From a virus: a stretch of 64,000 nt of DNA. Both the position numbers and the translations under genes were made by a program. Where the stretch lies: IMG/VR virus record IMGVR_UViG_3300020220_000020, positions 1 to 64,000 of that record; one strand, written 5' to 3'. This document shows, piece after piece, positions 1-64,000 of the stretch (positions are counted from its first letter, which is position 1; each line of letters begins with the position of its first letter). The notes under the pieces are model-generated. The model worked only from the letters and a program-made list of their open reading frames with translations. It made no database searches and had not been told where the DNA came from.

Positions 1-2
1 TT

Positions 3-245
3 TTTATAAATGGCGGTAACATTATCGCTAACTCGGCCACGCTGAACTTGTTCAACGTCAACACAACAGACACTGTGAATACTTTTGGTTCAGCAACAAC
101 GGTCAATATGGGAGGGGCATCAACGAATACGGTTTTTGCCGGAACTGTCGAAATAGATGGTACAAATGCTCTTCAGTTCCCTGATGGTACAATTCAGGTA
201 ACAAAAACACCAGATTTTATATTATTCGATTTTGGAATAATCTAA
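3..245 (+). CDS. Tail fibre-like protein, C-terminal fragment (5' end outside window)
   Basis: The reading frame is open from the window edge, so the start of the gene is missing and only about 80 C-terminal residues are seen. They are rich in Asn, Thr, Gly and Val, with short repeats of the type NVNTTDTVNTFG and TTVNMGGASTNTVFAG. Such repeats are typical of beta-helical or triple-beta-spiral shafts of phage tail fibres. A TTG at 48 is in frame but has no reason to be the true start because the same repeat pattern continues upstream. The neighbours downstream are virion-like and adhesin-like genes, which supports a fibre role. The exact family is not identified. Confidence 0.6.
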   Translation, partial: FINGGNIIANSATLNLFNVNTTDTVNTFGSATTVNMGGASTNTVFAGTVEIDGTNALQFPDGTIQVTKTPDFILFDFGII

Positions 246-259
246 AAAGGAGAATAACA

Positions 260-673
260 ATGGCAACAAGCGCACAATACACAGCACAGCCAATTTTAGA
301 ATATGCACAAGTTACAACTGCAGATACATCAAGAACTGCACCAACCAACGTAGTCGAGATTACTGCAGGCCCGAACACTTCTGCAGGCAACGGTGTTGGT
401 AAAAGAATTATTCGTGTAACTGTACAATCAACCGGAACCACCACAGCCGGTGTAATAAGATTTTTCCTCTCACTTGACAGCGGAACTACCAAGCGGCTCA
501 TCTGCGAAAAGATTGTTCCAGCAGTCACTCCAAGTACATCTGTTGCTGCATTCCGCACAGAAGTTGCTGAGCTGGTTGGATTGATTTTACCAGGCGGAAC
601 TGCAAATAAGATATATGCAACAACAAACAACACAGAAACCTTTAACATCATCGTTGAATCTGGCACTCTATGA
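260..673 (+). CDS. Small virion-like protein, unknown function
   Basis: A 137-residue protein preceded by a strong AAAAAGGAG ribosome binding site 8 bases upstream of the ATG. It is rich in Thr, Val and Ala, predicted mostly beta, with no signal peptide or membrane segment. The composition (alternating TTAGVIRFFLSLDSGTTKR-like strands) resembles small phage structural or decoration proteins, but no family is certain. Its stop codon overlaps the start of the first glycine-rich adhesin gene (ATGA), so it is probably co-translated with that cluster. A role as a fibre-associated or head-surface protein is inference from position and composition only. Confidence 0.6.
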   Translation: MATSAQYTAQPILEYAQVTTADTSRTAPTNVVEITAGPNTSAGNGVGKRIIRVTVQSTGTTTAGVIRFFLSLDSGTTKRLICEKIVPAVTPSTSVAAFRTEVAELVGLILPGGTANKIYATTNNTETFNIIVESGTL

Positions 674-1704
674 ATAATGGTTTTTACGGTTTCCCAAACC
701 CAAAATCTGGTTCTACAATTGTAGATATAAAAGAGTTCGACAGCAGTGGCACCTATGTGATTCCTGATGGCGCTCGTCGTCTTTGGATCACGCTTTGGGG
801 CGCAGGCTCCGGCGGTGGTGGTGGTGCTAGACAGGGTACTGGTGTTGCTGCTTATGGTGGCGGCGGCGGAGGTGGAGGCATGGTAAACATGGCTTATTAT
901 TTTGTTGAGTCTTTGGGGTTGGCAGGAGAAAGTTATGCAGCTGGCTCTCCGACCGTGCGTGGTGGAAGTCGTGGAAAAACTTTAACGGTGGTGATAGGGG
1001 CAGGCGGTTCGGGTGGAAACGGAGGCGCAAGTGATACTTCAAGCGGATCAGATGGAGGCAGAGGTGGCGATTCTTGGGTGAGCGTTACAGGATTTACTTT
1101 TTCAGCAAATGGTATGATTTCTGCTTATGGTGGTGCTAATTATACTAATCCTTTTGGCAGAGGTGGGTCTACAACTTCTGGTTCTGGAGGCACTCCTGCA
1201 TCTGCGTCGAATGGCGCGTTGATAAACGGAGTGCCAAGCGCACAGACATTAACAACATATTCTTGGAACGGAACAAATAGCGCAATTACAACTCTAACTG
1301 CTCAAACTGTTTATAGTATTGGTAATAATGGAGGTACTGCTGGGGGTGGCATATCAACCGGAAATGCAGGACAAGCCGGTGGAAATATTGCATATGGAAC
1401 TGCTCAGACAATCACAGTTGTTTCAAACCCTCTCTTGAGCACAGCGGGTGCTGCCATTATAAAAACTGGTGGGGCAGCAAACAGTGCAGCTCCTCCATTT
1501 AATCCAATTGGTATTCATGCGGCTTATAGTAATGGATTTGGAGGTGTTGGAGGCGGAGCCGGAACCAGTACAAGTGGAGCAAACGGAGAAAACGGTTGGC
1601 GAGGCGGCGGTGGTGGTGGTGGTGGAGCATCAAGAAACGGACAAACTGCTGGCAATGGTGGTAGTGGTGGAAATGGCTATTGTTTAATAGTTGCATTGAG
1701 GTAA
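670..1704 (+). CDS. Glycine-rich adhesin-like tail protein, paralogue 1
   Basis: A 344-residue protein. The N-terminus (MNNGFYGFPNPKSG) leads into a strand-rich segment of the form F-x-SSGTYVIPDGARRLWITLWGAG, typical of the glycine-rich domain found at the ends of many phage tail fibres. Several oligoglycine tracts follow, up to eight or more Gly in a row. It ends with a conserved block, GWRGGGGGGGGASRNG, then GNGGSGGNGYCLIVAL. Glycine-rich motifs packed as polyglycine-II are known from T-even gp38-type adhesins, which bind host receptors at the fibre tip. That this protein does so is inference. It is the first of three tandem paralogues sharing both ends but differing in the middle. Confidence 0.65.
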   Translation: MNNGFYGFPNPKSGSTIVDIKEFDSSGTYVIPDGARRLWITLWGAGSGGGGGARQGTGVAAYGGGGGGGGMVNMAYYFVESLGLAGESYAAGSPTVRGGSRGKTLTVVIGAGGSGGNGGASDTSSGSDGGRGGDSWVSVTGFTFSANGMISAYGGANYTNPFGRGGSTTSGSGGTPASASNGALINGVPSAQTLTTYSWNGTNSAITTLTAQTVYSIGNNGGTAGGGISTGNAGQAGGNIAYGTAQTITVVSNPLLSTAGAAIIKTGGAANSAAPPFNPIGIHAAYSNGFGGVGGGAGTSTSGANGENGWRGGGGGGGGASRNGQTAGNGGSGGNGYCLIVALR

Positions 1705-1707
1705 TTT

Positions 1708-2685
1708 ATGAATCATGGTTTTTTTAGTTTTCCAAGTTTGCTGAAAGACGATCCCTCCATCAAACTCCAAGAGTTTGATACAAGTGGAACCTTTGTTATA
1801 CCGTCTTTTGCCAGAAGGCTATATGTGCTTTTGGTTGGTGCTGGTGGTTCTGGTGGTGGAGGTCCAAGAGTTACTAGCGGCTCAAGCAGTTGCGGCGGTA
1901 GTGGTGGCGCTGGTGGAAGATATTTTATAGATGATTTTTCTTTAGATATGGTTTTTTGCAAACCTGGTATGACTTTATCTGTTGTTATTGGAGCCGGAGG
2001 CTCAGGTGCTGGAACTGGTGCAACTGCGGATGGAACAAATGGTCTTGGCGGCAGCTCAGGTGGAAATTCCTCAATCACCATAACAGGGAAACGTGGCAAC
2101 ATGTTTGTTGCTTACGGCGGCGCTGCTGGTGCTGGCGGGACAAATTCAACCAGTTCAACGGGAGCGGCTGGTGGCACCAGCTGGTGTTTTTCTGGAGTTT
2201 CTGGTACTGGTCACGGTGGAGGAAATGGTGCTGACACAAATTTTCCACAGGGACCAGGAGCCACTCCAAATCCTGCCAGTAGCACAGGATTATGGAATTG
2301 GCAATCAAATGGTGGATGTGGCGGCGGCGGTGTCAACACATCCAACACTGCATCTAGCGGTGGAGCCATCACAGCTGGATCAGCAATCTGCAATAATTAT
2401 GCCACCATATATGGTGGAGGTAATAACGTTATACAGCCCGGTCAACCAAACACTGTTGCAGTCAGTTTTGGATCTGGTGATTCTTATGGGTTTACATTGG
2501 CCGGTGCCTATACTCCGGGACTTGGAGGAGTTGGCGGCGGTGGCGGAGCAACGACTGCCGGTGGAAGAGGGAGACACGGATGGAGAGGTGGTGGCGGGGG
2601 TGGTGGAGGTGGCGCAAGAAATGGGTTTAATGGTGGTGACGGCGGTAATGGTGGTGATGGGTACTGTGTTTTAATTGCTTATTGA
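1708..2685 (+). CDS. Glycine-rich adhesin-like tail protein, paralogue 2
   Basis: A 325-residue paralogue of the preceding gene. The N-terminus (MNHGFFSFPSLLKDD, then EFDTSGTFVIPSFARRLYVLLVG) and the C-terminal block (GWRGGGGGGGGGARNG, GNGGDGYCVLIAY) align directly with genes 1 and 3 of the set. The central part, about residues 60 to 270, is a different mix of Gly-rich loops and Ser/Thr/Asn segments. It starts three bases after the previous stop and lacks a strong Shine-Dalgarno, suggesting translational coupling. No catalytic motif is seen. A receptor-binding role is inferred from the glycine-rich family, not shown. Confidence 0.63.
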   Translation: MNHGFFSFPSLLKDDPSIKLQEFDTSGTFVIPSFARRLYVLLVGAGGSGGGGPRVTSGSSSCGGSGGAGGRYFIDDFSLDMVFCKPGMTLSVVIGAGGSGAGTGATADGTNGLGGSSGGNSSITITGKRGNMFVAYGGAAGAGGTNSTSSTGAAGGTSWCFSGVSGTGHGGGNGADTNFPQGPGATPNPASSTGLWNWQSNGGCGGGGVNTSNTASSGGAITAGSAICNNYATIYGGGNNVIQPGQPNTVAVSFGSGDSYGFTLAGAYTPGLGGVGGGGGATTAGGRGRHGWRGGGGGGGGGARNGFNGGDGGNGGDGYCVLIAY

Positions 2686-2694
2686 GGAACATTC

Positions 2695-3615
2695 ATGAAC
2701 AATGGTTTTTTCAACTTCCCATCTGTAAACGATCCTGCTCTTTCGGATATTAAAGAGTTTGATGTTAGCGGTACTTACAGAATACCAGCAGGAACTTCAT
2801 TGATATATGTTTTTGCAGTTGGCGCTGGTGGAGGCGGTGGATCAGGAAGAAGAAGAGCGACGGGGAGTGTTCAATCCTGCTTTGGTGGAGGGTCGGGCGC
2901 AGGCGGATCCGTGGTTCAAATGGTGTATTTAATACAACAAATTCCAGGAGATTTGTTGTATATTGAAATAGGTGCGGGTGGAAATGGTGGGGCTGGCAGA
3001 ACAACGGACGGTACGAATGGCGCCGCAGGGACTGTCGGTGGTGGCACTTCTGTCAATTTAGATTCCTCTGGAAATTATAAACTATTGAGGGCCGTTGGTG
3101 GTGGTGGCGGGGGTGCTGGCAGCATCTCATTTGGAATTGCTGGAGCAGGTCGTCTGAACGTTCAATACGGATATCATAGCGCCAGCAGCACTGCAGGTTC
3201 TGGCGGAGTATCCACTGGTACTAACACTTTAGCGGTGGCTCAGTATTTTGCAAAAGGTGGTGCTGGTGGCGCTGGTCTCAGTGGCGCGTCTACTTATGGA
3301 ACTGGAGGAAACATTGGCATCTCTTCATCTTTGGTTCTGGGAAATCCTGACTATTCAATTGGCACTTTGCTTGCTGGAATGGCTGCCGATGCTGGAACTG
3401 CTGCTCCAAGCTCGACCGGATATTTTTTGCTCCCATATACTGGTGGCTTGGGTGGACCCGGCGGCGCTGGAGGAAACACCGTTGCGGCTTCAGCAGGAGG
3501 TGCTGGCTGGAGGGGCGGCGGTGGCGGCGGCGGTGGTGCGTCAAGAGATGGAGTAAATAGTGGAGCTGGAGGTAGAGGCGGAGATGGTTATGTTGCAATA
3601 TTTTGTTACAAATAA
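2695..3615 (+). CDS. Glycine-rich adhesin-like tail protein, paralogue 3
   Basis: A 306-residue third paralogue, preceded by a TGAGGAAC ribosome binding site. It begins MNNGFFNFPSVNDP with an EFDVSGTYRIPAGTSLIYVFAVGAGGG segment split over the same strands as its two neighbours. It ends with GWRGGGGGGGGASRDG and GGRGGDGYVAIFCYK. The middle diverges from paralogues 1 and 2. Three consecutive copies with conserved ends and variable centres suggest gene duplication followed by diversification of receptor contact loops. The alternative is a set of structural tip proteins forming a hetero-oligomer. The next gene has its own ribosome binding site, so the adhesin block ends here. Confidence 0.63.
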   Translation: MNNGFFNFPSVNDPALSDIKEFDVSGTYRIPAGTSLIYVFAVGAGGGGGSGRRRATGSVQSCFGGGSGAGGSVVQMVYLIQQIPGDLLYIEIGAGGNGGAGRTTDGTNGAAGTVGGGTSVNLDSSGNYKLLRAVGGGGGGAGSISFGIAGAGRLNVQYGYHSASSTAGSGGVSTGTNTLAVAQYFAKGGAGGAGLSGASTYGTGGNIGISSSLVLGNPDYSIGTLLAGMAADAGTAAPSSTGYFLLPYTGGLGGPGGAGGNTVAASAGGAGWRGGGGGGGGASRDGVNSGAGGRGGDGYVAIFCYK

Positions 3616-3633
3616 ATAAAAAGGAGGAAAATT

Positions 3634-3816
3634 ATGAGTACAAGATGGGCACTGATAAACGCAGACAATTTGGTAGAAAACATTGTGGTATGGGATGGTC
3701 AAGGAGAAATATTTGCTGGTAGAACAGTAGTCCAATTAAGTGATGGAGAATGGTGTAATATAGGGGCAAGTTATGACGCCAACGGCAATCCTAAGTTTAT
3801 TGAATTGCAAGAATAA
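3634..3816 (+). CDS. Small conserved phage protein next to fibre genes
   Basis: A 60-residue protein with a strong AAAGGAGG ribosome binding site. The sequence opens MSTRWALINADNLVENIVVWDG and includes the pattern LSDGEWCNIGASYDANG. This resembles short phage proteins, or C-terminal modules, often found beside tail fibre genes, with an ALI(N/D)xxxxVxNIVVWDG opening and a C-I/D-GxxYD ending. The biochemical role of that family is not known to me. The stop codon shares a base with the next start (TAATG), so it heads an operon with the two methyltransferase-like genes downstream. Confidence 0.6.
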   Translation: MSTRWALINADNLVENIVVWDGQGEIFAGRTVVQLSDGEWCNIGASYDANGNPKFIELQE

Positions 3817-4370
3817 TGAAAAGAATAAAAATAGACATACCTGAGCAAGAAACTGAAAATTGGTATATAAAGAAAGTTTCTGGTGATTCATCAACAATAT
3901 ATTCAATGGCTATAGGTAGACCATGTCTAGGTAAAGAAGAACCTAATGATGAGTATACTTTTCTTTGTCAAAAAAATCCAAACTCAATAGTTATGGCAGA
4001 TACTTATCATGAATATTCTGAGCATAATCATTTATGGATAAATGCCTCAGGGCATGTTTTAATTGGAGGTCTTGGTCTTGGTCTTGTTAATAAATTTTTG
4101 TTAGATTCCGATTTAGTTGATCATGTTACAATTATTGAAAAAAATCAAGAAGTAATAGACATGGTTTGGCCTCATTGCCCTAAGAGTAGTAAATTTACTT
4201 TAATTAAAGCAGACATAGAAAAATATGATCCAGATACTTGTTGGGACTATGCGTGGTTTGACACTTATATATATGGAAATTCTCTTACTCATACTGAGTA
4301 TAAAAACATGATAAAAAATATATATTGTGAATTTTGCGAATCAATAAATTTTTGGGAAAGTATGCCTTGA
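3816..4370 (+). CDS. Class I SAM-dependent methyltransferase / spermidine synthase-like protein
   Basis: A 184-residue protein with a Rossmann-type nucleotide-binding core. A glycine-rich loop VLIGGLGLGLVNKF (about residues 80-93) is followed by VTIIEKNQEVIDMVWP, where the acidic residue ending strand 2 would bind the ribose of S-adenosyl-Met. Then comes DIEKYDPDTCWDYAWFDTYIYG, which matches the DxxxxL/Dxxx...D(V/I)WxDxY region of spermidine-synthase-like folds. It is shorter than true spermidine synthases and lacks their N-terminal beta domain, so the real substrate is unknown. It overlaps the gene before (TAATG) and the methyltransferase after it. Modification of a virion component is inference. 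Confidence 0.55.
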   Translation: MKRIKIDIPEQETENWYIKKVSGDSSTIYSMAIGRPCLGKEEPNDEYTFLCQKNPNSIVMADTYHEYSEHNHLWINASGHVLIGGLGLGLVNKFLLDSDLVDHVTIIEKNQEVIDMVWPHCPKSSKFTLIKADIEKYDPDTCWDYAWFDTYIYGNSLTHTEYKNMIKNIYCEFCESINFWESMP

Positions 4371-4894
4371 AAAAACTTTCTATTTACTCAAATCCATCTA
4401 GAGATGGATATCCTAATACTACAAGAAGATTTGAACTTATAAAAAAAATAGAAAACTTTAATACAATATTTGATTTTGGTTCTGGTCCATGTTCTTTGCT
4501 AAAATGGATTGTAGATAATAAAATAGATTGTTCTTATGAGGCTTATGATTTGAGGATAGATTCTCTTGAAAATTATTGTGATTGTGTGATACATTATGAT
4601 ATCCCACTAGACAAAAAATATGATCTTGTTTGTATTCTTGGTGTCAGCGGATTAAATACAGAGTCTGACGTAGAAACAAGCAAAAAAGTATTTTTAAAAA
4701 CTTTTAAAAAAGCTTGTAGTCTTTCATCGAAATATGTTTTGTTTAACGTGTCTTTTCAAGATAAATATCCTAATTATATAGTTAATTATACTAAAGATGA
4801 AATTTTATCAATTTTAAGTGACAATAACTTAAAAGTAATTTTTCACGACATAGATGAGTCTTTTAAGGAAAATATATACATGTGTGTTCTTTGA
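4367..4894 (+). CDS. Class I SAM-dependent methyltransferase-like protein
   Basis: About 175 residues. I choose the TTG at 4367 because GGGAAAG lies about 8 bases upstream and the TTGA overlap with the previous stop is typical of this cluster. A second in-frame TTG at 4334 would add 11 residues and lacks a ribosome binding site. The motif IFDFGSGPCSLLKWI at about residues 34-48 is a motif I (DxGxGxG-like) SAM-binding loop. YEAYDLRIDSLENY provides the acidic residue after strand 2, and YDLVCILGVSGL is the motif IV region. The substrate is unknown. The adjacent glycosyltransferase suggests O-methylation of a sugar or of a tail protein, which is inference. Confidence 0.55.
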   Translation: MKKLSIYSNPSRDGYPNTTRRFELIKKIENFNTIFDFGSGPCSLLKWIVDNKIDCSYEAYDLRIDSLENYCDCVIHYDIPLDKKYDLVCILGVSGLNTESDVETSKKVFLKTFKKACSLSSKYVLFNVSFQDKYPNYIVNYTKDEILSILSDNNLKVIFHDIDESFKENIYMCVL

Positions 4895-4916
4895 TTTTTT
4901 TTAACGATATATTAGT

Positions 4917-5597
4917 ATGAGAAAAAAATCAGCTACAAAAAAAATTAGAAAAATACTTATAGCAACGCCATCATATGATGGTAGACTTGATGCAAGATAC
5001 TGTAATAGTATTCTCTATACCGAAAGATTGTGTGCAAAGAATAATATAGAAATATCTCCAGTCTATTTGTGTTTTGATGCGATAATTTCCAAAACAAGAA
5101 ATGACTTATTTTGCTATGGGTATGAAAATAATTTTGATGACATATTTTATATAGATGCCGATATTTCATGGACTCCGGAACAATTTCTAAAAATAGTTAA
5201 CCATCCTTTTGATTTTGTTGGTGGTATTTATCAAAAAAAGCAAGATAATATTGATTATCCAGTTAATATTATTCCTGAACAAAAAGTTGATGAAAACGGG
5301 ATTATGGAAGTTTCAACTATTCCAACTGGTTTTCTTAAATTGAGCAGAAATGCTATTGAAATGCTTTGGGAAAAATCTTTACCGTATACTATATCTAAAG
5401 ACTCAAAAATAACAAAATTGGTTTTTGAAACTGGTATTATAGGTGGTAGGTTTATGAGTGAAGATATTGTATTATGTCTTAAGTGGAGGGAATTAAAACA
5501 AAAAATATACCTTGACACTACTGTAACTGTTGCGCACAGTGGGCATAAAACTTGGCAAGGTGATTTTTCTTCTCATTTAAGAGATATTATTAAATAA
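4917..5597 (+). CDS. GT-A fold glycosyltransferase
   Basis: A 226-residue protein. After a basic N-terminus comes KILIATPSYDGRLDARYCNS, the usual GT-A opening strand and nucleotide-binding loop. FYIDADISWTPEQFLKI contains a DxD motif (D80, D82) that would hold the metal and UDP-sugar. A later SEDIVLCLKWRELK segment (about residue 180) and VAHSGHKTW (about 206-214) supply the acidic and histidine residues common near the catalytic pocket of GT2-like enzymes. It has no membrane segment, so it acts in the cytoplasm. It lies between methyltransferases and a large structural-like gene, which fits modification of a virion protein. The sugar and acceptor are unknown. Confidence 0.65.
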   Translation: MRKKSATKKIRKILIATPSYDGRLDARYCNSILYTERLCAKNNIEISPVYLCFDAIISKTRNDLFCYGYENNFDDIFYIDADISWTPEQFLKIVNHPFDFVGGIYQKKQDNIDYPVNIIPEQKVDENGIMEVSTIPTGFLKLSRNAIEMLWEKSLPYTISKDSKITKLVFETGIIGGRFMSEDIVLCLKWRELKQKIYLDTTVTVAHSGHKTWQGDFSSHLRDIIK

Positions 5598-5599
5598 TA

Positions 5600-6937
5600 A
5601 TGGTTTATAATGCACAAAAAACTTTTGATAACGGATTTGTTGTAGGTTATAATTTTAGTGGAGCTGAGTCTGCTGCCTCTGGTGTTCGCGCTGGTTCTTT
5701 TGGCTTAGACAATCAGTCTTTTACTTGGGCCACTTTTGTAACAGGATCTAATCCAACCATGCAGGAATATTGGTCTATCAAAAGATGGTATCAGTGGGGC
5801 TGTAGAAAGTTTTGGTTGCATTCTCCTTTTGGTAGGCCAAATTCTTCTTCTCCCTTAGAACCAGGACAATATCAGCCCGATCAATATCTAAACGCACTAA
5901 ATGGACTAACTTATGGAGGATTAGTTTCCAATAATCCATGCCCATGGATGACTAAAGATTTCATACAGGTTTGGAGGGCATTGTCAACTGGTAAAAAAGG
6001 AAATCTATCTGATTCTATATGGAATTCTTGGACCAACCCATCTACTGGTTGGTTTGACCCATCAGACCCAATAAGCGTTACTGGTTATGTCGGTTCCATA
6101 TGGGGCCCTATGGGTTCAAGATTTTCTTCCTATTTTGAAAAGAACCAATATGAAGCTATCGATAGATTAAAAGATTCTTATATGCCATTGATTAAATCTG
6201 GTATGAAAATTGGAATAGATGCTTTAGAAGCTATGCCTGGTCCAATTCCTGGTATTCATGTCCCGCTTTCAACTCTTGGAAAAAAGTCACAAATAATGTG
6301 GTGGCATTTTTTTTCGTGGCTTTGTGACCAAGTTGGCAAGAAAAATATTTATGTTGAGGCTTATCCAAGAAAGAAACTGTACAATGGGGTATATTATAAT
6401 AACCCTTATATCGGTTGCAGTGTTGCTACGGACGATGCATTGTATTCTCAGGATTATGGATTATACAATCATTCTGATTCTGAGCTTGGTAAGGTTTATG
6501 TTCTTAAATCTTTTTGGAACAGTCCTCCCGTAACCAGAAAGCAGGACGGTTCTGCCGCAAAACACAATTTTTTATTAGCTTATGAAAATGCTCAGTGGCC
6601 CAATGATGGAGATGGTTTTTTGGATGGATACTGGTATGTTCAGCAGGTTCCTGCGAACGGATATGGTGCAGTTTGCAACTATGCTTCGTATGCATATATA
6701 CTTAATGAGGACTTTCAGTCATGGGATCCAGCACCAGAAAGAGATATATCTGTTCCTCAAGTTTTAGTTAGTCATGCAGATTTACAGGACTATAGTGTCG
6801 CTTCTGGTTTTAATACCGCTCTAAATAATGAATTGTTTTTGAATAAGTTTCCTACAAGTGCTAGATTTGTAGATTATTTACAATACACATACGATGAAAA
6901 AAACTATGATCCAACAGTTTCTTCTGGTGATTTTTAA
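5600..6937 (+). CDS. Large unknown protein, possibly tail-associated
   Basis: A 445-residue protein starting two bases after the glycosyltransferase stop. It is unusually rich in Trp, Tyr, Pro and Asn (for example WWHFFSWLCDQVGKKNIYVEAYPRK split around residue 240). There is no signal peptide or membrane segment. Strand-helix alternation such as SGMKIGIDALEAMP and KNIYVEAYPR, with acidic residues at strand ends, would be compatible with a TIM-barrel glycosidase-like fold. I cannot point to a definite catalytic pair, so that idea is weak. Position between the fibre/glycosyltransferase block and terminase suggests a virion or tail-surface protein. Function unassigned. Confidence 0.6.
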   Translation: MVYNAQKTFDNGFVVGYNFSGAESAASGVRAGSFGLDNQSFTWATFVTGSNPTMQEYWSIKRWYQWGCRKFWLHSPFGRPNSSSPLEPGQYQPDQYLNALNGLTYGGLVSNNPCPWMTKDFIQVWRALSTGKKGNLSDSIWNSWTNPSTGWFDPSDPISVTGYVGSIWGPMGSRFSSYFEKNQYEAIDRLKDSYMPLIKSGMKIGIDALEAMPGPIPGIHVPLSTLGKKSQIMWWHFFSWLCDQVGKKNIYVEAYPRKKLYNGVYYNNPYIGCSVATDDALYSQDYGLYNHSDSELGKVYVLKSFWNSPPVTRKQDGSAAKHNFLLAYENAQWPNDGDGFLDGYWYVQQVPANGYGAVCNYASYAYILNEDFQSWDPAPERDISVPQVLVSHADLQDYSVASGFNTALNNELFLNKFPTSARFVDYLQYTYDEKNYDPTVSSGDF

Positions 6938-6983
6938 ATTTGATTGAAGGTAAATTTAGTATTTCTTAATTAATAAATTATAG

Positions 6984-7325
6984 ATGGAGAAGTATATTCT
7001 TATTTTCCAAGAAAAATCTAGGGTAAAATTTTCTTCTATAAAAAAATTCGTAAAAGATAAATACGGTTTATCTATTGATACTGTTTATTTGAAAGAATTG
7101 AAGAAAATAAGGCCTTTGGAGTTTATATGCATATCTTCTTTGGAAGAAAGATATGCAAGATACTTTATGTCATCTTTTGATGACAGTCAGTTTTTGTACT
7201 GGAAGGTTAATTACTCAGGAAAATTGATTGAAACTAGTAGCGCGGAAACTTCTTATTTAATAGGTGGATCAATATGTCTTACCGATATAATGAAATTAAT
7301 GAAAATGGAATATAAAAATGGCTAA
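6984..7325 (+). CDS. Small protein upstream of terminase, unknown
   Basis: A 113-residue protein whose last eight bases overlap the start of the terminase large subunit gene. It is basic at the N-terminus (KSRVKFSSIKKFVKDKYGL) and has no clear helix-turn-helix. Its position immediately upstream of the large terminase is where a small terminase subunit is often found. However, the length is short and the expected DNA-binding and oligomerisation helices are not obvious, so that assignment is only a possibility. The 46 bases before it (6938-6983) are AT-rich with no hairpin or convincing promoter. Confidence 0.5.
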   Translation: MEKYILIFQEKSRVKFSSIKKFVKDKYGLSIDTVYLKELKKIRPLEFICISSLEERYARYFMSSFDDSQFLYWKVNYSGKLIETSSAETSYLIGGSICLTDIMKLMKMEYKNG

Positions 7326-9201
7326 GGCTGGAAGAAGATCAGAACTAACTAACGTTTTTGACGACTTAAAAAAGTCTATTAGCGATTCTTCAGTGGAATC
7401 ATTTTCTTCTGCTTCTGGTATACCAAGTATTATTGACTTTATAGAAAACAAAGATTGGCTTGGTCTGCCTCACAGAGAAAATCCAATTAATCTTTATCCT
7501 ATGCAAAAAATAGTTCTTAAAAGTTTTTATAAAAACTCTATAGGGAACGAGAATCTTGTATTATCTGATGATGAAATAGATATATGTAAAAAACACGGAC
7601 TTGATGATGATGAAAATGGAAATCTTCTTAGTAAGATGGAGTCAAATGAGACTTTCAGAGAATTAATTCTTGTTTGGGGTAGGCGCAGTGGGAAAGATTT
7701 TGTAATTAGTATTCTTGCTTGCTATGAGGCTGCAAAATTACTTGAAGCTCCTGGTGGAGATCCTTATAGACTTTATAAATTAGGAACTGGTGCACCATTT
7801 ACAATTATAACTATAGCAAACAGTTCAGATCAGGCAAAAATTCTTTTTGATGAAATAAAAGATAAAATTATAAACTCTCCTTATTTTAAGGATAAGTTTT
7901 ATCCAGAAGCTATTCTTGCAGACCAGATAAGGCTTTTGACTCCCGCAGACAAAAAGAAAAATGAAGAGCTCGAGGCAAAAGGTCTCCCTAAAAGTCTTGG
8001 ATCTGTAATTATAAAGTGCGGTCACTCAAATTCTGATTCACTTGCAGGTATATCTTGTTACACTCTTCTTTTTGATGAGATTGGCTTATATAAACAAACT
8101 GCTGGCTCTTCTGGCGGAGAAAGTTTATATAGAACTCTTACTCCTGCAACAACTACATACATAAGAGAAGTTGAATCAGTTGATAGAAATGGTAATAAAT
8201 TATTAAAAACAGTTTATGATGGCAAGGTGATATGCATATCTTCACCAAGAGGTAAGGATGGTGTTTTTTACGAGTTATTCAGGACGACTCCTCAAGTTAA
8301 AGACAGATTGGCTTGTAAATTGCCAACGTGGGCAGTTAATCCAAAGCAAAAAAGAGATCAATTAAGATCTATGTTCTCTCAAATGACTGAAGAAGAATTT
8401 AATATGGAATTTGGCGCTGAGTTTTCTGGGGTTTCAGGTCATACATTCTTTAATAGAGATGTTGTTGAAAAATGTTTTTATCTTAACATGAAGATGAAGG
8501 ATTATGGAGAACCCGGATTTAGATATTTTTGCCATTTAGATCCTGCTACTTCTTCTCATAATTATGCACTTTCTGTTGTTCACAAAGAAAACTTTATTAA
8601 TGAAACAAACGGTAAGGTTGACTGGAGAATAATTGTTGATCATGTTCACTATTGGACTCCAAGTCAAGACAAACCAATAGTCACAGAAGAGATAGATAGT
8701 TATATAATATCTTTAAACAGAAAATTCTTTTTAAGTTTAGTGACTTTTGACCAATGGAATTCTGCATCTAGTATAAAAAATTTACAAAAACATGGGATTC
8801 CAAGCAAACTTACAAGATTTACAAAAAGATATAAAATAATATTATATGATAATTTTTATGATCTTGCATGTAGTGGTAGGCTTGCCATCCCTCATCATGA
8901 ATTATTAAAAAACGAGATGTTGTTTTTGCAGAGAAAATATATGCCTAATGGATATAGAGTGTACGCAAAAAAAGATGGCTTTGTAAGAACTGATGACCTT
9001 TGTGACTCTTTGGCTGGGGCTTGTTATACTGCGGTGTACCACGAAGCTGAAAAGCTTCCATCTGGCAGATTAGCAAAGATGGCAATTATTCCTGGACAAA
9101 ATGAGGTTATTTGGAGAGGAATGCAGGGACAGGTGATGGGAGTTGGCAACGGATCTTCAATAGTAAATAATATTGAAAAGAGGACACCATTTAAATTTTG
9201 A
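7318..9201 (+). CDS. terL: Terminase large subunit
   Basis: A 627-residue packaging ATPase-nuclease, the usual size for the family. Its Walker A is a variant, GRRSGKD (residues 121-127), preceded by ELILVW. Walker B is TLLFDE (249-254) with the catalytic Glu. The coupling motif is CISSPRGKDG (about 306-315). The C-terminal RNase H-like nuclease has FCHLDPATSSHN (D408), VTFDQWNS (D478) and the RTDDLCDSLAG cluster (D559, D560, D563), which would bind two metals. It docks on the portal, translocates DNA into the prohead and cuts it. The start overlaps the upstream small gene. The portal is encoded some 8 kb downstream, further away than in most phages. Confidence 0.95.
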   Translation: MAKAGRRSELTNVFDDLKKSISDSSVESFSSASGIPSIIDFIENKDWLGLPHRENPINLYPMQKIVLKSFYKNSIGNENLVLSDDEIDICKKHGLDDDENGNLLSKMESNETFRELILVWGRRSGKDFVISILACYEAAKLLEAPGGDPYRLYKLGTGAPFTIITIANSSDQAKILFDEIKDKIINSPYFKDKFYPEAILADQIRLLTPADKKKNEELEAKGLPKSLGSVIIKCGHSNSDSLAGISCYTLLFDEIGLYKQTAGSSGGESLYRTLTPATTTYIREVESVDRNGNKLLKTVYDGKVICISSPRGKDGVFYELFRTTPQVKDRLACKLPTWAVNPKQKRDQLRSMFSQMTEEEFNMEFGAEFSGVSGHTFFNRDVVEKCFYLNMKMKDYGEPGFRYFCHLDPATSSHNYALSVVHKENFINETNGKVDWRIIVDHVHYWTPSQDKPIVTEEIDSYIISLNRKFFLSLVTFDQWNSASSIKNLQKHGIPSKLTRFTKRYKIILYDNFYDLACSGRLAIPHHELLKNEMLFLQRKYMPNGYRVYAKKDGFVRTDDLCDSLAGACYTAVYHEAEKLPSGRLAKMAIIPGQNEVIWRGMQGQVMGVGNGSSIVNNIEKRTPFKF

Positions 9202-9231
9202 TAATAATATATAGATAAAAGAGAGGTAACA

Positions 9232-10017
9232 ATGTTTAATATTTTTTCATTTTTCAAAAAAGCAAGCAAAGAAAGCAAGGTTCCATCTAATTTTGAGACT
9301 ATAGAATCTAATCTCAGAAAAGATGTTGACAAGGATGCCGCTCCTGATTACCACGTAACCTTAAATAAGAATCTATCAGAATCTAGGGGTAAAGATGCTG
9401 AGGATCTTAACATAATGGAAAAGGTCATGTCAAAAACAAGAAAAGACAGTAATCAAATGGTAATTGAAGGTCAAATTGAAGATTCTATTAAGAGAAATGC
9501 TGGAGAGGATCTTCAGGTTCCTTTAGTTAACGTTATGTCATTGGAAAATGACAGAAGAAACAATGAACTTTTCTCAAATGCAATGAAAGGCATGAAAAAA
9601 GATGAAAGTCTGTTTAAAAAATACGTTAATAAACAATTGAGCAGAGAGCCTCACATGGTTCAGACCAATATTAGATCTGATAGATCTGAACTTCCTAATA
9701 ATACTGAAAGAATAAAAGATAAGGGTTTCATTCCAACTGATTATTCTGACTTTCAACAAAACAACAATGATATTTCCTCAAGGAAGTCAATTGAGCTTGA
9801 AAAGATAGCAAGTAGTTTGGAAAAAGTTTGCAAATTAGATGAAATAATTCTTACTGAAATGGTAAATGCAAAAACAAGCGGAAAGTCTATAGATGACGAT
9901 TTGATTAGACACGCAGAATTAAAAAAGAAAGAAATTCTCAGTAAAATAATTGTATCTAGTGAAGATCATCAAGATGATCACGATATAAACTTAGACGTTA
10001 TTATGGGTAAGTTTTAA
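9232..10017 (+). CDS. Charged helical protein, probable inner-head or assembly protein
   Basis: A 261-residue hydrophilic protein with a good GAGAGG ribosome binding site. It has long runs of Lys, Glu, Asp and Asn and no hydrophobic core motif beyond MFNIFSFFKKASK at the N-terminus, a short aromatic-basic segment. The C-terminal half (ELEKIASSLEKVCKLDEI) looks alpha-helical. No family is recognised. It is the first of a run of similar small charged genes between terminase and portal, which suggests a role inside the head or in assembly; this is inferred from position. Confidence 0.5.
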   Translation: MFNIFSFFKKASKESKVPSNFETIESNLRKDVDKDAAPDYHVTLNKNLSESRGKDAEDLNIMEKVMSKTRKDSNQMVIEGQIEDSIKRNAGEDLQVPLVNVMSLENDRRNNELFSNAMKGMKKDESLFKKYVNKQLSREPHMVQTNIRSDRSELPNNTERIKDKGFIPTDYSDFQQNNNDISSRKSIELEKIASSLEKVCKLDEIILTEMVNAKTSGKSIDDDLIRHAELKKKEILSKIIVSSEDHQDDHDINLDVIMGKF

Positions 10018-10028
10018 AATTCACCATA

Positions 10029-10529
10029 ATGAAAAAAATAGAATCATCTAGTTATAAAATTGCTAGAAGGGGCGAAGATCCTCCATCTGCTTTTCAGCAA
10101 CCTTATGACAGGCCAGATCCATACAAAAGGTACCGTGGCACCAATAGTGGCAAAGGTTACAATTTGACAACTTTATTTTCAGGTCCTCTTGCAGGAGAGC
10201 CAGAGTCTCTTGGTTGGTCTGCTGTTTCTCCAACGAAATCTGTACAGGAAGGTTTTAATACTAAAACACATCCTCTTTCTGAAAATGGAGATCCAGATCA
10301 GCCTTTTAATGTGGATGAAGAAACAGATTCTTCTTCAACTCAGTATGGTGATGGAGATTACAGTGTTGGTTTTTTTGAAGATTCTAGTCCTTTGTCGAGA
10401 AATAATCAGACATTTAATAAAATGCCAGGTAGACAAACGCTTGAACATCAATTAAAAAACAAAAGGAATACTAATGAAAATAAAAGTCAACGATTCCCTC
10501 AAGGGAGAACTGTACATAAGCTGTCTTGA
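10029..10529 (+). CDS. Disordered hydrophilic protein, unknown
   Basis: A 166-residue protein rich in Ser, Gly, Pro, Asp and Gln with little predicted structure. It begins MKKIESSSYKIARRGEDPP; the short KIA motif near the N-terminus recurs in several neighbours. The last 56 bases overlap the next gene, which has its own AAAGGA site and ATG, so the overlap is not evidence of frameshifting. No domain is recognised. It probably belongs to the same set of head-internal or assembly proteins, by position only. Confidence 0.45.
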   Translation: MKKIESSSYKIARRGEDPPSAFQQPYDRPDPYKRYRGTNSGKGYNLTTLFSGPLAGEPESLGWSAVSPTKSVQEGFNTKTHPLSENGDPDQPFNVDEETDSSSTQYGDGDYSVGFFEDSSPLSRNNQTFNKMPGRQTLEHQLKNKRNTNENKSQRFPQGRTVHKLS

Positions 10530-11097
10530 TCTTTCATTGAGGAAGGGTCAAATTCTAGACATAGAAAAAGATCATCTTGCTCATCATGATATTGTTTGGG
10601 CTATCAATAAAGGGTATATCTCCTTAGTTGATGGCGAAGTTTCGTCAATCATGGACGGTAAGGTTGAATTGAAAAATATATCAAACAGAACTCTTATACT
10701 TCCAGATAGTGATAGGGCATTGTCTCCTGGCTCATCTGTTTTTGTAGATTCTTCTTTGCTTTCTAGGCAGGGATACGAATACCTTATAAATAAAAAACTT
10801 TTACAAATTTTCTCTCATACTGTTGATACTGTTGTGGTAAAAGATCCAAAAGTAGAAAACAAACCTAGTGTAAAAAAGAAAACTTCAAAAAAGGTAGTTA
10901 AAAAGGTTTCTGTTTCAAATGATTCTTCAAGCGAGGACATGGAAATTTCTGATGTAACAGTAACTGTGCAACCCGTTACTACAAAGAAAGCAGATGCTAA
11001 GCCCTACAATCCTAATTCCAGAAAAACAAAGGAAGATAATGCAAAATCAAATAATTTACCTCAGAACTCTGAGGTGGTTATAAATGATCAAAATTAG
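10474..11097 (+). CDS. Protein with two copies of a small beta-domain and a Lys-rich tail
   Basis: A 207-residue protein that starts inside the previous gene with an AAAGGA site about 8 bases before the ATG. Residues 10-50 (CLDLSLRKGQILDIEKDHL and following, ending GYISLVDG) and residues 64-110 (VELKNISNRTLILPDSDRALSPGSS split, ending KKLLQIF) look like two copies of one small domain. A similar pattern appears at the N-termini of the proteins at 28997 and 38092. Residues 120-207 are a basic, low-complexity tail (KKKTSKKVVKKV). The domain may be a protein interaction module in the virion. Biochemical function is unknown. Confidence 0.5.
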   Translation: MKIKVNDSLKGELYISCLDLSLRKGQILDIEKDHLAHHDIVWAINKGYISLVDGEVSSIMDGKVELKNISNRTLILPDSDRALSPGSSVFVDSSLLSRQGYEYLINKKLLQIFSHTVDTVVVKDPKVENKPSVKKKTSKKVVKKVSVSNDSSSEDMEISDVTVTVQPVTTKKADAKPYNPNSRKTKEDNAKSNNLPQNSEVVINDQN

Positions 11098-11224
11098 TAG
11101 TGAAGCTTCCAAAAAATTTAAGAAAACAAAAAAGAAGAATACTTCTGTATTAAGGAGATATTTTTCTCTTTTGTATCCTAAAGACTATGTTAATGTTTTA
11201 GTGCCTGAAGATAATAAGCAATGA
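11084..11224 (+). CDS. 46-residue basic protein, unknown
   Basis: A short gene that begins 14 bases inside the preceding gene and shares an ATGA overlap with the following one. It encodes MIKISSEASKKFKKTKKKN followed by TSVLRRYFSLLYPKDYVNVLVPEDNKQ. The overlaps on both sides, the continuous frame and the codon use like its neighbours support it as real. It is very basic in the first half and hydrophobic in the middle. No family is recognised. The MIKI opening resembles the start of the gene at 19529. Confidence 0.45.
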   Translation: MIKISSEASKKFKKTKKKNTSVLRRYFSLLYPKDYVNVLVPEDNKQ

Positions 11225-11982
11225 CCGAATCTATACACAAAGAATTATTAGCTCGAGGTTTTAGGTATGACAATGGTAATATATTGTCAACATTAAACAA
11301 CACTATATATAGTATTGAATACTTTCAGCATAACATAAAGCAATCTGAAGATTCTTTTAAAAAAGATATAGTATCTTGTTGGGATGAAATTTTTAAACTA
11401 GATAATTCTTTTTCATATAAAGGCAAAGCAGACAAAGATTTGATGAATATTGTTGTTTACATGGGAAATAAGATACAAAGAAGAATATCATGTGGCTTTT
11501 ATGGAAAAAACAAAAGTAAAATCACTTCTTATGTTAATAAATTATTTTCATATAACTCAATAAATTATTTCAACAATTCAAAATGTAATATTTTTATAAA
11601 AAACTTTAATTGCATTTTGAGATGTGAAATATCTATGTTGAATTTATTTATTATAAATCGTCTCGTATCTAATCTTTCTAAGGATATTAAAAAGGTAAGT
11701 TATAGTTATAATCAGGGTGTAGAGGGTCCTTGGAGTCATCTTGATCTACCTATGCAAGAAAGAGTTTTTGAGTGGAAAGATGTTGATGAGGAAACAATGG
11801 GAAGGCAAGACGACAAACAGCATCAAAGAAGATATCTTATGGGTCTTGAAGACTATGATTCAACAGATGGCTTTAAAGAAGGTTTTTACTACAGAGATCT
11901 TGCTTTAGAGCCATTTTTGTTTGAAGATGCTGCAGAGGAATCTCCATATCCCTATAGAAGTGTTCTTTGGAGTCAACCATGA
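11221..11982 (+). CDS. Unknown phage protein, 253 residues
   Basis: The start overlaps the stop of the 46-residue gene (ATGA) and its own stop overlaps the next start (ATGA). The first two thirds are helical with many Asn, Lys and Ser. The C-terminal third is distinct: acidic and aromatic, including EGPWSHLDLPMQERVFEWK and DDKQHQRRYLMGLEDY, and it ends SPYPYRSVLWSQP. That tail contains several Trp and Tyr and may be a folded or peptide-binding segment. I do not recognise a family. Location suggests the same packaging/head assembly operon. Confidence 0.5.
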   Translation: MTESIHKELLARGFRYDNGNILSTLNNTIYSIEYFQHNIKQSEDSFKKDIVSCWDEIFKLDNSFSYKGKADKDLMNIVVYMGNKIQRRISCGFYGKNKSKITSYVNKLFSYNSINYFNNSKCNIFIKNFNCILRCEISMLNLFIINRLVSNLSKDIKKVSYSYNQGVEGPWSHLDLPMQERVFEWKDVDEETMGRQDDKQHQRRYLMGLEDYDSTDGFKEGFYYRDLALEPFLFEDAAEESPYPYRSVLWSQP

Positions 11983-12305
11983 ATAAGCACTCTCAGCTTC
12001 AAAGTTTATTTTCTCGTTCAATTCAAGACGATTTCATAAAAATGAGTCTTGCGTCGGATTTATTAAAAATAGTTGAGTCTCCTGTGAAGACTTCTTCAAA
12101 TTCTTTCAGTAAGCCAATGAGTGTTGCTTTTGAAAACATAAAAAATTTACAAAGAATGGGTCTTATTTCATTATCATTTAACAATGAAATTAAAATAACA
12201 GAGTCTGGAAGAAAAATTCTTGAGTATTTTATACTTAATAATGATGACTGTACTTTAAAAGATAATCCCAAAAATTATTCTTCTAGATCGATAAGAAGAA
12301 TATGA
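11979..12305 (+). CDS. Possible winged-helix small protein
   Basis: About 108 residues from the ATG at 11979, which sits in an ATGA overlap; an in-frame TTG at 11967 is less likely. The segment AFENIKNLQRMGLISLSFNNEIKITESGRKILEYF, split around residue 60, has the helix-helix-strand-turn-strand layout of a winged helix, with GLISL and EIKITESGRKIL as the wing strands. The ITExGRK(I/A)L pattern is common in transcription-factor wings. It may bind DNA, but a structural role is equally possible in this operon. No ligand site is seen. Confidence 0.45.
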   Translation: MNKHSQLQSLFSRSIQDDFIKMSLASDLLKIVESPVKTSSNSFSKPMSVAFENIKNLQRMGLISLSFNNEIKITESGRKILEYFILNNDDCTLKDNPKNYSSRSIRRI

Positions 12306-12505
12306 TTGTGGTAAGAAAAATTAATAATAAAAACACAGACTTATTAGGTATAGTTAAAAGAATTAAAAAAAGTTTTGATGTAGAAATAGAGGATAATAAT
12401 TTATACTCTTACTCTATTAAAATTTATAGTAATAAAGATGATTTAGAGGCTATTTGCTCATTACTTTATAATAATAAAACTAAGTATGAAGTTATTGAAG
12501 AATAA
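12302..12505 (+). CDS. Small unknown protein, 67 residues
   Basis: An alpha/beta-looking protein that begins MIVVRKINNKNTDLLGIVKR and ends in ...KTKYEVIEE. It starts in an ATGA overlap with the previous stop and its last 20 bases overlap the DUF192-WYL gene. The alternation of beta strands (VEIEDN, YSIKIYSN) and a helix (KDDLEAICSLLYN) resembles a small ferredoxin-like fold, but no family is identified. Tight overlap on both sides argues that it is expressed. Confidence 0.45.
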   Translation: MIVVRKINNKNTDLLGIVKRIKKSFDVEIEDNNLYSYSIKIYSNKDDLEAICSLLYNNKTKYEVIEE

Positions 12506-13391
12506 AATTCCAATATTAGTTGAAATTGCAGATTCTAATTTTAAGAGGCAGAATGGTCTTATGTTCAGAAAAAGCATACCTGATAACTATGGTATGTTAT
12601 TTTCTTTTGATGAACCTCAGGTTTTAAAATTTTGGGGTATGAATACATTTGTCCCACTTGATATATGTTTTCTAGATGAAAATTTTGTTGTTAAATCTAT
12701 ATCATCTATAAAACCACATGATTTAAATTCCATATCATCTGATTGTCCTTGCAAGTTTGCTCTTGAGACAAATCTTGGTTTTCTTGATAAATATGGTATA
12801 AAAAATGGCACAAAATTAAAATTATGGAAAGATGGTCCTTCTTCTTTTATGGATTTAGACTTTGAAAAAACTGCTCAATCTGAAAACAAAAAAGATGAAA
12901 CTGGAAAAAAAGTTGAAGAAAATAAAAAAGAAGAAATTTCAAAATTAGTAGAAGAAAAAAACAACAAACCGGATGTAGAGACCAGCAACATACCTGAAGA
13001 AGATTTTGATGACACGCCAGACTCAAAATTACTTGTTGATAATGAGAATTCAACAAAACCAGATGTTCAGAGGCAGACAACCGAAAAAATAATAGAAGAG
13101 AATGATACAAATAAATTAAAAAAATATCCTAAATTTTCATCATTTTTTGAAGCATTAAGATGGTCTTATTCAAATGGAGAAGTTATAAGAATATTTTATA
13201 AAACTTTAAATGGCAACAGGATAGTCAGGGATGTTGAGCCGCATGGTCTTTTTAAGTCTAGAAAAAGCGGCAGACAAGTATTGGTAACTTTTGATAGAAA
13301 TGTTAATCAGCCAAGAAGTTATATTGCTATGAATGTAAATCAATATTCCTTTATTGGAAGGAAATACCAGAAAAAATTTATATTTACTTAA
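12486..13391 (+). CDS. DUF192 domain fused to a WYL-like domain
   Basis: A 301-residue protein. Residues 8-115 match the DUF192 family: EIADSNFKRQNGLMFRKSIP, GMLFSFDEPQ, FWGMNTFVPLDICFLDENF and VVKSISSIKPHD are its standard blocks. Residues 116-212 form a Lys/Glu-rich linker. The C-terminal 85 residues look like a WYL domain: FFEALRWSYSNGEVIRIFY, RIVRDVEPHGLF, GRQVLVTFDRN and QPRSYIAMNV follow the WYL strand order, including the arginines that line its ligand pocket. WYL domains sense nucleic acid or small ligands in bacterial regulators. DUF192 has no settled function. The pairing inside a phage head operon is unusual. It overlaps the gene before it. Confidence 0.7.
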   Translation: MKLLKNKIPILVEIADSNFKRQNGLMFRKSIPDNYGMLFSFDEPQVLKFWGMNTFVPLDICFLDENFVVKSISSIKPHDLNSISSDCPCKFALETNLGFLDKYGIKNGTKLKLWKDGPSSFMDLDFEKTAQSENKKDETGKKVEENKKEEISKLVEEKNNKPDVETSNIPEEDFDDTPDSKLLVDNENSTKPDVQRQTTEKIIEENDTNKLKKYPKFSSFFEALRWSYSNGEVIRIFYKTLNGNRIVRDVEPHGLFKSRKSGRQVLVTFDRNVNQPRSYIAMNVNQYSFIGRKYQKKFIFT

Positions 13392-13392
13392 T

Positions 13393-13977
13393 ATGAACGA
13401 TCTTATAAGAAACTTAATATTTGCATCAAAAATGGCAGAAATATCTAGCAATAGGGATATTTCAGGTATTTTACTTGAAGCTTCAGAAAATTTACACATG
13501 GTTAAAACAGCGCAATATGCTGGTTTTCAGGGTACTGCTGTAAGAAATGGTAGATGTTTTTCAAATTGTATAAGAATGAAGAAACATGCCAAGCCTGATT
13601 TAAAAGATCAGGAAGTTTGGTCGGAATGTCACAAAGAATGGATAACCAGTCTGTATTCTTCTGAAGGAAATGAATTTGATAAATACGCTAGTTCTGACGC
13701 AAACGACAATCTTAAAAATGAAATAAGGAACAAGGTTGCTTCAGGTATGGATATCGGAGAATCTGCTTGGAAAAGTATACTGGAGCAAAATTTTAGTATC
13801 TCTCATGAGATATCAAGAAATTCTAAAATAATTAGAGATTGTGCATCAAAACTTGCCAGTTCTGGTAATTCAGACTTGGTTAATGAAATTAACAAAATAG
13901 CTGATCAATTGGATATTGAGGCAGAAAAAGAATTTAATTTTGTAATTTCTGAAGTATTTGGTGAAGGTAAAATATAA
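13393..13977 (+). CDS. Unknown protein with conserved-looking Cys cluster
   Basis: About 194 residues. I use the ATG at 13393, two bases after the previous stop, instead of an in-frame codon at 13354 inside the upstream gene. The N-terminal part has NLIFASKMAEISSN, again with a K-(I/M)-A motif. Next comes GFQGTAVRNGRCFSNCIRMKK and WSECHKEW, with three Cys and a His that could bind a metal. The C-terminal half is helical. No family is recognised. It is likely part of the head-internal set by position. Confidence 0.45.
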   Translation: MNDLIRNLIFASKMAEISSNRDISGILLEASENLHMVKTAQYAGFQGTAVRNGRCFSNCIRMKKHAKPDLKDQEVWSECHKEWITSLYSSEGNEFDKYASSDANDNLKNEIRNKVASGMDIGESAWKSILEQNFSISHEISRNSKIIRDCASKLASSGNSDLVNEINKIADQLDIEAEKEFNFVISEVFGEGKI

Positions 13978-14013
13978 AATTATGATTATTAATAAATAAA
14001 GGAGATCATCACT

Positions 14014-14823
14014 ATGGAATTTTTTACAAATCGTATCGTTGTTAATGGGCCAAAAAAGAGTTTTGCAGACATCATAAATGAAGTTTCTAATAAGGGCATG
14101 AAGAAGAAGGCATCTAAGGACGCTGAATTGTCCGAAGGAGAAAAGGCTCAATTAACTCCGGCTCAAGAAAAACTTCCAGAAAATCTTGCCAAGGCCATAG
14201 CCAAGTCAAATAAGAAAAAGAAGGTTAAAGGTAAAGGCAAAAAAGGCAAAAAGAAAGCAGGTTCTGTTGATTCCGTTAAGATCTCTTCTATAACTCCTAA
14301 CGAAGACGGTACGGTAACTTTGGATATTGATGAAAAAGTTCTTGCTACAAAAGTTGCTGAAGAAGAAGATTGTTTGAAGTCATCTGATGATGAAATGGAT
14401 GAAATGGATGAGGATGGTGATGAGGATGGTGATGAGGATGAAGGCGAAGATGAAGAAACTGATGATGGTGAAGAAACTGATGAGGATGAGGATGAGGATG
14501 AGGATGAGGATGAGGATGAGGATGAGGATGAAAGCGAAGATGAAGAGGACTCAGACAGCGAAGGCTCATCTTACGTAGCATCTCTTGAGGCTTTTGAAAA
14601 AGAAATGGGATGGGATAAGGAAGCCGCATCTGACATGAAACAAGCAATTGAAGGTGATAAATGCGGATGCGGCACAAACTATGCAGAGTCAAAAGAGGCC
14701 TCTTCCGTTCAGTTTGTCAAAATTGCCAACTTAACAGACAAGCAAAAAGGCGTATTTAGAAAATATTGGTCCAATATTTGGCCAAAGGAATTTATTGATG
14801 CTGTGTTAGACACAGAAAATTGA
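14014..14823 (+). CDS. Acidic/basic low-complexity protein with Asp-Glu repeat
   Basis: A 269-residue protein with a strong AAAGGAG ribosome binding site. It has an N-terminal region, a Lys-rich segment (KKKKVKGKGKKGKKKAG, about residues 68-84), a structured stretch (ITPNEDGTVTLDIDEKV), then a long Asp/Glu tract coded by a hexanucleotide repeat. It closes with a folded-looking C-terminus containing CGCGTNY and FRKYWSNIWPKEFIDAV. Blocks of strong opposite charge are typical of scaffold-like or internal-head proteins, and the acidic tract could mimic DNA. No enzyme motif is seen. Function unknown; a scaffold or inner-head role is inferred. Confidence 0.5.
   Translation: MEFFTNRIVVNGPKKSFADIINEVSNKGMKKKASKDAELSEGEKAQLTPAQEKLPENLAKAIAKSNKKKKVKGKGKKGKKKAGSVDSVKISSITPNEDGTVTLDIDEKVLATKVAEEEDCLKSSDDEMDEMDEDGDEDGDEDEGEDEETDDGEETDEDEDEDEDEDEDEDEDESEDEEDSDSEGSSYVASLEAFEKEMGWDKEAASDMKQAIEGDKCGCGTNYAESKEASSVQFVKIANLTDKQKGVFRKYWSNIWPKEFIDAVLDTEN
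14479..14532 (+). repeat. Hexanucleotide tandem repeat coding (Asp-Glu)n
   Basis: Eight perfect copies of GATGAG followed by one GATGAA, in frame, encoding an alternating Asp-Glu run inside the acidic protein. Such a repeat can change copy number by replication slippage without shifting the frame, so its length may vary between isolates. Confidence 0.9.
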
Positions 14824-14824
14824 T

Positions 14825-15415
14825 ATGAAATTTTTTCCATCAGGTAGACTGCATAAAATGCAGTCACAAATATTCAGAAACGCTCAGCTGGATCAGATTT
14901 TTTCTGGTCCCGCTGACGTTTCTAAGCAGGCTTCACCAGTAGATCCACCAAAAACAGACCCACCCCCACCAGAAACTATGCCACCACTAAAAAATCTAAA
15001 AGATCTTGTTAAGCAAGAACTGATTGAAACATTTGGTGTTCCAGAAAGACTCCTTAATTCTAAGTCTGGTTGGTATTCAGAAAAAACAGATTTTTCTACA
15101 GGTGAAGATTCTGGATTTTTCTTGATACCAACTTTTTCTGGAGAGAATGAGTTTTCAAAGGAAGACTTAAAAAAATTCATTCAAAAAATTAAAAAAAGTC
15201 ATCCTGATCTTGCTTTTGCAGCAGAATTAATTGATGGTAACTATAAAGTTTCATTTAAAACTGTAAAGCAACAGGATCCGGTAACATCTGGTTCTAGCTT
15301 CGACAATCTTCCTTCTGTTAATAAAAAAGCAAGCAGCAATAATGATGAAATTTTTGCTGATCTTATAAATTCTAGACGTGAATATCTTTATAGAAAACTA
15401 CGAGGCATTGAATGA
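14825..15415 (+). CDS. Unknown assembly or inner-head protein with Pro-rich segment
   Basis: A 196-residue protein beginning one base after the previous stop. The N-terminus MKFFPSGRLHKMQSQIFRNA is amphipathic and basic. A Pro-rich linker (DPPKTDPPPPETMPP, about residues 40-54) precedes a small folded domain: LVKQELIETFGVPERLL, SGFFLIPTFSGENEF and AAELIDGNYKVSFKTV suggest an alpha/beta domain of about 100 residues. The C-terminus NSRREYLYRKLRGIE is basic. No family is recognised. Its stop overlaps the next start (ATGA). Position suggests an accessory head protein. Confidence 0.45.
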   Translation: MKFFPSGRLHKMQSQIFRNAQLDQIFSGPADVSKQASPVDPPKTDPPPPETMPPLKNLKDLVKQELIETFGVPERLLNSKSGWYSEKTDFSTGEDSGFFLIPTFSGENEFSKEDLKKFIQKIKKSHPDLAFAAELIDGNYKVSFKTVKQQDPVTSGSSFDNLPSVNKKASSNNDEIFADLINSRREYLYRKLRGIE

Positions 15416-16011
15416 GAATATTTAAAAACAAAGATAATTTTTCAAGTTCTATCTTTGGTTCTTCTGAAAAAAACGATACAGACAAAACAGTAAGTCCTAG
15501 CGAAGGTTTGTGGTCTAATTTTTTTAACAAAAAAAGTGAAGTTCTTGAAAATAGTCTTTTGCCAAATGCAAAAACAGTTTCTGGTAAACAGATGCCAGCT
15601 TCTGAGGGTTCGGGTTCTGCTCTTTTAAATTCTTCAAAACTTGCTGGTTCTGATTTGTTCAATAAAAAAGTTTCAGATAAAACAAAGCAAGAAAGAACAC
15701 AGGAAAAGCAAGAGCTTAAAAATAAATTGAGTTCTTTAGATAGAGAATACAGAGTTAAAACAACAGACGATACTCTAATACCAAAAATAAATAGCGTGTC
15801 TAAGTGTTCAAGTTCAGAGTCTGGCAAAACTTCTTCTCCTAAAAATTCAGTATCTATTTTTGATGATAATCCATTTGACGGTGTAAAAGATAGGGAGAAG
15901 ATATCTAAAGCTCCAAGAGAAAAAAATCAATCAAAAATGACTCCAGTTAAAACATCTGAAATTCTAGATAAGGTGTTTGATTCATTGAAGGGTAAGGAAA
16001 AAAATGCATAA
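15412..16011 (+). CDS. Disordered Ser/Lys-rich protein, unknown
   Basis: A 199-residue protein rich in Ser, Lys, Asn and Asp with almost no hydrophobic clusters, except an N-terminal MRIFKNKDNFSSSIFG and a C-terminal helix (SEILDKVFDSLKGKEK). It has an ATGA overlap at the start and an eight-base overlap with the following gene at the end. The composition resembles internal phage scaffold or cargo proteins, but no family is recognised. Confidence 0.45.
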   Translation: MRIFKNKDNFSSSIFGSSEKNDTDKTVSPSEGLWSNFFNKKSEVLENSLLPNAKTVSGKQMPASEGSGSALLNSSKLAGSDLFNKKVSDKTKQERTQEKQELKNKLSSLDREYRVKTTDDTLIPKINSVSKCSSSESGKTSSPKNSVSIFDDNPFDGVKDREKISKAPREKNQSKMTPVKTSEILDKVFDSLKGKEKNA

Positions 16012-17044
16012 GCCATCTAATTTTTTTAGTCTGGCTAAATTTTCTCAGCTTTCAACGCAGAATTTATCTAGTCCGGTTTTTGAAAACGCAGAAAGTAGCA
16101 CAGCCCCTGTTGAACAAAAATCTGAATCATCTCTTCCTGTTTTTGATGCAGGTGATTTTGACGGACAAAATATGCTTGAATCTGAAGGTTCTGATTCAAA
16201 AAATCTAAATTTTAATAACCACTTAGAGTTTTATAATTTTCTCAAAGATATTTTTGAAAAAAATAATAACGATTCAGCTGCTGCCTTTGACGAATCTTGG
16301 AATGGGATTCTTGCCCCCTTTCTTGGAGACTCTTCTGGGGCTTCCCAGGTTGAGGACGGGCTTAAAAGGTTTTTTAGCTCAGAAATAGAAAGCGAAGATG
16401 CGGTTGATCTTGTAAATGACATATTTTCTATATATTCAAGTTCTATAGGACCGGAGATTGAGCCAATCATGACACAAAAACAATCAAATGAAATTATAAA
16501 CGATATGATAAAGAGATCAAGAGAATCTATTTCTATTATAAGTGATTATATTTGCGATAATCTTGTTGGCAATTGCGACACAAGTAATAATTCTTCTATG
16601 AAGAAAGAAGCTCAACACAAAGGAATGGAGAATATTTATTACTTTGGTCCAGAATCAGTTAGTGTAAGTCCTTTTACTAATGACATACAGTCTGGTCTTC
16701 ATAGGGTTGAGCAGAATAAAGGTTTTGGACTTGTTTTAGATGACATTAAGGACTTGGATTATGAAGCCATATGGCGTCAAAATGTTATGGATAAATATAC
16801 GCAGCCATATAGGGATGAAAATGGCAATTATGTTGGTGGTTATTTAAATAAAAGATTTGAAATTAATAGAAACATTGATCCAATAAATAATATGCAACTT
16901 CCTCCTGGTGTTCGCAACAGGCCTTATGTTCCAGAGCTTGGATTAACAGAAGCTCGTATGGAAGTTGCAAGAGGAAACAAAGATAAGTTATCAGATCCTT
17001 TTAGTTTGTCCAGTGTTGATTTGAATTTAAAAAAAAAGATATAA
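16004..17044 (+). CDS. Unknown pre-portal protein (0-frame product of a probable -1 frameshift pair)
   Basis: A 346-residue protein. The N-terminal 100 residues are Ser/Asp-rich and flexible, then a helical part (residues 100-200) and a conserved-looking region follow (GLVLDDIKDLDYEAIWRQ, RPYVPELGLTEARMEVARG). It ends LNLKKKI at a run of nine A residues. The sequence T-TTA-AAA-AAA-AAG there holds slippery heptamers and is followed by a candidate stem. A -1 shift on A-AAA-AAG would replace the last residue with 74 residues carrying a zinc ribbon, giving a 419-residue form. The gene lies just upstream of the portal, so a neck, portal-associated or scaffold role is plausible but unproven. Confidence 0.55.
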   Translation: MHKPSNFFSLAKFSQLSTQNLSSPVFENAESSTAPVEQKSESSLPVFDAGDFDGQNMLESEGSDSKNLNFNNHLEFYNFLKDIFEKNNNDSAAAFDESWNGILAPFLGDSSGASQVEDGLKRFFSSEIESEDAVDLVNDIFSIYSSSIGPEIEPIMTQKQSNEIINDMIKRSRESISIISDYICDNLVGNCDTSNNSSMKKEAQHKGMENIYYFGPESVSVSPFTNDIQSGLHRVEQNKGFGLVLDDIKDLDYEAIWRQNVMDKYTQPYRDENGNYVGGYLNKRFEINRNIDPINNMQLPPGVRNRPYVPELGLTEARMEVARGNKDKLSDPFSLSSVDLNLKKKI

Positions 17045-17095
17045 CTAAGTCTGCCCAGTTGGATCTTTCTGGTTATGATTCTTATAAGGGCAGAT
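17026..17095 (+). promoter_or_regulatory. Candidate programmed -1 ribosomal frameshift signal
   Basis: In the 0 frame the codons are TTA AAA AAA AAG ATA TAA. They contain T-TTA-AAA and A-AAA-AAG, both valid X-XXY-YYZ slippery heptamers; the second is the highly active bacterial type. Eleven bases after AAG, TCTGCCC (17050-17056) can pair perfectly with GGGCAGA (17088-17094), with an extra G-U pair, across a 31-base loop. This is the classic layout for stimulating slippage. The pairing and spacing are read directly; activity is inferred. Confidence 0.6.
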
Positions 17096-17262
17096 CAAAA
17101 TCGAACAATACTTACAAAAACTTAAAAAGAGTTTGTCCTATTTGCAACAGTGATAATTCTGCAGATACGTCGAAAAATAACAACAAGTGTGTTAATTGTG
17201 GAGCCTCTTTAAGAGGCGTTCCTTCTCAATTTGTATTTGCGATAGGTAAGAAAAAACAGTAA
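17038..17262 (+). CDS. Zinc-ribbon extension reached by probable -1 frameshift
   Basis: This -1 frame is open from 17020 and encodes, after the slip, DITKSAQLDLSGYDSYKGRS, then a zinc ribbon VCPICNSDNSAD...NKCVNCGASLRG with a CxxC-x16-CxxC spacing. It has no ATG at a useful place. The in-frame TTG at 17059 has no Shine-Dalgarno upstream (AAGTCTGCCCAG). The lack of an independent start, the slippery run and the downstream stem all favour translation as the tail of the gene at 16004. The alternatives are a homopolymer sequencing error that split one gene, or weak initiation at TTG. The zinc ribbon may bind DNA or a partner protein. Confidence 0.6.
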   Translation, partial: DITKSAQLDLSGYDSYKGRSKSNNTYKNLKRVCPICNSDNSADTSKNNNKCVNCGASLRGVPSQFVFAIGKKKQ

Positions 17263-17268
17263 AAATAA

Positions 17269-19548
17269 ATGGCAAAGAAAACAGAACAACAAATTAGTAG
17301 TGATTCGCTTAAGGACCAGAAAATGATTAATTCTGCCGTTGTAAATATGCCTCTAACAAAAGCTGCTCAGTATATGGGCGGTAGTGCATCTACCATATTT
17401 ACTCAGCCCATGTTCTTTTCTCCGCTTCACACGCCTCAAAGTTGGCAAATTGCAAGCAAGAGAAAAGAAGTCTACCAGTGGTCTAGGTTCTATTATGAAA
17501 ATGAACCAAAAGCTGCGGCAGGAATAGACTTTTACGCAGGCTTCCCAATGAATGGTTTTACTTTGGAATGCAAGGACAAAAAAGTACTTGCATTCTATGA
17601 GCATTTAATAGATAAAATAAATTTGAGTTATTGGTTTAGAAAAATATCTCACGAATATTTTTTACTTGGAGATGTGTTTGTTTTTACTGAAGTTGACTGT
17701 CCTCATTGCGGTGGTCATGGCGTTTTACCGGATGGCCGTCAGTGCAACCATCCTGATGGTACATTCAAGAGAATTCTTATTTTAAATCCTGATTTCATAG
17801 AAGTAAATAATTCTCAGCTTGCAGAAAAACCAACAATTGCTCTTATTCCTGATGATGATTTAAAGAAAGTTGTTCAACACAAAAAGCCCAAAGAAGTATA
17901 TGAGAATATACCTCAAAACGTAAAAGACATGATATCTTCTGGCGCTGCCATACCTCTTTCATCAAGATGTGTGTCTCATTTGAGACACAAAGGCTCTCCT
18001 TACGGAGTCTATGGAGAGAGTCTTCTAAGAAGACTGTTTATGGTAATAGCATATAAAACCAAGCTGATGACAGCTAATTGGATAATGGCTGAAAGGCACA
18101 TTCTTCCAATAAGAATAGCAAAAGTTGGAAATGATAATCGTCCAGCTAGCGAATACGACATAGCTGATGTTCAGAGTCAACTTGCCTCTGTTGCAAATGA
18201 CCCAAACTTGACAATAGTTACTCATCATGCTTTTGAATTAATACACGAAGGTGCTACTGGAAAGATTCACGATATTGCTTCTCAGCTTGAGTACGTTGGT
18301 AAAGAAATGCTTGATGGACTGATGTTGAATCAGGGTCTTCTTAATGGTGAGCTTGCCGGGTACAGTAGCGTTGCCATAGGCGCAGAAACCATGATACGTA
18401 GACTTGAAACTTGGCGTCAAGAGCTTGCTGAATGGTGTGAGAAAAATATATTTCTTCCTATAGCACAGATGCAGGGTTTTGTTGATGTTTCTAAGTCTGA
18501 AATGATTAACGAAACAGTTTATCTTTATCCCAAGGTAAAGTGGAACGATCTCAAGCTCAGAGACAATAGTCAGTATTTGCAGAGTCTTTCGCAGCTTCAC
18601 GACAAGGGTATAATATCAACACAAAAACTACTACAAGAATTTAATATAGATTACGATCAAGAGATTAATAGAATAAGAGAAGAACAAATAGTCAGTGGTA
18701 AGGGAGGTCTTGTTCAGCAAGGGGCTGGTGGCGGTGGTGGTGGATTAGATCTTGGTATGGGCGGCGGTGGCCTTGATCTTGGTTTAGGTGGTGGAGGCGC
18801 ACCTGGAGGAATGCCAGGAGATATGGGTCTTGGTGGATTGGACATGGGAGGTGGCGCTCCGATGGGAGGTGCTCCCGCAGGAGGTGCTCCCGCAGGAGGT
18901 GCTCCCGTAGGAGGTGCTCCCGTAGGAGGTGCTCCCGTAGGAGGTGCAGTTGCTTCTCAAGAAGAATCTTTAAATTTGATAAAAGAAGCTCAGCAGCAAC
19001 AGGGTATTAATCCAGATTTTAGAGTTTATAAAAAAGGTAAACAACCTAAAAAGGAAAACATAAAAGACCAGAAGGATCAAAAGCTTGCTCCAATATATTT
19101 GACAAAACCTGAACAAAAATTATATAATATAATTTCTTCTTTAAAATTGCCCTATAGAGTATTTGCTCAATACAAACAGGCAATACCAGGCCAAACGAAT
19201 CCCTATCTTTTAGATTTTGCTATTCCTGACCTTGGTTTAAACCTAGAGGCTGATGGTGATTTTTGGCATTCTGATCCAGAAAGTATACAAAGAGATAAGG
19301 AAAGAGACTATAGACTCGCATCTATGGGGTGGAGAGTAATTAGATTAAGAGAGGACGCACTTAATAATAGGGCAGATGTTTGCGAAACTATCATTAGAAA
19401 TAATATACAAGATATTATTAATGAGAAAATGAAAAAAAGGTCTAATTCAGATGAAAATGAAATTATTATTAAGATATCATCCAATGATATGAAGGATGAT
19501 ATAGTAATAATTAAGAATTCTTTTGAATATGATCAAAATAGCGGCTAA
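17269..19548 (+). CDS. Portal protein with C-terminal Vsr/DUF559-like nuclease domain
   Basis: A 759-residue protein. Residues 30-480 have portal features: PQSWQIASKRKEVYQWSRFY, EPKAAAGIDFYAGFP, the long central helices around LLRRLFMVIAYKTKLMTANW, and the crown/stem stretch with GYSSVAIGAETMIRRLETWRQ split near residue 370. A small CPHC...CNH motif (C144, C147, C159, H161) may bind zinc. A Gly/Pro/Ala linker (about 484-565) carries 15-bp repeats. Residues 605-735 look like a PD-(D/E)XK nuclease: LLDFAIPD (D649), NLEADGDFWH (E660, D662), then RDKERDYRLASMGWRVIRLRED, close to Vsr and DUF559 proteins. The portal forms the DNA channel. The catalytic residues look intact, and the fusion is unusual. 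Confidence 0.8.
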   Translation: MAKKTEQQISSDSLKDQKMINSAVVNMPLTKAAQYMGGSASTIFTQPMFFSPLHTPQSWQIASKRKEVYQWSRFYYENEPKAAAGIDFYAGFPMNGFTLECKDKKVLAFYEHLIDKINLSYWFRKISHEYFLLGDVFVFTEVDCPHCGGHGVLPDGRQCNHPDGTFKRILILNPDFIEVNNSQLAEKPTIALIPDDDLKKVVQHKKPKEVYENIPQNVKDMISSGAAIPLSSRCVSHLRHKGSPYGVYGESLLRRLFMVIAYKTKLMTANWIMAERHILPIRIAKVGNDNRPASEYDIADVQSQLASVANDPNLTIVTHHAFELIHEGATGKIHDIASQLEYVGKEMLDGLMLNQGLLNGELAGYSSVAIGAETMIRRLETWRQELAEWCEKNIFLPIAQMQGFVDVSKSEMINETVYLYPKVKWNDLKLRDNSQYLQSLSQLHDKGIISTQKLLQEFNIDYDQEINRIREEQIVSGKGGLVQQGAGGGGGGLDLGMGGGGLDLGLGGGGAPGGMPGDMGLGGLDMGGGAPMGGAPAGGAPAGGAPVGGAPVGGAPVGGAVASQEESLNLIKEAQQQQGINPDFRVYKKGKQPKKENIKDQKDQKLAPIYLTKPEQKLYNIISSLKLPYRVFAQYKQAIPGQTNPYLLDFAIPDLGLNLEADGDFWHSDPESIQRDKERDYRLASMGWRVIRLREDALNNRADVCETIIRNNIQDIINEKMKKRSNSDENEIIIKISSNDMKDDIVIIKNSFEYDQNSG
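18865..18948 (+). repeat. 15-bp tandem repeat in portal linker
   Basis: Five full copies of a 15-base unit (GGAGGTGCTCCCGYA), plus a partial sixth, encode GGAP(A/V) repeats in the flexible linker between portal core and nuclease domain. The copies differ only at one position (GCA or GTA), which points to recent slippage. It is not a CRISPR array because the units are contiguous and coding. Confidence 0.9.
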
Positions 19549-19942
19549 AAGAATTAAGGACAGAAACATTTCATGGAAAGAGATGTATTCTGAAAGAACA
19601 CAGCCATTAAAAAATAGATATGAATCTGAATTGGGCAATGGCTCCTATTACAGATGGGAGGGTCACGACTACACAACAAATAGTGATTATTATGTTGTTT
19701 GTTCTCCAGCAAGAACTAAGAATCTTGATAAGATGTATTTTGCTGGGATTAAAAAACTTCCGCCAATATACAAAAGAAGTATCACAAAAGTTTATAGTCC
19801 CTACGGAAAATATTTTCAAAATATTGTTTCAGCATTGACTTATCTAAATAAAAAATATAATGTACCGTTTCCAAAAAATCAATTTAATTATACTATTCTT
19901 CATCTTCAAAATGTGGAAATTCCAAGAACTGTAAAGGCGTAA
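19529..19942 (+). CDS. Small basic protein after portal, unknown
   Basis: About 137 residues from the ATG at 19529, inside the last 20 bases of the portal gene. An in-frame TTG at 19523 is less likely. The N-terminus MIKIAAKRIKDRNISWKEMY is basic and shares the KIA motif seen in nearby genes. The rest is rich in Tyr and Lys (SYYRWEGHDYTTNSDYYVV), with alternating strands and a C-terminal region NQFNYTILHLQNVEIPRTVKA. No family is recognised. It sits between portal and protease/scaffold, so it is probably a head assembly component. Confidence 0.5.
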   Translation: MIKIAAKRIKDRNISWKEMYSERTQPLKNRYESELGNGSYYRWEGHDYTTNSDYYVVCSPARTKNLDKMYFAGIKKLPPIYKRSITKVYSPYGKYFQNIVSALTYLNKKYNVPFPKNQFNYTILHLQNVEIPRTVKA

Positions 19943-19945
19943 CGA

Positions 19946-19981
19946 ATGGAAAAAAGATCAATTAATTTTAATCCTTCTTAA
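19946..19981 (+). CDS. 11-residue upstream open reading frame (relic start of the protease/scaffold gene)
   Basis: ATG at 19946 encodes MEKRSINFNPS then TAA. The same residues, RSINFNPS, recur near the start of the next gene, where the codon matching this stop is CAA (Gln). This is probably the original start of the large gene, cut off by a C-to-T change in the first copy of a tandem duplication. It could act as a leader peptide whose translation ends 13 bases before the new ATG, helping re-initiation. Confidence 0.5.
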   Translation: MEKRSINFNPS

Positions 19982-20061
19982 ATTGGAGTCCTCAATGTGC
20001 CTCAGCAAAAGATCAATTAATTTTAATCCTTCTCAAATTGGAGTCCTCAATGTGCCTCAGC
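19952..20061 (+). repeat. 55-bp direct tandem duplication over the protease/scaffold start
   Basis: Copy 1 (19952-20006) and copy 2 (20007-20061) match over the whole unit except one base, T19979 versus C20034, which makes TAA in copy 1 and CAA in copy 2. The unit is not a multiple of three. An ATG that is out of frame inside the gene (copy 2, NV codons) becomes, in copy 1, an in-frame start at 19995 with GGAG seven bases upstream. Confidence 0.9.
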
Positions 20062-23000
20062 ATTGGGAAGAGTTTAATTTAAATTCAATAATAAAGTCTG
20101 CAGCACTAAATGAAGAAAACAAAAATGGATCTTTTGAGGATTTTGATCTCAAAGAAGCAATAAATAAAAATCCAGAACATCTTTTTGTAAAAGTTTTTGC
20201 AATAAAAGAAAATGAGATGAATGACAACGGAGATTTCTTTTCAAAAGAAGAGCTTCAAAAAGCCGCAAAAACATTTATTGGTGTTCCTGTTTTCGTAAAT
20301 CATCAAAATGATGATATAGAAAAAGCAAGAGGCAAAGTTGTTCACGCATGGTACGATGAGTCAAAAGGCGGTATTTACACCATAAACATGGTTGATAAAA
20401 TTGCCTATCCAAGACTTGCTCGTGGCATAGAAACTGGTGTTATAACAGGTACTTCAATGGGCTGCAGTGTTCAGCATTCTATTTGTAGTGTTTGTCACAA
20501 TCAGGCTTCTACCGCTAAAGATTTTTGTTCTCATATAAAAGAGAGAAAGAAAAAGAAGTTTTCTGGTGAATGTGAATGCGAATATCATAAAAATGGCAAT
20601 TATGACGTGTGTCCATTATGTGGCGGGAAAAAAGGTGAAAAGAAAAAGATAAAGCATAAAGACCAAACTATATATGAGCACAACTATGGTGTTAAGTTTA
20701 TAGAAGACAGTTTTGTTGTAAATCCTGCATGTCATGATTGTCTTGTGGCTGAAATCCTAAATTCAGACGGCATTAATAAAAAGGTTGCAGAACTTTCTGA
20801 ATCTATAACAAAACTAGCATCTAGCGTTCCTGTAAACGAGCAGAGTCATATTTGCGAAAATGGGATGTGTTCTTTAAGAAAGGTTGCTGGAGTTTCGGAA
20901 ATAAACGAGTTAAATCAGGCTATGAATTTAATGGAGAGAGTTGCTCGTTCACTTATGGCCCAAAAAGAAAGAGTTAGCCTAGAATATGTTAGTGATATTG
21001 TTAAAACATTGGCCGATGTTCAAAAAATATCAGACGAACTTATAGAAATGGGTTATGCCAAATTGCCAAGTCCAAGTGTTCATGATGCAAGCGTTGGCAC
21101 TAGTTCTGCTGCATCTCCAATAAATAAAGAAAGAATAGGGCAACTTTCTCCATCTCCCGCTGCAATGCAAACATTTCCTCAGCCTGCAATTCAGCAGGCA
21201 ATTCAGCCAAAACCATCTCCTCAGCCTGCTCCTAATACTGTATCTCCTATGGAAACATCATATGGAGATGATGTTGGAAGGGTTGTAAAACCAAATATTT
21301 CTCCAAAAGGTGCTAATTCAAGGGAGGAATTTACAAAAATATCAGAAAATTTAATTAACAGTCTACAGTCTGTTTATTCTAATGGGAATCTAATAAAAAA
21401 TCAAATAACAAATATGTCAGATCAAATCTTAAATAACAAAATCGTCCAAATAGACAGAGATAATCTATCTGTTATTATTTCTGCTGATGGCGATGGTGAA
21501 ATAAAAATTGCTGAATGCAGAGACGGAAAAATTATGAAGTTGTCTGATATAGACTTATTTGATTCTGAAATGCAGGATCTCATAAGGGGCAATTCTGCTA
21601 AGGCAGCAGAATTGATTATTGAATCGATGATAGGTAACAAACAGGAGATTAAGGAATCCATGGAAAACAATGAAAATATAAAAATAGCTCAGTCAAAAGA
21701 TACTATTACCGAAAATCAGCTTAATGGCTCTGACCTAAAGCTCCATCCAAGATGGAAAGAGGGAGAGCATTACACTGCCATTACCGAAAGTTCTGAGCAG
21801 CTTGGAGCAAAGTCTCCTAAGTCCAAAGATGTTTCCAGTGATTCTCCACAGGTTAGAAAAGGAACATATTCTGAAATTACCGAGCTACAGCTTGCTAACA
21901 ACAAGAATGGTTTCCTTGCTCGTTGGGGAGATTTTCCAACCGTTATTACCGAGGGTCAATGGACAGAAATGTCTAGAGAAGTCTTTGCAAAAATGCCTTC
22001 TGATTGGACTAGTTACGTCCAAACAGGTCAACTTGATTCCTTAAGAGACTCTCATAGCTGGAAAGAGCCAACTGTTGTCACCGAATCTCAATTAAGAGGC
22101 TCTTCCAAGAAAACTGCATCTTCTGTAAATGAAATGCTTAAGTCTGCATCCGAAGCTGTTGTTGATTCAATCGTAACTTATGGTCTTTCTGGAGAACAAC
22201 TTAAGAGAGTTGTTGCTTTTGTAAAAAGCAATCCACACAATCACCTCAAAGCTTCTTATATGACTCTTGTAAATTCTGCTCCATGGACAGTTGATATGAG
22301 ACAGGATGTAAATGCCAAAAATAGATTCTTTAAGAAGGCCAGCTCATCAGATATGGATCCTGTTGATTCTTTCATAGGTGCCATGTCTGACAATATCGGT
22401 TCTCACAGGGCAGAAGATTTTATAGATGCTGTTAGTTTCATAGTAAATGACAGTAGTGCTTGGAAGGTTGCAAACGACAAGGCCGAAGAAAGAGTTGCTA
22501 GCATTAACAGTGAAGATGAAATATCTTCCAAAGAAGATATCTTTAGAAAGGCATTTGCAGAAAATGAGCTTCCAGAAGATGGAATGTTTAAGGTTTGCTG
22601 CACAATCAAGGATGATATTGGAATAGATCCATCTGACAATAAGAATTTCTTGAAAGCCGTATTTGCTTTTGCTCAAGATTCAGTATCTGACAGATTTGGA
22701 GATATAGACATAATACCAGTAAATGTTGATATAGATGAGGAGAACGGTCTTGTTGAATGCACTGCCAAGCAGGCATCAATGCTTGATGATTCCGAGCTTG
22801 AAGCTTGGAATAAGGTCGCTTCTTCCTTAAATGAAGAATCATCAGAGTCTGAAGATTCTGACATGGTAAGAACTGCTTCTTCTGATAACTCAAACTCAAG
22901 AAGAGCTCGTATACTTGATGAGCTTGATAGGCTTGAAAAGCAGGCTCAGCTTGCTGGTGGTCAGATGCCAACGGCTCTAAATCCAGCTGGTATGGGTGCT

Positions 23001-25745
23001 GGAATGCAAATTCCTGGTGCTGGTGCTCCTGCTGGCGCACCTCCAATTGAATCCTTAACAGCTGGTTCTCCTGCTGGTGGTGCTGCAGATCCACTTTCCG
23101 GTTTAGACATGGGCATGGATGATAAAAAGTCTGATGACGAAGAAGAAAAAGCCAAGCCTGGTGCAGGGTACCCCATGCCTGCTGCAGCTGTTTGCGTAAT
23201 TTGTGGAAACAATGATGTTGATGTTGGTGGTGGTAAGGCTAACTGCAAAGGTCCAGGATGCGGAGCCAACTATACAATTAAGGTTGTTCCAGATGCATCT
23301 TTGCTTGACAAGATAATGGATGGGGACATTGATGATAGCGATACTAAGCCAAATTCTTCTTCTGACGTTGAAAAGGGTCTTGGAGGAGAAGGTCCTGCTG
23401 GTCCAGCTCCTGCAATGCCTCCAATGGCAGCTACTGCAAAGCTTAAGGTTGACACTCTCAACAAAATAGCTAAAAAGACTCCATTTGGTTCAATAAGTCC
23501 AGTTACTGGTAGTAATAATACCATGAAGGTTGGTGGAAGTACGTGGAAGTGCCTTGACAGTGGTCAAGAATACATAGTCCGTGTTGCTGCCGATTCAAAA
23601 GATCCCAAATCTGTTTGGGCTCAGTGGGAATGGATACCTGAATTTAAGCGCGTTGAATGCTCTTCTTGCTCTAGGAAAAAGGCAAACTTTGTCAATAATC
23701 TTGGAAAAATGGGTATTAGTGAAAGCACATTTGATTCCATGAATCTTAATGACAAATCTTCTGTTATACTTGCAATGAAGGAAAAGGGACTTTTGAATGA
23801 AACAAAAGTAGCATTCAATTCAGAAGACTCAAAGAATGTTCTTGGTCTATTCAAGGCAGCTTTCTCCACAGGAAATAAATTCCCAATGGAAACATGCCTT
23901 GAAAAACTTGCAAGAAGATTTGGCGAGGATGCAGTATCTATGAGTGGACCATGTGAGGGTAAGAATCTTGCTGATTGCGTTTGCTCTAGTCTTGCTAATG
24001 AAAAAATGTATTCAACAGGTCTTGCGAATAAGATTGCTTCTATATGGGTTGAAAAAGAAGCTGGTTCTGAATGTATAGAAGATTTTGTAAGAGAGGGAAT
24101 GACAATAAAGCAAGCTTCTGCTTCTTGTGAGCAACTTAGAAACAAGTATATATCTGAAGAGGAGTTACTTGCTGAGGAACTTACAAGAGTCGCTACCGGA
24201 GACATGATGGTTGCCGAAGATGCTGTAGCAGAATCAGACCCTTTTAGCTCAGAAATGGGATCTTCAATGGATTCTGATATGTCATCTTCTGACGAACAGA
24301 ATTCTGGTTCTGTTGATCTTGACATTCATATGTCAGACGCCTCACTTGAAAATCTAGAGAAGAGCCTTAAGGAAGTTCTTGATGCATTAGCTCCTCTAAC
24401 AGATGGTTCTGACGATGGATCAAAAACAGAAGATGTTTCTGAAAATACTTCAGAAGAATCTGAGCATGTTGAAGACTCTATGGACTCAGAAGAAGATGAT
24501 TCTATAATGGATGAAATCCCTGATGCAAATGCAAATAATGAAGAAATGATGTCAGAAGACAAGGATGCTGCTATGTTAAAGCATGCTCCAGAAAGTATGG
24601 TCAAGGAAGAGGGAGAATATGCAATGAAAGAGTCAGAGTCACTTGGCGAATCTCTTAAGAGAGGTCGCATTGTGGGCGTAAACAAGATTAACCTTGATGT
24701 TTCCAAGCTTGCTCAGGCATTGAGCAAATCTGCTGGCGATAAGAAGGTTCAACTTTCTAACGCTCAGGATCAATCTGAAATAGGAACTATTTCTTCTGGT
24801 AAGGCTCTTAAATCTGAGCATGGAGAAGGCTTTGATGCAAAGGGTCCCAAAGTTCCTGGTGGTCATGGCAAGGCTCTAAAGTCAGAGCATGGTGATGGCT
24901 TTGACGATACTGCTTACCCTGAAGTTCCTGTTAATGGTCCAGCCTTGGAGGGCGAGTCTGAATATAAGCCTGAAAAGGGTAATATGATGACTGGCGGTCA
25001 AAACGGAAGTGGTTCTTCTTCAACTGGCAAGTACCAGATGACAAGAAGTGCTTTTGAAGAAAGTCTTGCTAAGCTTGCCAAGGAGATGTCTCTTTCTGTA
25101 AATATAGTACAGGAAGATCCATCTATACAGCCAGTAAAGGGCAAGGACTCATTGACCGTAGATGGATTTGATCCAGTTGAAAATGGTGGCAAGCCTCTCT
25201 CAAGTGAGCATGGCGAAGGTTTCAATGCAGAAACCCCATCAATTCCAGCTGGTGAAGGTTCTATGGGTCACGAAAAGGAAATGGGATTAACTCCAGAAAA
25301 ACAAGAACAAATAACCGGTGGTCAGCTTGGGGCTGGCTCATCGACTAAGAAGAGTAATAAACCGAAGACTGCAACTGCTTCTAGCAGTAAAGAGTCCAAC
25401 GAGTCAAGCAAAGATGCCGCAATTAAGCTTGCAGGTAAAATGGTAGAGAGTAAAATAATCTCTTCCAATGATCTTCCAAGTAAGATTGCTGAACTTGAGA
25501 GATATGAAGTATCTCAGATCAGAGACATTGAAAAAGCAATGTTTAGGCAGGCTAGCGTGGCTCAAAAGGGACTTGTGACGGCTTCCAAGGGCGTAGAGCG
25601 TCCTCTGGTTATCGGTGAGACAAGTAGCAACAGGAACGGTTATACGGATCTCCGTTCAAAAATATCTTCTCTATTCAGTCTGCAACATCAGGTAGATGCT
25701 GCAGAGGAGACAGATAATGTTCAGATTAGGAAAACGTTTAAATAA
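19995..25745 (+). CDS. Giant prohead protease/scaffold polyprotein
   Basis: About 1,916 residues, the longest gene here. I choose ATG 19995, which has GGAG at the right distance; TTG 19983 is the alternative. Residues 60-165 resemble a phage prohead protease: FVKVFAIKENEMNDNGDFFS, TFIGVPVFVNHQNDD (H103) and GVITGTSMGCSVQHS (S154) offer a His and Ser candidate pair. Cys-rich zinc-like segments follow (CSVCHNQ, CPLCGGKKG, CHDCL). The middle has five (I/V)TE motifs (about residues 570-697), and a CVICG...GCGANY ribbon lies near 1070. Long acidic, Ser-rich scaffold-like stretches continue to a C-terminus with SEHGEGF repeats. Protease plus scaffold fused in one chain is the likely reading; cleavage is inferred. 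Confidence 0.65.
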   Translation: MCLSKRSINFNPSQIGVLNVPQHWEEFNLNSIIKSAALNEENKNGSFEDFDLKEAINKNPEHLFVKVFAIKENEMNDNGDFFSKEELQKAAKTFIGVPVFVNHQNDDIEKARGKVVHAWYDESKGGIYTINMVDKIAYPRLARGIETGVITGTSMGCSVQHSICSVCHNQASTAKDFCSHIKERKKKKFSGECECEYHKNGNYDVCPLCGGKKGEKKKIKHKDQTIYEHNYGVKFIEDSFVVNPACHDCLVAEILNSDGINKKVAELSESITKLASSVPVNEQSHICENGMCSLRKVAGVSEINELNQAMNLMERVARSLMAQKERVSLEYVSDIVKTLADVQKISDELIEMGYAKLPSPSVHDASVGTSSAASPINKERIGQLSPSPAAMQTFPQPAIQQAIQPKPSPQPAPNTVSPMETSYGDDVGRVVKPNISPKGANSREEFTKISENLINSLQSVYSNGNLIKNQITNMSDQILNNKIVQIDRDNLSVIISADGDGEIKIAECRDGKIMKLSDIDLFDSEMQDLIRGNSAKAAELIIESMIGNKQEIKESMENNENIKIAQSKDTITENQLNGSDLKLHPRWKEGEHYTAITESSEQLGAKSPKSKDVSSDSPQVRKGTYSEITELQLANNKNGFLARWGDFPTVITEGQWTEMSREVFAKMPSDWTSYVQTGQLDSLRDSHSWKEPTVVTESQLRGSSKKTASSVNEMLKSASEAVVDSIVTYGLSGEQLKRVVAFVKSNPHNHLKASYMTLVNSAPWTVDMRQDVNAKNRFFKKASSSDMDPVDSFIGAMSDNIGSHRAEDFIDAVSFIVNDSSAWKVANDKAEERVASINSEDEISSKEDIFRKAFAENELPEDGMFKVCCTIKDDIGIDPSDNKNFLKAVFAFAQDSVSDRFGDIDIIPVNVDIDEENGLVECTAKQASMLDDSELEAWNKVASSLNEESSESEDSDMVRTASSDNSNSRRARILDELDRLEKQAQLAGGQMPTALNPAGMGAGMQIPGAGAPAGAPPIESLTAGSPAGGAADPLSGLDMGMDDKKSDDEEEKAKPGAGYPMPAAAVCVICGNNDVDVGGGKANCKGPGCGANYTIKVVPDASLLDKIMDGDIDDSDTKPNSSSDVEKGLGGEGPAGPAPAMPPMAATAKLKVDTLNKIAKKTPFGSISPVTGSNNTMKVGGSTWKCLDSGQEYIVRVAADSKDPKSVWAQWEWIPEFKRVECSSCSRKKANFVNNLGKMGISESTFDSMNLNDKSSVILAMKEKGLLNETKVAFNSEDSKNVLGLFKAAFSTGNKFPMETCLEKLARRFGEDAVSMSGPCEGKNLADCVCSSLANEKMYSTGLANKIASIWVEKEAGSECIEDFVREGMTIKQASASCEQLRNKYISEEELLAEELTRVATGDMMVAEDAVAESDPFSSEMGSSMDSDMSSSDEQNSGSVDLDIHMSDASLENLEKSLKEVLDALAPLTDGSDDGSKTEDVSENTSEESEHVEDSMDSEEDDSIMDEIPDANANNEEMMSEDKDAAMLKHAPESMVKEEGEYAMKESESLGESLKRGRIVGVNKINLDVSKLAQALSKSAGDKKVQLSNAQDQSEIGTISSGKALKSEHGEGFDAKGPKVPGGHGKALKSEHGDGFDDTAYPEVPVNGPALEGESEYKPEKGNMMTGGQNGSGSSSTGKYQMTRSAFEESLAKLAKEMSLSVNIVQEDPSIQPVKGKDSLTVDGFDPVENGGKPLSSEHGEGFNAETPSIPAGEGSMGHEKEMGLTPEKQEQITGGQLGAGSSTKKSNKPKTATASSSKESNESSKDAAIKLAGKMVESKIISSNDLPSKIAELERYEVSQIRDIEKAMFRQASVAQKGLVTASKGVERPLVIGETSSNRNGYTDLRSKISSLFSLQHQVDAAEETDNVQIRKTFK

Positions 25746-25767
25746 TTTAATTTGAAAGGAATTAAAT
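25745..25767 (+). promoter_or_regulatory. AT hairpin presenting the decoration-gene ribosome binding site
   Basis: ATTTAATT (25745-25752) pairs with AATTAAAT (25760-25767), leaving TGAAAGG in the loop, so the Shine-Dalgarno for the ATG at 25769 would sit exposed in a weak all-AT hairpin. It may aid translation or mRNA stability of an abundant protein. The stem is weak, so this could be chance. Confidence 0.35.
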
Positions 25768-25768
25768 C

Positions 25769-26347
25769 ATGGCTTTAATTGAAGTATATCACACCATTGC
25801 CAGTAACTTTTTAGTTGATAGCAACTCTGCTACAATTAAGGAAGGAATGGGCGTAGAGCTCGTTCCAGGAGACAATGTTCCTGCAGTAAAAAGAAAGGCA
25901 ACTGGAGCGAACGTATGCATAGGAATAGCTGGAGACAGTAAGTCTTCAACTGGTCCTAACAAGCCCTATGGCGCTAGCGTTGTTGTTAGCGGCACAGGAA
26001 CAGTTGTCGCCACTCAGAATCGTGTTAGTGACATGTTCAATGAAACAACTGCTTCTGGCAGGGTAACTGTGTATCACGGCGTAGGTGAGTTCTTCACCGA
26101 CCAATGGGACACAACACTTGCCACTGGTTCTTGGCAAGTTGGTGGTGCTCTGTACGTAAACGCTTCTGGTCTCATAACTGCGACAAGTAGTGGAAACCAG
26201 ATCGGTCGTTTGCTTGCAGCTCCTGCTCCATATCCAAGCGGCGTTCCTGGTGGTTTTGACGATCCAGATTCACGCGTGGACAGCACTGTTGTAGATGGAA
26301 GTACCTCGTTGGGATCTTTCATACATTTTGCAATGAACGTTCAGTAA
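25769..26347 (+). CDS. Capsid decoration / head stabilisation-like protein
   Basis: A 192-residue protein placed between scaffold/protease and major capsid protein, the usual place for a decoration or head-stabilisation protein. It is beta-rich, with Gly, Ala, Thr and Ser and strands such as GVELVPGDNVPAVKRKATGAN, ASVVVSGTGTVVATQ and GGALYVNASGLITATSSGNQ. The last two resemble the DUF2190/lambda gpD-like beta-tulip fold, in which the GxA(L/V)YVxAxGxIT motif is common. It has a good GAAAGGA site in a small hairpin. A perfect hairpin follows the stop. The exact family is inferred, not certain. Confidence 0.7.
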   Translation: MALIEVYHTIASNFLVDSNSATIKEGMGVELVPGDNVPAVKRKATGANVCIGIAGDSKSSTGPNKPYGASVVVSGTGTVVATQNRVSDMFNETTASGRVTVYHGVGEFFTDQWDTTLATGSWQVGGALYVNASGLITATSSGNQIGRLLAAPAPYPSGVPGGFDDPDSRVDSTVVDGSTSLGSFIHFAMNVQ

Positions 26348-26385
26348 TTGTTAATATTATTTGAATTAGCAAGAATATTAACAAT
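26347..26385 (+). promoter_or_regulatory. 12-bp perfect hairpin between decoration and capsid genes
   Basis: ATTGTTAATATT (26347-26358) pairs exactly with AATATTAACAAT (26374-26385) over a 15-base loop. It starts on the last base of the decoration stop codon and lies 21 bases before the capsid ATG. There is no T-run after it, so it is not a typical terminator. An mRNA-stabilising 5' structure or a processing site for the highly expressed capsid message is the likely role. Confidence 0.6.
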
Positions 26386-26406
26386 AATAGGAAAGGAACA
26401 TTAAAT

Positions 26407-27279
26407 ATGTCTTATAACAAAGATGGTTTAACTCACAATGAAAAGGAAGCAGTGATTGCTCAAGCACTCTCCACTGAGGAGGGCCGCGTGGCTCTTGCTC
26501 AGGCAATGGTTGAGCCAATTCGTCGTTCTCTTGAATATCAGGCCATTGGTCGTAAGCTCCTCATGGTTGATGAGCTTCCCCAGGGTGCATTGCCCCGCTA
26601 CGAGCGCGATGTTGCTTCTATAGCAACAGTAGTAGCTCGTCAGGGAGCAGTTCCTGATCAAATCCAAGAGGGTGAAGAAGTGCTCGTCCCAACCTTCGAA
26701 ATCGCTGCTCACCCAACGATTCGTCTCTCTGAAATCAAGGCTCGTCGTTTCTACATTGTAGACCGCGCTCAGATCAAGGCCAAAGAGGCTATTCAGAAGG
26801 AAGAGGACAAGAACATCTTTGCAGCTCTTATCTTTGCTGCAGAGAATCGTGGCGATCAGGTTGTTGAAACAACCGCTGATCTCACCACGACTGCCCTCAA
26901 TACTGCCTACAGATTCGTGGAGGAGCATGATCTTGTTGCAAGCAAGGTTGTCTGCCATCCCAAGCAGTATGCTACAATCAGAACCTTTGGAAAAGATTTC
27001 TACGATGAGGCAACAACTCGTGAAATCCTTACAACTGGTCTGTATGGCCACCTTTGGACAGCTGACATACACGTTAGTAGTCAGTTGAACTCTGTCAAGG
27101 TCATAGTCACTTCTAGCCCAGACACCGTTGGTGCCTTCCCAATTCGTCAGGACATTACTGTCCTTCCCGCAGACGATCCAAAGAAGCTACGCCTCGGCTG
27201 GGTCATCTATGAGGAAGTCGGAATCGTTGTAATGAATGATTACGCTCTCTCTCTCATCCAAGTTGGTGGAACCACCTAA
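26407..27279 (+). CDS. Major capsid protein, HK97-like fold
   Basis: A 290-residue protein with a strong AGGAAAGGA site. After a helical N-arm come typical capsid features: RRSLEYQAIGRKLLMVDELP, a strand-rich spine (VLVPTFEIAAHPTIRLSEIK), the long helix IKAKEAIQKEEDKNIFAALI, and P/A-domain elements including SKVVCHPKQYATIRTFGKD and ENRGDQVVETT. The end, GWVIYEEVGIVVMNDYAL, matches capsid C-termini. It forms the icosahedral shell. Codons are visibly more GC-rich and host-like (CGT, CTC, AAG) than in the neighbouring genes, as expected for the most abundant protein. A terminator follows directly. Confidence 0.85.
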   Translation: MSYNKDGLTHNEKEAVIAQALSTEEGRVALAQAMVEPIRRSLEYQAIGRKLLMVDELPQGALPRYERDVASIATVVARQGAVPDQIQEGEEVLVPTFEIAAHPTIRLSEIKARRFYIVDRAQIKAKEAIQKEEDKNIFAALIFAAENRGDQVVETTADLTTTALNTAYRFVEEHDLVASKVVCHPKQYATIRTFGKDFYDEATTREILTTGLYGHLWTADIHVSSQLNSVKVIVTSSPDTVGAFPIRQDITVLPADDPKKLRLGWVIYEEVGIVVMNDYALSLIQVGGTT

Positions 27280-27307
27280 TATCTCCTGATATCAGGTGTC
27301 AAAAAAT

Positions 27308-27347
27308 GGATCCGGTCCTCGAAAGAGGGCCGGATTCTTTTTATTTA
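27308..27347 (+). terminator. Strong intrinsic terminator after the major capsid gene
   Basis: GGATCCGGTCCTC (27308-27320) pairs with GAGGGCCGGATTC (27325-27337) around a GAAA tetraloop, with only G-U wobbles, followed by TTTTTATTT. It sits just after the capsid stop and is the strongest terminator in the window. Confidence 0.9.
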
Positions 27348-27351
27348 AATA

Positions 27352-27386
27352 AAAAAAGCCATATTTCTATGGCGATTTTTATTTTT
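27352..27386 (-). terminator. Terminator for the minus-strand gene (bidirectional)
   Basis: GCCATA (27358-27363) pairs with TATGGC (27368-27373) around TTTC. Read on the minus strand, the stem is followed by a T-run (the A-tract at 27351-27357 on +). Read on the + strand it is followed by ATTTTTATTTTTT. It lies directly beyond the 3' end of the minus-strand gene, so it probably stops transcription from that side. Confidence 0.75.
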
Positions 27387-27398
27387 TATAAGCTTACA

Positions 27399-28742
27399 TT
27401 ACTTGTTGTGTGCTATTTCTAGAAGAACTTTTTTGGCTTTTTCAAAGTTTCTTTCTAACACGAGACTAATAAATTCATGGACTTTATCATCATTTGTACT
27501 CTGAGAAAGATAATTAAAAACTCTTGTAAATGAAAGATTTTCATTATTTGTCCATTTAACGAACTCTTCCACTCTTTTGTGCATTTCTGGTCCAGCATGC
27601 CATGATAGAAGTTCATGAGCGTGGTCATCAGTAGCAGAATGTATTTTTACATTTTGTTTGTCATCATATTGTGAAAGTTGAGTTAACGATATAAACTCAA
27701 GAAGACCTCTTGCGCACTCGTAGACAAGCATTGGAAAACAAACTGCTCTTGCTTTTATTATATATTTTCCCTTTTTTTGCCCTTCTGGTCTTTTTACTTC
27801 ACTTGACCCAACCGCACCGCTAGCAGCGGCACCTGATTTTATAATATTTGCCCAATTTTCAGTAAAATAAACTGCATGATTCCCAGCTCCCATTTTTTTA
27901 TAAAGAATTAATAATGGAGCCGGTAAATTTCTTATCATATCTTCCGTCCATTCCCAGCAATTTTTATATAAATTCATAGATGCACCTTGATTTAATGCAT
28001 TTAGTGTTATCCTTCTATGAACTCCAGAAGTGGTGTCTTTTTCTTCATTATTTTCATCTCCGAACATTTCTTCCAGGTTTATTTCTGGTTTTTCATCTTT
28101 TTGAGGCATTTTCATGTTTGGGTTTTTTACTCTGTTGACTTCAATTTGTCCAGGTAAAACTATTTTCGCATCCCATTCTATCATATTTGAATATCTATCG
28201 CAATCTAAATGAGAGCACACGCAGTTAATCGCTGCTTTTTCTAATTGAGGTCTATATTGGCCTTCCATGTTTATTATCTGGTAAGCAATATTTGCCATTT
28301 CTTGCATTGATGTTCCCGCTTCTGCTTTTTCAGCCTCAGCTATTGCCCTATGGCTTGCGGGGTGCAGCAATGTTTCTCCCCAAGCCTTTGATGAAAATAT
28401 GGGATGTGTTGAAACAGTGCTTGTTGGATCTGCATTTATTTCTTCATAATGATCTCTTATACCAGCGTGTGTTTTATCATGCCAAGCTAACTTAAATAAA
28501 TTTGAGTTATTATAACCAGATGTTTTTATTTCTAGGTTTCTTGAGTTTTTTGGCCCTGGTATAGTTTCTGGTATTGTTGGTGTGTCTGGAGTTGGCCACT
28601 CATCTGGTTTTGTACCTGGTTCTGTACCTGGTTCTGTACCTGGTTCTGTTTTTGGTGGAGCTACCGGAGCTGGAGCAGGTGCCGCAGGACCTAATTGGGT
28701 TCGAGCATCTTTTTCGTGAAATAAATTAAATAAGTTTTCCAT
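27399..28742 (-). CDS. Lone minus-strand gene, virion-like protein of unknown function
   Basis: A 447-residue protein, the only gene on the minus strand. The minus-strand sequence before the ATG reads GAGGTAATTATG, a good ribosome binding site. Residues 15-65 are Pro/Ala/Glu/Thr-rich with a GTEP repeat, a flexible linker. The core, about residues 85-447, is helical: AWGETLLHPASHRAIAEAEKA, INCVCSHLDCDRYSNMIEWD, RRITLNALNQGASMNLYKNC and KGKYIIKARAVCFPMLVYECARG. I do not recognise the family. It is bracketed by terminators and a divergent gap, so it has its own transcription and perhaps different timing from the structural operon. Confidence 0.6.
   Translation of the reverse strand: MENLFNLFHEKDARTQLGPAAPAPAPVAPPKTEPGTEPGTEPGTKPDEWPTPDTPTIPETIPGPKNSRNLEIKTSGYNNSNLFKLAWHDKTHAGIRDHYEEINADPTSTVSTHPIFSSKAWGETLLHPASHRAIAEAEKAEAGTSMQEMANIAYQIINMEGQYRPQLEKAAINCVCSHLDCDRYSNMIEWDAKIVLPGQIEVNRVKNPNMKMPQKDEKPEINLEEMFGDENNEEKDTTSGVHRRITLNALNQGASMNLYKNCWEWTEDMIRNLPAPLLILYKKMGAGNHAVYFTENWANIIKSGAAASGAVGSSEVKRPEGQKKGKYIIKARAVCFPMLVYECARGLLEFISLTQLSQYDDKQNVKIHSATDDHAHELLSWHAGPEMHKRVEEFVKWTNNENLSFTRVFNYLSQSTNDDKVHEFISLVLERNFEKAKKVLLEIAHNK
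28611..28646 (-). repeat. 12-bp tandem repeat coding Glu-Pro-Gly-Thr
   Basis: Three exact copies of a 12-base unit inside the minus-strand gene encode EPGT three times within its Pro-rich linker. Probably a slippage-prone flexible spacer. Confidence 0.85.
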
Positions 28743-28816
28743 AATTACCTCAAATTTATTGGTATGATATTAATACTGTTATCAGAGGAGAAAACCTTTT
28801 ATAAAAGTATTTTAAC
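28743..28816. promoter_or_regulatory. Divergent intergenic region, probable promoters in both directions
   Basis: This 74-base gap separates the minus-strand gene from the + strand genes that resume at 28817, so at least one promoter should be here. A TATGAT near 28765 resembles a -10 box on the + strand, but no convincing -35 box is seen. The call rests on gene orientation more than on motifs. Confidence 0.35.
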
Positions 28817-28972
28817 ATGAAGAGAATATTAATGAAATACGTTTTTTCTAAAAAGTATAAAGAATATAAAGTCAATCCGTGGGCTGTGTGTACTAATTCT
28901 GTTGGAAGAGAAGACAAGAAAAAGTACGAGAGATGTGTTAAAAAAGTTAAAAAGTCCAAATCTAACAAATAG
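28817..28972 (+). CDS. 51-residue conserved small phage protein (NPWAVCTxSVGR type)
   Basis: A short gene, first after the strand switch. It encodes MKRILMKYVFSKKYKEYK, then VNPWAVCTNSVGREDKKKYE, then RCVKKVKKSKSNK. The NPWA(V/I)CT...VGR...KYE(R)CV pattern is one I recognise from many small phage proteins of unknown role, which supports a real gene despite a weak ribosome binding site (a GGAG lies too far upstream). It contains two Cys and a basic tail. It could bind nucleic acid or be a small virion component. Confidence 0.6.
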   Translation: MKRILMKYVFSKKYKEYKVNPWAVCTNSVGREDKKKYERCVKKVKKSKSNK

Positions 28973-28996
28973 TATATATAAAGTCGATAATTCAGT

Positions 28997-30358
28997 ATGA
29001 TTATAAAAAATCTACTGGACATGGACCTTGCATTAGTCGAGTCCAATTTTACACTTAAACCAGGGCAAAATAAATGCCCTGATTTTTTACTTTTTAAACA
29101 TAAAAATTTATTAGATCTTCATAAATTAAAAAAAATTGAAATAGTACCAGAAGAATTTGATAAAGAAGAGATTAAAAACTTAATAAGTAATACAAAGGTA
29201 ATTGGTCAAAAAAACAGTCCTTCTTTTAATTCTGTTACTGATAAATTTGATGTATCAATAAGGGGTCAATTCTATGATTATAGTGGTTATGCAAAAGTCA
29301 ACAGGATGGCCGTTTCTTGTATAAAAAATACATTTAATGTAGCAATAGATCCAATAGATGGTGGTAATAAAAATTTATCTGGATCTGATTTAGAATGGTT
29401 TAATGGAATTAATGTTTCTTCACGTGCTGACTGTAAAATAGACAGCATAGTCCCTAGTAATACCTATGCAAGTCATGGTAAATTTAATAAAAGAATTCTT
29501 TACACAACAATAGAAACTTCAACTGTAAATAAAGATATTGTAAAAATAATTAATTCATACGATCACATATGGACTACCAGTAATTTTTGTAAAAATGCAA
29601 TGCTTTCTAGTGGCATATCCAGAAATATAGAAATTATACCAGGTGCTATAAATATTTCTGATTATGAAAATATTATTCCATTTACCATGAAAAGCCAGTT
29701 AAAGCCGTTTGTATTTATAAGTGTTTTTAATTGGAACTACAGAAAAGCACCAGAAGTTTTGATTAAATCTTATATAAGAGAGTTTTCATCAAAAGATGAT
29801 GTATCCTTAATACTTATTTGCAGGTCTGACAAGAATTGCAATAATCCTAAGGACATTAAAAATAAAGTAGATCAAATTATAAAATCAGAATCAAAAGGAG
29901 ATCTAACGCCTCATATAGTCAGATACTCTAACCCTCTTTCTGAAATTGATCTAAGAAGGCTTTATAAAACCTGTAACGTTTATGTTCAGCCTTCTCGAGG
30001 CGAGGGATATGGACTTCCTTATTTAGAGGCCTCTATGGTTGGTTTGCCAGTAATATCAACCAAGTGGGGTGGTCAATTAGATTTTTTAGACGACAAAAAT
30101 TCAACTCTAGTTGAAATAGATAGGCTTGAACAACTTTCTGACTCTACAGGAAAAACTGGAGTTTATTTTTGGGATTCTGAATCTATGCCTTATTTAATGT
30201 CAAATGATTTTATTAGTAATTTTGGTTTGGCGATGAGATATAACTACAATAATTATAACAAGTGTGTAAATAGGGCAAAAATGGTAAAAGAAAAAATATT
30301 AAAAAATCATAGTATGGAAAGTGTTTCTTTACTATTAAAAGAGGCAATACTAAAATGA
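28997..30358 (+). CDS. GT4-family glycosyltransferase with N-terminal small beta-domain
   Basis: A 453-residue protein. Residues 1-55 (MIIKNLLDMDLALVESNFTL, KPGQN..., LLDLHKLKKIEIV) resemble the small beta-domain of the proteins at 10474 and 38092. Residues 90-450 form a GT-B enzyme: FDVSIRGQFYDYSGYAKVNR opens the acceptor domain, FVFISVFNWNYRKAPEVLIK starts the donor domain, and VYVQPSRGEGYGLPYLEASM (about residue 335) carries the GT4 E-x7-E motif. It transfers a sugar from a nucleotide donor. The acceptor is unknown, but the fused domain may tether it to virion parts. It overlaps the following gene (ATGA). Confidence 0.8.
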   Translation: MIIKNLLDMDLALVESNFTLKPGQNKCPDFLLFKHKNLLDLHKLKKIEIVPEEFDKEEIKNLISNTKVIGQKNSPSFNSVTDKFDVSIRGQFYDYSGYAKVNRMAVSCIKNTFNVAIDPIDGGNKNLSGSDLEWFNGINVSSRADCKIDSIVPSNTYASHGKFNKRILYTTIETSTVNKDIVKIINSYDHIWTTSNFCKNAMLSSGISRNIEIIPGAINISDYENIIPFTMKSQLKPFVFISVFNWNYRKAPEVLIKSYIREFSSKDDVSLILICRSDKNCNNPKDIKNKVDQIIKSESKGDLTPHIVRYSNPLSEIDLRRLYKTCNVYVQPSRGEGYGLPYLEASMVGLPVISTKWGGQLDFLDDKNSTLVEIDRLEQLSDSTGKTGVYFWDSESMPYLMSNDFISNFGLAMRYNYNNYNKCVNRAKMVKEKILKNHSMESVSLLLKEAILK

Positions 30359-30888
30359 AAATATTCAAAGAAAACGGTTTTGTTTTTATAATAGATGATG
30401 GAAATTTTTTCAAAATGACAGAACAAGATTTCGTTAATTCTTGTAAAAAATTTAGCGGAGTTGAATTTGAAGAGTTAGTTTCATCTTCTCAAAAGATAAA
30501 CACCATGGTTAACAAAGTTAGCAATGATGAATTAAAATGGATAAGGATGCCAAGAAAATCTTGTCTTATAATAGAAGATGTTGATCCTGTAATAAGATTT
30601 AATGGTATTTATGATGTTAAAAGCGTAGATTCCATAATAAAAACTTACGGAAAAATACCTGATCAAATAAATATGTATGTATCGATGGGTAAACTTGAAA
30701 TGATAACAGACGATGCTGCAAAGTCTATTTTGATAGAAAAAGAAAATTTTCATAAAGAAAAACCAAAAACAAAAAAAGAAATTAAAAGGAGAGATGGAGT
30801 TTCGGTTTCTGATGAATCTGATGACGAATTTGAATCTGATTCAATGGAAGACAGATTAATAAGAAATGCAAAGAGAATTAATATATGA
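30355..30888 (+). CDS. Unknown protein with possible small beta-domain
   Basis: A 177-residue protein in ATGA overlap with the glycosyltransferase before and the gene after. The middle, CLIIEDVDPVIRFNGIYDVK to NMYVSMGKLEMI (residues 62-118), has the same strand rhythm as the small beta-domain in the neighbouring glycosyltransferase, a weak resemblance. The C-terminus is charged (KEKPKTKKEIKRRDG and DESDDEFESDS). No enzyme motif is seen. Co-translation with sugar transferases suggests a partner in the same pathway. Confidence 0.45.
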   Translation: MKIFKENGFVFIIDDGNFFKMTEQDFVNSCKKFSGVEFEELVSSSQKINTMVNKVSNDELKWIRMPRKSCLIIEDVDPVIRFNGIYDVKSVDSIIKTYGKIPDQINMYVSMGKLEMITDDAAKSILIEKENFHKEKPKTKKEIKRRDGVSVSDESDDEFESDSMEDRLIRNAKRINI

Positions 30889-31616
30889 TAAATGTCATAC
30901 TTTCACCCACAGAAAATGATGTTTTGTTTTTTGCAAGACATTTTATGATTTCTAATATAGTTTTGAATCCTGATTATCAAATCCATGTTGTTGAAAATGA
31001 TTCTTATAGAGCAGATTTTCTTTCAAGTGTTTTTGGTAAAAAGATATCTTTAACAGATTTTTTCCCTTCAATAAAAGACCAGGAATATCTTTGCGTAAAT
31101 TTTTGTTATGAAAATTGTATTAGTTTTTCAGGGCAGTCTAAAGTATTTAACTTTTTTTCTACAAATAATAAGTCGCTGTCGCCATGCGAATGGTCTAAAG
31201 ATTTATACGATTGTATTTTTGAAAGAAGCACAGAAAAAAATCTCATAGAAATTTTTTGTTCTTCTTTTGCTTCTGTTTTTGGCTATAGTCCATTAAAAAA
31301 CAGTTGGTCTTCGCTTAATCGACCTTCAATTTTGAGAAAATCAAACATATCTCAAAACGGCATTGCAGTGAGAAATGATGACGTAAGAATGATTATAAAG
31401 AGTAGTTTTTTTTCTGAGGATTCTAGGCTTTGGCACATACCAATCAAAAAAGATTTAAGTAAGAGATTTTTTGAAGTTAATGCTTGCGAAAATATAGTCA
31501 CTGATGATTCTTTTTATGCCATGGTCTGTCTTGTGCTGGGCAAGAGAACTATTGTTCTTAGAGACAGTTTTACTTACTGTATAAATGATCCTTCAATAGA
31601 GTACATAGGGGTATAA
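30885..31616 (+). CDS. Possible GT-B type transferase, uncertain
   Basis: A 243-residue protein in ATGA overlap with the gene before. The C-terminal stretch CENIVTDDSFYAMVCLVLGK followed by RTIVLRDS resembles the donor-domain end of heptosyltransferase-like GT-B proteins (VxxDDSFxAMxxxxLGKxTIxL). The N-terminus MINVILSPTENDVLFFARHF would be the first strand and loop. It is short for a full GT-B enzyme, so it may be a single domain or a degenerate copy. Placement next to a clear glycosyltransferase supports the idea. Confidence in the enzyme call is low. Confidence 0.4.
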   Translation: MINVILSPTENDVLFFARHFMISNIVLNPDYQIHVVENDSYRADFLSSVFGKKISLTDFFPSIKDQEYLCVNFCYENCISFSGQSKVFNFFSTNNKSLSPCEWSKDLYDCIFERSTEKNLIEIFCSSFASVFGYSPLKNSWSSLNRPSILRKSNISQNGIAVRNDDVRMIIKSSFFSEDSRLWHIPIKKDLSKRFFEVNACENIVTDDSFYAMVCLVLGKRTIVLRDSFTYCINDPSIEYIGV

Positions 31617-31618
31617 AA

Positions 31619-32467
31619 TTGGAATACAAAAGCCCATCCATAAGAACAAAAAAAATAAATGACAGTTTTTACATAGATGATCTTAGCAAACCAAGAGTAT
31701 ACGAACCGCTTGATTTTGGATTTAATGTAGAATCATGTATGCCAAGCGGATTGAATATAGCTATACTGGATTCTGGCCTGCCTAATCATAAGGATTTTTC
31801 CAATATCAAGGATGCTTCTCACGCATACTCTATAGACCTCCTGAATGTTAGATCTGATGTATTTGACAATACCGGTCACTCAACTGCAGTATCTGGTCTT
31901 ATAGCATCTAGTAATCCATCTAGCCTGTACGGCCTTGCACCAAATTGTAATTTCTTTTTTGGTAAAATACTTGATGATGAAAACAAGGGAGACATAAATA
32001 GTCTTGTTTCTGGTCTTCTTTGGAGTTTGGCGAAAAACGTTGATATTATTATAATATCAAGCTACTCAGATTTTGATTCAAATATATTAAAAGATTGTAT
32101 TAAAAAATGTTACAATTCAAATATATGTGTATTTGCTTCTAGGTTTTCCAATAAAATAGAAAGAAATGAATACCCGAGTACATATGACGAAGTTTTTAAA
32201 TGTTCTGTAGGCGATAAGTTTGAAAAAAGTAGCATCAGCGACCTTGCAAAAAACATGTATCATATATGCTATAAAAATGTGCCATTTATAACATCTTATA
32301 GAAATGATAAATATCTTAAATTTTATGGATCCAGTGCAGTTTCTGCCATTTGTGGTGGTGTTGCAGCTCATTTAATATATAAATTAAAAAATGAAAATAA
32401 AAAGTTTTCTGTAAATAATATATATAGTACTCTTATAAATAGCTTCAATACATCACATGAATTTTAA
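31619..32467 (+). CDS. Subtilisin-like serine protease (S8)
   Basis: A 282-residue protein starting at a TTG two bases after the previous stop. The catalytic triad is visible: Asp in NIAILDSGLPNHKDF (D51), His in NTGHSTAVSGLIAS (H87) and Ser in YGSSAVSAICGGVAAHL (S239), all in the usual order and spacing. The oxyanion Asn region is degenerate (VFASRFSN, N178, in place of the normal AAGN block). There is no signal peptide, so it works inside the cell or in the virion. Candidate jobs are processing of head or tail proteins. Its last bases overlap the next gene. Confidence 0.8.
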   Translation: MEYKSPSIRTKKINDSFYIDDLSKPRVYEPLDFGFNVESCMPSGLNIAILDSGLPNHKDFSNIKDASHAYSIDLLNVRSDVFDNTGHSTAVSGLIASSNPSSLYGLAPNCNFFFGKILDDENKGDINSLVSGLLWSLAKNVDIIIISSYSDFDSNILKDCIKKCYNSNICVFASRFSNKIERNEYPSTYDEVFKCSVGDKFEKSSISDLAKNMYHICYKNVPFITSYRNDKYLKFYGSSAVSAICGGVAAHLIYKLKNENKKFSVNNIYSTLINSFNTSHEF

Positions 32468-33338
32468 AATTTATTTTACAGCAAATGATATTTCAAAAAA
32501 GTACTACGGGATAGTTTTTAATGAATCTCGTAAAGTTTTTGATTTCAATTCTAAAATATTTGTCTCTCCGGTTTCGGCATCAACTAATTATCACAAATAT
32601 TTTTCATATCAATCTATAAAAAACTTTGAATTAGATTTGAATGCTTTTTCTTTTGTTGAGGGGAAATACGCTATAAATATAATGTCTCATGAGTCTTCGT
32701 CATCTGTCTCATATGAAAATGACACTTTAGAAACTGTTATTGAAGGTATTTGGAACCCTTCTTTAAAAGACTTTGTTGACTCCAGAAATATAAATAATTA
32801 TTACACTGGCAGATTAAGTACTTTTAATCCAAGAGCAGAAACTGTTGTCGCATCAAATTTTTCAGACGAATTTGCAAAAAAATCCTATGAGTTATTATCT
32901 AAGACATTTAATGCAAAAAACTTTTTTATTAATCTTTCATCATCAGACAGTTCAAAATTTGGATTTTCTAATCTTGCCATCAAAGAAAACGGTATTTCTT
33001 TAGACATTTTTTCTGGTTGGACTGGCATAGATTATAATAAAAATTATAATGTTCTTTTTAGAGACGGATTGTATGAAAAGCCATTTTTTTCATCTATTAT
33101 AAAATTTAATTCAAATTCTATATCTTCATTAGAAAACTCTTTAATATCAAATTTGCTTAGTGGTGATTTCTCTTTAATAGTTCAGGATGCTAATGGGAAG
33201 GAAATAGTTAGAGGTTCAACAAGACAATCTGGACAGTCTTATTCTGTTGTTCCCAAGCCAGATTTATCTGGTGGTATATCTGTTGCCATTAAAAGAGGAT
33301 CTATTTCTCAAAGGATTTCTATAAGAGGAGTGCAATAA
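32457..33338 (+). CDS. Unknown structural-like protein
   Basis: A 293-residue protein whose start overlaps the subtilase stop by 11 bases. It is rich in Ser, Asn, Phe and Tyr, with beta strands throughout. The last 60 residues (FSLIVQDANGKEIVRGSTRQ, GQSYSVVPKPDLSGGISVAI) look like an Ig-like or beta-sandwich domain. No active-site motif is seen. It could be the natural substrate of the upstream protease or a neck/tail component; both are inference from position. Confidence 0.5.
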   Translation: MNFKIYFTANDISKKYYGIVFNESRKVFDFNSKIFVSPVSASTNYHKYFSYQSIKNFELDLNAFSFVEGKYAINIMSHESSSSVSYENDTLETVIEGIWNPSLKDFVDSRNINNYYTGRLSTFNPRAETVVASNFSDEFAKKSYELLSKTFNAKNFFINLSSSDSSKFGFSNLAIKENGISLDIFSGWTGIDYNKNYNVLFRDGLYEKPFFSSIIKFNSNSISSLENSLISNLLSGDFSLIVQDANGKEIVRGSTRQSGQSYSVVPKPDLSGGISVAIKRGSISQRISIRGVQ

Positions 33339-33344
33339 TAAATT

Positions 33345-34343
33345 ATGGCAATTAGATCTATACCAGATAAAGTTGGAAATTTTTCACAAGGAACTTCCAA
33401 TGCAATTTTTTTGAAAACATATTCTCCCACTGGAGAAGCTGAGGACATACAGAGTCCAAGTATAACTATAACTGATTCATCTAATGATGAGATAGTTCAT
33501 GCATCAGCTACAAAAGCTGGTGATGGGTTTTATTTTTATGAATGGGTAATTGCCAGAGATCAGCAAGAGGGAGAATATTCGATAGAGTGGAGTTATTTAA
33601 GTGACGGTAATGTTTCTTATGTTTATCAGACTGCAGTAGTAACAAACGCACCTTCTATATCAAATGCATACTTTGGTTTTGTTGCAGATTTAAAGACTAG
33701 CCTAGAATACCATTTAAGGGCTCCCATGAATATACCTGTTTATAAAGAAGAGGGCAGGCCTGTTGATAATTATACTACTTATAAATTTGCTTTTCCTAGA
33801 TGGAATCAGTATCAGGGAGTAAAAGTTTATAGGAATCAAGAATTAATTCAAGATGGATTTTCTATAGATTTTTTTCATGGTAAAATAATATTTGATGTTC
33901 CAAATACAGAATATGATATTGTAAACTGTGATTATAATTTTAGGTGGTTCTCTGATCCACAACTTATGGTTTTTCTTAATAATGGCGTACAAAGAATGAA
34001 TATGTATCCGCCTGTTTGTTATCATTCCCTTGAAAGAATGCCATCTAGATTTATTCCTATAGTTATATATTCGGCTGTTGTTGATGCTTTGCGCGAAATG
34101 ATGTTATCGATACAGTTTCAGGAGCCTCAGCTTATTTTTGGATCTATAGAAAGATCTCAAAGTGTATTTGGTAATTTTGATACTTTAAAGAAAAATTACG
34201 AAGAAACCCTTAAGGGTATGTTGGATGCAAAAAAGTTTGGACCATATACTGGTCTTACTAGAATGGTCGTTGTTCCTGAGTATACTTTGCCAGGTGGTCG
34301 AAGTAGATATTTCAGATATTTATTTACAGGGTCTAACGTATGA
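33345..34343 (+). CDS. Neck or connector-like virion protein
   Basis: A 332-residue protein. The N-terminal 100 residues look like an Ig-like or carboxypeptidase-regulatory type beta domain (FLKTYSPTGEAEDIQSPSIT, GDGFYFYEWVIARDQQEGEY). The C-terminal half has helices including FSDPQLMVFLNNGVQRMN and FIPIVIYSAVVDALREMMLS, reminiscent of the helical bundles of head-tail adaptor proteins. It overlaps the following gene (ATGA). A neck or head-tail joining role is inferred from this and from the connectors found downstream. Confidence 0.5.
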   Translation: MAIRSIPDKVGNFSQGTSNAIFLKTYSPTGEAEDIQSPSITITDSSNDEIVHASATKAGDGFYFYEWVIARDQQEGEYSIEWSYLSDGNVSYVYQTAVVTNAPSISNAYFGFVADLKTSLEYHLRAPMNIPVYKEEGRPVDNYTTYKFAFPRWNQYQGVKVYRNQELIQDGFSIDFFHGKIIFDVPNTEYDIVNCDYNFRWFSDPQLMVFLNNGVQRMNMYPPVCYHSLERMPSRFIPIVIYSAVVDALREMMLSIQFQEPQLIFGSIERSQSVFGNFDTLKKNYEETLKGMLDAKKFGPYTGLTRMVVVPEYTLPGGRSRYFRYLFTGSNV

Positions 34344-34630
34344 TTGATAAAAATAAATTAAGATTGGCTATTATGGATCCCAAGGTTACTTTTTTTGTTT
34401 TACCAAAAAGTTCTTTAATAGAAATGATAGTAAGAGGTGAAAACAATATAGTAAACAGCTTGCCTCTTGACTTAAAGACTGTTTTCCTTTCTAAAAAAGG
34501 TTTGGCAATAGAAAATGCTATGGTCGAAAAATATATTAATGATACAATTGACGAAAAGCACAAGCTAATATTAGATAATTGTGAAATTAGAGTATTTCAA
34601 AAGACCGTAGAAGTTTCTGGAAAAAAATGA
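34340..34630 (+). CDS. Small unknown protein, 96 residues
   Basis: Overlaps both neighbours by ATGA. It starts MIDKNKLRLAIMDPKVTFFV and continues with LPKSSLIEMIVRGENNIVN, an alpha/beta pattern, ending ...RVFQKTVEVSGKK. No family is recognised. Co-translated with the neck-like gene before and the PhoH-linked gene after. Confidence 0.45.
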   Translation: MIDKNKLRLAIMDPKVTFFVLPKSSLIEMIVRGENNIVNSLPLDLKTVFLSKKGLAIENAMVEKYINDTIDEKHKLILDNCEIRVFQKTVEVSGKK

Positions 34631-35049
34631 CTAATAGAACAAAAGAGAATAAAAAATTGGTATTCAAAAATTACGGCGAATATCTTTATATGACAAGAAA
34701 TTTGAGCAATCATCAAAAGGTTATGATTTTTGACAGTTTATCTCGAGATGAAAAAAAATCTTTAGAAAAAGCTCTTGTTGAAGAGGGCTGGGATGATTTA
34801 ATATGGCAGAATGAGATAGACTACAAAATAGATCTTATAAAAAAAATATTTGGCAGAGATGTAATAGATCTTAAAATAAAAGTTCTAAAAGGTAAAAAAA
34901 TTAGAATGAAAACTAGTGTTTGGGAAAGAATAGTTGAAGAATTCAAGTCGGTCCCAGACTCCATGAAAAATCATATTTTTTCTGGCTTACAGTTCAAGAT
35001 AGATAGAAATGATTTGCATTTTGGTATACTTCAGAAGGGAAAAAGATAA
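34627..35049 (+). CDS. Unknown protein upstream of PhoH, 140 residues
   Basis: A Lys-rich, helical protein (KVMIFDSLSRDEKKSLEKAL, GWDDLIWQNEIDYKIDLIKK) with a C-terminal basic strand region. It overlaps the preceding gene (ATGA), and its stop shares a base with the PhoH start (TAATG). No domain is recognised. Tight coupling to PhoH suggests a shared RNA- or packaging-related role, which is inference only. Confidence 0.45.
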   Translation: MTNRTKENKKLVFKNYGEYLYMTRNLSNHQKVMIFDSLSRDEKKSLEKALVEEGWDDLIWQNEIDYKIDLIKKIFGRDVIDLKIKVLKGKKIRMKTSVWERIVEEFKSVPDSMKNHIFSGLQFKIDRNDLHFGILQKGKR

Positions 35050-35762
35050 TGAGTAAAAAAAATAAAAAGTCCGCGTCCAATTCTGGCAATACTCCTGTAA
35101 ATGGAAGCGGTTGCTATTCTTTTATAACTCCTAAAACTCAAGAGCAGGCAGATGCACTTAAAACTATAGATACTAATACAATATCATTTTTATATGGTGT
35201 TCCTGGAACTGGAAAAACAACTTTGGCTGTTGGATATGCTCTAAAAGAGCTTGTAAATTCTAAAATATCTAAAGTTATTATTACAAGACCATACGTTTCT
35301 GCTGGAGAAAATCTTGGATATCTTCCTGGAAGTTTAGAAGAAAAATTTGATCCATTTTTTACTCCAGTCCGTATGTGTATGGAAAAGATAATAGGAAAGT
35401 CTCAGTTAAATAAATATTTAAATTTGGGCCACATATTGGTTCTTCCTGTTGCCTATATGAGAGGTGTTACTTTTGAAAATTGCTGTGTCATCATGGACGA
35501 AGCCCAAAATTCGTCAATTGAACAGATGCATCTTGTCCTTACAAGAGTAGGCCAAAAATGCAAACTTATAATAACTGGAGATGAGTTTCAAACAGATATA
35601 AGAACTAAAAAAAATGGCCTTTCTGATGCCATATCTAGGCTTGGTGGTATTGATAGAATTGGTTTTTATGAATTGTCTGCTATGTCTTGCCAAAGAGATC
35701 TTTTGGTCGGAGAGATAGACATTAAATATAAAGGACAGATAGATAAAAATAAGAATTTATAA
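35049..35762 (+). CDS. PhoH-like ATPase
   Basis: A 237-residue P-loop ATPase. Walker A is FLYGVPGTGKTTLAV (residues 48-62). The PhoH signature ITRPYVSAGENLGYLPGSLE follows at about 78-97. Walker B is VIMDEAQNSS (D150, E151), then TRVGQKCKLIITGDEFQTD, the sensor region. This order is diagnostic for the family. The cellular role is unsettled; proposed roles include RNA processing, and phage versions are widespread. It starts in a TAATG overlap and is encoded within the neck gene block, as in some other large phages. Confidence 0.9.
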   Translation: MSKKNKKSASNSGNTPVNGSGCYSFITPKTQEQADALKTIDTNTISFLYGVPGTGKTTLAVGYALKELVNSKISKVIITRPYVSAGENLGYLPGSLEEKFDPFFTPVRMCMEKIIGKSQLNKYLNLGHILVLPVAYMRGVTFENCCVIMDEAQNSSIEQMHLVLTRVGQKCKLIITGDEFQTDIRTKKNGLSDAISRLGGIDRIGFYELSAMSCQRDLLVGEIDIKYKGQIDKNKNL

Positions 35763-35767
35763 GTATT

Positions 35768-37912
35768 ATGAACATAGGTTGTCTATCTAATTCTTTATCA
35801 AAAATGGCATCTTTAAATGATGCCCAAAGATTTATATTTTATAAATATCTTTTAGGTAGCCTATATAGATTTGCTCAGTTTGATGATGATTTTGACGATT
35901 CTTCTATCGGTACAGGAACTGTAGATGGTTCTCTTAAAGGTGATCTTACTCCTGATCTTATAAATAAAGCAGAGCTTATAAAGTCTCTTTCTCTTTCTGG
36001 AGATAAGATAGGTTCCGATAGGATTATGAATGAAGTCTTATCAAGTTCTTTGCTTACAAAAAAACAAAAAAAAGATTTTAAAAAATATGTTATGAGGATT
36101 CTTCTTGCTGGTTCTTCTATAGGCGTAGAAGATCAGTCTAAAGTTCAAGATTCTAACCTTGGATATCAGTCCAAAGATATGTCCAGGTCTTTTTCTTTAT
36201 TAAAAAGAATAAATAATGAGGTTTCTAGAATTCATCCTGATATATTTAATATTATTTACAACAAGCAAAATCCATTATATTCAAAATGTAGAAGTGATTT
36301 AAGATATGAAAAAAAGCTATCTGAAAAATATTTAGGAAGTTTGACCGACGTTATCTCGGATGTAGTTTCTGCTCCTGGTTTTACCTATTTTGAGCAGGAT
36401 CCAAATAGGTTGCAAGAATCTTCTTTTGAGTATTTTTATTACAACCCATTCCATATACCCCAAGACGTTAGCAGTACTTTAGCTAACTGTATGGGTTCAA
36501 GTAACCCTTCGCCACAAACAGTCTCTAAATGTCTTTGGAAGAATGCAGACAGGAGATTGATAAGTGACAATTTTACTTCAATAAGAAATGCATGCTTGGA
36601 GGAAATGCTTGAAAGAATTATCCGTAAAGAGCCTGCTATGATGTGTTTTTTAGTTAGAATGCTTCTTAGGCATACTGATAGAATATTTGCTCAAAAGAAA
36701 AGCACTCCAATAAGTTTTGAAACTTTTGAGCAAGTTAAAAAAAATAAAGAAGATTGTGATTTAATTCATCTTAAATCAGATGTAATAGAAGCATTTACTC
36801 CAGATGACAAGGCAGAAGAAGCGAGATTAAATTCAGAAAAACAAGGTTGTCCTGATTCTTATTTGGTAGAAAAAGGCAAATACGATTCAAGTGAAGACGT
36901 CGAGAGAGAAAATAATTTAAAAATAGTTCGTAATTTTTATCCTAGTTTCATAGCGCATTTAGAAAGAAAAAAATCAGAACTTGATTTGCTTTTTAGTTAC
37001 ATAATAAACTCAGCTTCTGATGAATCTGTTTACGGAAATTTAAAAGATATTTGCAATGATATTAAAAATGATTTAATTGGTGTTATTGATGAAGAGATAG
37101 ATGCTGTAAAACTAGATATGGATAAGAGTTCATACGGTATTGCTGTTTCCATAATAAAGAAGATGCAGATATCTGGTAGTGCAGACTTTATTTCTGAAAT
37201 TAGAAAAAAGAGCTTTGAATTTAAGGTTAGAATAAAGGATCCTGATTCTATTTCAGATCGTGATATTGATATTATATCAGGTATAGATATTTCACTAATG
37301 CCATCTTATAATGTTTCTATTGAGGGTGTTCCAGGCTGGTCAAAAGAAGGTGGTTATGGAAAAATACAGGTTATTAAACAGCAATTTGATATGGCTTACG
37401 AAGAATTTTTAAGAGGGTCTATAGCGCGTCTTTCAACAATGATGTCCAATCCTGATACTAGAAAAAGAATAATAGGTTGGTATAAAACTGGTACAAGAGG
37501 TATAAAGATAAACCCTGTAACTAAAAAAAGATCGATATCATCTGATGAAATATATGAGCAATTTTTGAAGGGTTCTTTGACTGGAGATTCACTTAAATCT
37601 TATCTTTCAGGCCTTATAACCAGCCGTTCCGGAAATGAAAATTTAAAACTTTTTCTTGATAAGGTTTCAATTGGTAAGAATTTTGGACAGCAAGTAAAAG
37701 AGCTGTCATCTTTTAGGGAAAATTTTAGGTCACTGATATCAAAAATATCTAAAGATGCAGAAATGCCACCTTCTGTGGTTGAATCTGGAATGACATTGTT
37801 TTCAACTCAAATTTCTTCTGAAGAAAATAAAAAAGAAGAAAAAACTGCTTGTTTTGATTTTATGTCTCAAGGCTTTTTAATAAAAATGGCTTCATACATA
37901 AGGAGCAGGTGA
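35768..37912 (+). CDS. Large helical unknown protein, 714 residues
   Basis: Starts five bases after PhoH without a clear Shine-Dalgarno. Largely alpha-helical and charged, with conserved-looking Cys/Trp stretches (YYNPFHIPQDVSSTLANCMG, KNADRRLISDN) and a C-terminal region KKEEKTACFDFMSQGFLIKMA. The first residues LSNSLSKMASLNDAQRFIFY share a K-M-A motif with several head-block genes. No catalytic motif is identified. Size and position suggest a virion or head-neck protein, possibly an injected internal protein. Confidence 0.5.
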   Translation: MNIGCLSNSLSKMASLNDAQRFIFYKYLLGSLYRFAQFDDDFDDSSIGTGTVDGSLKGDLTPDLINKAELIKSLSLSGDKIGSDRIMNEVLSSSLLTKKQKKDFKKYVMRILLAGSSIGVEDQSKVQDSNLGYQSKDMSRSFSLLKRINNEVSRIHPDIFNIIYNKQNPLYSKCRSDLRYEKKLSEKYLGSLTDVISDVVSAPGFTYFEQDPNRLQESSFEYFYYNPFHIPQDVSSTLANCMGSSNPSPQTVSKCLWKNADRRLISDNFTSIRNACLEEMLERIIRKEPAMMCFLVRMLLRHTDRIFAQKKSTPISFETFEQVKKNKEDCDLIHLKSDVIEAFTPDDKAEEARLNSEKQGCPDSYLVEKGKYDSSEDVERENNLKIVRNFYPSFIAHLERKKSELDLLFSYIINSASDESVYGNLKDICNDIKNDLIGVIDEEIDAVKLDMDKSSYGIAVSIIKKMQISGSADFISEIRKKSFEFKVRIKDPDSISDRDIDIISGIDISLMPSYNVSIEGVPGWSKEGGYGKIQVIKQQFDMAYEEFLRGSIARLSTMMSNPDTRKRIIGWYKTGTRGIKINPVTKKRSISSDEIYEQFLKGSLTGDSLKSYLSGLITSRSGNENLKLFLDKVSIGKNFGQQVKELSSFRENFRSLISKISKDAEMPPSVVESGMTLFSTQISSEENKKEEKTACFDFMSQGFLIKMASYIRSR

Positions 37913-37915
37913 TAT

Positions 37916-38092
37916 ATGGTTTTTGTTTGTGTTTGTGAAAAATGTCATGAACACAGTAGAGATAAAAATCTATCAATAGAGATAAATTTTAGCGACAAGG
38001 TAATTTATTTTAAGTGTACTAAATGTGGTCATCTTAATTCCATAGAACTAGATAAAAAAAATTTTAAATTACCAAAAGGCAAAGTAATATAA
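37916..38092 (+). CDS. 58-residue zinc-ribbon protein
   Basis: A short gene with an AAGGAG site upstream. It encodes MVFVCVCEKCHEHSRDK, then NLSIEINFSDKVIYFKCTKC, then GHLNSIELDKKNFKLPKGKVI. CEKC and CTKCGH form a four-Cys zinc ribbon. Its stop shares a base with the next start (TAATG). It belongs to the same operon as the coiled-coil and actin-like genes that follow. It may bind nucleic acid or mediate contacts; function unknown. Confidence 0.65.
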   Translation: MVFVCVCEKCHEHSRDKNLSIEINFSDKVIYFKCTKCGHLNSIELDKKNFKLPKGKVI

Positions 38093-38610
38093 TGTTTTCA
38101 ATACAAAATAAAAGTGGTAAATACATATCGATAAGCGATCTTGGTCTGGTGCTTGCTCCAAAACAGTGCATAGATCTTGATAGAGTTGTTGATAGACATG
38201 TTTCTGATTCATCTTCGTGTTTAAAAAAAGCAGTAGAGACAAGCATGGTAAAAATATTAAGAAAAGATATTGAGTTAAAAAATATTATAGTTGAAAAAAG
38301 AGAAAAGATAGATATAAATTCTGATGAAATTAAAAAAGAACTAGACTCTTTTAAAAAAGATATAATATCTATTCTTTCAGAAAATCTTAAAAATAATAAA
38401 ACAGTTGTAATACAACAGGTTTTAGAGAATTCTTCTAATTCTGTAGAGACGGATGAAACTCATGCCGATTCTTCTGTTCTCTCTAAACTTCATGAAAAAA
38501 CCATGGAAAAGATGTTAAAAAATACAGAAATGAACATATCCAATTCGTCTAAAGAGGTTAATAATTCTAGTTTGCAAAATAAACTTGATGAGCTTGAGGG
38601 CTTGTTGTAA
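38092..38610 (+). CDS. Small beta-domain plus coiled-coil protein, candidate partner of the actin-like gene
   Basis: A 172-residue protein. Residues 1-58 (FSIQNKSGKYISISDLGLVL, then APKQCIDLDRVV, ending ETSMVKILRKD) match the small beta-domain seen at 10474 and 28997. Residues 65-165 are helical and charged with heptad-like spacing (IKKELDSFKKDIISILSENLK and KLHEKTMEKMLKNTEM), a likely coiled coil. It lies 14 bases before the actin-like gene, like an adaptor that could link filaments to cargo. This pairing is inference. Confidence 0.5.
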   Translation: MFSIQNKSGKYISISDLGLVLAPKQCIDLDRVVDRHVSDSSSCLKKAVETSMVKILRKDIELKNIIVEKREKIDINSDEIKKELDSFKKDIISILSENLKNNKTVVIQQVLENSSNSVETDETHADSSVLSKLHEKTMEKMLKNTEMNISNSSKEVNNSSLQNKLDELEGLL

Positions 38611-38624
38611 TAAAGGAGAAAATT

Positions 38625-39677
38625 ATGCCATATTCTGGTTTTGATGTAGGAACAATGTTTTGTCAATGTGCAAAAATAGACAGTAAAAACAAAACTAATA
38701 TTTCTGTATCAAGAAATTCTTTTGTTGAAATAGAGAACGACGGTTCTGATTTAGAAGAAATTTTAAAAAGAAATAGTTGGCAATATGTAAATGATGGTGG
38801 AAAGTATTATGTTATAGGAGACGATAGCCTTCAAGTTGTCAAGCTTTTTCCTAACAAGCTTGATCTTCGTCGTCCCATGCAGGATGGCGTTTTAAATAAG
38901 AATGAAGAAAAAAAGAATATAGTTCTTGGAAAAATTATTGAAGGCTTACTTGGTAAAGCGCCTAATCAAAATTCTGTTGTTGCTACTTGTATAAGCTCTC
39001 CTTGTGTTGATGATTCGCTTAATAGCGAATTTCACGCACTTAGATTGAAAAGCATGTTTACTAGACTTGGATGGAAGGTAAAGGTAATAGAGGAAGGTCT
39101 AGCTGTAATACTTAATGAAAGACCATCGTGCAAAGATAATCTTGGGAATGAGATACCCTATTCTGGAATAGGCATATCTTTTGGTGGAGGAAGAGTTAAT
39201 TGCGTCTTGGCGTATAAGGGTCTTCAAATAATTGGAATGTCTGTTAGTAGATCTGGTGATTGGATTGACAAGCAGGTTTCTTCTCAAACTGGAGCTCCCA
39301 TTTCTCAAATATTGAGAAAAAAAGAATTTGAGTTAGATTTTGAAAACTTGAATGAGGATGATGATATTATATTTGGTCTTTCTACTTATTATGATGTTAT
39401 GCTAAAGCATGTTTTTGGTCTTTTCGCTAAAAAATTTGTTGAGGTAAAAACTGAATTTGATATGCCTCTAGATATAGTTGTTGCTGGAGGCACTGCTATG
39501 CCAAACGGTTTTGAAACTAGGGTGTCCGATGTTGTGTCTGGTATGACTCTTCCTTTCAAGATAGGCAATATAAAAAAGAGTCAAGATCCAAGAAATTCAG
39601 TTGTTCTTGGATTGCTTGTTCAGGCTGGAATATCTCAAAGAAAACTTGATAAGGGTCTTTCGGAGGACAGTATCTAA
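38625..39677 (+). CDS. Actin-like (MreB/ParM-type) ATPase
   Basis: A 350-residue protein with a strong AAAGGAG site. Phosphate-1 motif: MPYSGFDVGTMFCQCAKID (DxG at 7-9). MreB-like block: LRRPMQDGVL (81-90). Connector: KVIEEGLAVIL (about 153-163). Phosphate-2: GIGISFGGGRVNCVLAYKGL (181-200). Adenosine motif: DIVVAGGTAMPNGFE (283-297). All five blocks occur in order with the right spacing. Such proteins form filaments for DNA segregation or positioning. A virion-operon location is unusual. It may be a phage cytoskeletal or assembly factor. Its stop overlaps the next start. Confidence 0.85.
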   Translation: MPYSGFDVGTMFCQCAKIDSKNKTNISVSRNSFVEIENDGSDLEEILKRNSWQYVNDGGKYYVIGDDSLQVVKLFPNKLDLRRPMQDGVLNKNEEKKNIVLGKIIEGLLGKAPNQNSVVATCISSPCVDDSLNSEFHALRLKSMFTRLGWKVKVIEEGLAVILNERPSCKDNLGNEIPYSGIGISFGGGRVNCVLAYKGLQIIGMSVSRSGDWIDKQVSSQTGAPISQILRKKEFELDFENLNEDDDIIFGLSTYYDVMLKHVFGLFAKKFVEVKTEFDMPLDIVVAGGTAMPNGFETRVSDVVSGMTLPFKIGNIKKSQDPRNSVVLGLLVQAGISQRKLDKGLSEDSI

Positions 39678-40408
39678 TGGGATATTGCAATAGAACGCTT
39701 GTTGAAAGAATAATAGCACAATCTATGACAAGTGCTACTATATCCAGCACAAATCATCCTCAAAAAGGCTTGTTGAGAGATTTCGGAAATCAGTTAAATA
39801 CAAACGTAATATCTCTCGACACACTTAATGAGCACATATCCATTGCTGATCAATTTATAAACAGCGTACTTAGTGAAATGTATAAAGTTCCATTAAAAGA
39901 GTTTTCTGATTTTGATGTTGATCTTGGTTTAGATATAGATGAATACTCTTCTCATATTGTGTTGAGTCGTCCTTGTGCTAATGTATTTAATCCAGGTGAC
40001 ATTATTTTTATAACTAACGGCAATCAGTCGGATAGGTGTATCGTGTCTTCATATATAAACGAAAACACATTAACTGTTGATCAGCTGCCTTCTGGAAATT
40101 ATTCTTCATCTGATACAAGAATATTAAGAATAAAATTTCCTGAACCAATATCAATTACTTCTGCTCGTCTGACTGTATCTTCTATTTATGATAGATATTA
40201 TTTATCTCAAAGTCAGCTTCAGGGAAATGAATTTTCCAAAAAAATGAGAGAGCTTGCTAGAGTTGATCTTAATAATATTATTCATGGAAGAGTCATACTT
40301 CATGGCCAGCAAAGAATAGGAATGCGCTTTGCTAATCCAAATCTCAAGGACAGGTATAATCTTCCTTCTGGTGATAGTGATTCAACAAGAGACATTCCAG
40401 AAATTTAA
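39677..40408 (+). CDS. Head-tail connector-like protein
   Basis: A 243-residue protein overlapping the actin-like gene. It has a helical segment EHISIADQFINSVLSEMYKV, like the N-terminal helices of gp6/gp36-type connectors, then a beta section (HIVLSRPCANVFNPGDIIFI, CIVSSYINENTLTVDQ) and helices with a basic end (ELARVDLNNIIHGRVIL). Its place between neck and tail genes fits an adaptor ring on the portal. Exact family uncertain. Confidence 0.55.
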   Translation: MGYCNRTLVERIIAQSMTSATISSTNHPQKGLLRDFGNQLNTNVISLDTLNEHISIADQFINSVLSEMYKVPLKEFSDFDVDLGLDIDEYSSHIVLSRPCANVFNPGDIIFITNGNQSDRCIVSSYINENTLTVDQLPSGNYSSSDTRILRIKFPEPISITSARLTVSSIYDRYYLSQSQLQGNEFSKKMRELARVDLNNIIHGRVILHGQQRIGMRFANPNLKDRYNLPSGDSDSTRDIPEI

Positions 40409-40414
40409 TTTTTA

Positions 40415-41311
40415 ATGGAACAAATACTAGATAGCTTAAAAAAAATTATTTATAGATGGCTTAATACTGAAACTGCAATTACCGAAAATCTGTCATCGGG
40501 ATCAACTTTAATAAAAGTTGACAGGGCAACCAGATTTATGCCTGGTGATGAAATTGCAATTACTGATGGAACAGAATTTGAATTCCCACTTGTAATTCAT
40601 TCAATAATAGATGAAAATAATATTTTGTTAAAAAGTGAAACAAAATTTAGTTGGAGTTCTTCAAATGCGTATGTTAAAAAGACAATAGCTGGTCAATTAA
40701 TCCAGGGTATTTATGTTGGTGACGTTAGCTCAATACCTAAATTTCCTGCTGTTTTAATAAATGGCGTAAGTAGGTCTAGCGAATGGACTACTCTTGAGAG
40801 TACTACAGAAAAATATGAAATTTCTATAACATGTTACGTTGAAGGCGCAACACAGGAGGACGGTTATAGGTCTCTTTTGAGAATGTCAAATATTATAGAT
40901 AGGGGTCTTAAGAGGAACGTATTTCCTGTTGTTGGAGAAATTGGTCCAATCGACGTTATAGATTCTGTTGATATTGGTGATTATTTTATAAGAGTTGATG
41001 ATACTGATGGTATGGTTAAAAATCAACTTCTAATTATAGAAGATAAATTCAAAGCTGAGGATGTATCAATAGAAGAAGTAATAGATAGTCAGACAATTAA
41101 ATTACACAAAAAAGTATTTAATGATTATCCTCTAATAAATGATCCCAGGGTTTTAATAGTTAGTAGATTTTTATATAATAGCTGGCCGAAAAATATTAGT
41201 TACACTACTGTCCAGAAGGATACACTTCTTAAGGGTGCAACTATAAACTGGAGCGCAGAGGAGATACAGCTTCAGGGTAGAATCGGATGGGTTGATACTC
41301 CTAGGGATTAA
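40415..41311 (+). CDS. Neck / tail-completion-like protein
   Basis: A 298-residue beta-rich protein. It includes two similar halves around strand motifs VDRATRFMPGDEIAITDG and DDTDGMVKNQLLIIEDK, and a central helical piece EYEIS-like segment (TTEKYEISITCYVEGATQED). The latter, with ISITCYVEG followed by a dyad of helices, is typical of tail terminator or tail-completion proteins. It follows the connector and precedes the tail tube by two genes. The call is by position and fold impression. Confidence 0.5.
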   Translation: MEQILDSLKKIIYRWLNTETAITENLSSGSTLIKVDRATRFMPGDEIAITDGTEFEFPLVIHSIIDENNILLKSETKFSWSSSNAYVKKTIAGQLIQGIYVGDVSSIPKFPAVLINGVSRSSEWTTLESTTEKYEISITCYVEGATQEDGYRSLLRMSNIIDRGLKRNVFPVVGEIGPIDVIDSVDIGDYFIRVDDTDGMVKNQLLIIEDKFKAEDVSIEEVIDSQTIKLHKKVFNDYPLINDPRVLIVSRFLYNSWPKNISYTTVQKDTLLKGATINWSAEEIQLQGRIGWVDTPRD

Positions 41312-41315
41312 TACT

Positions 41316-42413
41316 ATGAAAACATTGGTAATTGGAGAGTGTCCTTGGAGAAAAAATCCATTTGGATACTTGGTTAGAAAACTTGTTCATTCTTTAAGTA
41401 AGAATTCAGATGTCGTTCTTCTTGCAGAAGGTCATGATGCATCTCTTTTTGGTGATGGTCAAAAAAGCCTGATAAAAAATGAAGATTTTCATGAAATAGA
41501 AGTAATTGGTATAAATAATGATGTTTCAAAATCTTCTATTATTTTGTATGAAATATATAAAGCTTGGAATTTTGATATTATAATTACCGTTGGGCATCTT
41601 GCTAAATTTGAATGGGTTGATGCTTTTTTTAATTTTTCTCAAAGTGATGCAAGATGGGGAGCTATAGTACCAGAAAATTTTCAAAATAATTATGTTATAA
41701 GTGAAAATCTGGATTCAATATGTTCTTTTAATGTATCTACAAATTTTAATGAAGTTGACAATTTTAGTATATATCCTGAGCTTATTTGGGGCGAAGATTT
41801 TTCGTATGAAAATTCCATCAGTTCTAACTCTGTTTATAAAATAGGACTAATTGGAGAAAATACAATATTGTCAAATTTTCACATATGTGAAAGTTTAAAA
41901 AAAGATTTTAATTTTACTTATTTTTCATCCGTTAATCAAAGAAGTTATTATTCAGAAGAGCAATTAAAAGGAATGGGAGTGTCAATATACCCTGGCTTTA
42001 GAATGCATAATTTTTGGGACAATGATAGTGCATTCATAGATTTTGTAAATTCAAATGACGGTTTTATAATTTTAGATGATGTTCCTGATTTTGGTTATTA
42101 TTCTTACGTTATATCTAAGACAAATAAGCCATTAATATCCTCCTGTTCAAGGTTAAAATGTGGAATAAAACATGCATATGTTTCTGCCATTACTTTGCCA
42201 TCAAATAACGTTTATCTTGATAAATATCATATATTTAATAATACTTCTGAAATAATTCTTAATTTTGATATAAAATATGTAAAATCTGAGTCAGAATTTA
42301 GTTTAAAAAAAGGGGATTGTATAAATACTGTTGAATTATTTATTGATATGCAGAGTAAATTATTTACAAAAGCTAAAAGGATAAAGGAATTAAGGTTGGA
42401 AATACATAAATAA
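41316..42413 (+). CDS. Glycosyltransferase-like protein (GT-B type)
   Basis: About 365 residues from the ATG at 41316, with GGGA upstream; a longer in-frame start at 41292 is rejected. It opens MKTLVIGECPWRKNPFGYLV, a GT-B first strand and loop, then VVLLAEGHDASLFG. The second half contains VYKIGLIGENTILSNFHICE and NDGFIILDDVPDFGYYSYVI followed by TNKPLISSCSR, matching donor-domain strands. A clean E-x7-E motif is not visible. Four similar transferases lie elsewhere in this window. Probably decorates a tail or capsid protein. Confidence 0.55.
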   Translation: MKTLVIGECPWRKNPFGYLVRKLVHSLSKNSDVVLLAEGHDASLFGDGQKSLIKNEDFHEIEVIGINNDVSKSSIILYEIYKAWNFDIIITVGHLAKFEWVDAFFNFSQSDARWGAIVPENFQNNYVISENLDSICSFNVSTNFNEVDNFSIYPELIWGEDFSYENSISSNSVYKIGLIGENTILSNFHICESLKKDFNFTYFSSVNQRSYYSEEQLKGMGVSIYPGFRMHNFWDNDSAFIDFVNSNDGFIILDDVPDFGYYSYVISKTNKPLISSCSRLKCGIKHAYVSAITLPSNNVYLDKYHIFNNTSEIILNFDIKYVKSESEFSLKKGDCINTVELFIDMQSKLFTKAKRIKELRLEIHK

Positions 42414-42430
42414 TTCAACGGGAGAGCAAA

Positions 42431-42799
42431 ATGGCAGTATTAGAAGCACAAATTTATCTAACAATAGCAAATAACATAGCGACAGCAAGAGACAATATTG
42501 TTTCGGTTGTTGACAATTTTTATAGTAATGTTTATGAGATAGTTTTGCTAGACGACATACAGCAGACTCTTGATCTGCTCGAGCCAATGTATAGTGCATA
42601 TACTGTTTCTGATACAAGCTTGAGAACAATTACTCTTTATCAGACTGCTATTTCTGCACTTAATAATCATATTCTGACAAGAGGTGGGTATTCTAATATA
42701 AACCAGTATCTTGCTGCAGAGGGTATAGATGTTCCTCAAACGTTCGCAGATTTGTCAAGTTTAGCTGGGTTCCCCATCGATGCATCTAATATTTCATAA
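42431..42799 (+). CDS. Small tail or neck protein, unknown
   Basis: A 122-residue helical protein with GGGAGAG upstream of the ATG. Sequence blocks such as LTIANNIATARDNIVSVVDN and RGGYSNINQYLAAEGI suggest a helical bundle. It sits just before the tail tube, where tail completion or minor tube proteins are often found. Not recognised as a specific family. Confidence 0.5.
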   Translation: MAVLEAQIYLTIANNIATARDNIVSVVDNFYSNVYEIVLLDDIQQTLDLLEPMYSAYTVSDTSLRTITLYQTAISALNNHILTRGGYSNINQYLAAEGIDVPQTFADLSSLAGFPIDASNIS

Positions 42800-42819
42800 A
42801 ATCAATTCAGAGGTAAATC

Positions 42820-43863
42820 ATGGCAGGTGATTCATTCGGCATTCCATCGTCGTTAACATATCCTGGATACGCAGGATTCAGTGGTATTGTTGACTACAAT
42901 AATACCACATTTAGAGTTGAAAACTGTAGCGTCAAGGCCCAGCAGAATATAGAGCCCATAGAGGACGTTGACGGTGCAGCTTCTCATGGTCGTTTTTTAC
43001 TTGCCCCCTTAACCATATCTGGTGATGTAAATTTTAAATTTGACATATTCTCAACTGGTAGTGGAGATGGTGGCAATGGATATCAGGCTGCTTTACAATT
43101 TTTAGAAGACGCTTATGGAAGAGATGCCGAAACAGGTAATTTGCGTGCTCGTCTTATTAATAGAATTTTGAATGTCAGATATCACGGTGGTTTTAATTAC
43201 GAATATCACGGTATATTAATTAACACTCTAAGAATGAGCATATCTGCTGGTCAGGCAGTGGAAATAAGTGCTAATCTTAAAGGTATTTCTAGAACAAAAA
43301 ATAATACTGCTCAATCCAAGAATGTTGAGTCTGCTGGTATGCTTGCCCCAGTTCGTGTTGCAACTTACAATGACGTTCAAATGGTTTTAGAGGACAATCA
43401 ATCAGATTCTCCAAGTCAGATTTTTGATTCTTCTTGTTTTCTTGTTAGAGACTTTAACATGTCTATAGATAATGGGGTGCAAGATATACATACACTCGGT
43501 GGAAGACTTCGTCCATATGATCTTGTTGCTGGTAAAAGAAAGGTTAGTGGTTCATTTAAGCTTTTAAGTAATCCAGGAACAAACGCTCTAAGACAATACA
43601 TACAGGACCACGAAAAGAGAGCTGTATCTAGACTTAAAATGACATTAAATCTTAACAAGGGAATTACTGGTTTTCAGCCTTTTATGATTTTGCCAGGTGT
43701 CGTTCCGTCTCTTGAAGATGTAACAGTAACTCCATCAAATGTTGTAGAACTTTCATTTAATTACCAGGCTTTCGGTGCAGACAATCATACAAGCCCATTC
43801 CAGAACGTAACTTTTCCTGATGTATCAGAAGAAAAGGGCTATTTCCCATTCCCAGGAATTTGA
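42820..43863 (+). CDS. Major tail tube protein
   Basis: A 347-residue protein with AGAGGTAAAT upstream. It has beta-rich blocks typical of tail tubes: FRVENCSVKAQQNIEPIEDV, RFLLAPLTISGDVNFKF, then VRDFNMSIDNGVQDIHTLGG and LVAGKRKVSGSFKLLS, where the last two are like the characteristic tube strand-loop-strand. Two similar halves suggest two tube-like domains in one chain. It stacks as rings forming the tail channel. Two small chaperone-like genes and the tape measure follow, the standard order for non-contractile tails. Confidence 0.75.
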   Translation: MAGDSFGIPSSLTYPGYAGFSGIVDYNNTTFRVENCSVKAQQNIEPIEDVDGAASHGRFLLAPLTISGDVNFKFDIFSTGSGDGGNGYQAALQFLEDAYGRDAETGNLRARLINRILNVRYHGGFNYEYHGILINTLRMSISAGQAVEISANLKGISRTKNNTAQSKNVESAGMLAPVRVATYNDVQMVLEDNQSDSPSQIFDSSCFLVRDFNMSIDNGVQDIHTLGGRLRPYDLVAGKRKVSGSFKLLSNPGTNALRQYIQDHEKRAVSRLKMTLNLNKGITGFQPFMILPGVVPSLEDVTVTPSNVVELSFNYQAFGADNHTSPFQNVTFPDVSEEKGYFPFPGI

Positions 43864-43884
43864 CGACATATACTTTATATGTCG
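43864..43884 (+). promoter_or_regulatory. Hairpin covering the start codon of the next gene
   Basis: CGACATATA (43864-43872) pairs perfectly with TATATGTCG (43876-43884) over a CTT loop. The ATG of the next gene (43879) lies in the 3' arm and there is no Shine-Dalgarno. This would lower translation of the downstream gene relative to the abundant tail tube. Confidence 0.6.
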
Positions 43885-44457
43885 GATTCCTCTGAAGATG
43901 TTATAGTTATCCCTGTACTTATCAACAAAGAAAATGATTTTTTTGTTATAAATTGTTATTGGAAAAAAATAGATACAGATATTGTTAGGAAGTATTACTC
44001 TAGTAATAAAAAATTTTGTTATATTGAATGTAAGATAAAAATTGACTCTGAATCTTTTGAATTATTTTGTATCAAAAATTTTTTTGTAAAAGCTATTATA
44101 AATGGAGAAGATTCAGAGATAAGCTCTAGTAACTTCTTAAAATTAGATCCAATGATTGGTAAAAGTATAATGCAATCTTATGTAGATTATTTCAATAGTG
44201 TTGATAAAGATCAGAGTGGAAGCAATTATTCTAAATTAATAGATTCAATAAAAGGTAAATTTTCTTCTGATGTAGATATATTTACAAAAATATGTTATTT
44301 ATCTGTCTCTACAGGAATGAGAATTGATTATTTGGAGTCTCTTGATTCCATACTTGTAGATAAATTATATGATATATCTCTTATAAAAGAAAACTTTAAA
44401 AATATAGACATTATAAATGCCATGAGTATCATGGCTGGTGGTAAATCGGTACTTTAA
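43879..44457 (+). CDS. Tail assembly chaperone-like protein
   Basis: A 192-residue protein with no clear Shine-Dalgarno; the ATG is in a hairpin. The C-terminal half, with FTKICYLSVSTGMRIDYLES and IKENFKNIDIINAMSIMAGG, is helical, as expected for tail-assembly chaperones. These sit between the tail tube and tape measure and hold the tape measure during tail growth. Position drives the call. No slippery site for a G/GT type frameshift is needed because the next gene has its own strong ribosome binding site. Confidence 0.5.
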   Translation: MSDSSEDVIVIPVLINKENDFFVINCYWKKIDTDIVRKYYSSNKKFCYIECKIKIDSESFELFCIKNFFVKAIINGEDSEISSSNFLKLDPMIGKSIMQSYVDYFNSVDKDQSGSNYSKLIDSIKGKFSSDVDIFTKICYLSVSTGMRIDYLESLDSILVDKLYDISLIKENFKNIDIINAMSIMAGGKSVL

Positions 44458-44468
44458 AAGGAGGTAAA

Positions 44469-44852
44469 ATGAAGCTTTTTATTAGTGAAAATGATAATAT
44501 GGATGCAAGTTTGTATGTGGGCTACAAAGATGGTAAGTTATTTGTTTTTGATACAGATCAGGAGGCAAAAACTTTCTTTAATAAAGACAAATTCTCAAAA
44601 ATAGACTTTTCTTTTAAAAAGTTAGATTTTGGTTCTTCTAGAAAGATACAAGAGAAAAGTATAGTTAATAGAGATGGTAATATGACTTTTGATATACTTT
44701 CATTTAGATATGAAAGGCTTATTAGTAGTATTAAATCATGGAGTATTGCAGACGAAAATGGCAATCCTGTGCCAGTAAATAAGGAAAATATAGATAAAAT
44801 GGAGCCTGTTTTGGCAAATGCCATACTAGGTTTATGCGACAAATTAATGTAA
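44469..44852 (+). CDS. Second tail assembly chaperone-like protein
   Basis: A 127-residue protein with a strong AAAGGAGG site. The end, ERLISSIKSWSIADENGNPV and PVNKENIDKMEPVLANAILG, closely resembles the pattern of tail assembly chaperones (W-x-(I/L)-x-D-E-(N/D)-G-x-P-V-P-V...L). It is directly upstream of the tape measure. It is not fused to the preceding gene. Confidence 0.6.
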   Translation: MKLFISENDNMDASLYVGYKDGKLFVFDTDQEAKTFFNKDKFSKIDFSFKKLDFGSSRKIQEKSIVNRDGNMTFDILSFRYERLISSIKSWSIADENGNPVPVNKENIDKMEPVLANAILGLCDKLM

Positions 44853-44874
44853 TTAAGTATTAAGGAGTTTTACC

Positions 44875-47769
44875 TTGGCTGAATTCGGAGAAGAATTAAT
44901 TAAATTCTTAAATAGTATTGGCGTTAATATTACTCAGTTTGACAAGCTTGTGCAAACTGCTCAGCAATTTAACGTAGTGCTTATAGATTTAGAAAGAACT
45001 GGTAATCTATATGGCAAAAGCCTTAAAACAGTAAGAGACGAACTAAACGCAATTTCAGTAAATTTTGCAACTACACAAAATGTAGCAAAGCAATATTATC
45101 AGCTACTTCACGAGCTTCAGGGTATTGCAATTAAAGATTCTAAAGACCAGCTTGCTGTTCTTCAGCTTGTGCGTGATGCATATGGTCCTGATGAGCAGCA
45201 AATGCAACAGGGTATTCAACTTCTGCAAAAATTAATATCATCTAATTCTGATCAGCAAAATCAAATAGTCAGGATTATACAGCTTAAAAAAATGGCAATG
45301 GATGGAGACAAAGGTGCAATAAAGCTTCTTGAGGAGCAGGGTGATAGACTGGCAAGAAATGCTAGTCTATTTGCATTACTTGGAAATGAATCTGGTAAAA
45401 CTCGTGAAGAGATAGGTGCAATGATGCAGTTTGCCAAAGCACAAACTGAAGAAGATCCACTTGGAGAAATTGCAAGAAAATTCAATCAAGCTCAAATGCA
45501 AATAAGAAATACTCCAGCAGTTTTTCAGAATATGATTGCTCAAATAGATAGTGAAAAGGGAAAAATTACTCAAGTAATGCAGGGTATACAGTCCGTTTTT
45601 TCCGGCGCTGGTGCCGCAATAAATGAAACCATTTTGAATATGTATGGTGAATCTGGTGTTGGAAAAGCAGGAGAAACAGCTGAAGAAAAAGCAGAACGCG
45701 AATCAAAGCTTTCGGCATCTCTTATAGGAGGCTCTAAAAAACTTCAAATGGATGCTGCCTCTAAAGTTTCTGCTTTAGAGACTTCAACTTTAAGTGGTAA
45801 TTTAGATGAGGCAAAGGCAGCTAAGGATTCCTTGGACGCTTTCGTTGAAGAGCAAAAAAAATCAATAATAGAACAACTAAAAAATAAATTAACTGCGATT
45901 GGTATGGATGAAAAACTTGCTCAAGACCAAGCAGAACAAGATGCTCAAAAAATAGTTGAGCTTTCTGGTGTACAGAGATCTGCTTCACTTGTCACAAAGT
46001 TTGAAGAGCAAAAAAAGTATGCTCAAGAACAACTTCCTGAGCTCAGCAGACAAATAGAAGAAAAAAAGAAAGAACTGGCTGCCATTCAGGCAAATGTAGA
46101 AGAAAATAAAATGGGAGGTTTATATAATCCACAAGCCCAAGCCCAAATAAATGAAGATCAAGCAAGAATAGCTGCGCTTTCAGCTGCTATTGAGGCTGCA
46201 AAGCAGATTGAAGCCGAACTTGATAAGCAAGCAAAAATGGATTTTAGGTCATATACTGAAAGATCAAGAAAACTTCAAGTTGACGATTTGATAATTAAAT
46301 CCATTCAGGATCAAAATAGAGAGCTTGAGAAGCAATTTGGCACAATGAGAGGGCTGAATTCTGCAACTGCATCAATATTAAAATTACAGGGAGAACTTGG
46401 AGGAGCTTCTGCTTACAGTAATGATGCTGCAAGAACTTTTAATGAACTTCAAAAACAATCTATGGACTATCTAGGTGGACAAATTGAAGCAAGTAGGCGT
46501 TCATACGAAGAGATTTCAAGATTTAATAAGTTGGTTTCTGAGGCAAAAACTGGAAGTCCAGAATCTGCAAAAATGCTTGCTGAGGAGTCAATTAAAGTAG
46601 GTCAGTCTCAAATAGCTGAATTACGAAAATCTCTTCCTGGTGCAAGTGATGAACAGAAACCTCAGATAGAGGCTAGTATTAAGTACATAGAAGAAAGAAT
46701 GGCAAGAGCAAATGCCGTTATAGCAGGCGGTGGTAAAGAGGCCATATCTGAAATGCTTAGAGATACTTCTGAGCTTGTCGATGCTGGAATGAAAAAGGCA
46801 GCAGAGGCTGTTGCAAATTCAGTTGAAAATATAAGAAAATCTATTGAAAATGCAAGGGCTCCTGCAAAAGAAATTACTTCTCAGCTTCAAGCGCAAAAAG
46901 AAGTACTTGATGCACAGGTTAGTATAGCTGATAATCTTGTTACTGGTCTTGGCGCTTCTGCTGAAATGAGGATGGCTCAAGCTGCAAATAGTATGGAGCA
47001 GGCAAAATCCATGCAAAATGAGCTTATTTCCATGCAGCAACAAAGAGCGGAAGTGGAAAAGAAAATAGCTGAAGGCGGAGACACCGATGGCAGATTAAGA
47101 AGAGAAGTAATGGACATAAGGAGGCAAGAAAATAGTCTTGCCGCCCAGATACTTCAGAAGCAAAAGGAAAGTTTAGATTCGGTTAAAATGCTTCGTGAGG
47201 GTTATTTGAATGCTATAAGCGCAATGGAGTCTGGAAGTGGAGTTTTTATGGAAATGGTTGTTACTCAGGAAAAAGGCCTTGGCTCTTTAATTAGAAATAT
47301 TAGAGAAGTTCCTAGAGTTCTTAATACTGGTACGACCGTTGGTCCAGGAGCAGAAAAAGGTGTTTTTGGTATTGGTGGTCTCATGGGCGGAACAACTGGA
47401 GCCAGAGGTGAGTATGACAATAATCTTATGATAAATTCTGCCCAAGATTTGTCAAAAACGACTCAAATGCTTTCTGCTGCCGTTGAGCGTTTTTCTTCTG
47501 CTCTTCCTAATATGAGTGCTTTAGGTTTTGAGGGCAATAAATTCCAGGGTGCTTTCGTGGCTGGTGAAACAGGACCCACAACGGCCCTAGGTGCTCGTCA
47601 GGCTTCTTCTGCTATGCAGTCTGCTGATCTGGCTTCCTCTTTTAAGGATGCCCTTGGAGACCAAATGCGTCCACTTGCTGAAGTATTTAAAAATGGGCTT
47701 GAGACTGTGTTTAAAAGTGCTTTTGATGAATTCAGGAAAGAAATATCGGATATGATAGGGAGCAGATAA
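44875..47769 (+). CDS. Tape measure protein
   Basis: A 964-residue protein starting at a TTG that has TAAGGAG seven bases before it. It is overwhelmingly helical with long heptad-like coiled coils and many Gln, Lys, Glu and Ala (AKQYYQLLHELQGIAIKDSK, LSRQIEEKKKELAAIQANVE). It lacks obvious membrane segments. The C-terminus is less ordered (GTTVGPGAEKGVFGIGGLMG) with a final helix. Position after two chaperone-like genes and composition give a tape measure. It sets tail length, and its size implies a tail of roughly one to two hundred nanometres. Confidence 0.7.
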   Translation: MAEFGEELIKFLNSIGVNITQFDKLVQTAQQFNVVLIDLERTGNLYGKSLKTVRDELNAISVNFATTQNVAKQYYQLLHELQGIAIKDSKDQLAVLQLVRDAYGPDEQQMQQGIQLLQKLISSNSDQQNQIVRIIQLKKMAMDGDKGAIKLLEEQGDRLARNASLFALLGNESGKTREEIGAMMQFAKAQTEEDPLGEIARKFNQAQMQIRNTPAVFQNMIAQIDSEKGKITQVMQGIQSVFSGAGAAINETILNMYGESGVGKAGETAEEKAERESKLSASLIGGSKKLQMDAASKVSALETSTLSGNLDEAKAAKDSLDAFVEEQKKSIIEQLKNKLTAIGMDEKLAQDQAEQDAQKIVELSGVQRSASLVTKFEEQKKYAQEQLPELSRQIEEKKKELAAIQANVEENKMGGLYNPQAQAQINEDQARIAALSAAIEAAKQIEAELDKQAKMDFRSYTERSRKLQVDDLIIKSIQDQNRELEKQFGTMRGLNSATASILKLQGELGGASAYSNDAARTFNELQKQSMDYLGGQIEASRRSYEEISRFNKLVSEAKTGSPESAKMLAEESIKVGQSQIAELRKSLPGASDEQKPQIEASIKYIEERMARANAVIAGGGKEAISEMLRDTSELVDAGMKKAAEAVANSVENIRKSIENARAPAKEITSQLQAQKEVLDAQVSIADNLVTGLGASAEMRMAQAANSMEQAKSMQNELISMQQQRAEVEKKIAEGGDTDGRLRREVMDIRRQENSLAAQILQKQKESLDSVKMLREGYLNAISAMESGSGVFMEMVVTQEKGLGSLIRNIREVPRVLNTGTTVGPGAEKGVFGIGGLMGGTTGARGEYDNNLMINSAQDLSKTTQMLSAAVERFSSALPNMSALGFEGNKFQGAFVAGETGPTTALGARQASSAMQSADLASSFKDALGDQMRPLAEVFKNGLETVFKSAFDEFRKEISDMIGSR

Positions 47770-50700
47770 TGCCCTCCAACATAAGGTCTGGATATACTGC
47801 TTTCAATAATAAAGATGTTTTACCCCAAGGCTTTATAGATCAGTATGTTACAAAAAACTTTCAAGACGTTGCACTGAATCCCAAGGGTGCATTTTTTGAA
47901 GAGCTTTTTAATGGACCTGTTCCTGCAGAAGGTTATTCTGGAAATGTTTATGGAAAACCTATGCCATGGTTTAGGATAACTTATATATCTTCTGCTGAAG
48001 ATATTGGTACGACTGATTTTAATGAAGATGATCCAACAGATCCTTATCCATACAAACAATATTTTATATTTGTTGATTACGAATATTTCGATTCTCAGGG
48101 TGTTGCTTTAGGTAAAAAAGTTACAACAAAATTTACTGTAAATATTGTTAGGGAAGAAGAAAGACTTCAGCCAAATACGGATACTGTAAAATGGATGCTT
48201 GACGATGAAGCTCAGGTTTATTTTGATATTTATCCAGCTTCTAATTCAAGTATCTCCGTAGAAGATCAATCTAAAGTAATAGGTATAGAATATTTTGATC
48301 CTTATTTTACATCAAAAATTGTCAGACTTCTTCCAGCTTCTTCAATGGGAGTGATAGTTGATTACTATTACAATTTAAATGTCCCGTTGCTTCCACAAAA
48401 TGATCTTAGTTCTTTTATAGGTAGTCCTTTAGGCGGAGGATTAATATCTGGCATAGCTTCTGATATAGCATCTTTCAATTCATTGATTGGGGCTAATATG
48501 AGTAGGCCCGTAAATTACAAATGGGGTTTGCAATTGGTTAATGCAAAAACAGTTGTTAATAAAGAAATTACTATAACTCCTCAGGTTTTTTCAACTAGGG
48601 GTTCTTTAGTGGATGGAGTTGAAATATTCTATATTCCTATTTTAAGCTCAGATAAAGGCATAACTAAAATACTTTGTGCTTCCAAAGATAGAGTAAACTT
48701 CAATCAATCTGATTTAAAAGTTCTTGGCAAGGGTTTTATTGAAGGAGGTTTGGGAAACGACGGTAATTCACCAGACGGTGTTAATGAGCAAAAATTAAAA
48801 GATGCAAAACCGTTAGGTTTTGCCATAGTTCAAAATAGAGAGTTAAAAAAGAAATATAAATCTGGCTCATCAAGTGAGAATTTTCCACAGACTGGTCCCA
48901 ATTCTCAGTACATGATTAATTCACCTCTTTTTGTTTTTAACGAAGATTCTGTTGCTAACGGAATTTATATATTTGCTCCCAAAAATTTCTTAAGGAGCGG
49001 TGATACAATATTTGTTACTTATGGGCAAGTTGATAAGCATGAGCTTAGGCATGTGGGCCAAAAAAGACATATATATTTTCAGCAAAGTGGAGTAAGTGAT
49101 TTTGAAATCGTCTCAAGTAATGAGGGTCAGTATGAATTTAAAAAGTTTTCTTTTGATGTTCTTTCTATTCAATTAGAAAATAACATATTTATTAGAAATA
49201 TTTCTGGTAAAAATGTAGATCCTGCTGATTCTAGTAGTTCTAGTAGTTCTAGTTATAATTCAAATTTTAATTATAAGGGCTATGATTCTGCTGATTTTAG
49301 TAGAGGAGCGGATTCTTCTGTTGCTACTCATTTAGACTGGCTTTCCGATAATCCAGAAAATCGCATTTCTTCTTCATCATCTTCATCTAAAAATTTGGCA
49401 AAATTTAATTGTTATAGACTTACTAAGGTTAAATTGAATCCATCTCTTTATCCATCTTATCTTCCAGCAAATGGGTATTTTGTTGCAAGTTCAATTGGAG
49501 TTCGTGCACAGAGTATAGATTATGGTCCGGGTATATATCATATTGATTCATTTGGAAATGCTAAACTTCTTTTGTCTGGTTCTCTTGTAAGAGATCAGGA
49601 ATGGTGGAGATCTAGTTTTGATTCATTGGGAGTTCATGATGTTTTTTCTTTTTCCGAAAGAAGTCAACTGGAATTTGTTTACGATGTAAGTCAGCTTACA
49701 AATTCATATGTTGTAGATGACAGAAAAATACCTTATGAAATAAATTTTGCCAAAGCCCTTTCTTCTGTTTCTAAATTTAGTGCAAATTGCGGAGAAAATC
49801 AGGGCGCATCTTATTTTTGGATTTCTCCAAATACATCCAATACTGAATCTAGCAATACTGGAGTTGGTATTTGTATATTAGATTTTATAAACATAAATTC
49901 ACTTCGTACTAAGATAGCAGGTACTGATGTTTTTTTTAGTTTAAATTGCAGAAAATATATAGATGCATCTAATTCTGTTTTTGACTTTTCTAGTACTACT
50001 AATTTTGTGTGGGGATTTAATCTGATAGAATCTATACCAGGCCAATTTGGTGGAGCTTCTGCATTTACTTCTCAATTATACTATTTGTATTATAATCCAA
50101 TAGATCTTAATAAGAACGGCAGGATAATATGGGAGGGCATAGGTCCAGGTGTTAGTGAAAATACTATTATAAAAGTAACAACTAGGGGGGCTTTGGCTCC
50201 ATCCATAGGGGGTCATTTTGAAACTTCAAATTTAATTAATGGGGCAGTTATTGTCCCATCTGAATCTGATTCTTCACTAAGATTATTTAAATGCAGATCA
50301 ATGGTTGCTTCTGATCCAAAGGGTGATACTAAAAATGCAAGACTTTCTTTTCCGGATTCTTCATACATGGAATCTGACTTTCTAAATTCTTTTTCCGACT
50401 CAAGACCATCAATATATAAATGGATGCCCATAGATGATGCTCCATTTTACAGCAAAGGAAGAAGAATTATGCCTAAATATTATGAGTATCCCAAGCTGAA
50501 TCACTCAAATTATATATCAAAAAAAATATATGGAGATTTAAGAGAATTTTCTTCCTTTAGATCAAAGGCTCAAAAGTACAGATATGGCTTTCTTAGTGGT
50601 TCTGATCAATCCGGATGGAATAGCAAAGAATCTACCATACAGACAAAAAATCACTTAGAAATTTTGGTAGAATTTGATAGTAGGATAGAACACATGGAGG

Positions 50701-52379
50701 CTACGTTAAAATTTTCAAAATTAAATTTAAATATAGGATATGTGCATGTTTATTTTGATGACGATGACGACAAGTCAAACGCACTTTTTGTTCCATGTAA
50801 ATCTTTAAATTCCATTGACGGATATTTTATTAAATTTGATTTTTTTGCAAACTATAATAAAAGAATTAAAATATTGGTTCCCGGAGACGATCTTTCTCCT
50901 TCTTCTATAGTAAATATGGAGCATGTAACTTCTTTAATTGATGAGTCTAATTACGTTGAGTATAGACCAATATTTCTCACTTCAGAAAATTTTGATATTA
51001 GTTTTTCAAAAACCGGATCTTCTATTATGTTTTTTACTGATACAAAAGAAGCAACTTTGGATGCTTGTGTATTTAACAATCATGATGAAATGCCAAGAAT
51101 TGTAAGATCTGTTTTTCAGTCTTTTGGAGATGAGAAAGTTTCTTTTATATGTTGCAGAAATTCACCAAGACAAAATAATATTTTTGTTATGTTTCAGCTT
51201 GATGATACCATATTATTGAAAACTTTTGATCCTAATTCTTTGCTTTATTCTGAATTTGATTTAATGCCAGTAGTGAGTTATAATGCTTTTGCATATGCAG
51301 ACATATCAATATCTGCTAATTCTGAAAAAAGAATTGTATCACTTAGTCCTGAAAATTATTCAAAATTTCAAAATGATTTTGCTGGGATAACTATTAAAAA
51401 TAAAAACTATTGTAATAGTTTTAGGATATCTCCAGCACAATTTGTGCATGGAAATTGTAAAACAGAATTATCTTCTTTTATTTATGCTGAAGCAAATGGC
51501 GAATATTCATTTAGGAAATTAGCAAATCAATATTCTGTTCAGTCTGGGTTGAATCAGGCTTCAGCAGATTATTCTCGATCATCTGATGTAAATGTAAGAT
51601 ACCTTAAAAACAATGATACTTTTTACCCAAGATTTTCTGATTCTGCTTCTAACATAAAATTTAATAGAATGTTAAATTCTCAAAGATTTTCATTTGAAAT
51701 ACTTAATGATAGTTCAATCGTTCTTTTTATGTGCAATTCTGGTAGTTTATTTGTTAAAATTGGAAGTCAAGGTGGAGCTTTTAGAGATATAACTTCAGAT
51801 ATTTATAAGTTTTCAGATTCAGTTTTCGATGAATTTGGTCTTATCCCGTTTAGACCTGTTAAATTCAAAAAATCAGAAAAGGGTTCAAAATACACTCTTG
51901 AAAATAATAGTCAAAATGAAATAAAATCTTATTTATTGCAATCTGCTCCTGAAATAGAATTTGTGTCTTCTGTTTATGATGACTATTCCAATACTTTGTA
52001 TTTATTTTACATAATAGAAAATAAACTTTTTTATCAGTATTTTAGTGGATATTCTTTATTAAATAAAAATTTTATAAATTCTATGACTACAGATAACGAT
52101 TTTAATGAAAAATCTTTACCGGTATATGTGTGCGGTTCTTTAGGGGAATTGCAAGACGTAATTTATACAGAAGAATGTTATTTTATAAACCCATATATTG
52201 ATTATAAAGATTCTATTATAAATTTCCCTATATCAAATTCTCCACCTGTAGGGGTTGTTATGCCCAATGGATGGGTAAGAGTTTATGTAAAAGACGAAAA
52301 TGATTATTTAAGATCTTTCAGTATTAAGGGTAATAGTGTTATTCCTGATACATTTTTTTCAACAAGTAGTGCTTTATGA
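47769..52379 (+). CDS. Very large tail-tip / baseplate-like protein, 1,536 residues
   Basis: Overlaps the tape measure stop (TAATG). Beta-rich, with many aromatic residues and two Ser-only tracts (around residues 490 and 540) that look like flexible linkers between domains. The N-terminal 250 residues include helices and loops like those of distal tail or baseplate proteins (SGYTAFNNKDVLPQGFIDQY, AQVYFDIYPASNSSISVEDQ). No enzyme motif is seen. Location right after the tape measure fits a distal tail or hub component. Its stop overlaps the next gene. Confidence 0.6.
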   Translation: MPSNIRSGYTAFNNKDVLPQGFIDQYVTKNFQDVALNPKGAFFEELFNGPVPAEGYSGNVYGKPMPWFRITYISSAEDIGTTDFNEDDPTDPYPYKQYFIFVDYEYFDSQGVALGKKVTTKFTVNIVREEERLQPNTDTVKWMLDDEAQVYFDIYPASNSSISVEDQSKVIGIEYFDPYFTSKIVRLLPASSMGVIVDYYYNLNVPLLPQNDLSSFIGSPLGGGLISGIASDIASFNSLIGANMSRPVNYKWGLQLVNAKTVVNKEITITPQVFSTRGSLVDGVEIFYIPILSSDKGITKILCASKDRVNFNQSDLKVLGKGFIEGGLGNDGNSPDGVNEQKLKDAKPLGFAIVQNRELKKKYKSGSSSENFPQTGPNSQYMINSPLFVFNEDSVANGIYIFAPKNFLRSGDTIFVTYGQVDKHELRHVGQKRHIYFQQSGVSDFEIVSSNEGQYEFKKFSFDVLSIQLENNIFIRNISGKNVDPADSSSSSSSSYNSNFNYKGYDSADFSRGADSSVATHLDWLSDNPENRISSSSSSSKNLAKFNCYRLTKVKLNPSLYPSYLPANGYFVASSIGVRAQSIDYGPGIYHIDSFGNAKLLLSGSLVRDQEWWRSSFDSLGVHDVFSFSERSQLEFVYDVSQLTNSYVVDDRKIPYEINFAKALSSVSKFSANCGENQGASYFWISPNTSNTESSNTGVGICILDFININSLRTKIAGTDVFFSLNCRKYIDASNSVFDFSSTTNFVWGFNLIESIPGQFGGASAFTSQLYYLYYNPIDLNKNGRIIWEGIGPGVSENTIIKVTTRGALAPSIGGHFETSNLINGAVIVPSESDSSLRLFKCRSMVASDPKGDTKNARLSFPDSSYMESDFLNSFSDSRPSIYKWMPIDDAPFYSKGRRIMPKYYEYPKLNHSNYISKKIYGDLREFSSFRSKAQKYRYGFLSGSDQSGWNSKESTIQTKNHLEILVEFDSRIEHMEATLKFSKLNLNIGYVHVYFDDDDDKSNALFVPCKSLNSIDGYFIKFDFFANYNKRIKILVPGDDLSPSSIVNMEHVTSLIDESNYVEYRPIFLTSENFDISFSKTGSSIMFFTDTKEATLDACVFNNHDEMPRIVRSVFQSFGDEKVSFICCRNSPRQNNIFVMFQLDDTILLKTFDPNSLLYSEFDLMPVVSYNAFAYADISISANSEKRIVSLSPENYSKFQNDFAGITIKNKNYCNSFRISPAQFVHGNCKTELSSFIYAEANGEYSFRKLANQYSVQSGLNQASADYSRSSDVNVRYLKNNDTFYPRFSDSASNIKFNRMLNSQRFSFEILNDSSIVLFMCNSGSLFVKIGSQGGAFRDITSDIYKFSDSVFDEFGLIPFRPVKFKKSEKGSKYTLENNSQNEIKSYLLQSAPEIEFVSSVYDDYSNTLYLFYIIENKLFYQYFSGYSLLNKNFINSMTTDNDFNEKSLPVYVCGSLGELQDVIYTEECYFINPYIDYKDSIINFPISNSPPVGVVMPNGWVRVYVKDENDYLRSFSIKGNSVIPDTFFSTSSAL

Positions 52380-55300
52380 GTAAATCTTCAAGAGAAAAGT
52401 CAGCTCCATTCAATTTTGGATATGTAACTTCTGAGGTAGTGATTTTTCCCACTGCCTATAGTTCATATCCTTTGAAATCTAGAAATAGGCAATTTAACGA
52501 AATGTTTTTTAATGAAGTAACCATTAAAAACATGAACGCCGTTTCTGGTAAAGAAAATTTAGAAATGGTGTCAGATGGAATTGCTGGTTCTTCATATGGA
52601 GTTACTTTAAGTCCTAAATTTTCATTTGTTGATACAAATTTTAATATAAATCGCAATTATACTGAATGGAATAGTTCTCAGGGTAAAAATAGTGTTTTAC
52701 CTGCATCTGGCAATTTATCTACTAACTTGACTGCAAAGTATTGGCATAATTCCTGGATGCCCACTAATTCTATATTTACCAGTTCTGCTCAGGATCCAAA
52801 TTCTAAAAATATTCCTTGGTCAAATATTCCTGAATACTACTATGGAACTAATGAAAAAACCATAATAAAAGATAGTCCGGTTGTAAACAATTTTTTAAGG
52901 TCTTTAAATCCAAAATTTTTAATTTTTCCTAAAAAAATAGTAAGTCCAGATCCTGAAAAAGAGAATACCGCTCATTTGGATGTAACTTTCATAGGAAATG
53001 ACAATACATACTTTGGAGATTTTATTAAGAATATTCCTGAAAAAATATTAAATGTAGTTTCTTCTTCTGGTGAGGAAACTGTAGGACCAGAAAAACAATT
53101 CCCTGGAGCTAAAAATGGGTCTAAATTTAAGGTTGTAAAAAATTTACCACCTGGTGTTCACTGTGGTCTTAGAAAACAATTCGAAAATTTTCATGGGCAA
53201 GATTTTGTTTATACCTTTGAAAAGCTTTCTTTTGATCATTCTTTACCTAATAACAGTGTAAAAGACAGTATAAACTTTTATTTTAATTTGAGTAGCGAAC
53301 ATTCTGCTTTAGATCCAATTGGCATTTCAGGTGCAGATGTGCTATCTGGAGAAGATGTTAATGTAAGTAACAATTATGGCATGCTGAACACGTATGATAA
53401 AAAGTCTGAAACTTGGAGTAATAATGGCTTTTATCTTGGCAGCCAGCCATATATAGTTTTAGAGCTTCCAAATCAAAGCCCAAATAATGTAAATGAATAT
53501 GATAGTTTGTATATTATAGTTCCTAAAAACGGCAATGTAGTTGCAGTAAATTGCTCTAAAAAAATCAGGCAAATAACTGTTCCCTCTAAAGACAATTCAG
53601 ATAATTTTTCAAAATACATAATAAAGCCGCCTTTTCGTATGTCAAAAATTATATATGATTTCGGTTTTTCTGGTAGCGAATTGTTGTCTCAGCAAAATTT
53701 TTCAATAAAGATTCAGCATTTAATGGGTTCTTTACAGATTTCTTTTAGTGGTGGGAGATCTTATATTGTAAGTGAAGAATCGTATAACATGAAAGCTCTT
53801 AATCAAGAAATTTTTGAGCAACTTGAAGATAGTGGAGGTTTCATATATAAAATAGACCAAACAAATGAATCGTCTTTTATTCCTGAAAAAGATGGAATTA
53901 TGTTACATGGTAGACCTAGAGTTTTTTGGGGTAATTCACAGTATGCAGTTAATGTGTCTCCAATAGAATATCATTCTCAGGCAAAAATAAAACCCAACTA
54001 TCCTATTTCAATTTTAGGCAGATTTGGATCTACTCAAGTAGATGATGGCAATGGTGGCAAGACTGATGATGGCGGATTGCAAGAAGCTGAAAAAAATCTT
54101 TTTCTTTTACTTAGAAATAGGATAGAGCCGACCTCCGAAGAGGATGGATTTTCAGATGATCTTATAACTCAGTATTTTGACGATTTTAGAAGATTTGTTT
54201 TTAAAAATCAATCTTTACTCTATGGTGAAATATTAAGTGGTAAATTAGTGGAAACAAAAGCAACTATCATGCCAGCAAGGTTTAGCAATTATATTCCTGG
54301 ATGCTGTCTTGGAGAAACTGACGGCAGAAGTGGATCTGGACAGTTTAGATTTAAATATAAATATTTCAATAGTTTATCTAAAAATGCCAGTCTTTCTGGC
54401 GGTATATCTATATCCAAAAATGAAGTTAAAAAAAGGGGTACCAATTCAGAATCTAATTTAGACAATTTCTCATTTGGAGTTTTTGTGGAATTCACATTAA
54501 AAAGTGGCCCCATAGAGCTTTTGCATCCTTTCTTTCCTAATCAAAGTCCGTATTTTGGTTCGTTTATAAGGCCTGTTATGTTTGGGTATTCTTCTTTGGT
54601 AAGAGAAGACAACAATCCTGCTGTTAATGTTTCCCCAAAAAACATATCAAACTTGGTCCAATCTTATAAAGAAACTTGGTCAAAAGAAGGTAACAGCTTT
54701 ATAAGGCATAATGCAAGCCTTATTCTTTATGTTCCAAAAAATCTCTCCATGAGAGATCTTGTTTCTGGAAGAAGAGTTAATTCTTCTGCATCTAGGACTA
54801 CCAGATTTGGAGATGCAGTCAGTTTTGATAACGATGTTAGAAAATTTATTATGTCTCTTCAGGATAAAGCATTTTATGTTCGCGTATACCTTGGAAGATG
54901 TTTAAATAACCCTGAAGATGATGACTCTTCTTCAGTTTATGATATATTACATCCAGATTTTGACGGTGGAGCAACTAATTTAATAGGAGGTCAATCTTCT
55001 TCAAATAAGTTTAAATATCTTGCCTTTACAGGCATTTGCAATCAAGTTAATTTCACCATGAAGCCTAGTCACATAGAAGTTACTATGGAACTTGAAGATT
55101 ATTCTAGAATACTAGACGATACAAAATTTTTAAACCCTCCTTTTTATGACGCTGTACGTGACTATGATGCTATATACGACGTATTATCGTGTGCTGGATT
55201 AAGAGAAGGCTCTGGTGCTTCTAATGGATTTCTTCCAATGGATTTTTTAAAGTACATGACTTCTCAAGATACTACAAGTGGTGATAGAAAATATATGTTT

Positions 55301-56215
55301 TTCAATGATAGAACTGTTGTTTACGCAAATTATGTTTTACCTGGAAATTATGATCCTTTAAACAATCCTAGATTTAAGCCTAATTTTGGTGATAGTCATT
55401 TACAATTTATTAAAAAAATAGCTGATGTATCAGGTAAAACATTTTATTTTGATAATGCTGGCATAGCTAGATTTGAAATTTCTCCAGATGAAATAGAGTA
55501 CTTTTCTAATAATAATTCTACTTCTAGTGGTGACTCTTCTGGCTCTCCATCTAGTTCTGATCCTGCAATAAAATTTCAACACTTAGACGCATTAAACGAA
55601 ATTCACGATTTTTACACATCGGTTGATTACAATAAATTTTCAGATACTGGTAAATTTAAAATATGGAATGTGATTGATACTGATAGCTTTCAATTTAATA
55701 AGAAAGTGTCTGATATATACAATGAAATACGAGTTGTTACTACAACTCCAGACATGAAGCTTCTTTTAGCTGGTCATTTAAATGTAAACTCGATATATGA
55801 CCCTTCTTCTCCTGGATTCCTAGGCTACAGGAAAATGTTTTTACAAAAAGATGGTGTTTTTGGTTCGAAGGAAGCTTTGCAGAAAATAGTCAATAGATAC
55901 ACCATGTTTTTTAATCCACCTTTGTTTTGTAGCTTTAGTATTCCTGGTAGAAATGGAGTAATGCCAAATCAGTATTTTAGACTGCATTATGGATCTAGTT
56001 TTAAAAGGGGAGAAAACGGGAAAGTTGAAAATGGAGATAATGGCAAGCCGATAATTGAGCCATTGTATATACTTGGTATAATAACCGAGGTTAGTAATGA
56101 AATAGATAAAAAATCAAACAGGTGGAGTACTAGAATATCTGGTAGATATATGTATCCTGGTGAAATAATAACGTTCAACAATGGAGAAGATACAACATTG
56201 CCAGTTCCAGTTTAA
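52376..56215 (+). CDS. Tail hub / baseplate-like protein, 1,279 residues
   Basis: Overlaps the previous gene (ATGA). A large beta-rich protein. The region near residues 1000-1250 resembles tail hub domains: LQFIKKIADVSGKTFYFDNA, GIARFEISPDEIEYFS, a Ser/Gly-rich loop, FNKKVSDIYNEIRVVTTTP and PNQYFRLHYGSSF, followed by a beta ending with ITEVSNEIDKKSNRWSTRIS. The order of a hub after the tape measure is standard. It would organise the tail tip around the tape measure end. Confidence 0.6.
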   Translation: MSKSSREKSAPFNFGYVTSEVVIFPTAYSSYPLKSRNRQFNEMFFNEVTIKNMNAVSGKENLEMVSDGIAGSSYGVTLSPKFSFVDTNFNINRNYTEWNSSQGKNSVLPASGNLSTNLTAKYWHNSWMPTNSIFTSSAQDPNSKNIPWSNIPEYYYGTNEKTIIKDSPVVNNFLRSLNPKFLIFPKKIVSPDPEKENTAHLDVTFIGNDNTYFGDFIKNIPEKILNVVSSSGEETVGPEKQFPGAKNGSKFKVVKNLPPGVHCGLRKQFENFHGQDFVYTFEKLSFDHSLPNNSVKDSINFYFNLSSEHSALDPIGISGADVLSGEDVNVSNNYGMLNTYDKKSETWSNNGFYLGSQPYIVLELPNQSPNNVNEYDSLYIIVPKNGNVVAVNCSKKIRQITVPSKDNSDNFSKYIIKPPFRMSKIIYDFGFSGSELLSQQNFSIKIQHLMGSLQISFSGGRSYIVSEESYNMKALNQEIFEQLEDSGGFIYKIDQTNESSFIPEKDGIMLHGRPRVFWGNSQYAVNVSPIEYHSQAKIKPNYPISILGRFGSTQVDDGNGGKTDDGGLQEAEKNLFLLLRNRIEPTSEEDGFSDDLITQYFDDFRRFVFKNQSLLYGEILSGKLVETKATIMPARFSNYIPGCCLGETDGRSGSGQFRFKYKYFNSLSKNASLSGGISISKNEVKKRGTNSESNLDNFSFGVFVEFTLKSGPIELLHPFFPNQSPYFGSFIRPVMFGYSSLVREDNNPAVNVSPKNISNLVQSYKETWSKEGNSFIRHNASLILYVPKNLSMRDLVSGRRVNSSASRTTRFGDAVSFDNDVRKFIMSLQDKAFYVRVYLGRCLNNPEDDDSSSVYDILHPDFDGGATNLIGGQSSSNKFKYLAFTGICNQVNFTMKPSHIEVTMELEDYSRILDDTKFLNPPFYDAVRDYDAIYDVLSCAGLREGSGASNGFLPMDFLKYMTSQDTTSGDRKYMFFNDRTVVYANYVLPGNYDPLNNPRFKPNFGDSHLQFIKKIADVSGKTFYFDNAGIARFEISPDEIEYFSNNNSTSSGDSSGSPSSSDPAIKFQHLDALNEIHDFYTSVDYNKFSDTGKFKIWNVIDTDSFQFNKKVSDIYNEIRVVTTTPDMKLLLAGHLNVNSIYDPSSPGFLGYRKMFLQKDGVFGSKEALQKIVNRYTMFFNPPLFCSFSIPGRNGVMPNQYFRLHYGSSFKRGENGKVENGDNGKPIIEPLYILGIITEVSNEIDKKSNRWSTRISGRYMYPGEIITFNNGEDTTLPVPV

Positions 56216-56230
56216 TAGAATTTATAATTT

Positions 56231-56446
56231 ATGAATGAGCAACAAAAAAATCAAAGCAATTTGCTTCAAAAAAGAATATCAGATGTAATTGACCAGGAAA
56301 TAACATCTCGTTTGACTGGATCTGATTTTTTTAAGAGAAAGCAAGAAGGTTTTATGGGAAATGCAGGAGAGAGTTTTGGAGATTTACCGGAGGCAACAAG
56401 AACCAGCGCTGTTTTTGGCATGAGGTCTGGTTATGTTGACAAATAA
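56231..56446 (+). CDS. 71-residue small tail protein, unknown
   Basis: A short gene between the hub-like and fibre-like genes. The sequence is polar, with SRLTGSDFFKRKQEGFMGNA and SFGDLPEATRTSAVFGMRSG. Not recognised. It may be a connector or chaperone for the adjacent tail protein. The next gene starts two bases downstream. Confidence 0.45.
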   Translation: MNEQQKNQSNLLQKRISDVIDQEITSRLTGSDFFKRKQEGFMGNAGESFGDLPEATRTSAVFGMRSGYVDK

Positions 56447-56448
56447 AA

Positions 56449-59400
56449 ATGGCAGGAAGAACACCTAATTTTGGGCTTGGTTATTTCGATTTTAAGGACT
56501 CTTTGGATTCCTCTTTGTCTGTTGATCTTGAAGTTGATAGATTTTCTACAATTGATTCTCAGCTTTTTGGACTTTATTCAATATTTGGTAATGGCATAGT
56601 TGAGGGCCTTATAGTATCCATATCTAGTGATTCTCAAAATCCGTTTTCTTTGAATGTTTCTCCTGGAATTTATTTTATAAATGGTAAATCAACACAATTA
56701 GATTTTGTAAAAAATATTCCTGAAATTTCATCTAATTCTATATTCTATGTGTATGCTGGTTTTACAAGAACATTAAATTCTCCGATAGTCGCAAGTGTAT
56801 TTACTAGTAATTTTTCCTCCGTAGAGGGTGCTGTTAGGCTTGCTCAGGTTAAAACTGGCAATAGTACAATTACGTCAATAGATTTATCATATAGGCAAGA
56901 AATTAGCTTTAGGCAGCTAATTATAGAAGAAATAGCAAAGCACAAGCACAGAGGGGATCCTGACAAAATAGACCTTCTTAGAGAAGTCAAGAATTCATTG
57001 CCTGGTGCTAGAATTTCTGATTTGGACACTGCAAAAATCAAAAGAGGCGTCTTCAAAAAAGAAAGAATTCCAAAGCTTGATCACAATGATCTAATGAATA
57101 AGGGATTTATAAATCACGCAGGACTAGAAACTTTTGTTAGAACTATGCCAGATAGGAATAGGCAATTGCTTGGAGAGGTTGCTGCAGTTAATTTAATGAG
57201 ACAAAGTTTTGTTTCAGTGAAAAATGATAGAAGTATTGCTAATGAAATGGTTAATAGTATTATTGTTTCTCCTGGTCATACAGATAATTCGATAATTGAT
57301 CTTGAAAATTCTACAGCTGTAATAAATTTTGATAGTGGTTGTATAACAGGTATACCAGAGGAAGTAAATACGATAAGCTCAATAAAGTATACTACTCTTG
57401 GTGCCTTACAGTCCTACACTCAAATAAACAATATAACTTTTTCCAGGGGCAGTCCAATACCGCCAGTTGGGTCTGGAGATATATCTCCTCCTCCTCTTGA
57501 TGATTCTTCTTCTGAGGTAGAGGCATACATAACTCCAATAAGTTCATCTTCAAACTTTTTTGGAGGTACATCTGGAGATGGCGATGGTTCTGGTGGTTCT
57601 GGTGGCGGAGGTGTAAGATTTAAAGATAGTTTTGAAAATGCTAATTCTGATGGCACTGCATATCCTGGACTATTCGTGGAAACTCAAGCAATACCATCAT
57701 CTACAACTTTTGGAGCTTCTCCAGACAATACTTTAAGAACTGATGGTATTTATTCAGTTAAATTTAGAGGAGGCAAAAAAGAAAAACTTATTTTCAAAAG
57801 AAGTGTTCTTATTAATAAAAACTGGTCAAATTATGCATCAATAAACATTGATGTTCGTTGCAAATCCGTAGAACATCCTGCAGTGTATTTTTACTTTTAT
57901 AATAAAAATGAAGCTGGCCAATTAGAGCAAAGTGATACGTATGTTTTACTTTCTCAAAATGAAATAACTTCAAACGGAAACTCTTCTATGCAAGATTTTG
58001 CAGAAAAAAGTTTTGAAATAGCATCTTCTGATAGAAACAATGTTGACTCTATTGTTTTTGAAGTCGCAGACATAGAAACTGATTTTGTTTTTAATATAGA
58101 TGATATATTCGTTAGCGGTTTCTTATCTGGTGGCGGTCCTGATGGTGGTACTACTATTGTAACACAGAGTTACAATAGTGATGGTCTTCTCATATATAGA
58201 TATGAATCACCAAATCTTATAAATTTAAATTCTATATCTTTTGATACAGTAGTGCCAGATGGTACTTCTATAGAGTTTAGATGGAGAGCTGGCAATAATG
58301 TTCTTTCTATTGCATCTGAGCAATTTTCTGATCCAGTTTTGTCAGAGCAAAGTATTCTTGCCGTTGGAAGAGTCTTTGATATACAAATATCTTTTAAGGC
58401 AAAAGAAGATACCGAAAATCAAGATGTTTTTATAGACACTCCCGTCTTAAAGGGATTCACTCTTCAAATATCAAGCTCTGGTGAATTTGCAGGTTTTAAT
58501 GTTGCAAAAGTTAATCAGTGGATGAATGGTAAGGGTGATAACGTAAAAATAGAGCCTACTTTATTTGATTTGGGTGATTTGACAATAAAAACTCCACTTG
58601 AAATTAATAACTTTTTTTATGCAACAGAAAACTCAGTGCAAAAATCATTGCCCAATTTTATGTCATATTTTGGCTATAGTGGAACTAATTTGCCAATTAG
58701 CCCCATTCAAGCTTTAGAAATAGACGCTACTGATGGAAGAGTCGGATTAGATACTCCGACTTCTGCAGTCAGACTTTCAAACAAAAACATGATTATATGC
58801 GATACCTATAATGATAGAGTAATTGAGATAGATAAATCAGGAAATCTTATTAGGGGTTTTGGGTCTCACAATGTTGCTTCCAGCGCCAGTAACGTTGGTT
58901 TTTTCCCGATGTCTGCAATTTTTAATCCAAGAACAAAAATACTTCAAATAGTATTTAATTCAGATTTTAATGTAGATCCAAATACTTTTGAATTAAACTC
59001 AATTAAACTATATTCAAATAATATTACTTCTAGTCTTTCTGCTCTTGATTCTGTAGAAGCAACTGGTATTACTAAAAAAATATTAAGTATAAAGCTTAGT
59101 CCTGGAAAAATCGACTTTATAAATAGTACTACTTCTGATGTTTTTGTAAAATTAACACCTGCTGGTTTTGGGCAAACTGGTGGCTTTTCCAACAATGAGA
59201 CTTTTAGGAGGCTTTATTCTTTGGATGGTCTTAAGCTTTTTGTTGGAGATTTTACCTATGTTAGCAACATAAGGCATCCTATAAATGCAATAAAAAGTTA
59301 TAATAATAAAATTTGGATTTGCAATTCTAATATTCTTTTTGATAGAATCAGAGCTGGTTTAAGAAATGACAATGATGAATTTTTTGTTGCAAGAAATTCT

Positions 59401-60285
59401 CAGTTAAAATTTAACTTAGTAGTTTCAGTTGATCCTTCTTTGGCTGGTCAAGATTATCAAATCACTTTTATAAATGATCAGTCTGCTGCTGGTTCTTCTT
59501 ATCAGCCTGTGTTAATAACAGGACCGATTGTGTATAATGAACAGGTTTCTGTCGCAACTAAATCCAGAACAATAGCAGAAGTTACTACAACTCCTACCAA
59601 TGCAGCTTATGTTATAAATCCAGAAGGAACAACATTTCTTTTTACTTTTAAAATTAAAGTAGAAGTCAGGAATCAACAAACTAATCAATATGAAGAGATC
59701 GCACAAAGTCCATTTTTTGTACAGAAAAGAATAACAGTTCTTGAAAATGTTCAAGCTGGATCTGACGCTGTTCCGTCCGTGCCTTCTGTAATACTATTAA
59801 ATCCAGAAACAAACCAAATTGATTTTAACTATGGCAATCAGACAAGTTTTACTTTTTCTGATTATACCTTGGGGTCAATACAAGAAATAGATAGGGAGTT
59901 AATACTCATAGGGGGTTTGCAGAGATTTTCTTCAGATCAATCTCCACCAGTTGAAATAGATGACCCTGATTCTTTTAAGGGTCAGGCTATAGAAAAACTT
60001 AAAGATTATCGTGGCAGGGTTGGTATATACAATCTTTCAACAAATTCTTTTGTATATAGTTATGATTCGTCTGATGGTGTTTATGTTAGTGACGTATCTA
60101 GAATAAATGGAGGTCAGCTTTCTGGATCTTATTTAATAGTAGAAAGCTCCATAATGTCTAATGGCGGTAGAGTTATAGTTATAGATCCATTTAACAATAT
60201 TATAAGAGAAATAAACACCGGAGAATATACGATAATAAATGATGCAAGGCTGCTTGCTAATGGCAATTTCTTGCTCAGTACATGA
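56449..60285 (+). CDS. Large tail fibre/baseplate protein with propeller-like repeat
   Basis: A 1,278-residue beta-rich protein. The N-terminal 150 residues (MAGRTPNFGLGYFDFKDSLD, GIVEGLIVSISSDSQ, SLNVSPGIYFINGKS) match the opening of phage baseplate or fibre proteins that place a GxVEGLxV and SPGxxxxxGK module at the N-terminus. A Gly/Ser-rich hinge lies near residue 380. The stretch NMIICDTYNDRVIEIDKSGN, then RGFGS, is a typical NHL-type propeller blade. The C-terminus returns to similar blade-like patterns. It may be a receptor-binding or baseplate-fibre element. Its stop overlaps a glycosyltransferase (ATGA). Confidence 0.6.
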   Translation: MAGRTPNFGLGYFDFKDSLDSSLSVDLEVDRFSTIDSQLFGLYSIFGNGIVEGLIVSISSDSQNPFSLNVSPGIYFINGKSTQLDFVKNIPEISSNSIFYVYAGFTRTLNSPIVASVFTSNFSSVEGAVRLAQVKTGNSTITSIDLSYRQEISFRQLIIEEIAKHKHRGDPDKIDLLREVKNSLPGARISDLDTAKIKRGVFKKERIPKLDHNDLMNKGFINHAGLETFVRTMPDRNRQLLGEVAAVNLMRQSFVSVKNDRSIANEMVNSIIVSPGHTDNSIIDLENSTAVINFDSGCITGIPEEVNTISSIKYTTLGALQSYTQINNITFSRGSPIPPVGSGDISPPPLDDSSSEVEAYITPISSSSNFFGGTSGDGDGSGGSGGGGVRFKDSFENANSDGTAYPGLFVETQAIPSSTTFGASPDNTLRTDGIYSVKFRGGKKEKLIFKRSVLINKNWSNYASINIDVRCKSVEHPAVYFYFYNKNEAGQLEQSDTYVLLSQNEITSNGNSSMQDFAEKSFEIASSDRNNVDSIVFEVADIETDFVFNIDDIFVSGFLSGGGPDGGTTIVTQSYNSDGLLIYRYESPNLINLNSISFDTVVPDGTSIEFRWRAGNNVLSIASEQFSDPVLSEQSILAVGRVFDIQISFKAKEDTENQDVFIDTPVLKGFTLQISSSGEFAGFNVAKVNQWMNGKGDNVKIEPTLFDLGDLTIKTPLEINNFFYATENSVQKSLPNFMSYFGYSGTNLPISPIQALEIDATDGRVGLDTPTSAVRLSNKNMIICDTYNDRVIEIDKSGNLIRGFGSHNVASSASNVGFFPMSAIFNPRTKILQIVFNSDFNVDPNTFELNSIKLYSNNITSSLSALDSVEATGITKKILSIKLSPGKIDFINSTTSDVFVKLTPAGFGQTGGFSNNETFRRLYSLDGLKLFVGDFTYVSNIRHPINAIKSYNNKIWICNSNILFDRIRAGLRNDNDEFFVARNSQLKFNLVVSVDPSLAGQDYQITFINDQSAAGSSYQPVLITGPIVYNEQVSVATKSRTIAEVTTTPTNAAYVINPEGTTFLFTFKIKVEVRNQQTNQYEEIAQSPFFVQKRITVLENVQAGSDAVPSVPSVILLNPETNQIDFNYGNQTSFTFSDYTLGSIQEIDRELILIGGLQRFSSDQSPPVEIDDPDSFKGQAIEKLKDYRGRVGIYNLSTNSFVYSYDSSDGVYVSDVSRINGGQLSGSYLIVESSIMSNGGRVIVIDPFNNIIREINTGEYTIINDARLLANGNFLLST

Positions 60286-61361
60286 AAACAAATCTAGATA
60301 TTATATATTCTTGTTTCTTAACTAATTCTGGTTACACTCGAGCATCTTTGGGTTACATAAGATCTCTTGGATTACTTGGCAATAATGTTTATATAAATTG
60401 TGTACATAAATATCCTCAGGGTAATTCTTTTACAAAAGATGAATTGTTTATTATAAACAAAACTTGTAGTATAGGCAAAATGGAGGGAGATGTTCTTATA
60501 GAACACGTAATCCCCAACAGATGGAGAAAATTATTAAATGGTACCAGAAGGTATTGCGTGGCTGTATTTGAGAACGAAAAAGTAGATGATTTTTGGGTTG
60601 AATCTATAAACAGAGTTATGCATGGAGTAATATATCCCTGCAGTTGGAATAAAAAAATATTTGAAAATTGTGGTGTTAATAAGCCTGGTTTTGTAGTACC
60701 TCATTTTTTAGATGAACTTGTTTGGAAAAAACAAATTATTACAGATTCTTTTTTTAACAAATTTTCTTTTTGTGCTATTGCGACTTGGAGAGAAAGAAAA
60801 AATTGGTCTACTTTATTTAAATCCTTTGAATTATTAAAAAATAAGCATGATTTTGTTTTAGGTATAAAAACAGATAAGTATTTTGAGCTTATTAATTATG
60901 TAAAAGAAAATCATCCAAGTATATTTTCCAATATTATTTTAGAGACTAATGAACTTGACGACCACGGTATGGTAAAAATGATGTCTAAATTTGACGTTAT
61001 AGTGAATTTTTCTTTAGGAGAGGCATTTTGTATGCCTCTACTTCAGGGTTTATTCCTTGGTAAGCCATTTATTTCTACTGACATAGAGGGAGTGAAAGAT
61101 TTTGCATCGCCCGAATATGGGGTTTTTATACCTTCTAATGGAGATTTAAGAAAAGACAGACTTGATAGCTATGGTCAGTTTAGAAATAAAATTTGGCCAT
61201 ATTTTGATCCAGAGTCTTCTTGCAGGGCATTATTAGAAATAATTGAAAAATATAATTACTATAAATCAAATATAGAGAAAGATCAAGATAGGTTTTTTAA
61301 AAAATTTGGTTTAAACAATAGTATAAGTAACAATTACTGGGACCCGGTTTTTAATACATGA
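60282..61361 (+). CDS. GT4-like glycosyltransferase
   Basis: A 359-residue GT-B protein overlapping the tail gene before and the gene after (ATGA). The N-domain has SCFLTNSGYTRASLGYIRSL. The donor domain has FCAIATWRERKNWSTLFKSF, with the RK motif after strand 1, and FDVIVNFSLGEAFCMPLLQG, where the usual second Glu of E-x7-E is Gln (EAFCMPLLQ). That change may alter the donor choice or activity. It is co-translated with large tail genes, so a tail protein acceptor is likely but unproven. Confidence 0.7.
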   Translation: MKTNLDIIYSCFLTNSGYTRASLGYIRSLGLLGNNVYINCVHKYPQGNSFTKDELFIINKTCSIGKMEGDVLIEHVIPNRWRKLLNGTRRYCVAVFENEKVDDFWVESINRVMHGVIYPCSWNKKIFENCGVNKPGFVVPHFLDELVWKKQIITDSFFNKFSFCAIATWRERKNWSTLFKSFELLKNKHDFVLGIKTDKYFELINYVKENHPSIFSNIILETNELDDHGMVKMMSKFDVIVNFSLGEAFCMPLLQGLFLGKPFISTDIEGVKDFASPEYGVFIPSNGDLRKDRLDSYGQFRNKIWPYFDPESSCRALLEIIEKYNYYKSNIEKDQDRFFKKFGLNNSISNNYWDPVFNT

Positions 61362-64000
61362 TAAAAGCACAATTTGTCCTTAAAAATTATTCCATAAAAA
61401 ATGATTCAATTCATTTAAGTTTTGAATTGAATGATTGTATTATTGACGGGAATTATTCTGTTTCTTTTGAAGATGCTGAATCTAGTGAATCAATAAATTT
61501 TGTTGATTTTGATGGCAATAAAAAAAATATTGTTAATTTATTAAGAAATCAAAATGCTTTTCAGGGTACCATTCTTTATCCCATATCAAAAATGGGCAAA
61601 AAGAGTAATATAACATTATTCTGTAAAATACTATCAGATAGTGGACAAAGCTTAGTTCTTGGTTCGAATATTGATGTAGTTAAAAATTCATCAAAAAATA
61701 GATCTATATATCTTGATCCTCCATTTGTTCAAGATCATTCAAATATAAATATTTATGCAGATGGTATTCCTGATGGCAATGCTATTATAGAAATAGCAAA
61801 TAAAAAATTTAAATCTAAAGTTTCTAATGGTCAATTAAATTTTAATATTGATACTAGAACAATTCTTAAAGATAGTGACTTCTATGGTAAGACTTTAAGA
61901 AAAATGCCATTAGAAGTAAAAATTGGTGCTAATAATTTTTATGGTGAACTTGGTGTTGTCCCTAAAAGTCTTAGATCACTACAGGCAACAAATGATCCTC
62001 AAAGACCAGAGTGTGTAATAATCGATACTAGACCTGCTCAGGATCAAAGTTTTAAGTTTGAACCTATAAGCTTAGACTGTTTTCAGGAGCCAATAATAGG
62101 TCCTCTATATCAGACTGATACACAAAAATTTTCTCCTCAACTGACATCTCTTGATTCTAATTTTAAAAATTGTCATCAGGGTTTTATATCTGATTCTTCA
62201 ACTCTTCTTTCTGCAATAAAAATAATTGGTACTCACGCTTCTTCAAACGTAGACAAAGAAATAGTTGATTCTGGTTTTGATTTTTACACTGTGGCCTCTG
62301 TTATTGTTTCTGATGATTCGGTACCAGTTGATGTCGCTTCTACAGTTCCAGTAGTTAAATTAGTTAAGCATCATAGCTCTACAAATTTTGATTTAACTTT
62401 TAAATTAAGAGGCGTTATAGAAAAGCCTTATTTTTATTATCATTCTATTTATGTACCTAATAATTCTACTTTAGCGGCAACAGATAGGGGTAGCGTAGTT
62501 TTTAGGTTTCCTAATGGCAACGAGATAGCTAAAAACTTTGTATTCGGCTCTACTGATATATATTCAGTGCTAAACAAGATTAAAAATTTGATTGAAACTG
62601 ATGCAGCTCTTATAAAAAATGAAATAGTTTCTGAAATAATAAATACTGGATCTAGACAGGAATTGATAGTAAAATCAAATTTAGAATTTTCTATATACAA
62701 GGGTCAGGTTTCGTCTGAATCTAATTCTAATAAAATACAAGTTGAGCTTAATACGAATAGGGCCCTGAGGTTATTCGTTACTGACTGCGCAGACAGAGAT
62801 GTTTTGCAGTCTATATCCAAAGTTGTATTTAATACCGAGCCTTTTAAGGGCGCTATAGCGAATGTCATATCTGCTGATTCAAATTATATATCAATTGATT
62901 TCAACCCTGGATTTAATAAGCCTAATGGTTTCTTTATTTCTGACACTACATATTGCGTAGAGTTTTTTGGGGTAAAATCTACAGAAAGAAATCTTGTTCC
63001 TGAAACTTTGACATTTAACAGGATGATTTCCAAAGATGGCAGCTACATACCGACTATAAATCCTGTTGTTTCTCAAAATGGTAGAGTTTTTTGTCAGGCT
63101 GAGATAAACGGCAAATATCAAATATTTATTGATAATTATCCCAATTGGACACAGATTACTTTTGATGGGGAGAATAGAAATCCTCATGTTATAAGTGATA
63201 AAAATGGAAACATTCATTTGTTTTTTGAGAGTGACAGAACCGGTGAGTCTCAAATATATTATTCATGCATAGGATATGGAAGCTTCCAGTATAATGATTC
63301 TGCTCTAAATAGTTTTAGTGTAGAGCTTTCAAAAGTTTCCGAAACAGATAAATATTTCACAAGAATTGCAAAAGACATTAGGCCATTTTTTATTCTTAAT
63401 GAAAGTTTTGGTATTGAAATTTTTCCTTCCGGTATTCTTTCTATAAACTCTCCTCAGCTAATACAAAATTTATATTCAGTATATTGTTTAAATGAGTTTT
63501 CCGGTCTAAGTCCAGACAATTTTCAAATAAATTATCCAGAGGGTGTTATTGCTGGTCTATCTAGTATTGTTACAATAGGCCTTGGTCAGCAAATATCAGT
63601 TCAAACTATTGTTGTATCTAAGGGTATCTCAAATCAGGGTGCAACATCTTTTGATGTTGATTTTTCTGCAAGTTTTAACGGAAAGATAAAAGCAGTTATT
63701 TATAATATAGATGATTCTATTTCTGGTCAAAATAAATTTAAGGTATTTGGTAGATCTGATTTTGTAAATTACAATCAGGATGGTCTTGGTTTTGATATCC
63801 CGAGTATGAATGATATTGCTTTTGAGGTTGTAAATAATGACTCTTCTAATACTTCAAAAATTAATATAGCAGGAACATTTGAGGGATTATCAAGCGATAT
63901 AGATATATTTATAATTAAGGTAATATTGGAAAATGTTGGTAGTGAAAATACTGCTACCTCTGCAAATTTAGTTGCCAGTCAAAACTCCTTAGGCAATCAA
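61358..64000 (+). CDS. Very large tail or fibre protein, 3' end outside window
   Basis: Starts with ATG in an ATGA overlap with the glycosyltransferase and stays open for 881 codons to the window edge. The beginning is MIKAQFVLKNYSIKNDSIHL, then beta-rich and Asn/Ser-rich. A propeller-like blade occurs around residue 610 (NRNPHVISDKNGNIHLFFES, then DRTGESQIYYSC), and C-terminal strands keep a similar style. The composition matches the other giant tail proteins upstream. No enzyme motif is seen in the part available. Confidence 0.7.
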   Translation, partial: MIKAQFVLKNYSIKNDSIHLSFELNDCIIDGNYSVSFEDAESSESINFVDFDGNKKNIVNLLRNQNAFQGTILYPISKMGKKSNITLFCKILSDSGQSLVLGSNIDVVKNSSKNRSIYLDPPFVQDHSNINIYADGIPDGNAIIEIANKKFKSKVSNGQLNFNIDTRTILKDSDFYGKTLRKMPLEVKIGANNFYGELGVVPKSLRSLQATNDPQRPECVIIDTRPAQDQSFKFEPISLDCFQEPIIGPLYQTDTQKFSPQLTSLDSNFKNCHQGFISDSSTLLSAIKIIGTHASSNVDKEIVDSGFDFYTVASVIVSDDSVPVDVASTVPVVKLVKHHSSTNFDLTFKLRGVIEKPYFYYHSIYVPNNSTLAATDRGSVVFRFPNGNEIAKNFVFGSTDIYSVLNKIKNLIETDAALIKNEIVSEIINTGSRQELIVKSNLEFSIYKGQVSSESNSNKIQVELNTNRALRLFVTDCADRDVLQSISKVVFNTEPFKGAIANVISADSNYISIDFNPGFNKPNGFFISDTTYCVEFFGVKSTERNLVPETLTFNRMISKDGSYIPTINPVVSQNGRVFCQAEINGKYQIFIDNYPNWTQITFDGENRNPHVISDKNGNIHLFFESDRTGESQIYYSCIGYGSFQYNDSALNSFSVELSKVSETDKYFTRIAKDIRPFFILNESFGIEIFPSGILSINSPQLIQNLYSVYCLNEFSGLSPDNFQINYPEGVIAGLSSIVTIGLGQQISVQTIVVSKGISNQGATSFDVDFSASFNGKIKAVIYNIDDSISGQNKFKVFGRSDFVNYNQDGLGFDIPSMNDIAFEVVNNDSSNTSKINIAGTFEGLSSDIDIFIIKVILENVGSENTATSANLVASQNSLGNQ

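Follow-up and report, generated by a model that had tools for sequence, protein, structure and literature searches.

How could a zinc-ribbon reading frame that lacks a usable start codon of its own be expressed from the end of a phage gene? The question is raised by a 64,000-nucleotide stretch of viral DNA (hereafter the window), which forms part of the 94,490-base virus record IMGVR_UViG_3300020220_000020. In the window, the gene directly upstream of the portal gene, here called the pre-portal gene, terminates just after a run of nine adenines, and the ribbon lies in the overlapping −1 frame. An earlier interpretation, made from the letters of the DNA and here termed the sequence-only reading, proposed that a programmed −1 frameshift adds the ribbon to the pre-portal protein. 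The features on which the analysis turns are as follows.

16004..17044, + strand: pre-portal protein, short form, 346 aa, with no Pfam, PHROG or PDB relative
17029..17037, + strand: A9 run, the putative slip site and the sole run of at least nine A in the window
17029..17262, + strand: trans-frame (−1) extension, 77 codons from the run, with substitutions among relatives biased by codon position
17042..17044, + strand: frame-0 stop TAA, its first base 4 nt past the run end
17046..17048, + strand: third-frame (+1) stop TAA, its first base 8 nt past the run end
17050..17094, + strand: stem-loop TCTGCCC (17050-17056) / GGGCAGA (17088-17094), strong in the window and not conserved in relatives
17134..17199, + strand: zinc ribbon CPIC-x14-CVNC, a sequence motif
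17269..19548, + strand: portal protein (Portal_Mu, phrog_16240) with a C-terminal DUF559 / REase-like domain, beginning 6 nt past the trans-frame stop codon

The 3' end of the pre-portal gene reads TTA AAA AAA AAG ATA TAA in frame 0, which bears out the claim that the gene starting at 16004 ends on an A-run followed by a stop, and the run counts exactly nine A. It begins within a T_TTA_AAA heptamer (17026-17032) and contains the overlapping heptamers A_AAA_AAA (17029-17035) and A_AAA_AAG (17032-17038). The −1 frame is open solely from 17020 to 17262, and its earliest possible start, a TTG at 17059, has no Shine-Dalgarno sequence; the ribbon frame has no usable start of its own, much as had been proposed. 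The +1 stop lies so near the run that both non-ribbon frames close at once. The predicted products of 346 and 419 residues, the latter being the pre-portal protein plus the trans-frame extension, also agree with what had been calculated for a slip at this site. Within the predicted long form, the peptide ..KKKDITK would span the run and SAQLDLSGYDSYK would lie downstream of it. A zinc ribbon is indeed present, although the spacing had been misread as CxxC-x16-CxxC: the cysteines at positions 39, 42, 57 and 60 of the open frame, which are invariant across 16 aligned loci, enclose x14.

A homopolymer of this length is unusual in the window. Synonymous shuffling of the genes predicts 6.7 runs of at least nine A in the 64 kb, against the one observed, and only 0.5% of shuffles contain as few. 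Runs of seven A are over-represented and runs of eight slightly depleted, suggesting that avoidance begins between 8 and 9. There are 13 overlapping Lys-Lys-Lys triplets in the window, and all except the slip site are broken by, or made of, AAG. In many bacteria, A/T runs are likewise counter-selected from length nine upwards, and a 9A run conserved among homologues has been proposed as a mark of purposeful slippage (PMC1088944).

Scans with the pre-portal protein and with the portal recovered 2 and 22 loci, respectively, and with a pre-portal alignment as query the number rose to 75, the contigs measuring 4.6 to 548 kb. Removal of duplicates left 58 distinct loci, the window included, on uncultured viral contigs from many metagenomes. 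The ten most distant loci (L094-L103), which have neither a run at that place nor a ribbon, were left out of this core family, as was L084, in which frame 0 stops early and there is no run. No member of the family was detected by a scan of one genome per bacterial or archaeal species, nor by tblastn among 50,697 phage records; the pre-portal gene is also missing from the neighbourhood of the related portals in Bacillus phage G, LR745208 and Rctr197k.

The run is present in 58/58 distinct loci, as A9 in 19, A10 in 32 and A11 in 7, never shorter and never longer. The family thus carries a homopolymer of about nine or more A/T whose length is conserved among homologues, a property expected of programmed transcriptional slippage sites. 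By comparison, other Lys-Lys-Lys tracts in the same loci contain at least nine A in 5/113 cases, and only 7 other runs of that length occur in 433 kb. The codon phase of the run start is far less constant, being 0 in 32 loci, 2 in 25 and 1 in one; even within the window's clade (13 loci) the phase shifts between 0 and 2 with the length constant at A9 in 13/13. Where the run starts on the third base of a codon, that codon ends in A in all 25 loci (TCA, TTA, GTA, CTA, CCA or GCA), so that the additional A persists across codons for five amino acids (Ser, Leu, Val, Pro and Ala). Run length hardly changes from locus to locus, in contrast to the codon phase, the flanks and the downstream stem.

The bases flanking the run were also recorded. 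A pyrimidine precedes it in 58/58 loci (T in 43, C in 15, never G), and G follows it in 51/58. Flanking bases reportedly alter slippage, according to one study with T7 polymerase on A5.

The frame of the trans-frame domain relative to the upstream gene divides the 58 loci unequally. It is −1 in 49 (split loci), in frame in 9 (fused loci: L054, L061, L065, L067, L078, L080, L081, L086 and L087) and +1 in none, and the fused loci retain an A10 or A11 run. One inserted A joins the frames in the 49, the 9 are already joined, and phases 0, 2 and 1 all occur; a second product could thus be reached by an insertion or deletion in the run regardless of codon phase, as is characteristic of slippage. The flanks of L067 (A11, fused) and L048 (A10, split) are identical and a single A separates the two, and the remaining fused loci include A10 runs in another codon phase. 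On a quick tree of the protein upstream of the run, in which 17 of the 54 inner branches are weakly supported, the fused and split states require nine changes, so each of the nine fused loci appears to have arisen separately from split kin. The sequence-only reading had named relatives that lack the A-run and encode the ribbon in frame as grounds for rejecting a frameshift. The fused loci do not fit that description, as they still carry the run, and nearly all relatives are split.

Both non-ribbon frames stop within 15 nt at 79% of the loci, compared with 32% after synonymous shuffling of the trans-frame. Early stops in both non-productive frames are the layout described for slippage in Thermus dnaX (PMC5009743), and the family displays it, less strongly when the third frame is taken alone: this frame is closed in 79% of split loci against 63% expected (p about 0.03, 47 thinned representatives).

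The trans-frame itself behaves as coding sequence from the run onward. Between run and ribbon, 16 pairs of relatives differ at 138/83/259 sites in trans-frame codon positions 1/2/3, a bias that argues for translation of this frame from the run on and that resembles the pattern of the upstream frame-0 gene. Purifying selection acts on the residues just after the run, which are conserved. A −1-frame TAA lies across the start of the run in many phase-0 loci, so that in these the frame can be entered only inside the run. The domain measures 65-78 aa in the window's clade and 114-251 aa outside it, where it often terminates in a DLAIDG-like motif. No CxxC ribbon is present in L088 and L090, although both keep the run and the terminal motif, and none is clear in L082.

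We interpret the locus as a conserved, selected recoding site in the portal-upstream gene of a large group of uncultured tailed phages, at which RNA polymerase slippage leads to two proteins, and we give this reading a probability of roughly 0.65. RNA polymerase transcribing the run of 9-11 A would occasionally add an extra A, and messages of templated length and with one additional A would both be translated normally. In the split genomes, which are the majority and include the window, the templated message would stop after the run and give the short form (346 aa here), and the message with one more A would continue into the zinc-ribbon domain and give the long form (419 aa here). In the minority of genomes the DNA encodes the long form, and slippage would yield the short one. 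Both proteins are probably made, and RNA polymerase is probably the enzyme that slips.

What points to RNA polymerase is that a length of 9-11 is kept regardless of phase or DNA frame and that both other frames are closed; a site indifferent to the frame encoded by the DNA favours transcriptional slippage. The direction of the shift is also as expected, since on the poly(A) runs studied in E. coli the host polymerase did not rescue by deletion (PMC6260861), which predicts a ribbon in the −1 frame and never in +1. Against transcriptional slippage, the E. coli enzyme inserts weakly on short A runs (PMC6260861). Genes for a multi-subunit RNA polymerase were not found in the 94-kb record, and in a search for a single-subunit RNA polymerase the controls were silent. 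Two further points tell against it: third-frame closure exceeds the synonymous expectation just modestly after thinning, and there is a moderate enrichment of RNA structure 15-80 nt beyond the run, for which slippage has no need.

A programmed −1 ribosomal frameshift on A_AAA_AAG or A_AAA_AAA, with or without a downstream stem, survives best among the alternatives, and we regard it as possible if rather unlikely. The window itself speaks for it. A heptamer of the X_XXY_YYZ type stands in frame 0, the textbook A_AAA_AAG ranks among the best E. coli shift motifs (PMC4066793), and eleven bases separate its AAG from the 7-bp stem, whose exact TCTGCCC/GGGCAGA pairing is present just as had been noticed; the structure z for the first 60 nt is −2.3. 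Heptamer, spacer and stem had been said to match known −1 stimulators. All three exist in the window, but the stem is private to it: the relatives share no 3' stem or pseudoknot placed a short spacer away, and their best hairpins begin at scattered positions +2 to +58 nt beyond the run. Mean structure z is −0.2 to −0.4 for sequence windows starting at +3 to +9 and −0.9 to −1.0 at +15 to +30. Across the 58 loci, predicted RNA hairpins at no fixed spacing are in excess between 15 and 80 nt past the run (mean z about −1), an enrichment that a ribosomal mechanism would accommodate; in part of the window's clade, repeated Leu-Asp codons may be the source of the excess. A Shine-Dalgarno stimulator was also absent from the 16 loci examined, where the 30 nt upstream form no stable pairing with the anti-SD (best −3.1 kcal/mol).

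The slippery site tells a similar story. Every run includes A_AAA_AAA or A_AAA_AAG, and the ribbon is −1 whenever it is out of frame and never +1, as ribosomal slipping would also have it. The A-run is conserved throughout, but A_AAA_AAG stands in frame 0 in only 12/49 split loci, the window among them, with A_AAA_AAA in a different phase or length in the others. For a heptamer, 6-7 A positions are needed; the run, by contrast, always has at least nine and keeps its length as the phase moves, and in-frame genomes still carry it. E. coli dnaX, in which A_AAA_AAG, a Shine-Dalgarno element and a stem direct a −1 ribosomal frameshift, shares the slippery heptamer with the window; the phage family differs in having no Shine-Dalgarno element, no conserved stem, a run exceeding the heptamer everywhere and, in most relatives, no in-frame A_AAA_AAG. 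A programmed frame switch that adds the ribbon, as first proposed, is supported, but a stem-stimulated ribosomal mechanism is the less likely cause, because it is the run length and not the stem that is kept. All the runs are nevertheless slippery for ribosomes too, and a −1 shift would give the same two proteins from split or in-frame genomes, which weighs against transcriptional slippage; the two kinds of slipping may both contribute. The 49 split and 9 in-frame genomes constitute a natural experiment that could separate them.

The remaining explanations are far less probable. If the run were a phase-variable contingency locus, replication slippage would leave long-form and short-form genomes mixed in a population, in keeping with the one-A length changes between relatives and with the existence of both in-frame and split genomes. 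Such a locus would be expected to drift through three frames, however, and the loci are distributed 49 / 9 / 0; near-identical contigs from separate samples have equal run lengths in 8/8 comparisons, the window's clade is uniformly A9, and third-frame closure would be left unexplained. On balance we consider this very unlikely. Slightly less probable again is expression of the ribbon as a gene of its own, with translation beginning within the trans-frame by internal initiation or reinitiation. The frame-0 stop is close by, and some loci do contain an ATG, GTG or TTG between run and ribbon, but 18/49 split loci have none before the ribbon and only 4/49 have a Shine-Dalgarno-like sequence before one. 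Separate initiation is also hard to reconcile with the purifying selection acting directly after the run and with the same fusion being encoded in frame by nine relatives, and it offers no account of the conserved A9-A11 run. Finally, a homopolymer sequencing or assembly error splitting one gene, the rival named in the sequence-only reading, is refuted for the family and close to negligible here: long homopolymers are error-prone and nine relatives have the fusion in frame, but the gene is split in the same direction in 49 distinct loci drawn from many metagenomes, run length does not differ between near-identical contigs of separate samples, and frame-0 stops are retained just after the run.

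Slippage of RNA polymerase, the reading we prefer, has several known counterparts. Thermus thermophilus dnaX likewise has a coding-strand A9, two products differing at the C-terminus and stops near the run in both non-productive frames (PMC5009743, PMC1088944); it is a cellular gene whose DNA encodes the long form, whereas here a phage gene mostly has the short form in its DNA. In Shigella flexneri mxiE and spa13 and in bacterial IS elements (9A/9T), one inserted nucleotide likewise joins overlapping frames, and spa13 acquires a 112-aa C-terminal extension by slippage (PMC5009743, PMC1088944). Those are secretion-system and transposase genes encoding unrelated proteins, and mxiE slips on U, in contrast to the A run of the phage. 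Among phages, the frameshifts of the tail chaperone gpG/gpGT and of capsid genes (lambda, T7/T3 gene 10, A2 and PSA) likewise produce short and C-terminally extended forms of structural proteins by changing frame close to the end of the gene (PMC5009743). The present gene differs from these in lying directly upstream of the portal gene, and in its protein, its extension and its probable mechanism. It does not appear to be a tail assembly chaperone of the gpG/gpGT kind, as the next gene encodes a portal rather than a tape measure protein and no chaperone family was matched. In the literature searched, the sole suggestion of a phage poly-A slippage rescue concerns the methyltransferase CPt10_0091 of a Campylobacter phage, a possible rescue of one frame-shifted gene presented without conservation or two-product evidence (PMC2853527).

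The frame switches known in structural genes of phages mainly concern tail chaperones and major capsid or tail proteins, and they are attributed to ribosomes. An earlier report of slippage or recoding in a portal-adjacent phage gene was not found in the literature searched, most subscription papers lying outside that search. Neither recoding in the structural genes of phages nor slippage at A9 is new in itself (PMC5009743). What would be new is that, throughout a lineage of large tailed phages, programmed RNA polymerase slippage on a frame-indifferent A9-A11 run sets the ratio of the two forms of an undescribed portal-adjacent head protein, a proposal that we hold to be slightly better than evenly balanced. 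If true, this would be the first known case of a conserved switch based on transcriptional slippage among the virion genes of tailed phages, and evolution would have moved repeatedly between DNA encoding the short form and DNA encoding the long form. The family lies next to the portal gene and is absent from the phage records searched; the homopolymer switch that it bears is deeply conserved, and its anatomy points to RNA polymerase. There is also a practical consequence: where a gene caller insists on a start codon, the ribbon domain will go unannotated or be listed as a spurious ORF, so the annotation of such loci needs correcting.

The protein itself gives few clues from homology. The best-conserved segment of the pre-portal protein is ..IWRQNVMDKY..PYRD..GNYVGGYLNKRFE.., and AlphaFold2 produced no confident fold for either the whole protein (pLDDT 57, 16 rows) or the conserved segment (pLDDT 65, 55 rows); an extended segment that folds against a partner is one possibility. 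A repeated FNLxK motif was considered and dropped, having shown no enrichment in the window. The position of the gene between the terminase and portal genes suggests a role in head or portal assembly. Judged only by its neighbour genes and the ribbon, the product plausibly helps to assemble the head or portal, a version that carries a binding domain and one that lacks it being made in a set ratio, and the two forms would presumably act at the portal or the head. The logic would be comparable to that of gpG/gpGT or of dnaX tau/gamma.

The neighbouring genes show features of their own. The window portal has a distant likeness to that of Bacillus phage G, and a C-terminal DUF559 / MTES_1575 REase-like nuclease domain follows the portal domain in the window and in L005, L007, L010, L013, L014 and L019. 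The L019 portal gene (3851-6601) has an intein/Hint domain too (PF14890, PF07591). Upstream, in the head-gene region, the gene at 14014-14823 contains a long Asp/Glu repeat (EDEDEDED..), a low-complexity acidic tract at approximately 14387-14600. Downstream of the portal gene, an ORF of 1920 aa (19983-25745) matches a head maturation protease (phrog_18299) at its N-terminus, contains the internal cysteine motifs CSVCHNQ.. and CVICGNN..CKGPGC and is apparently a protease fused to a long acidic protein.
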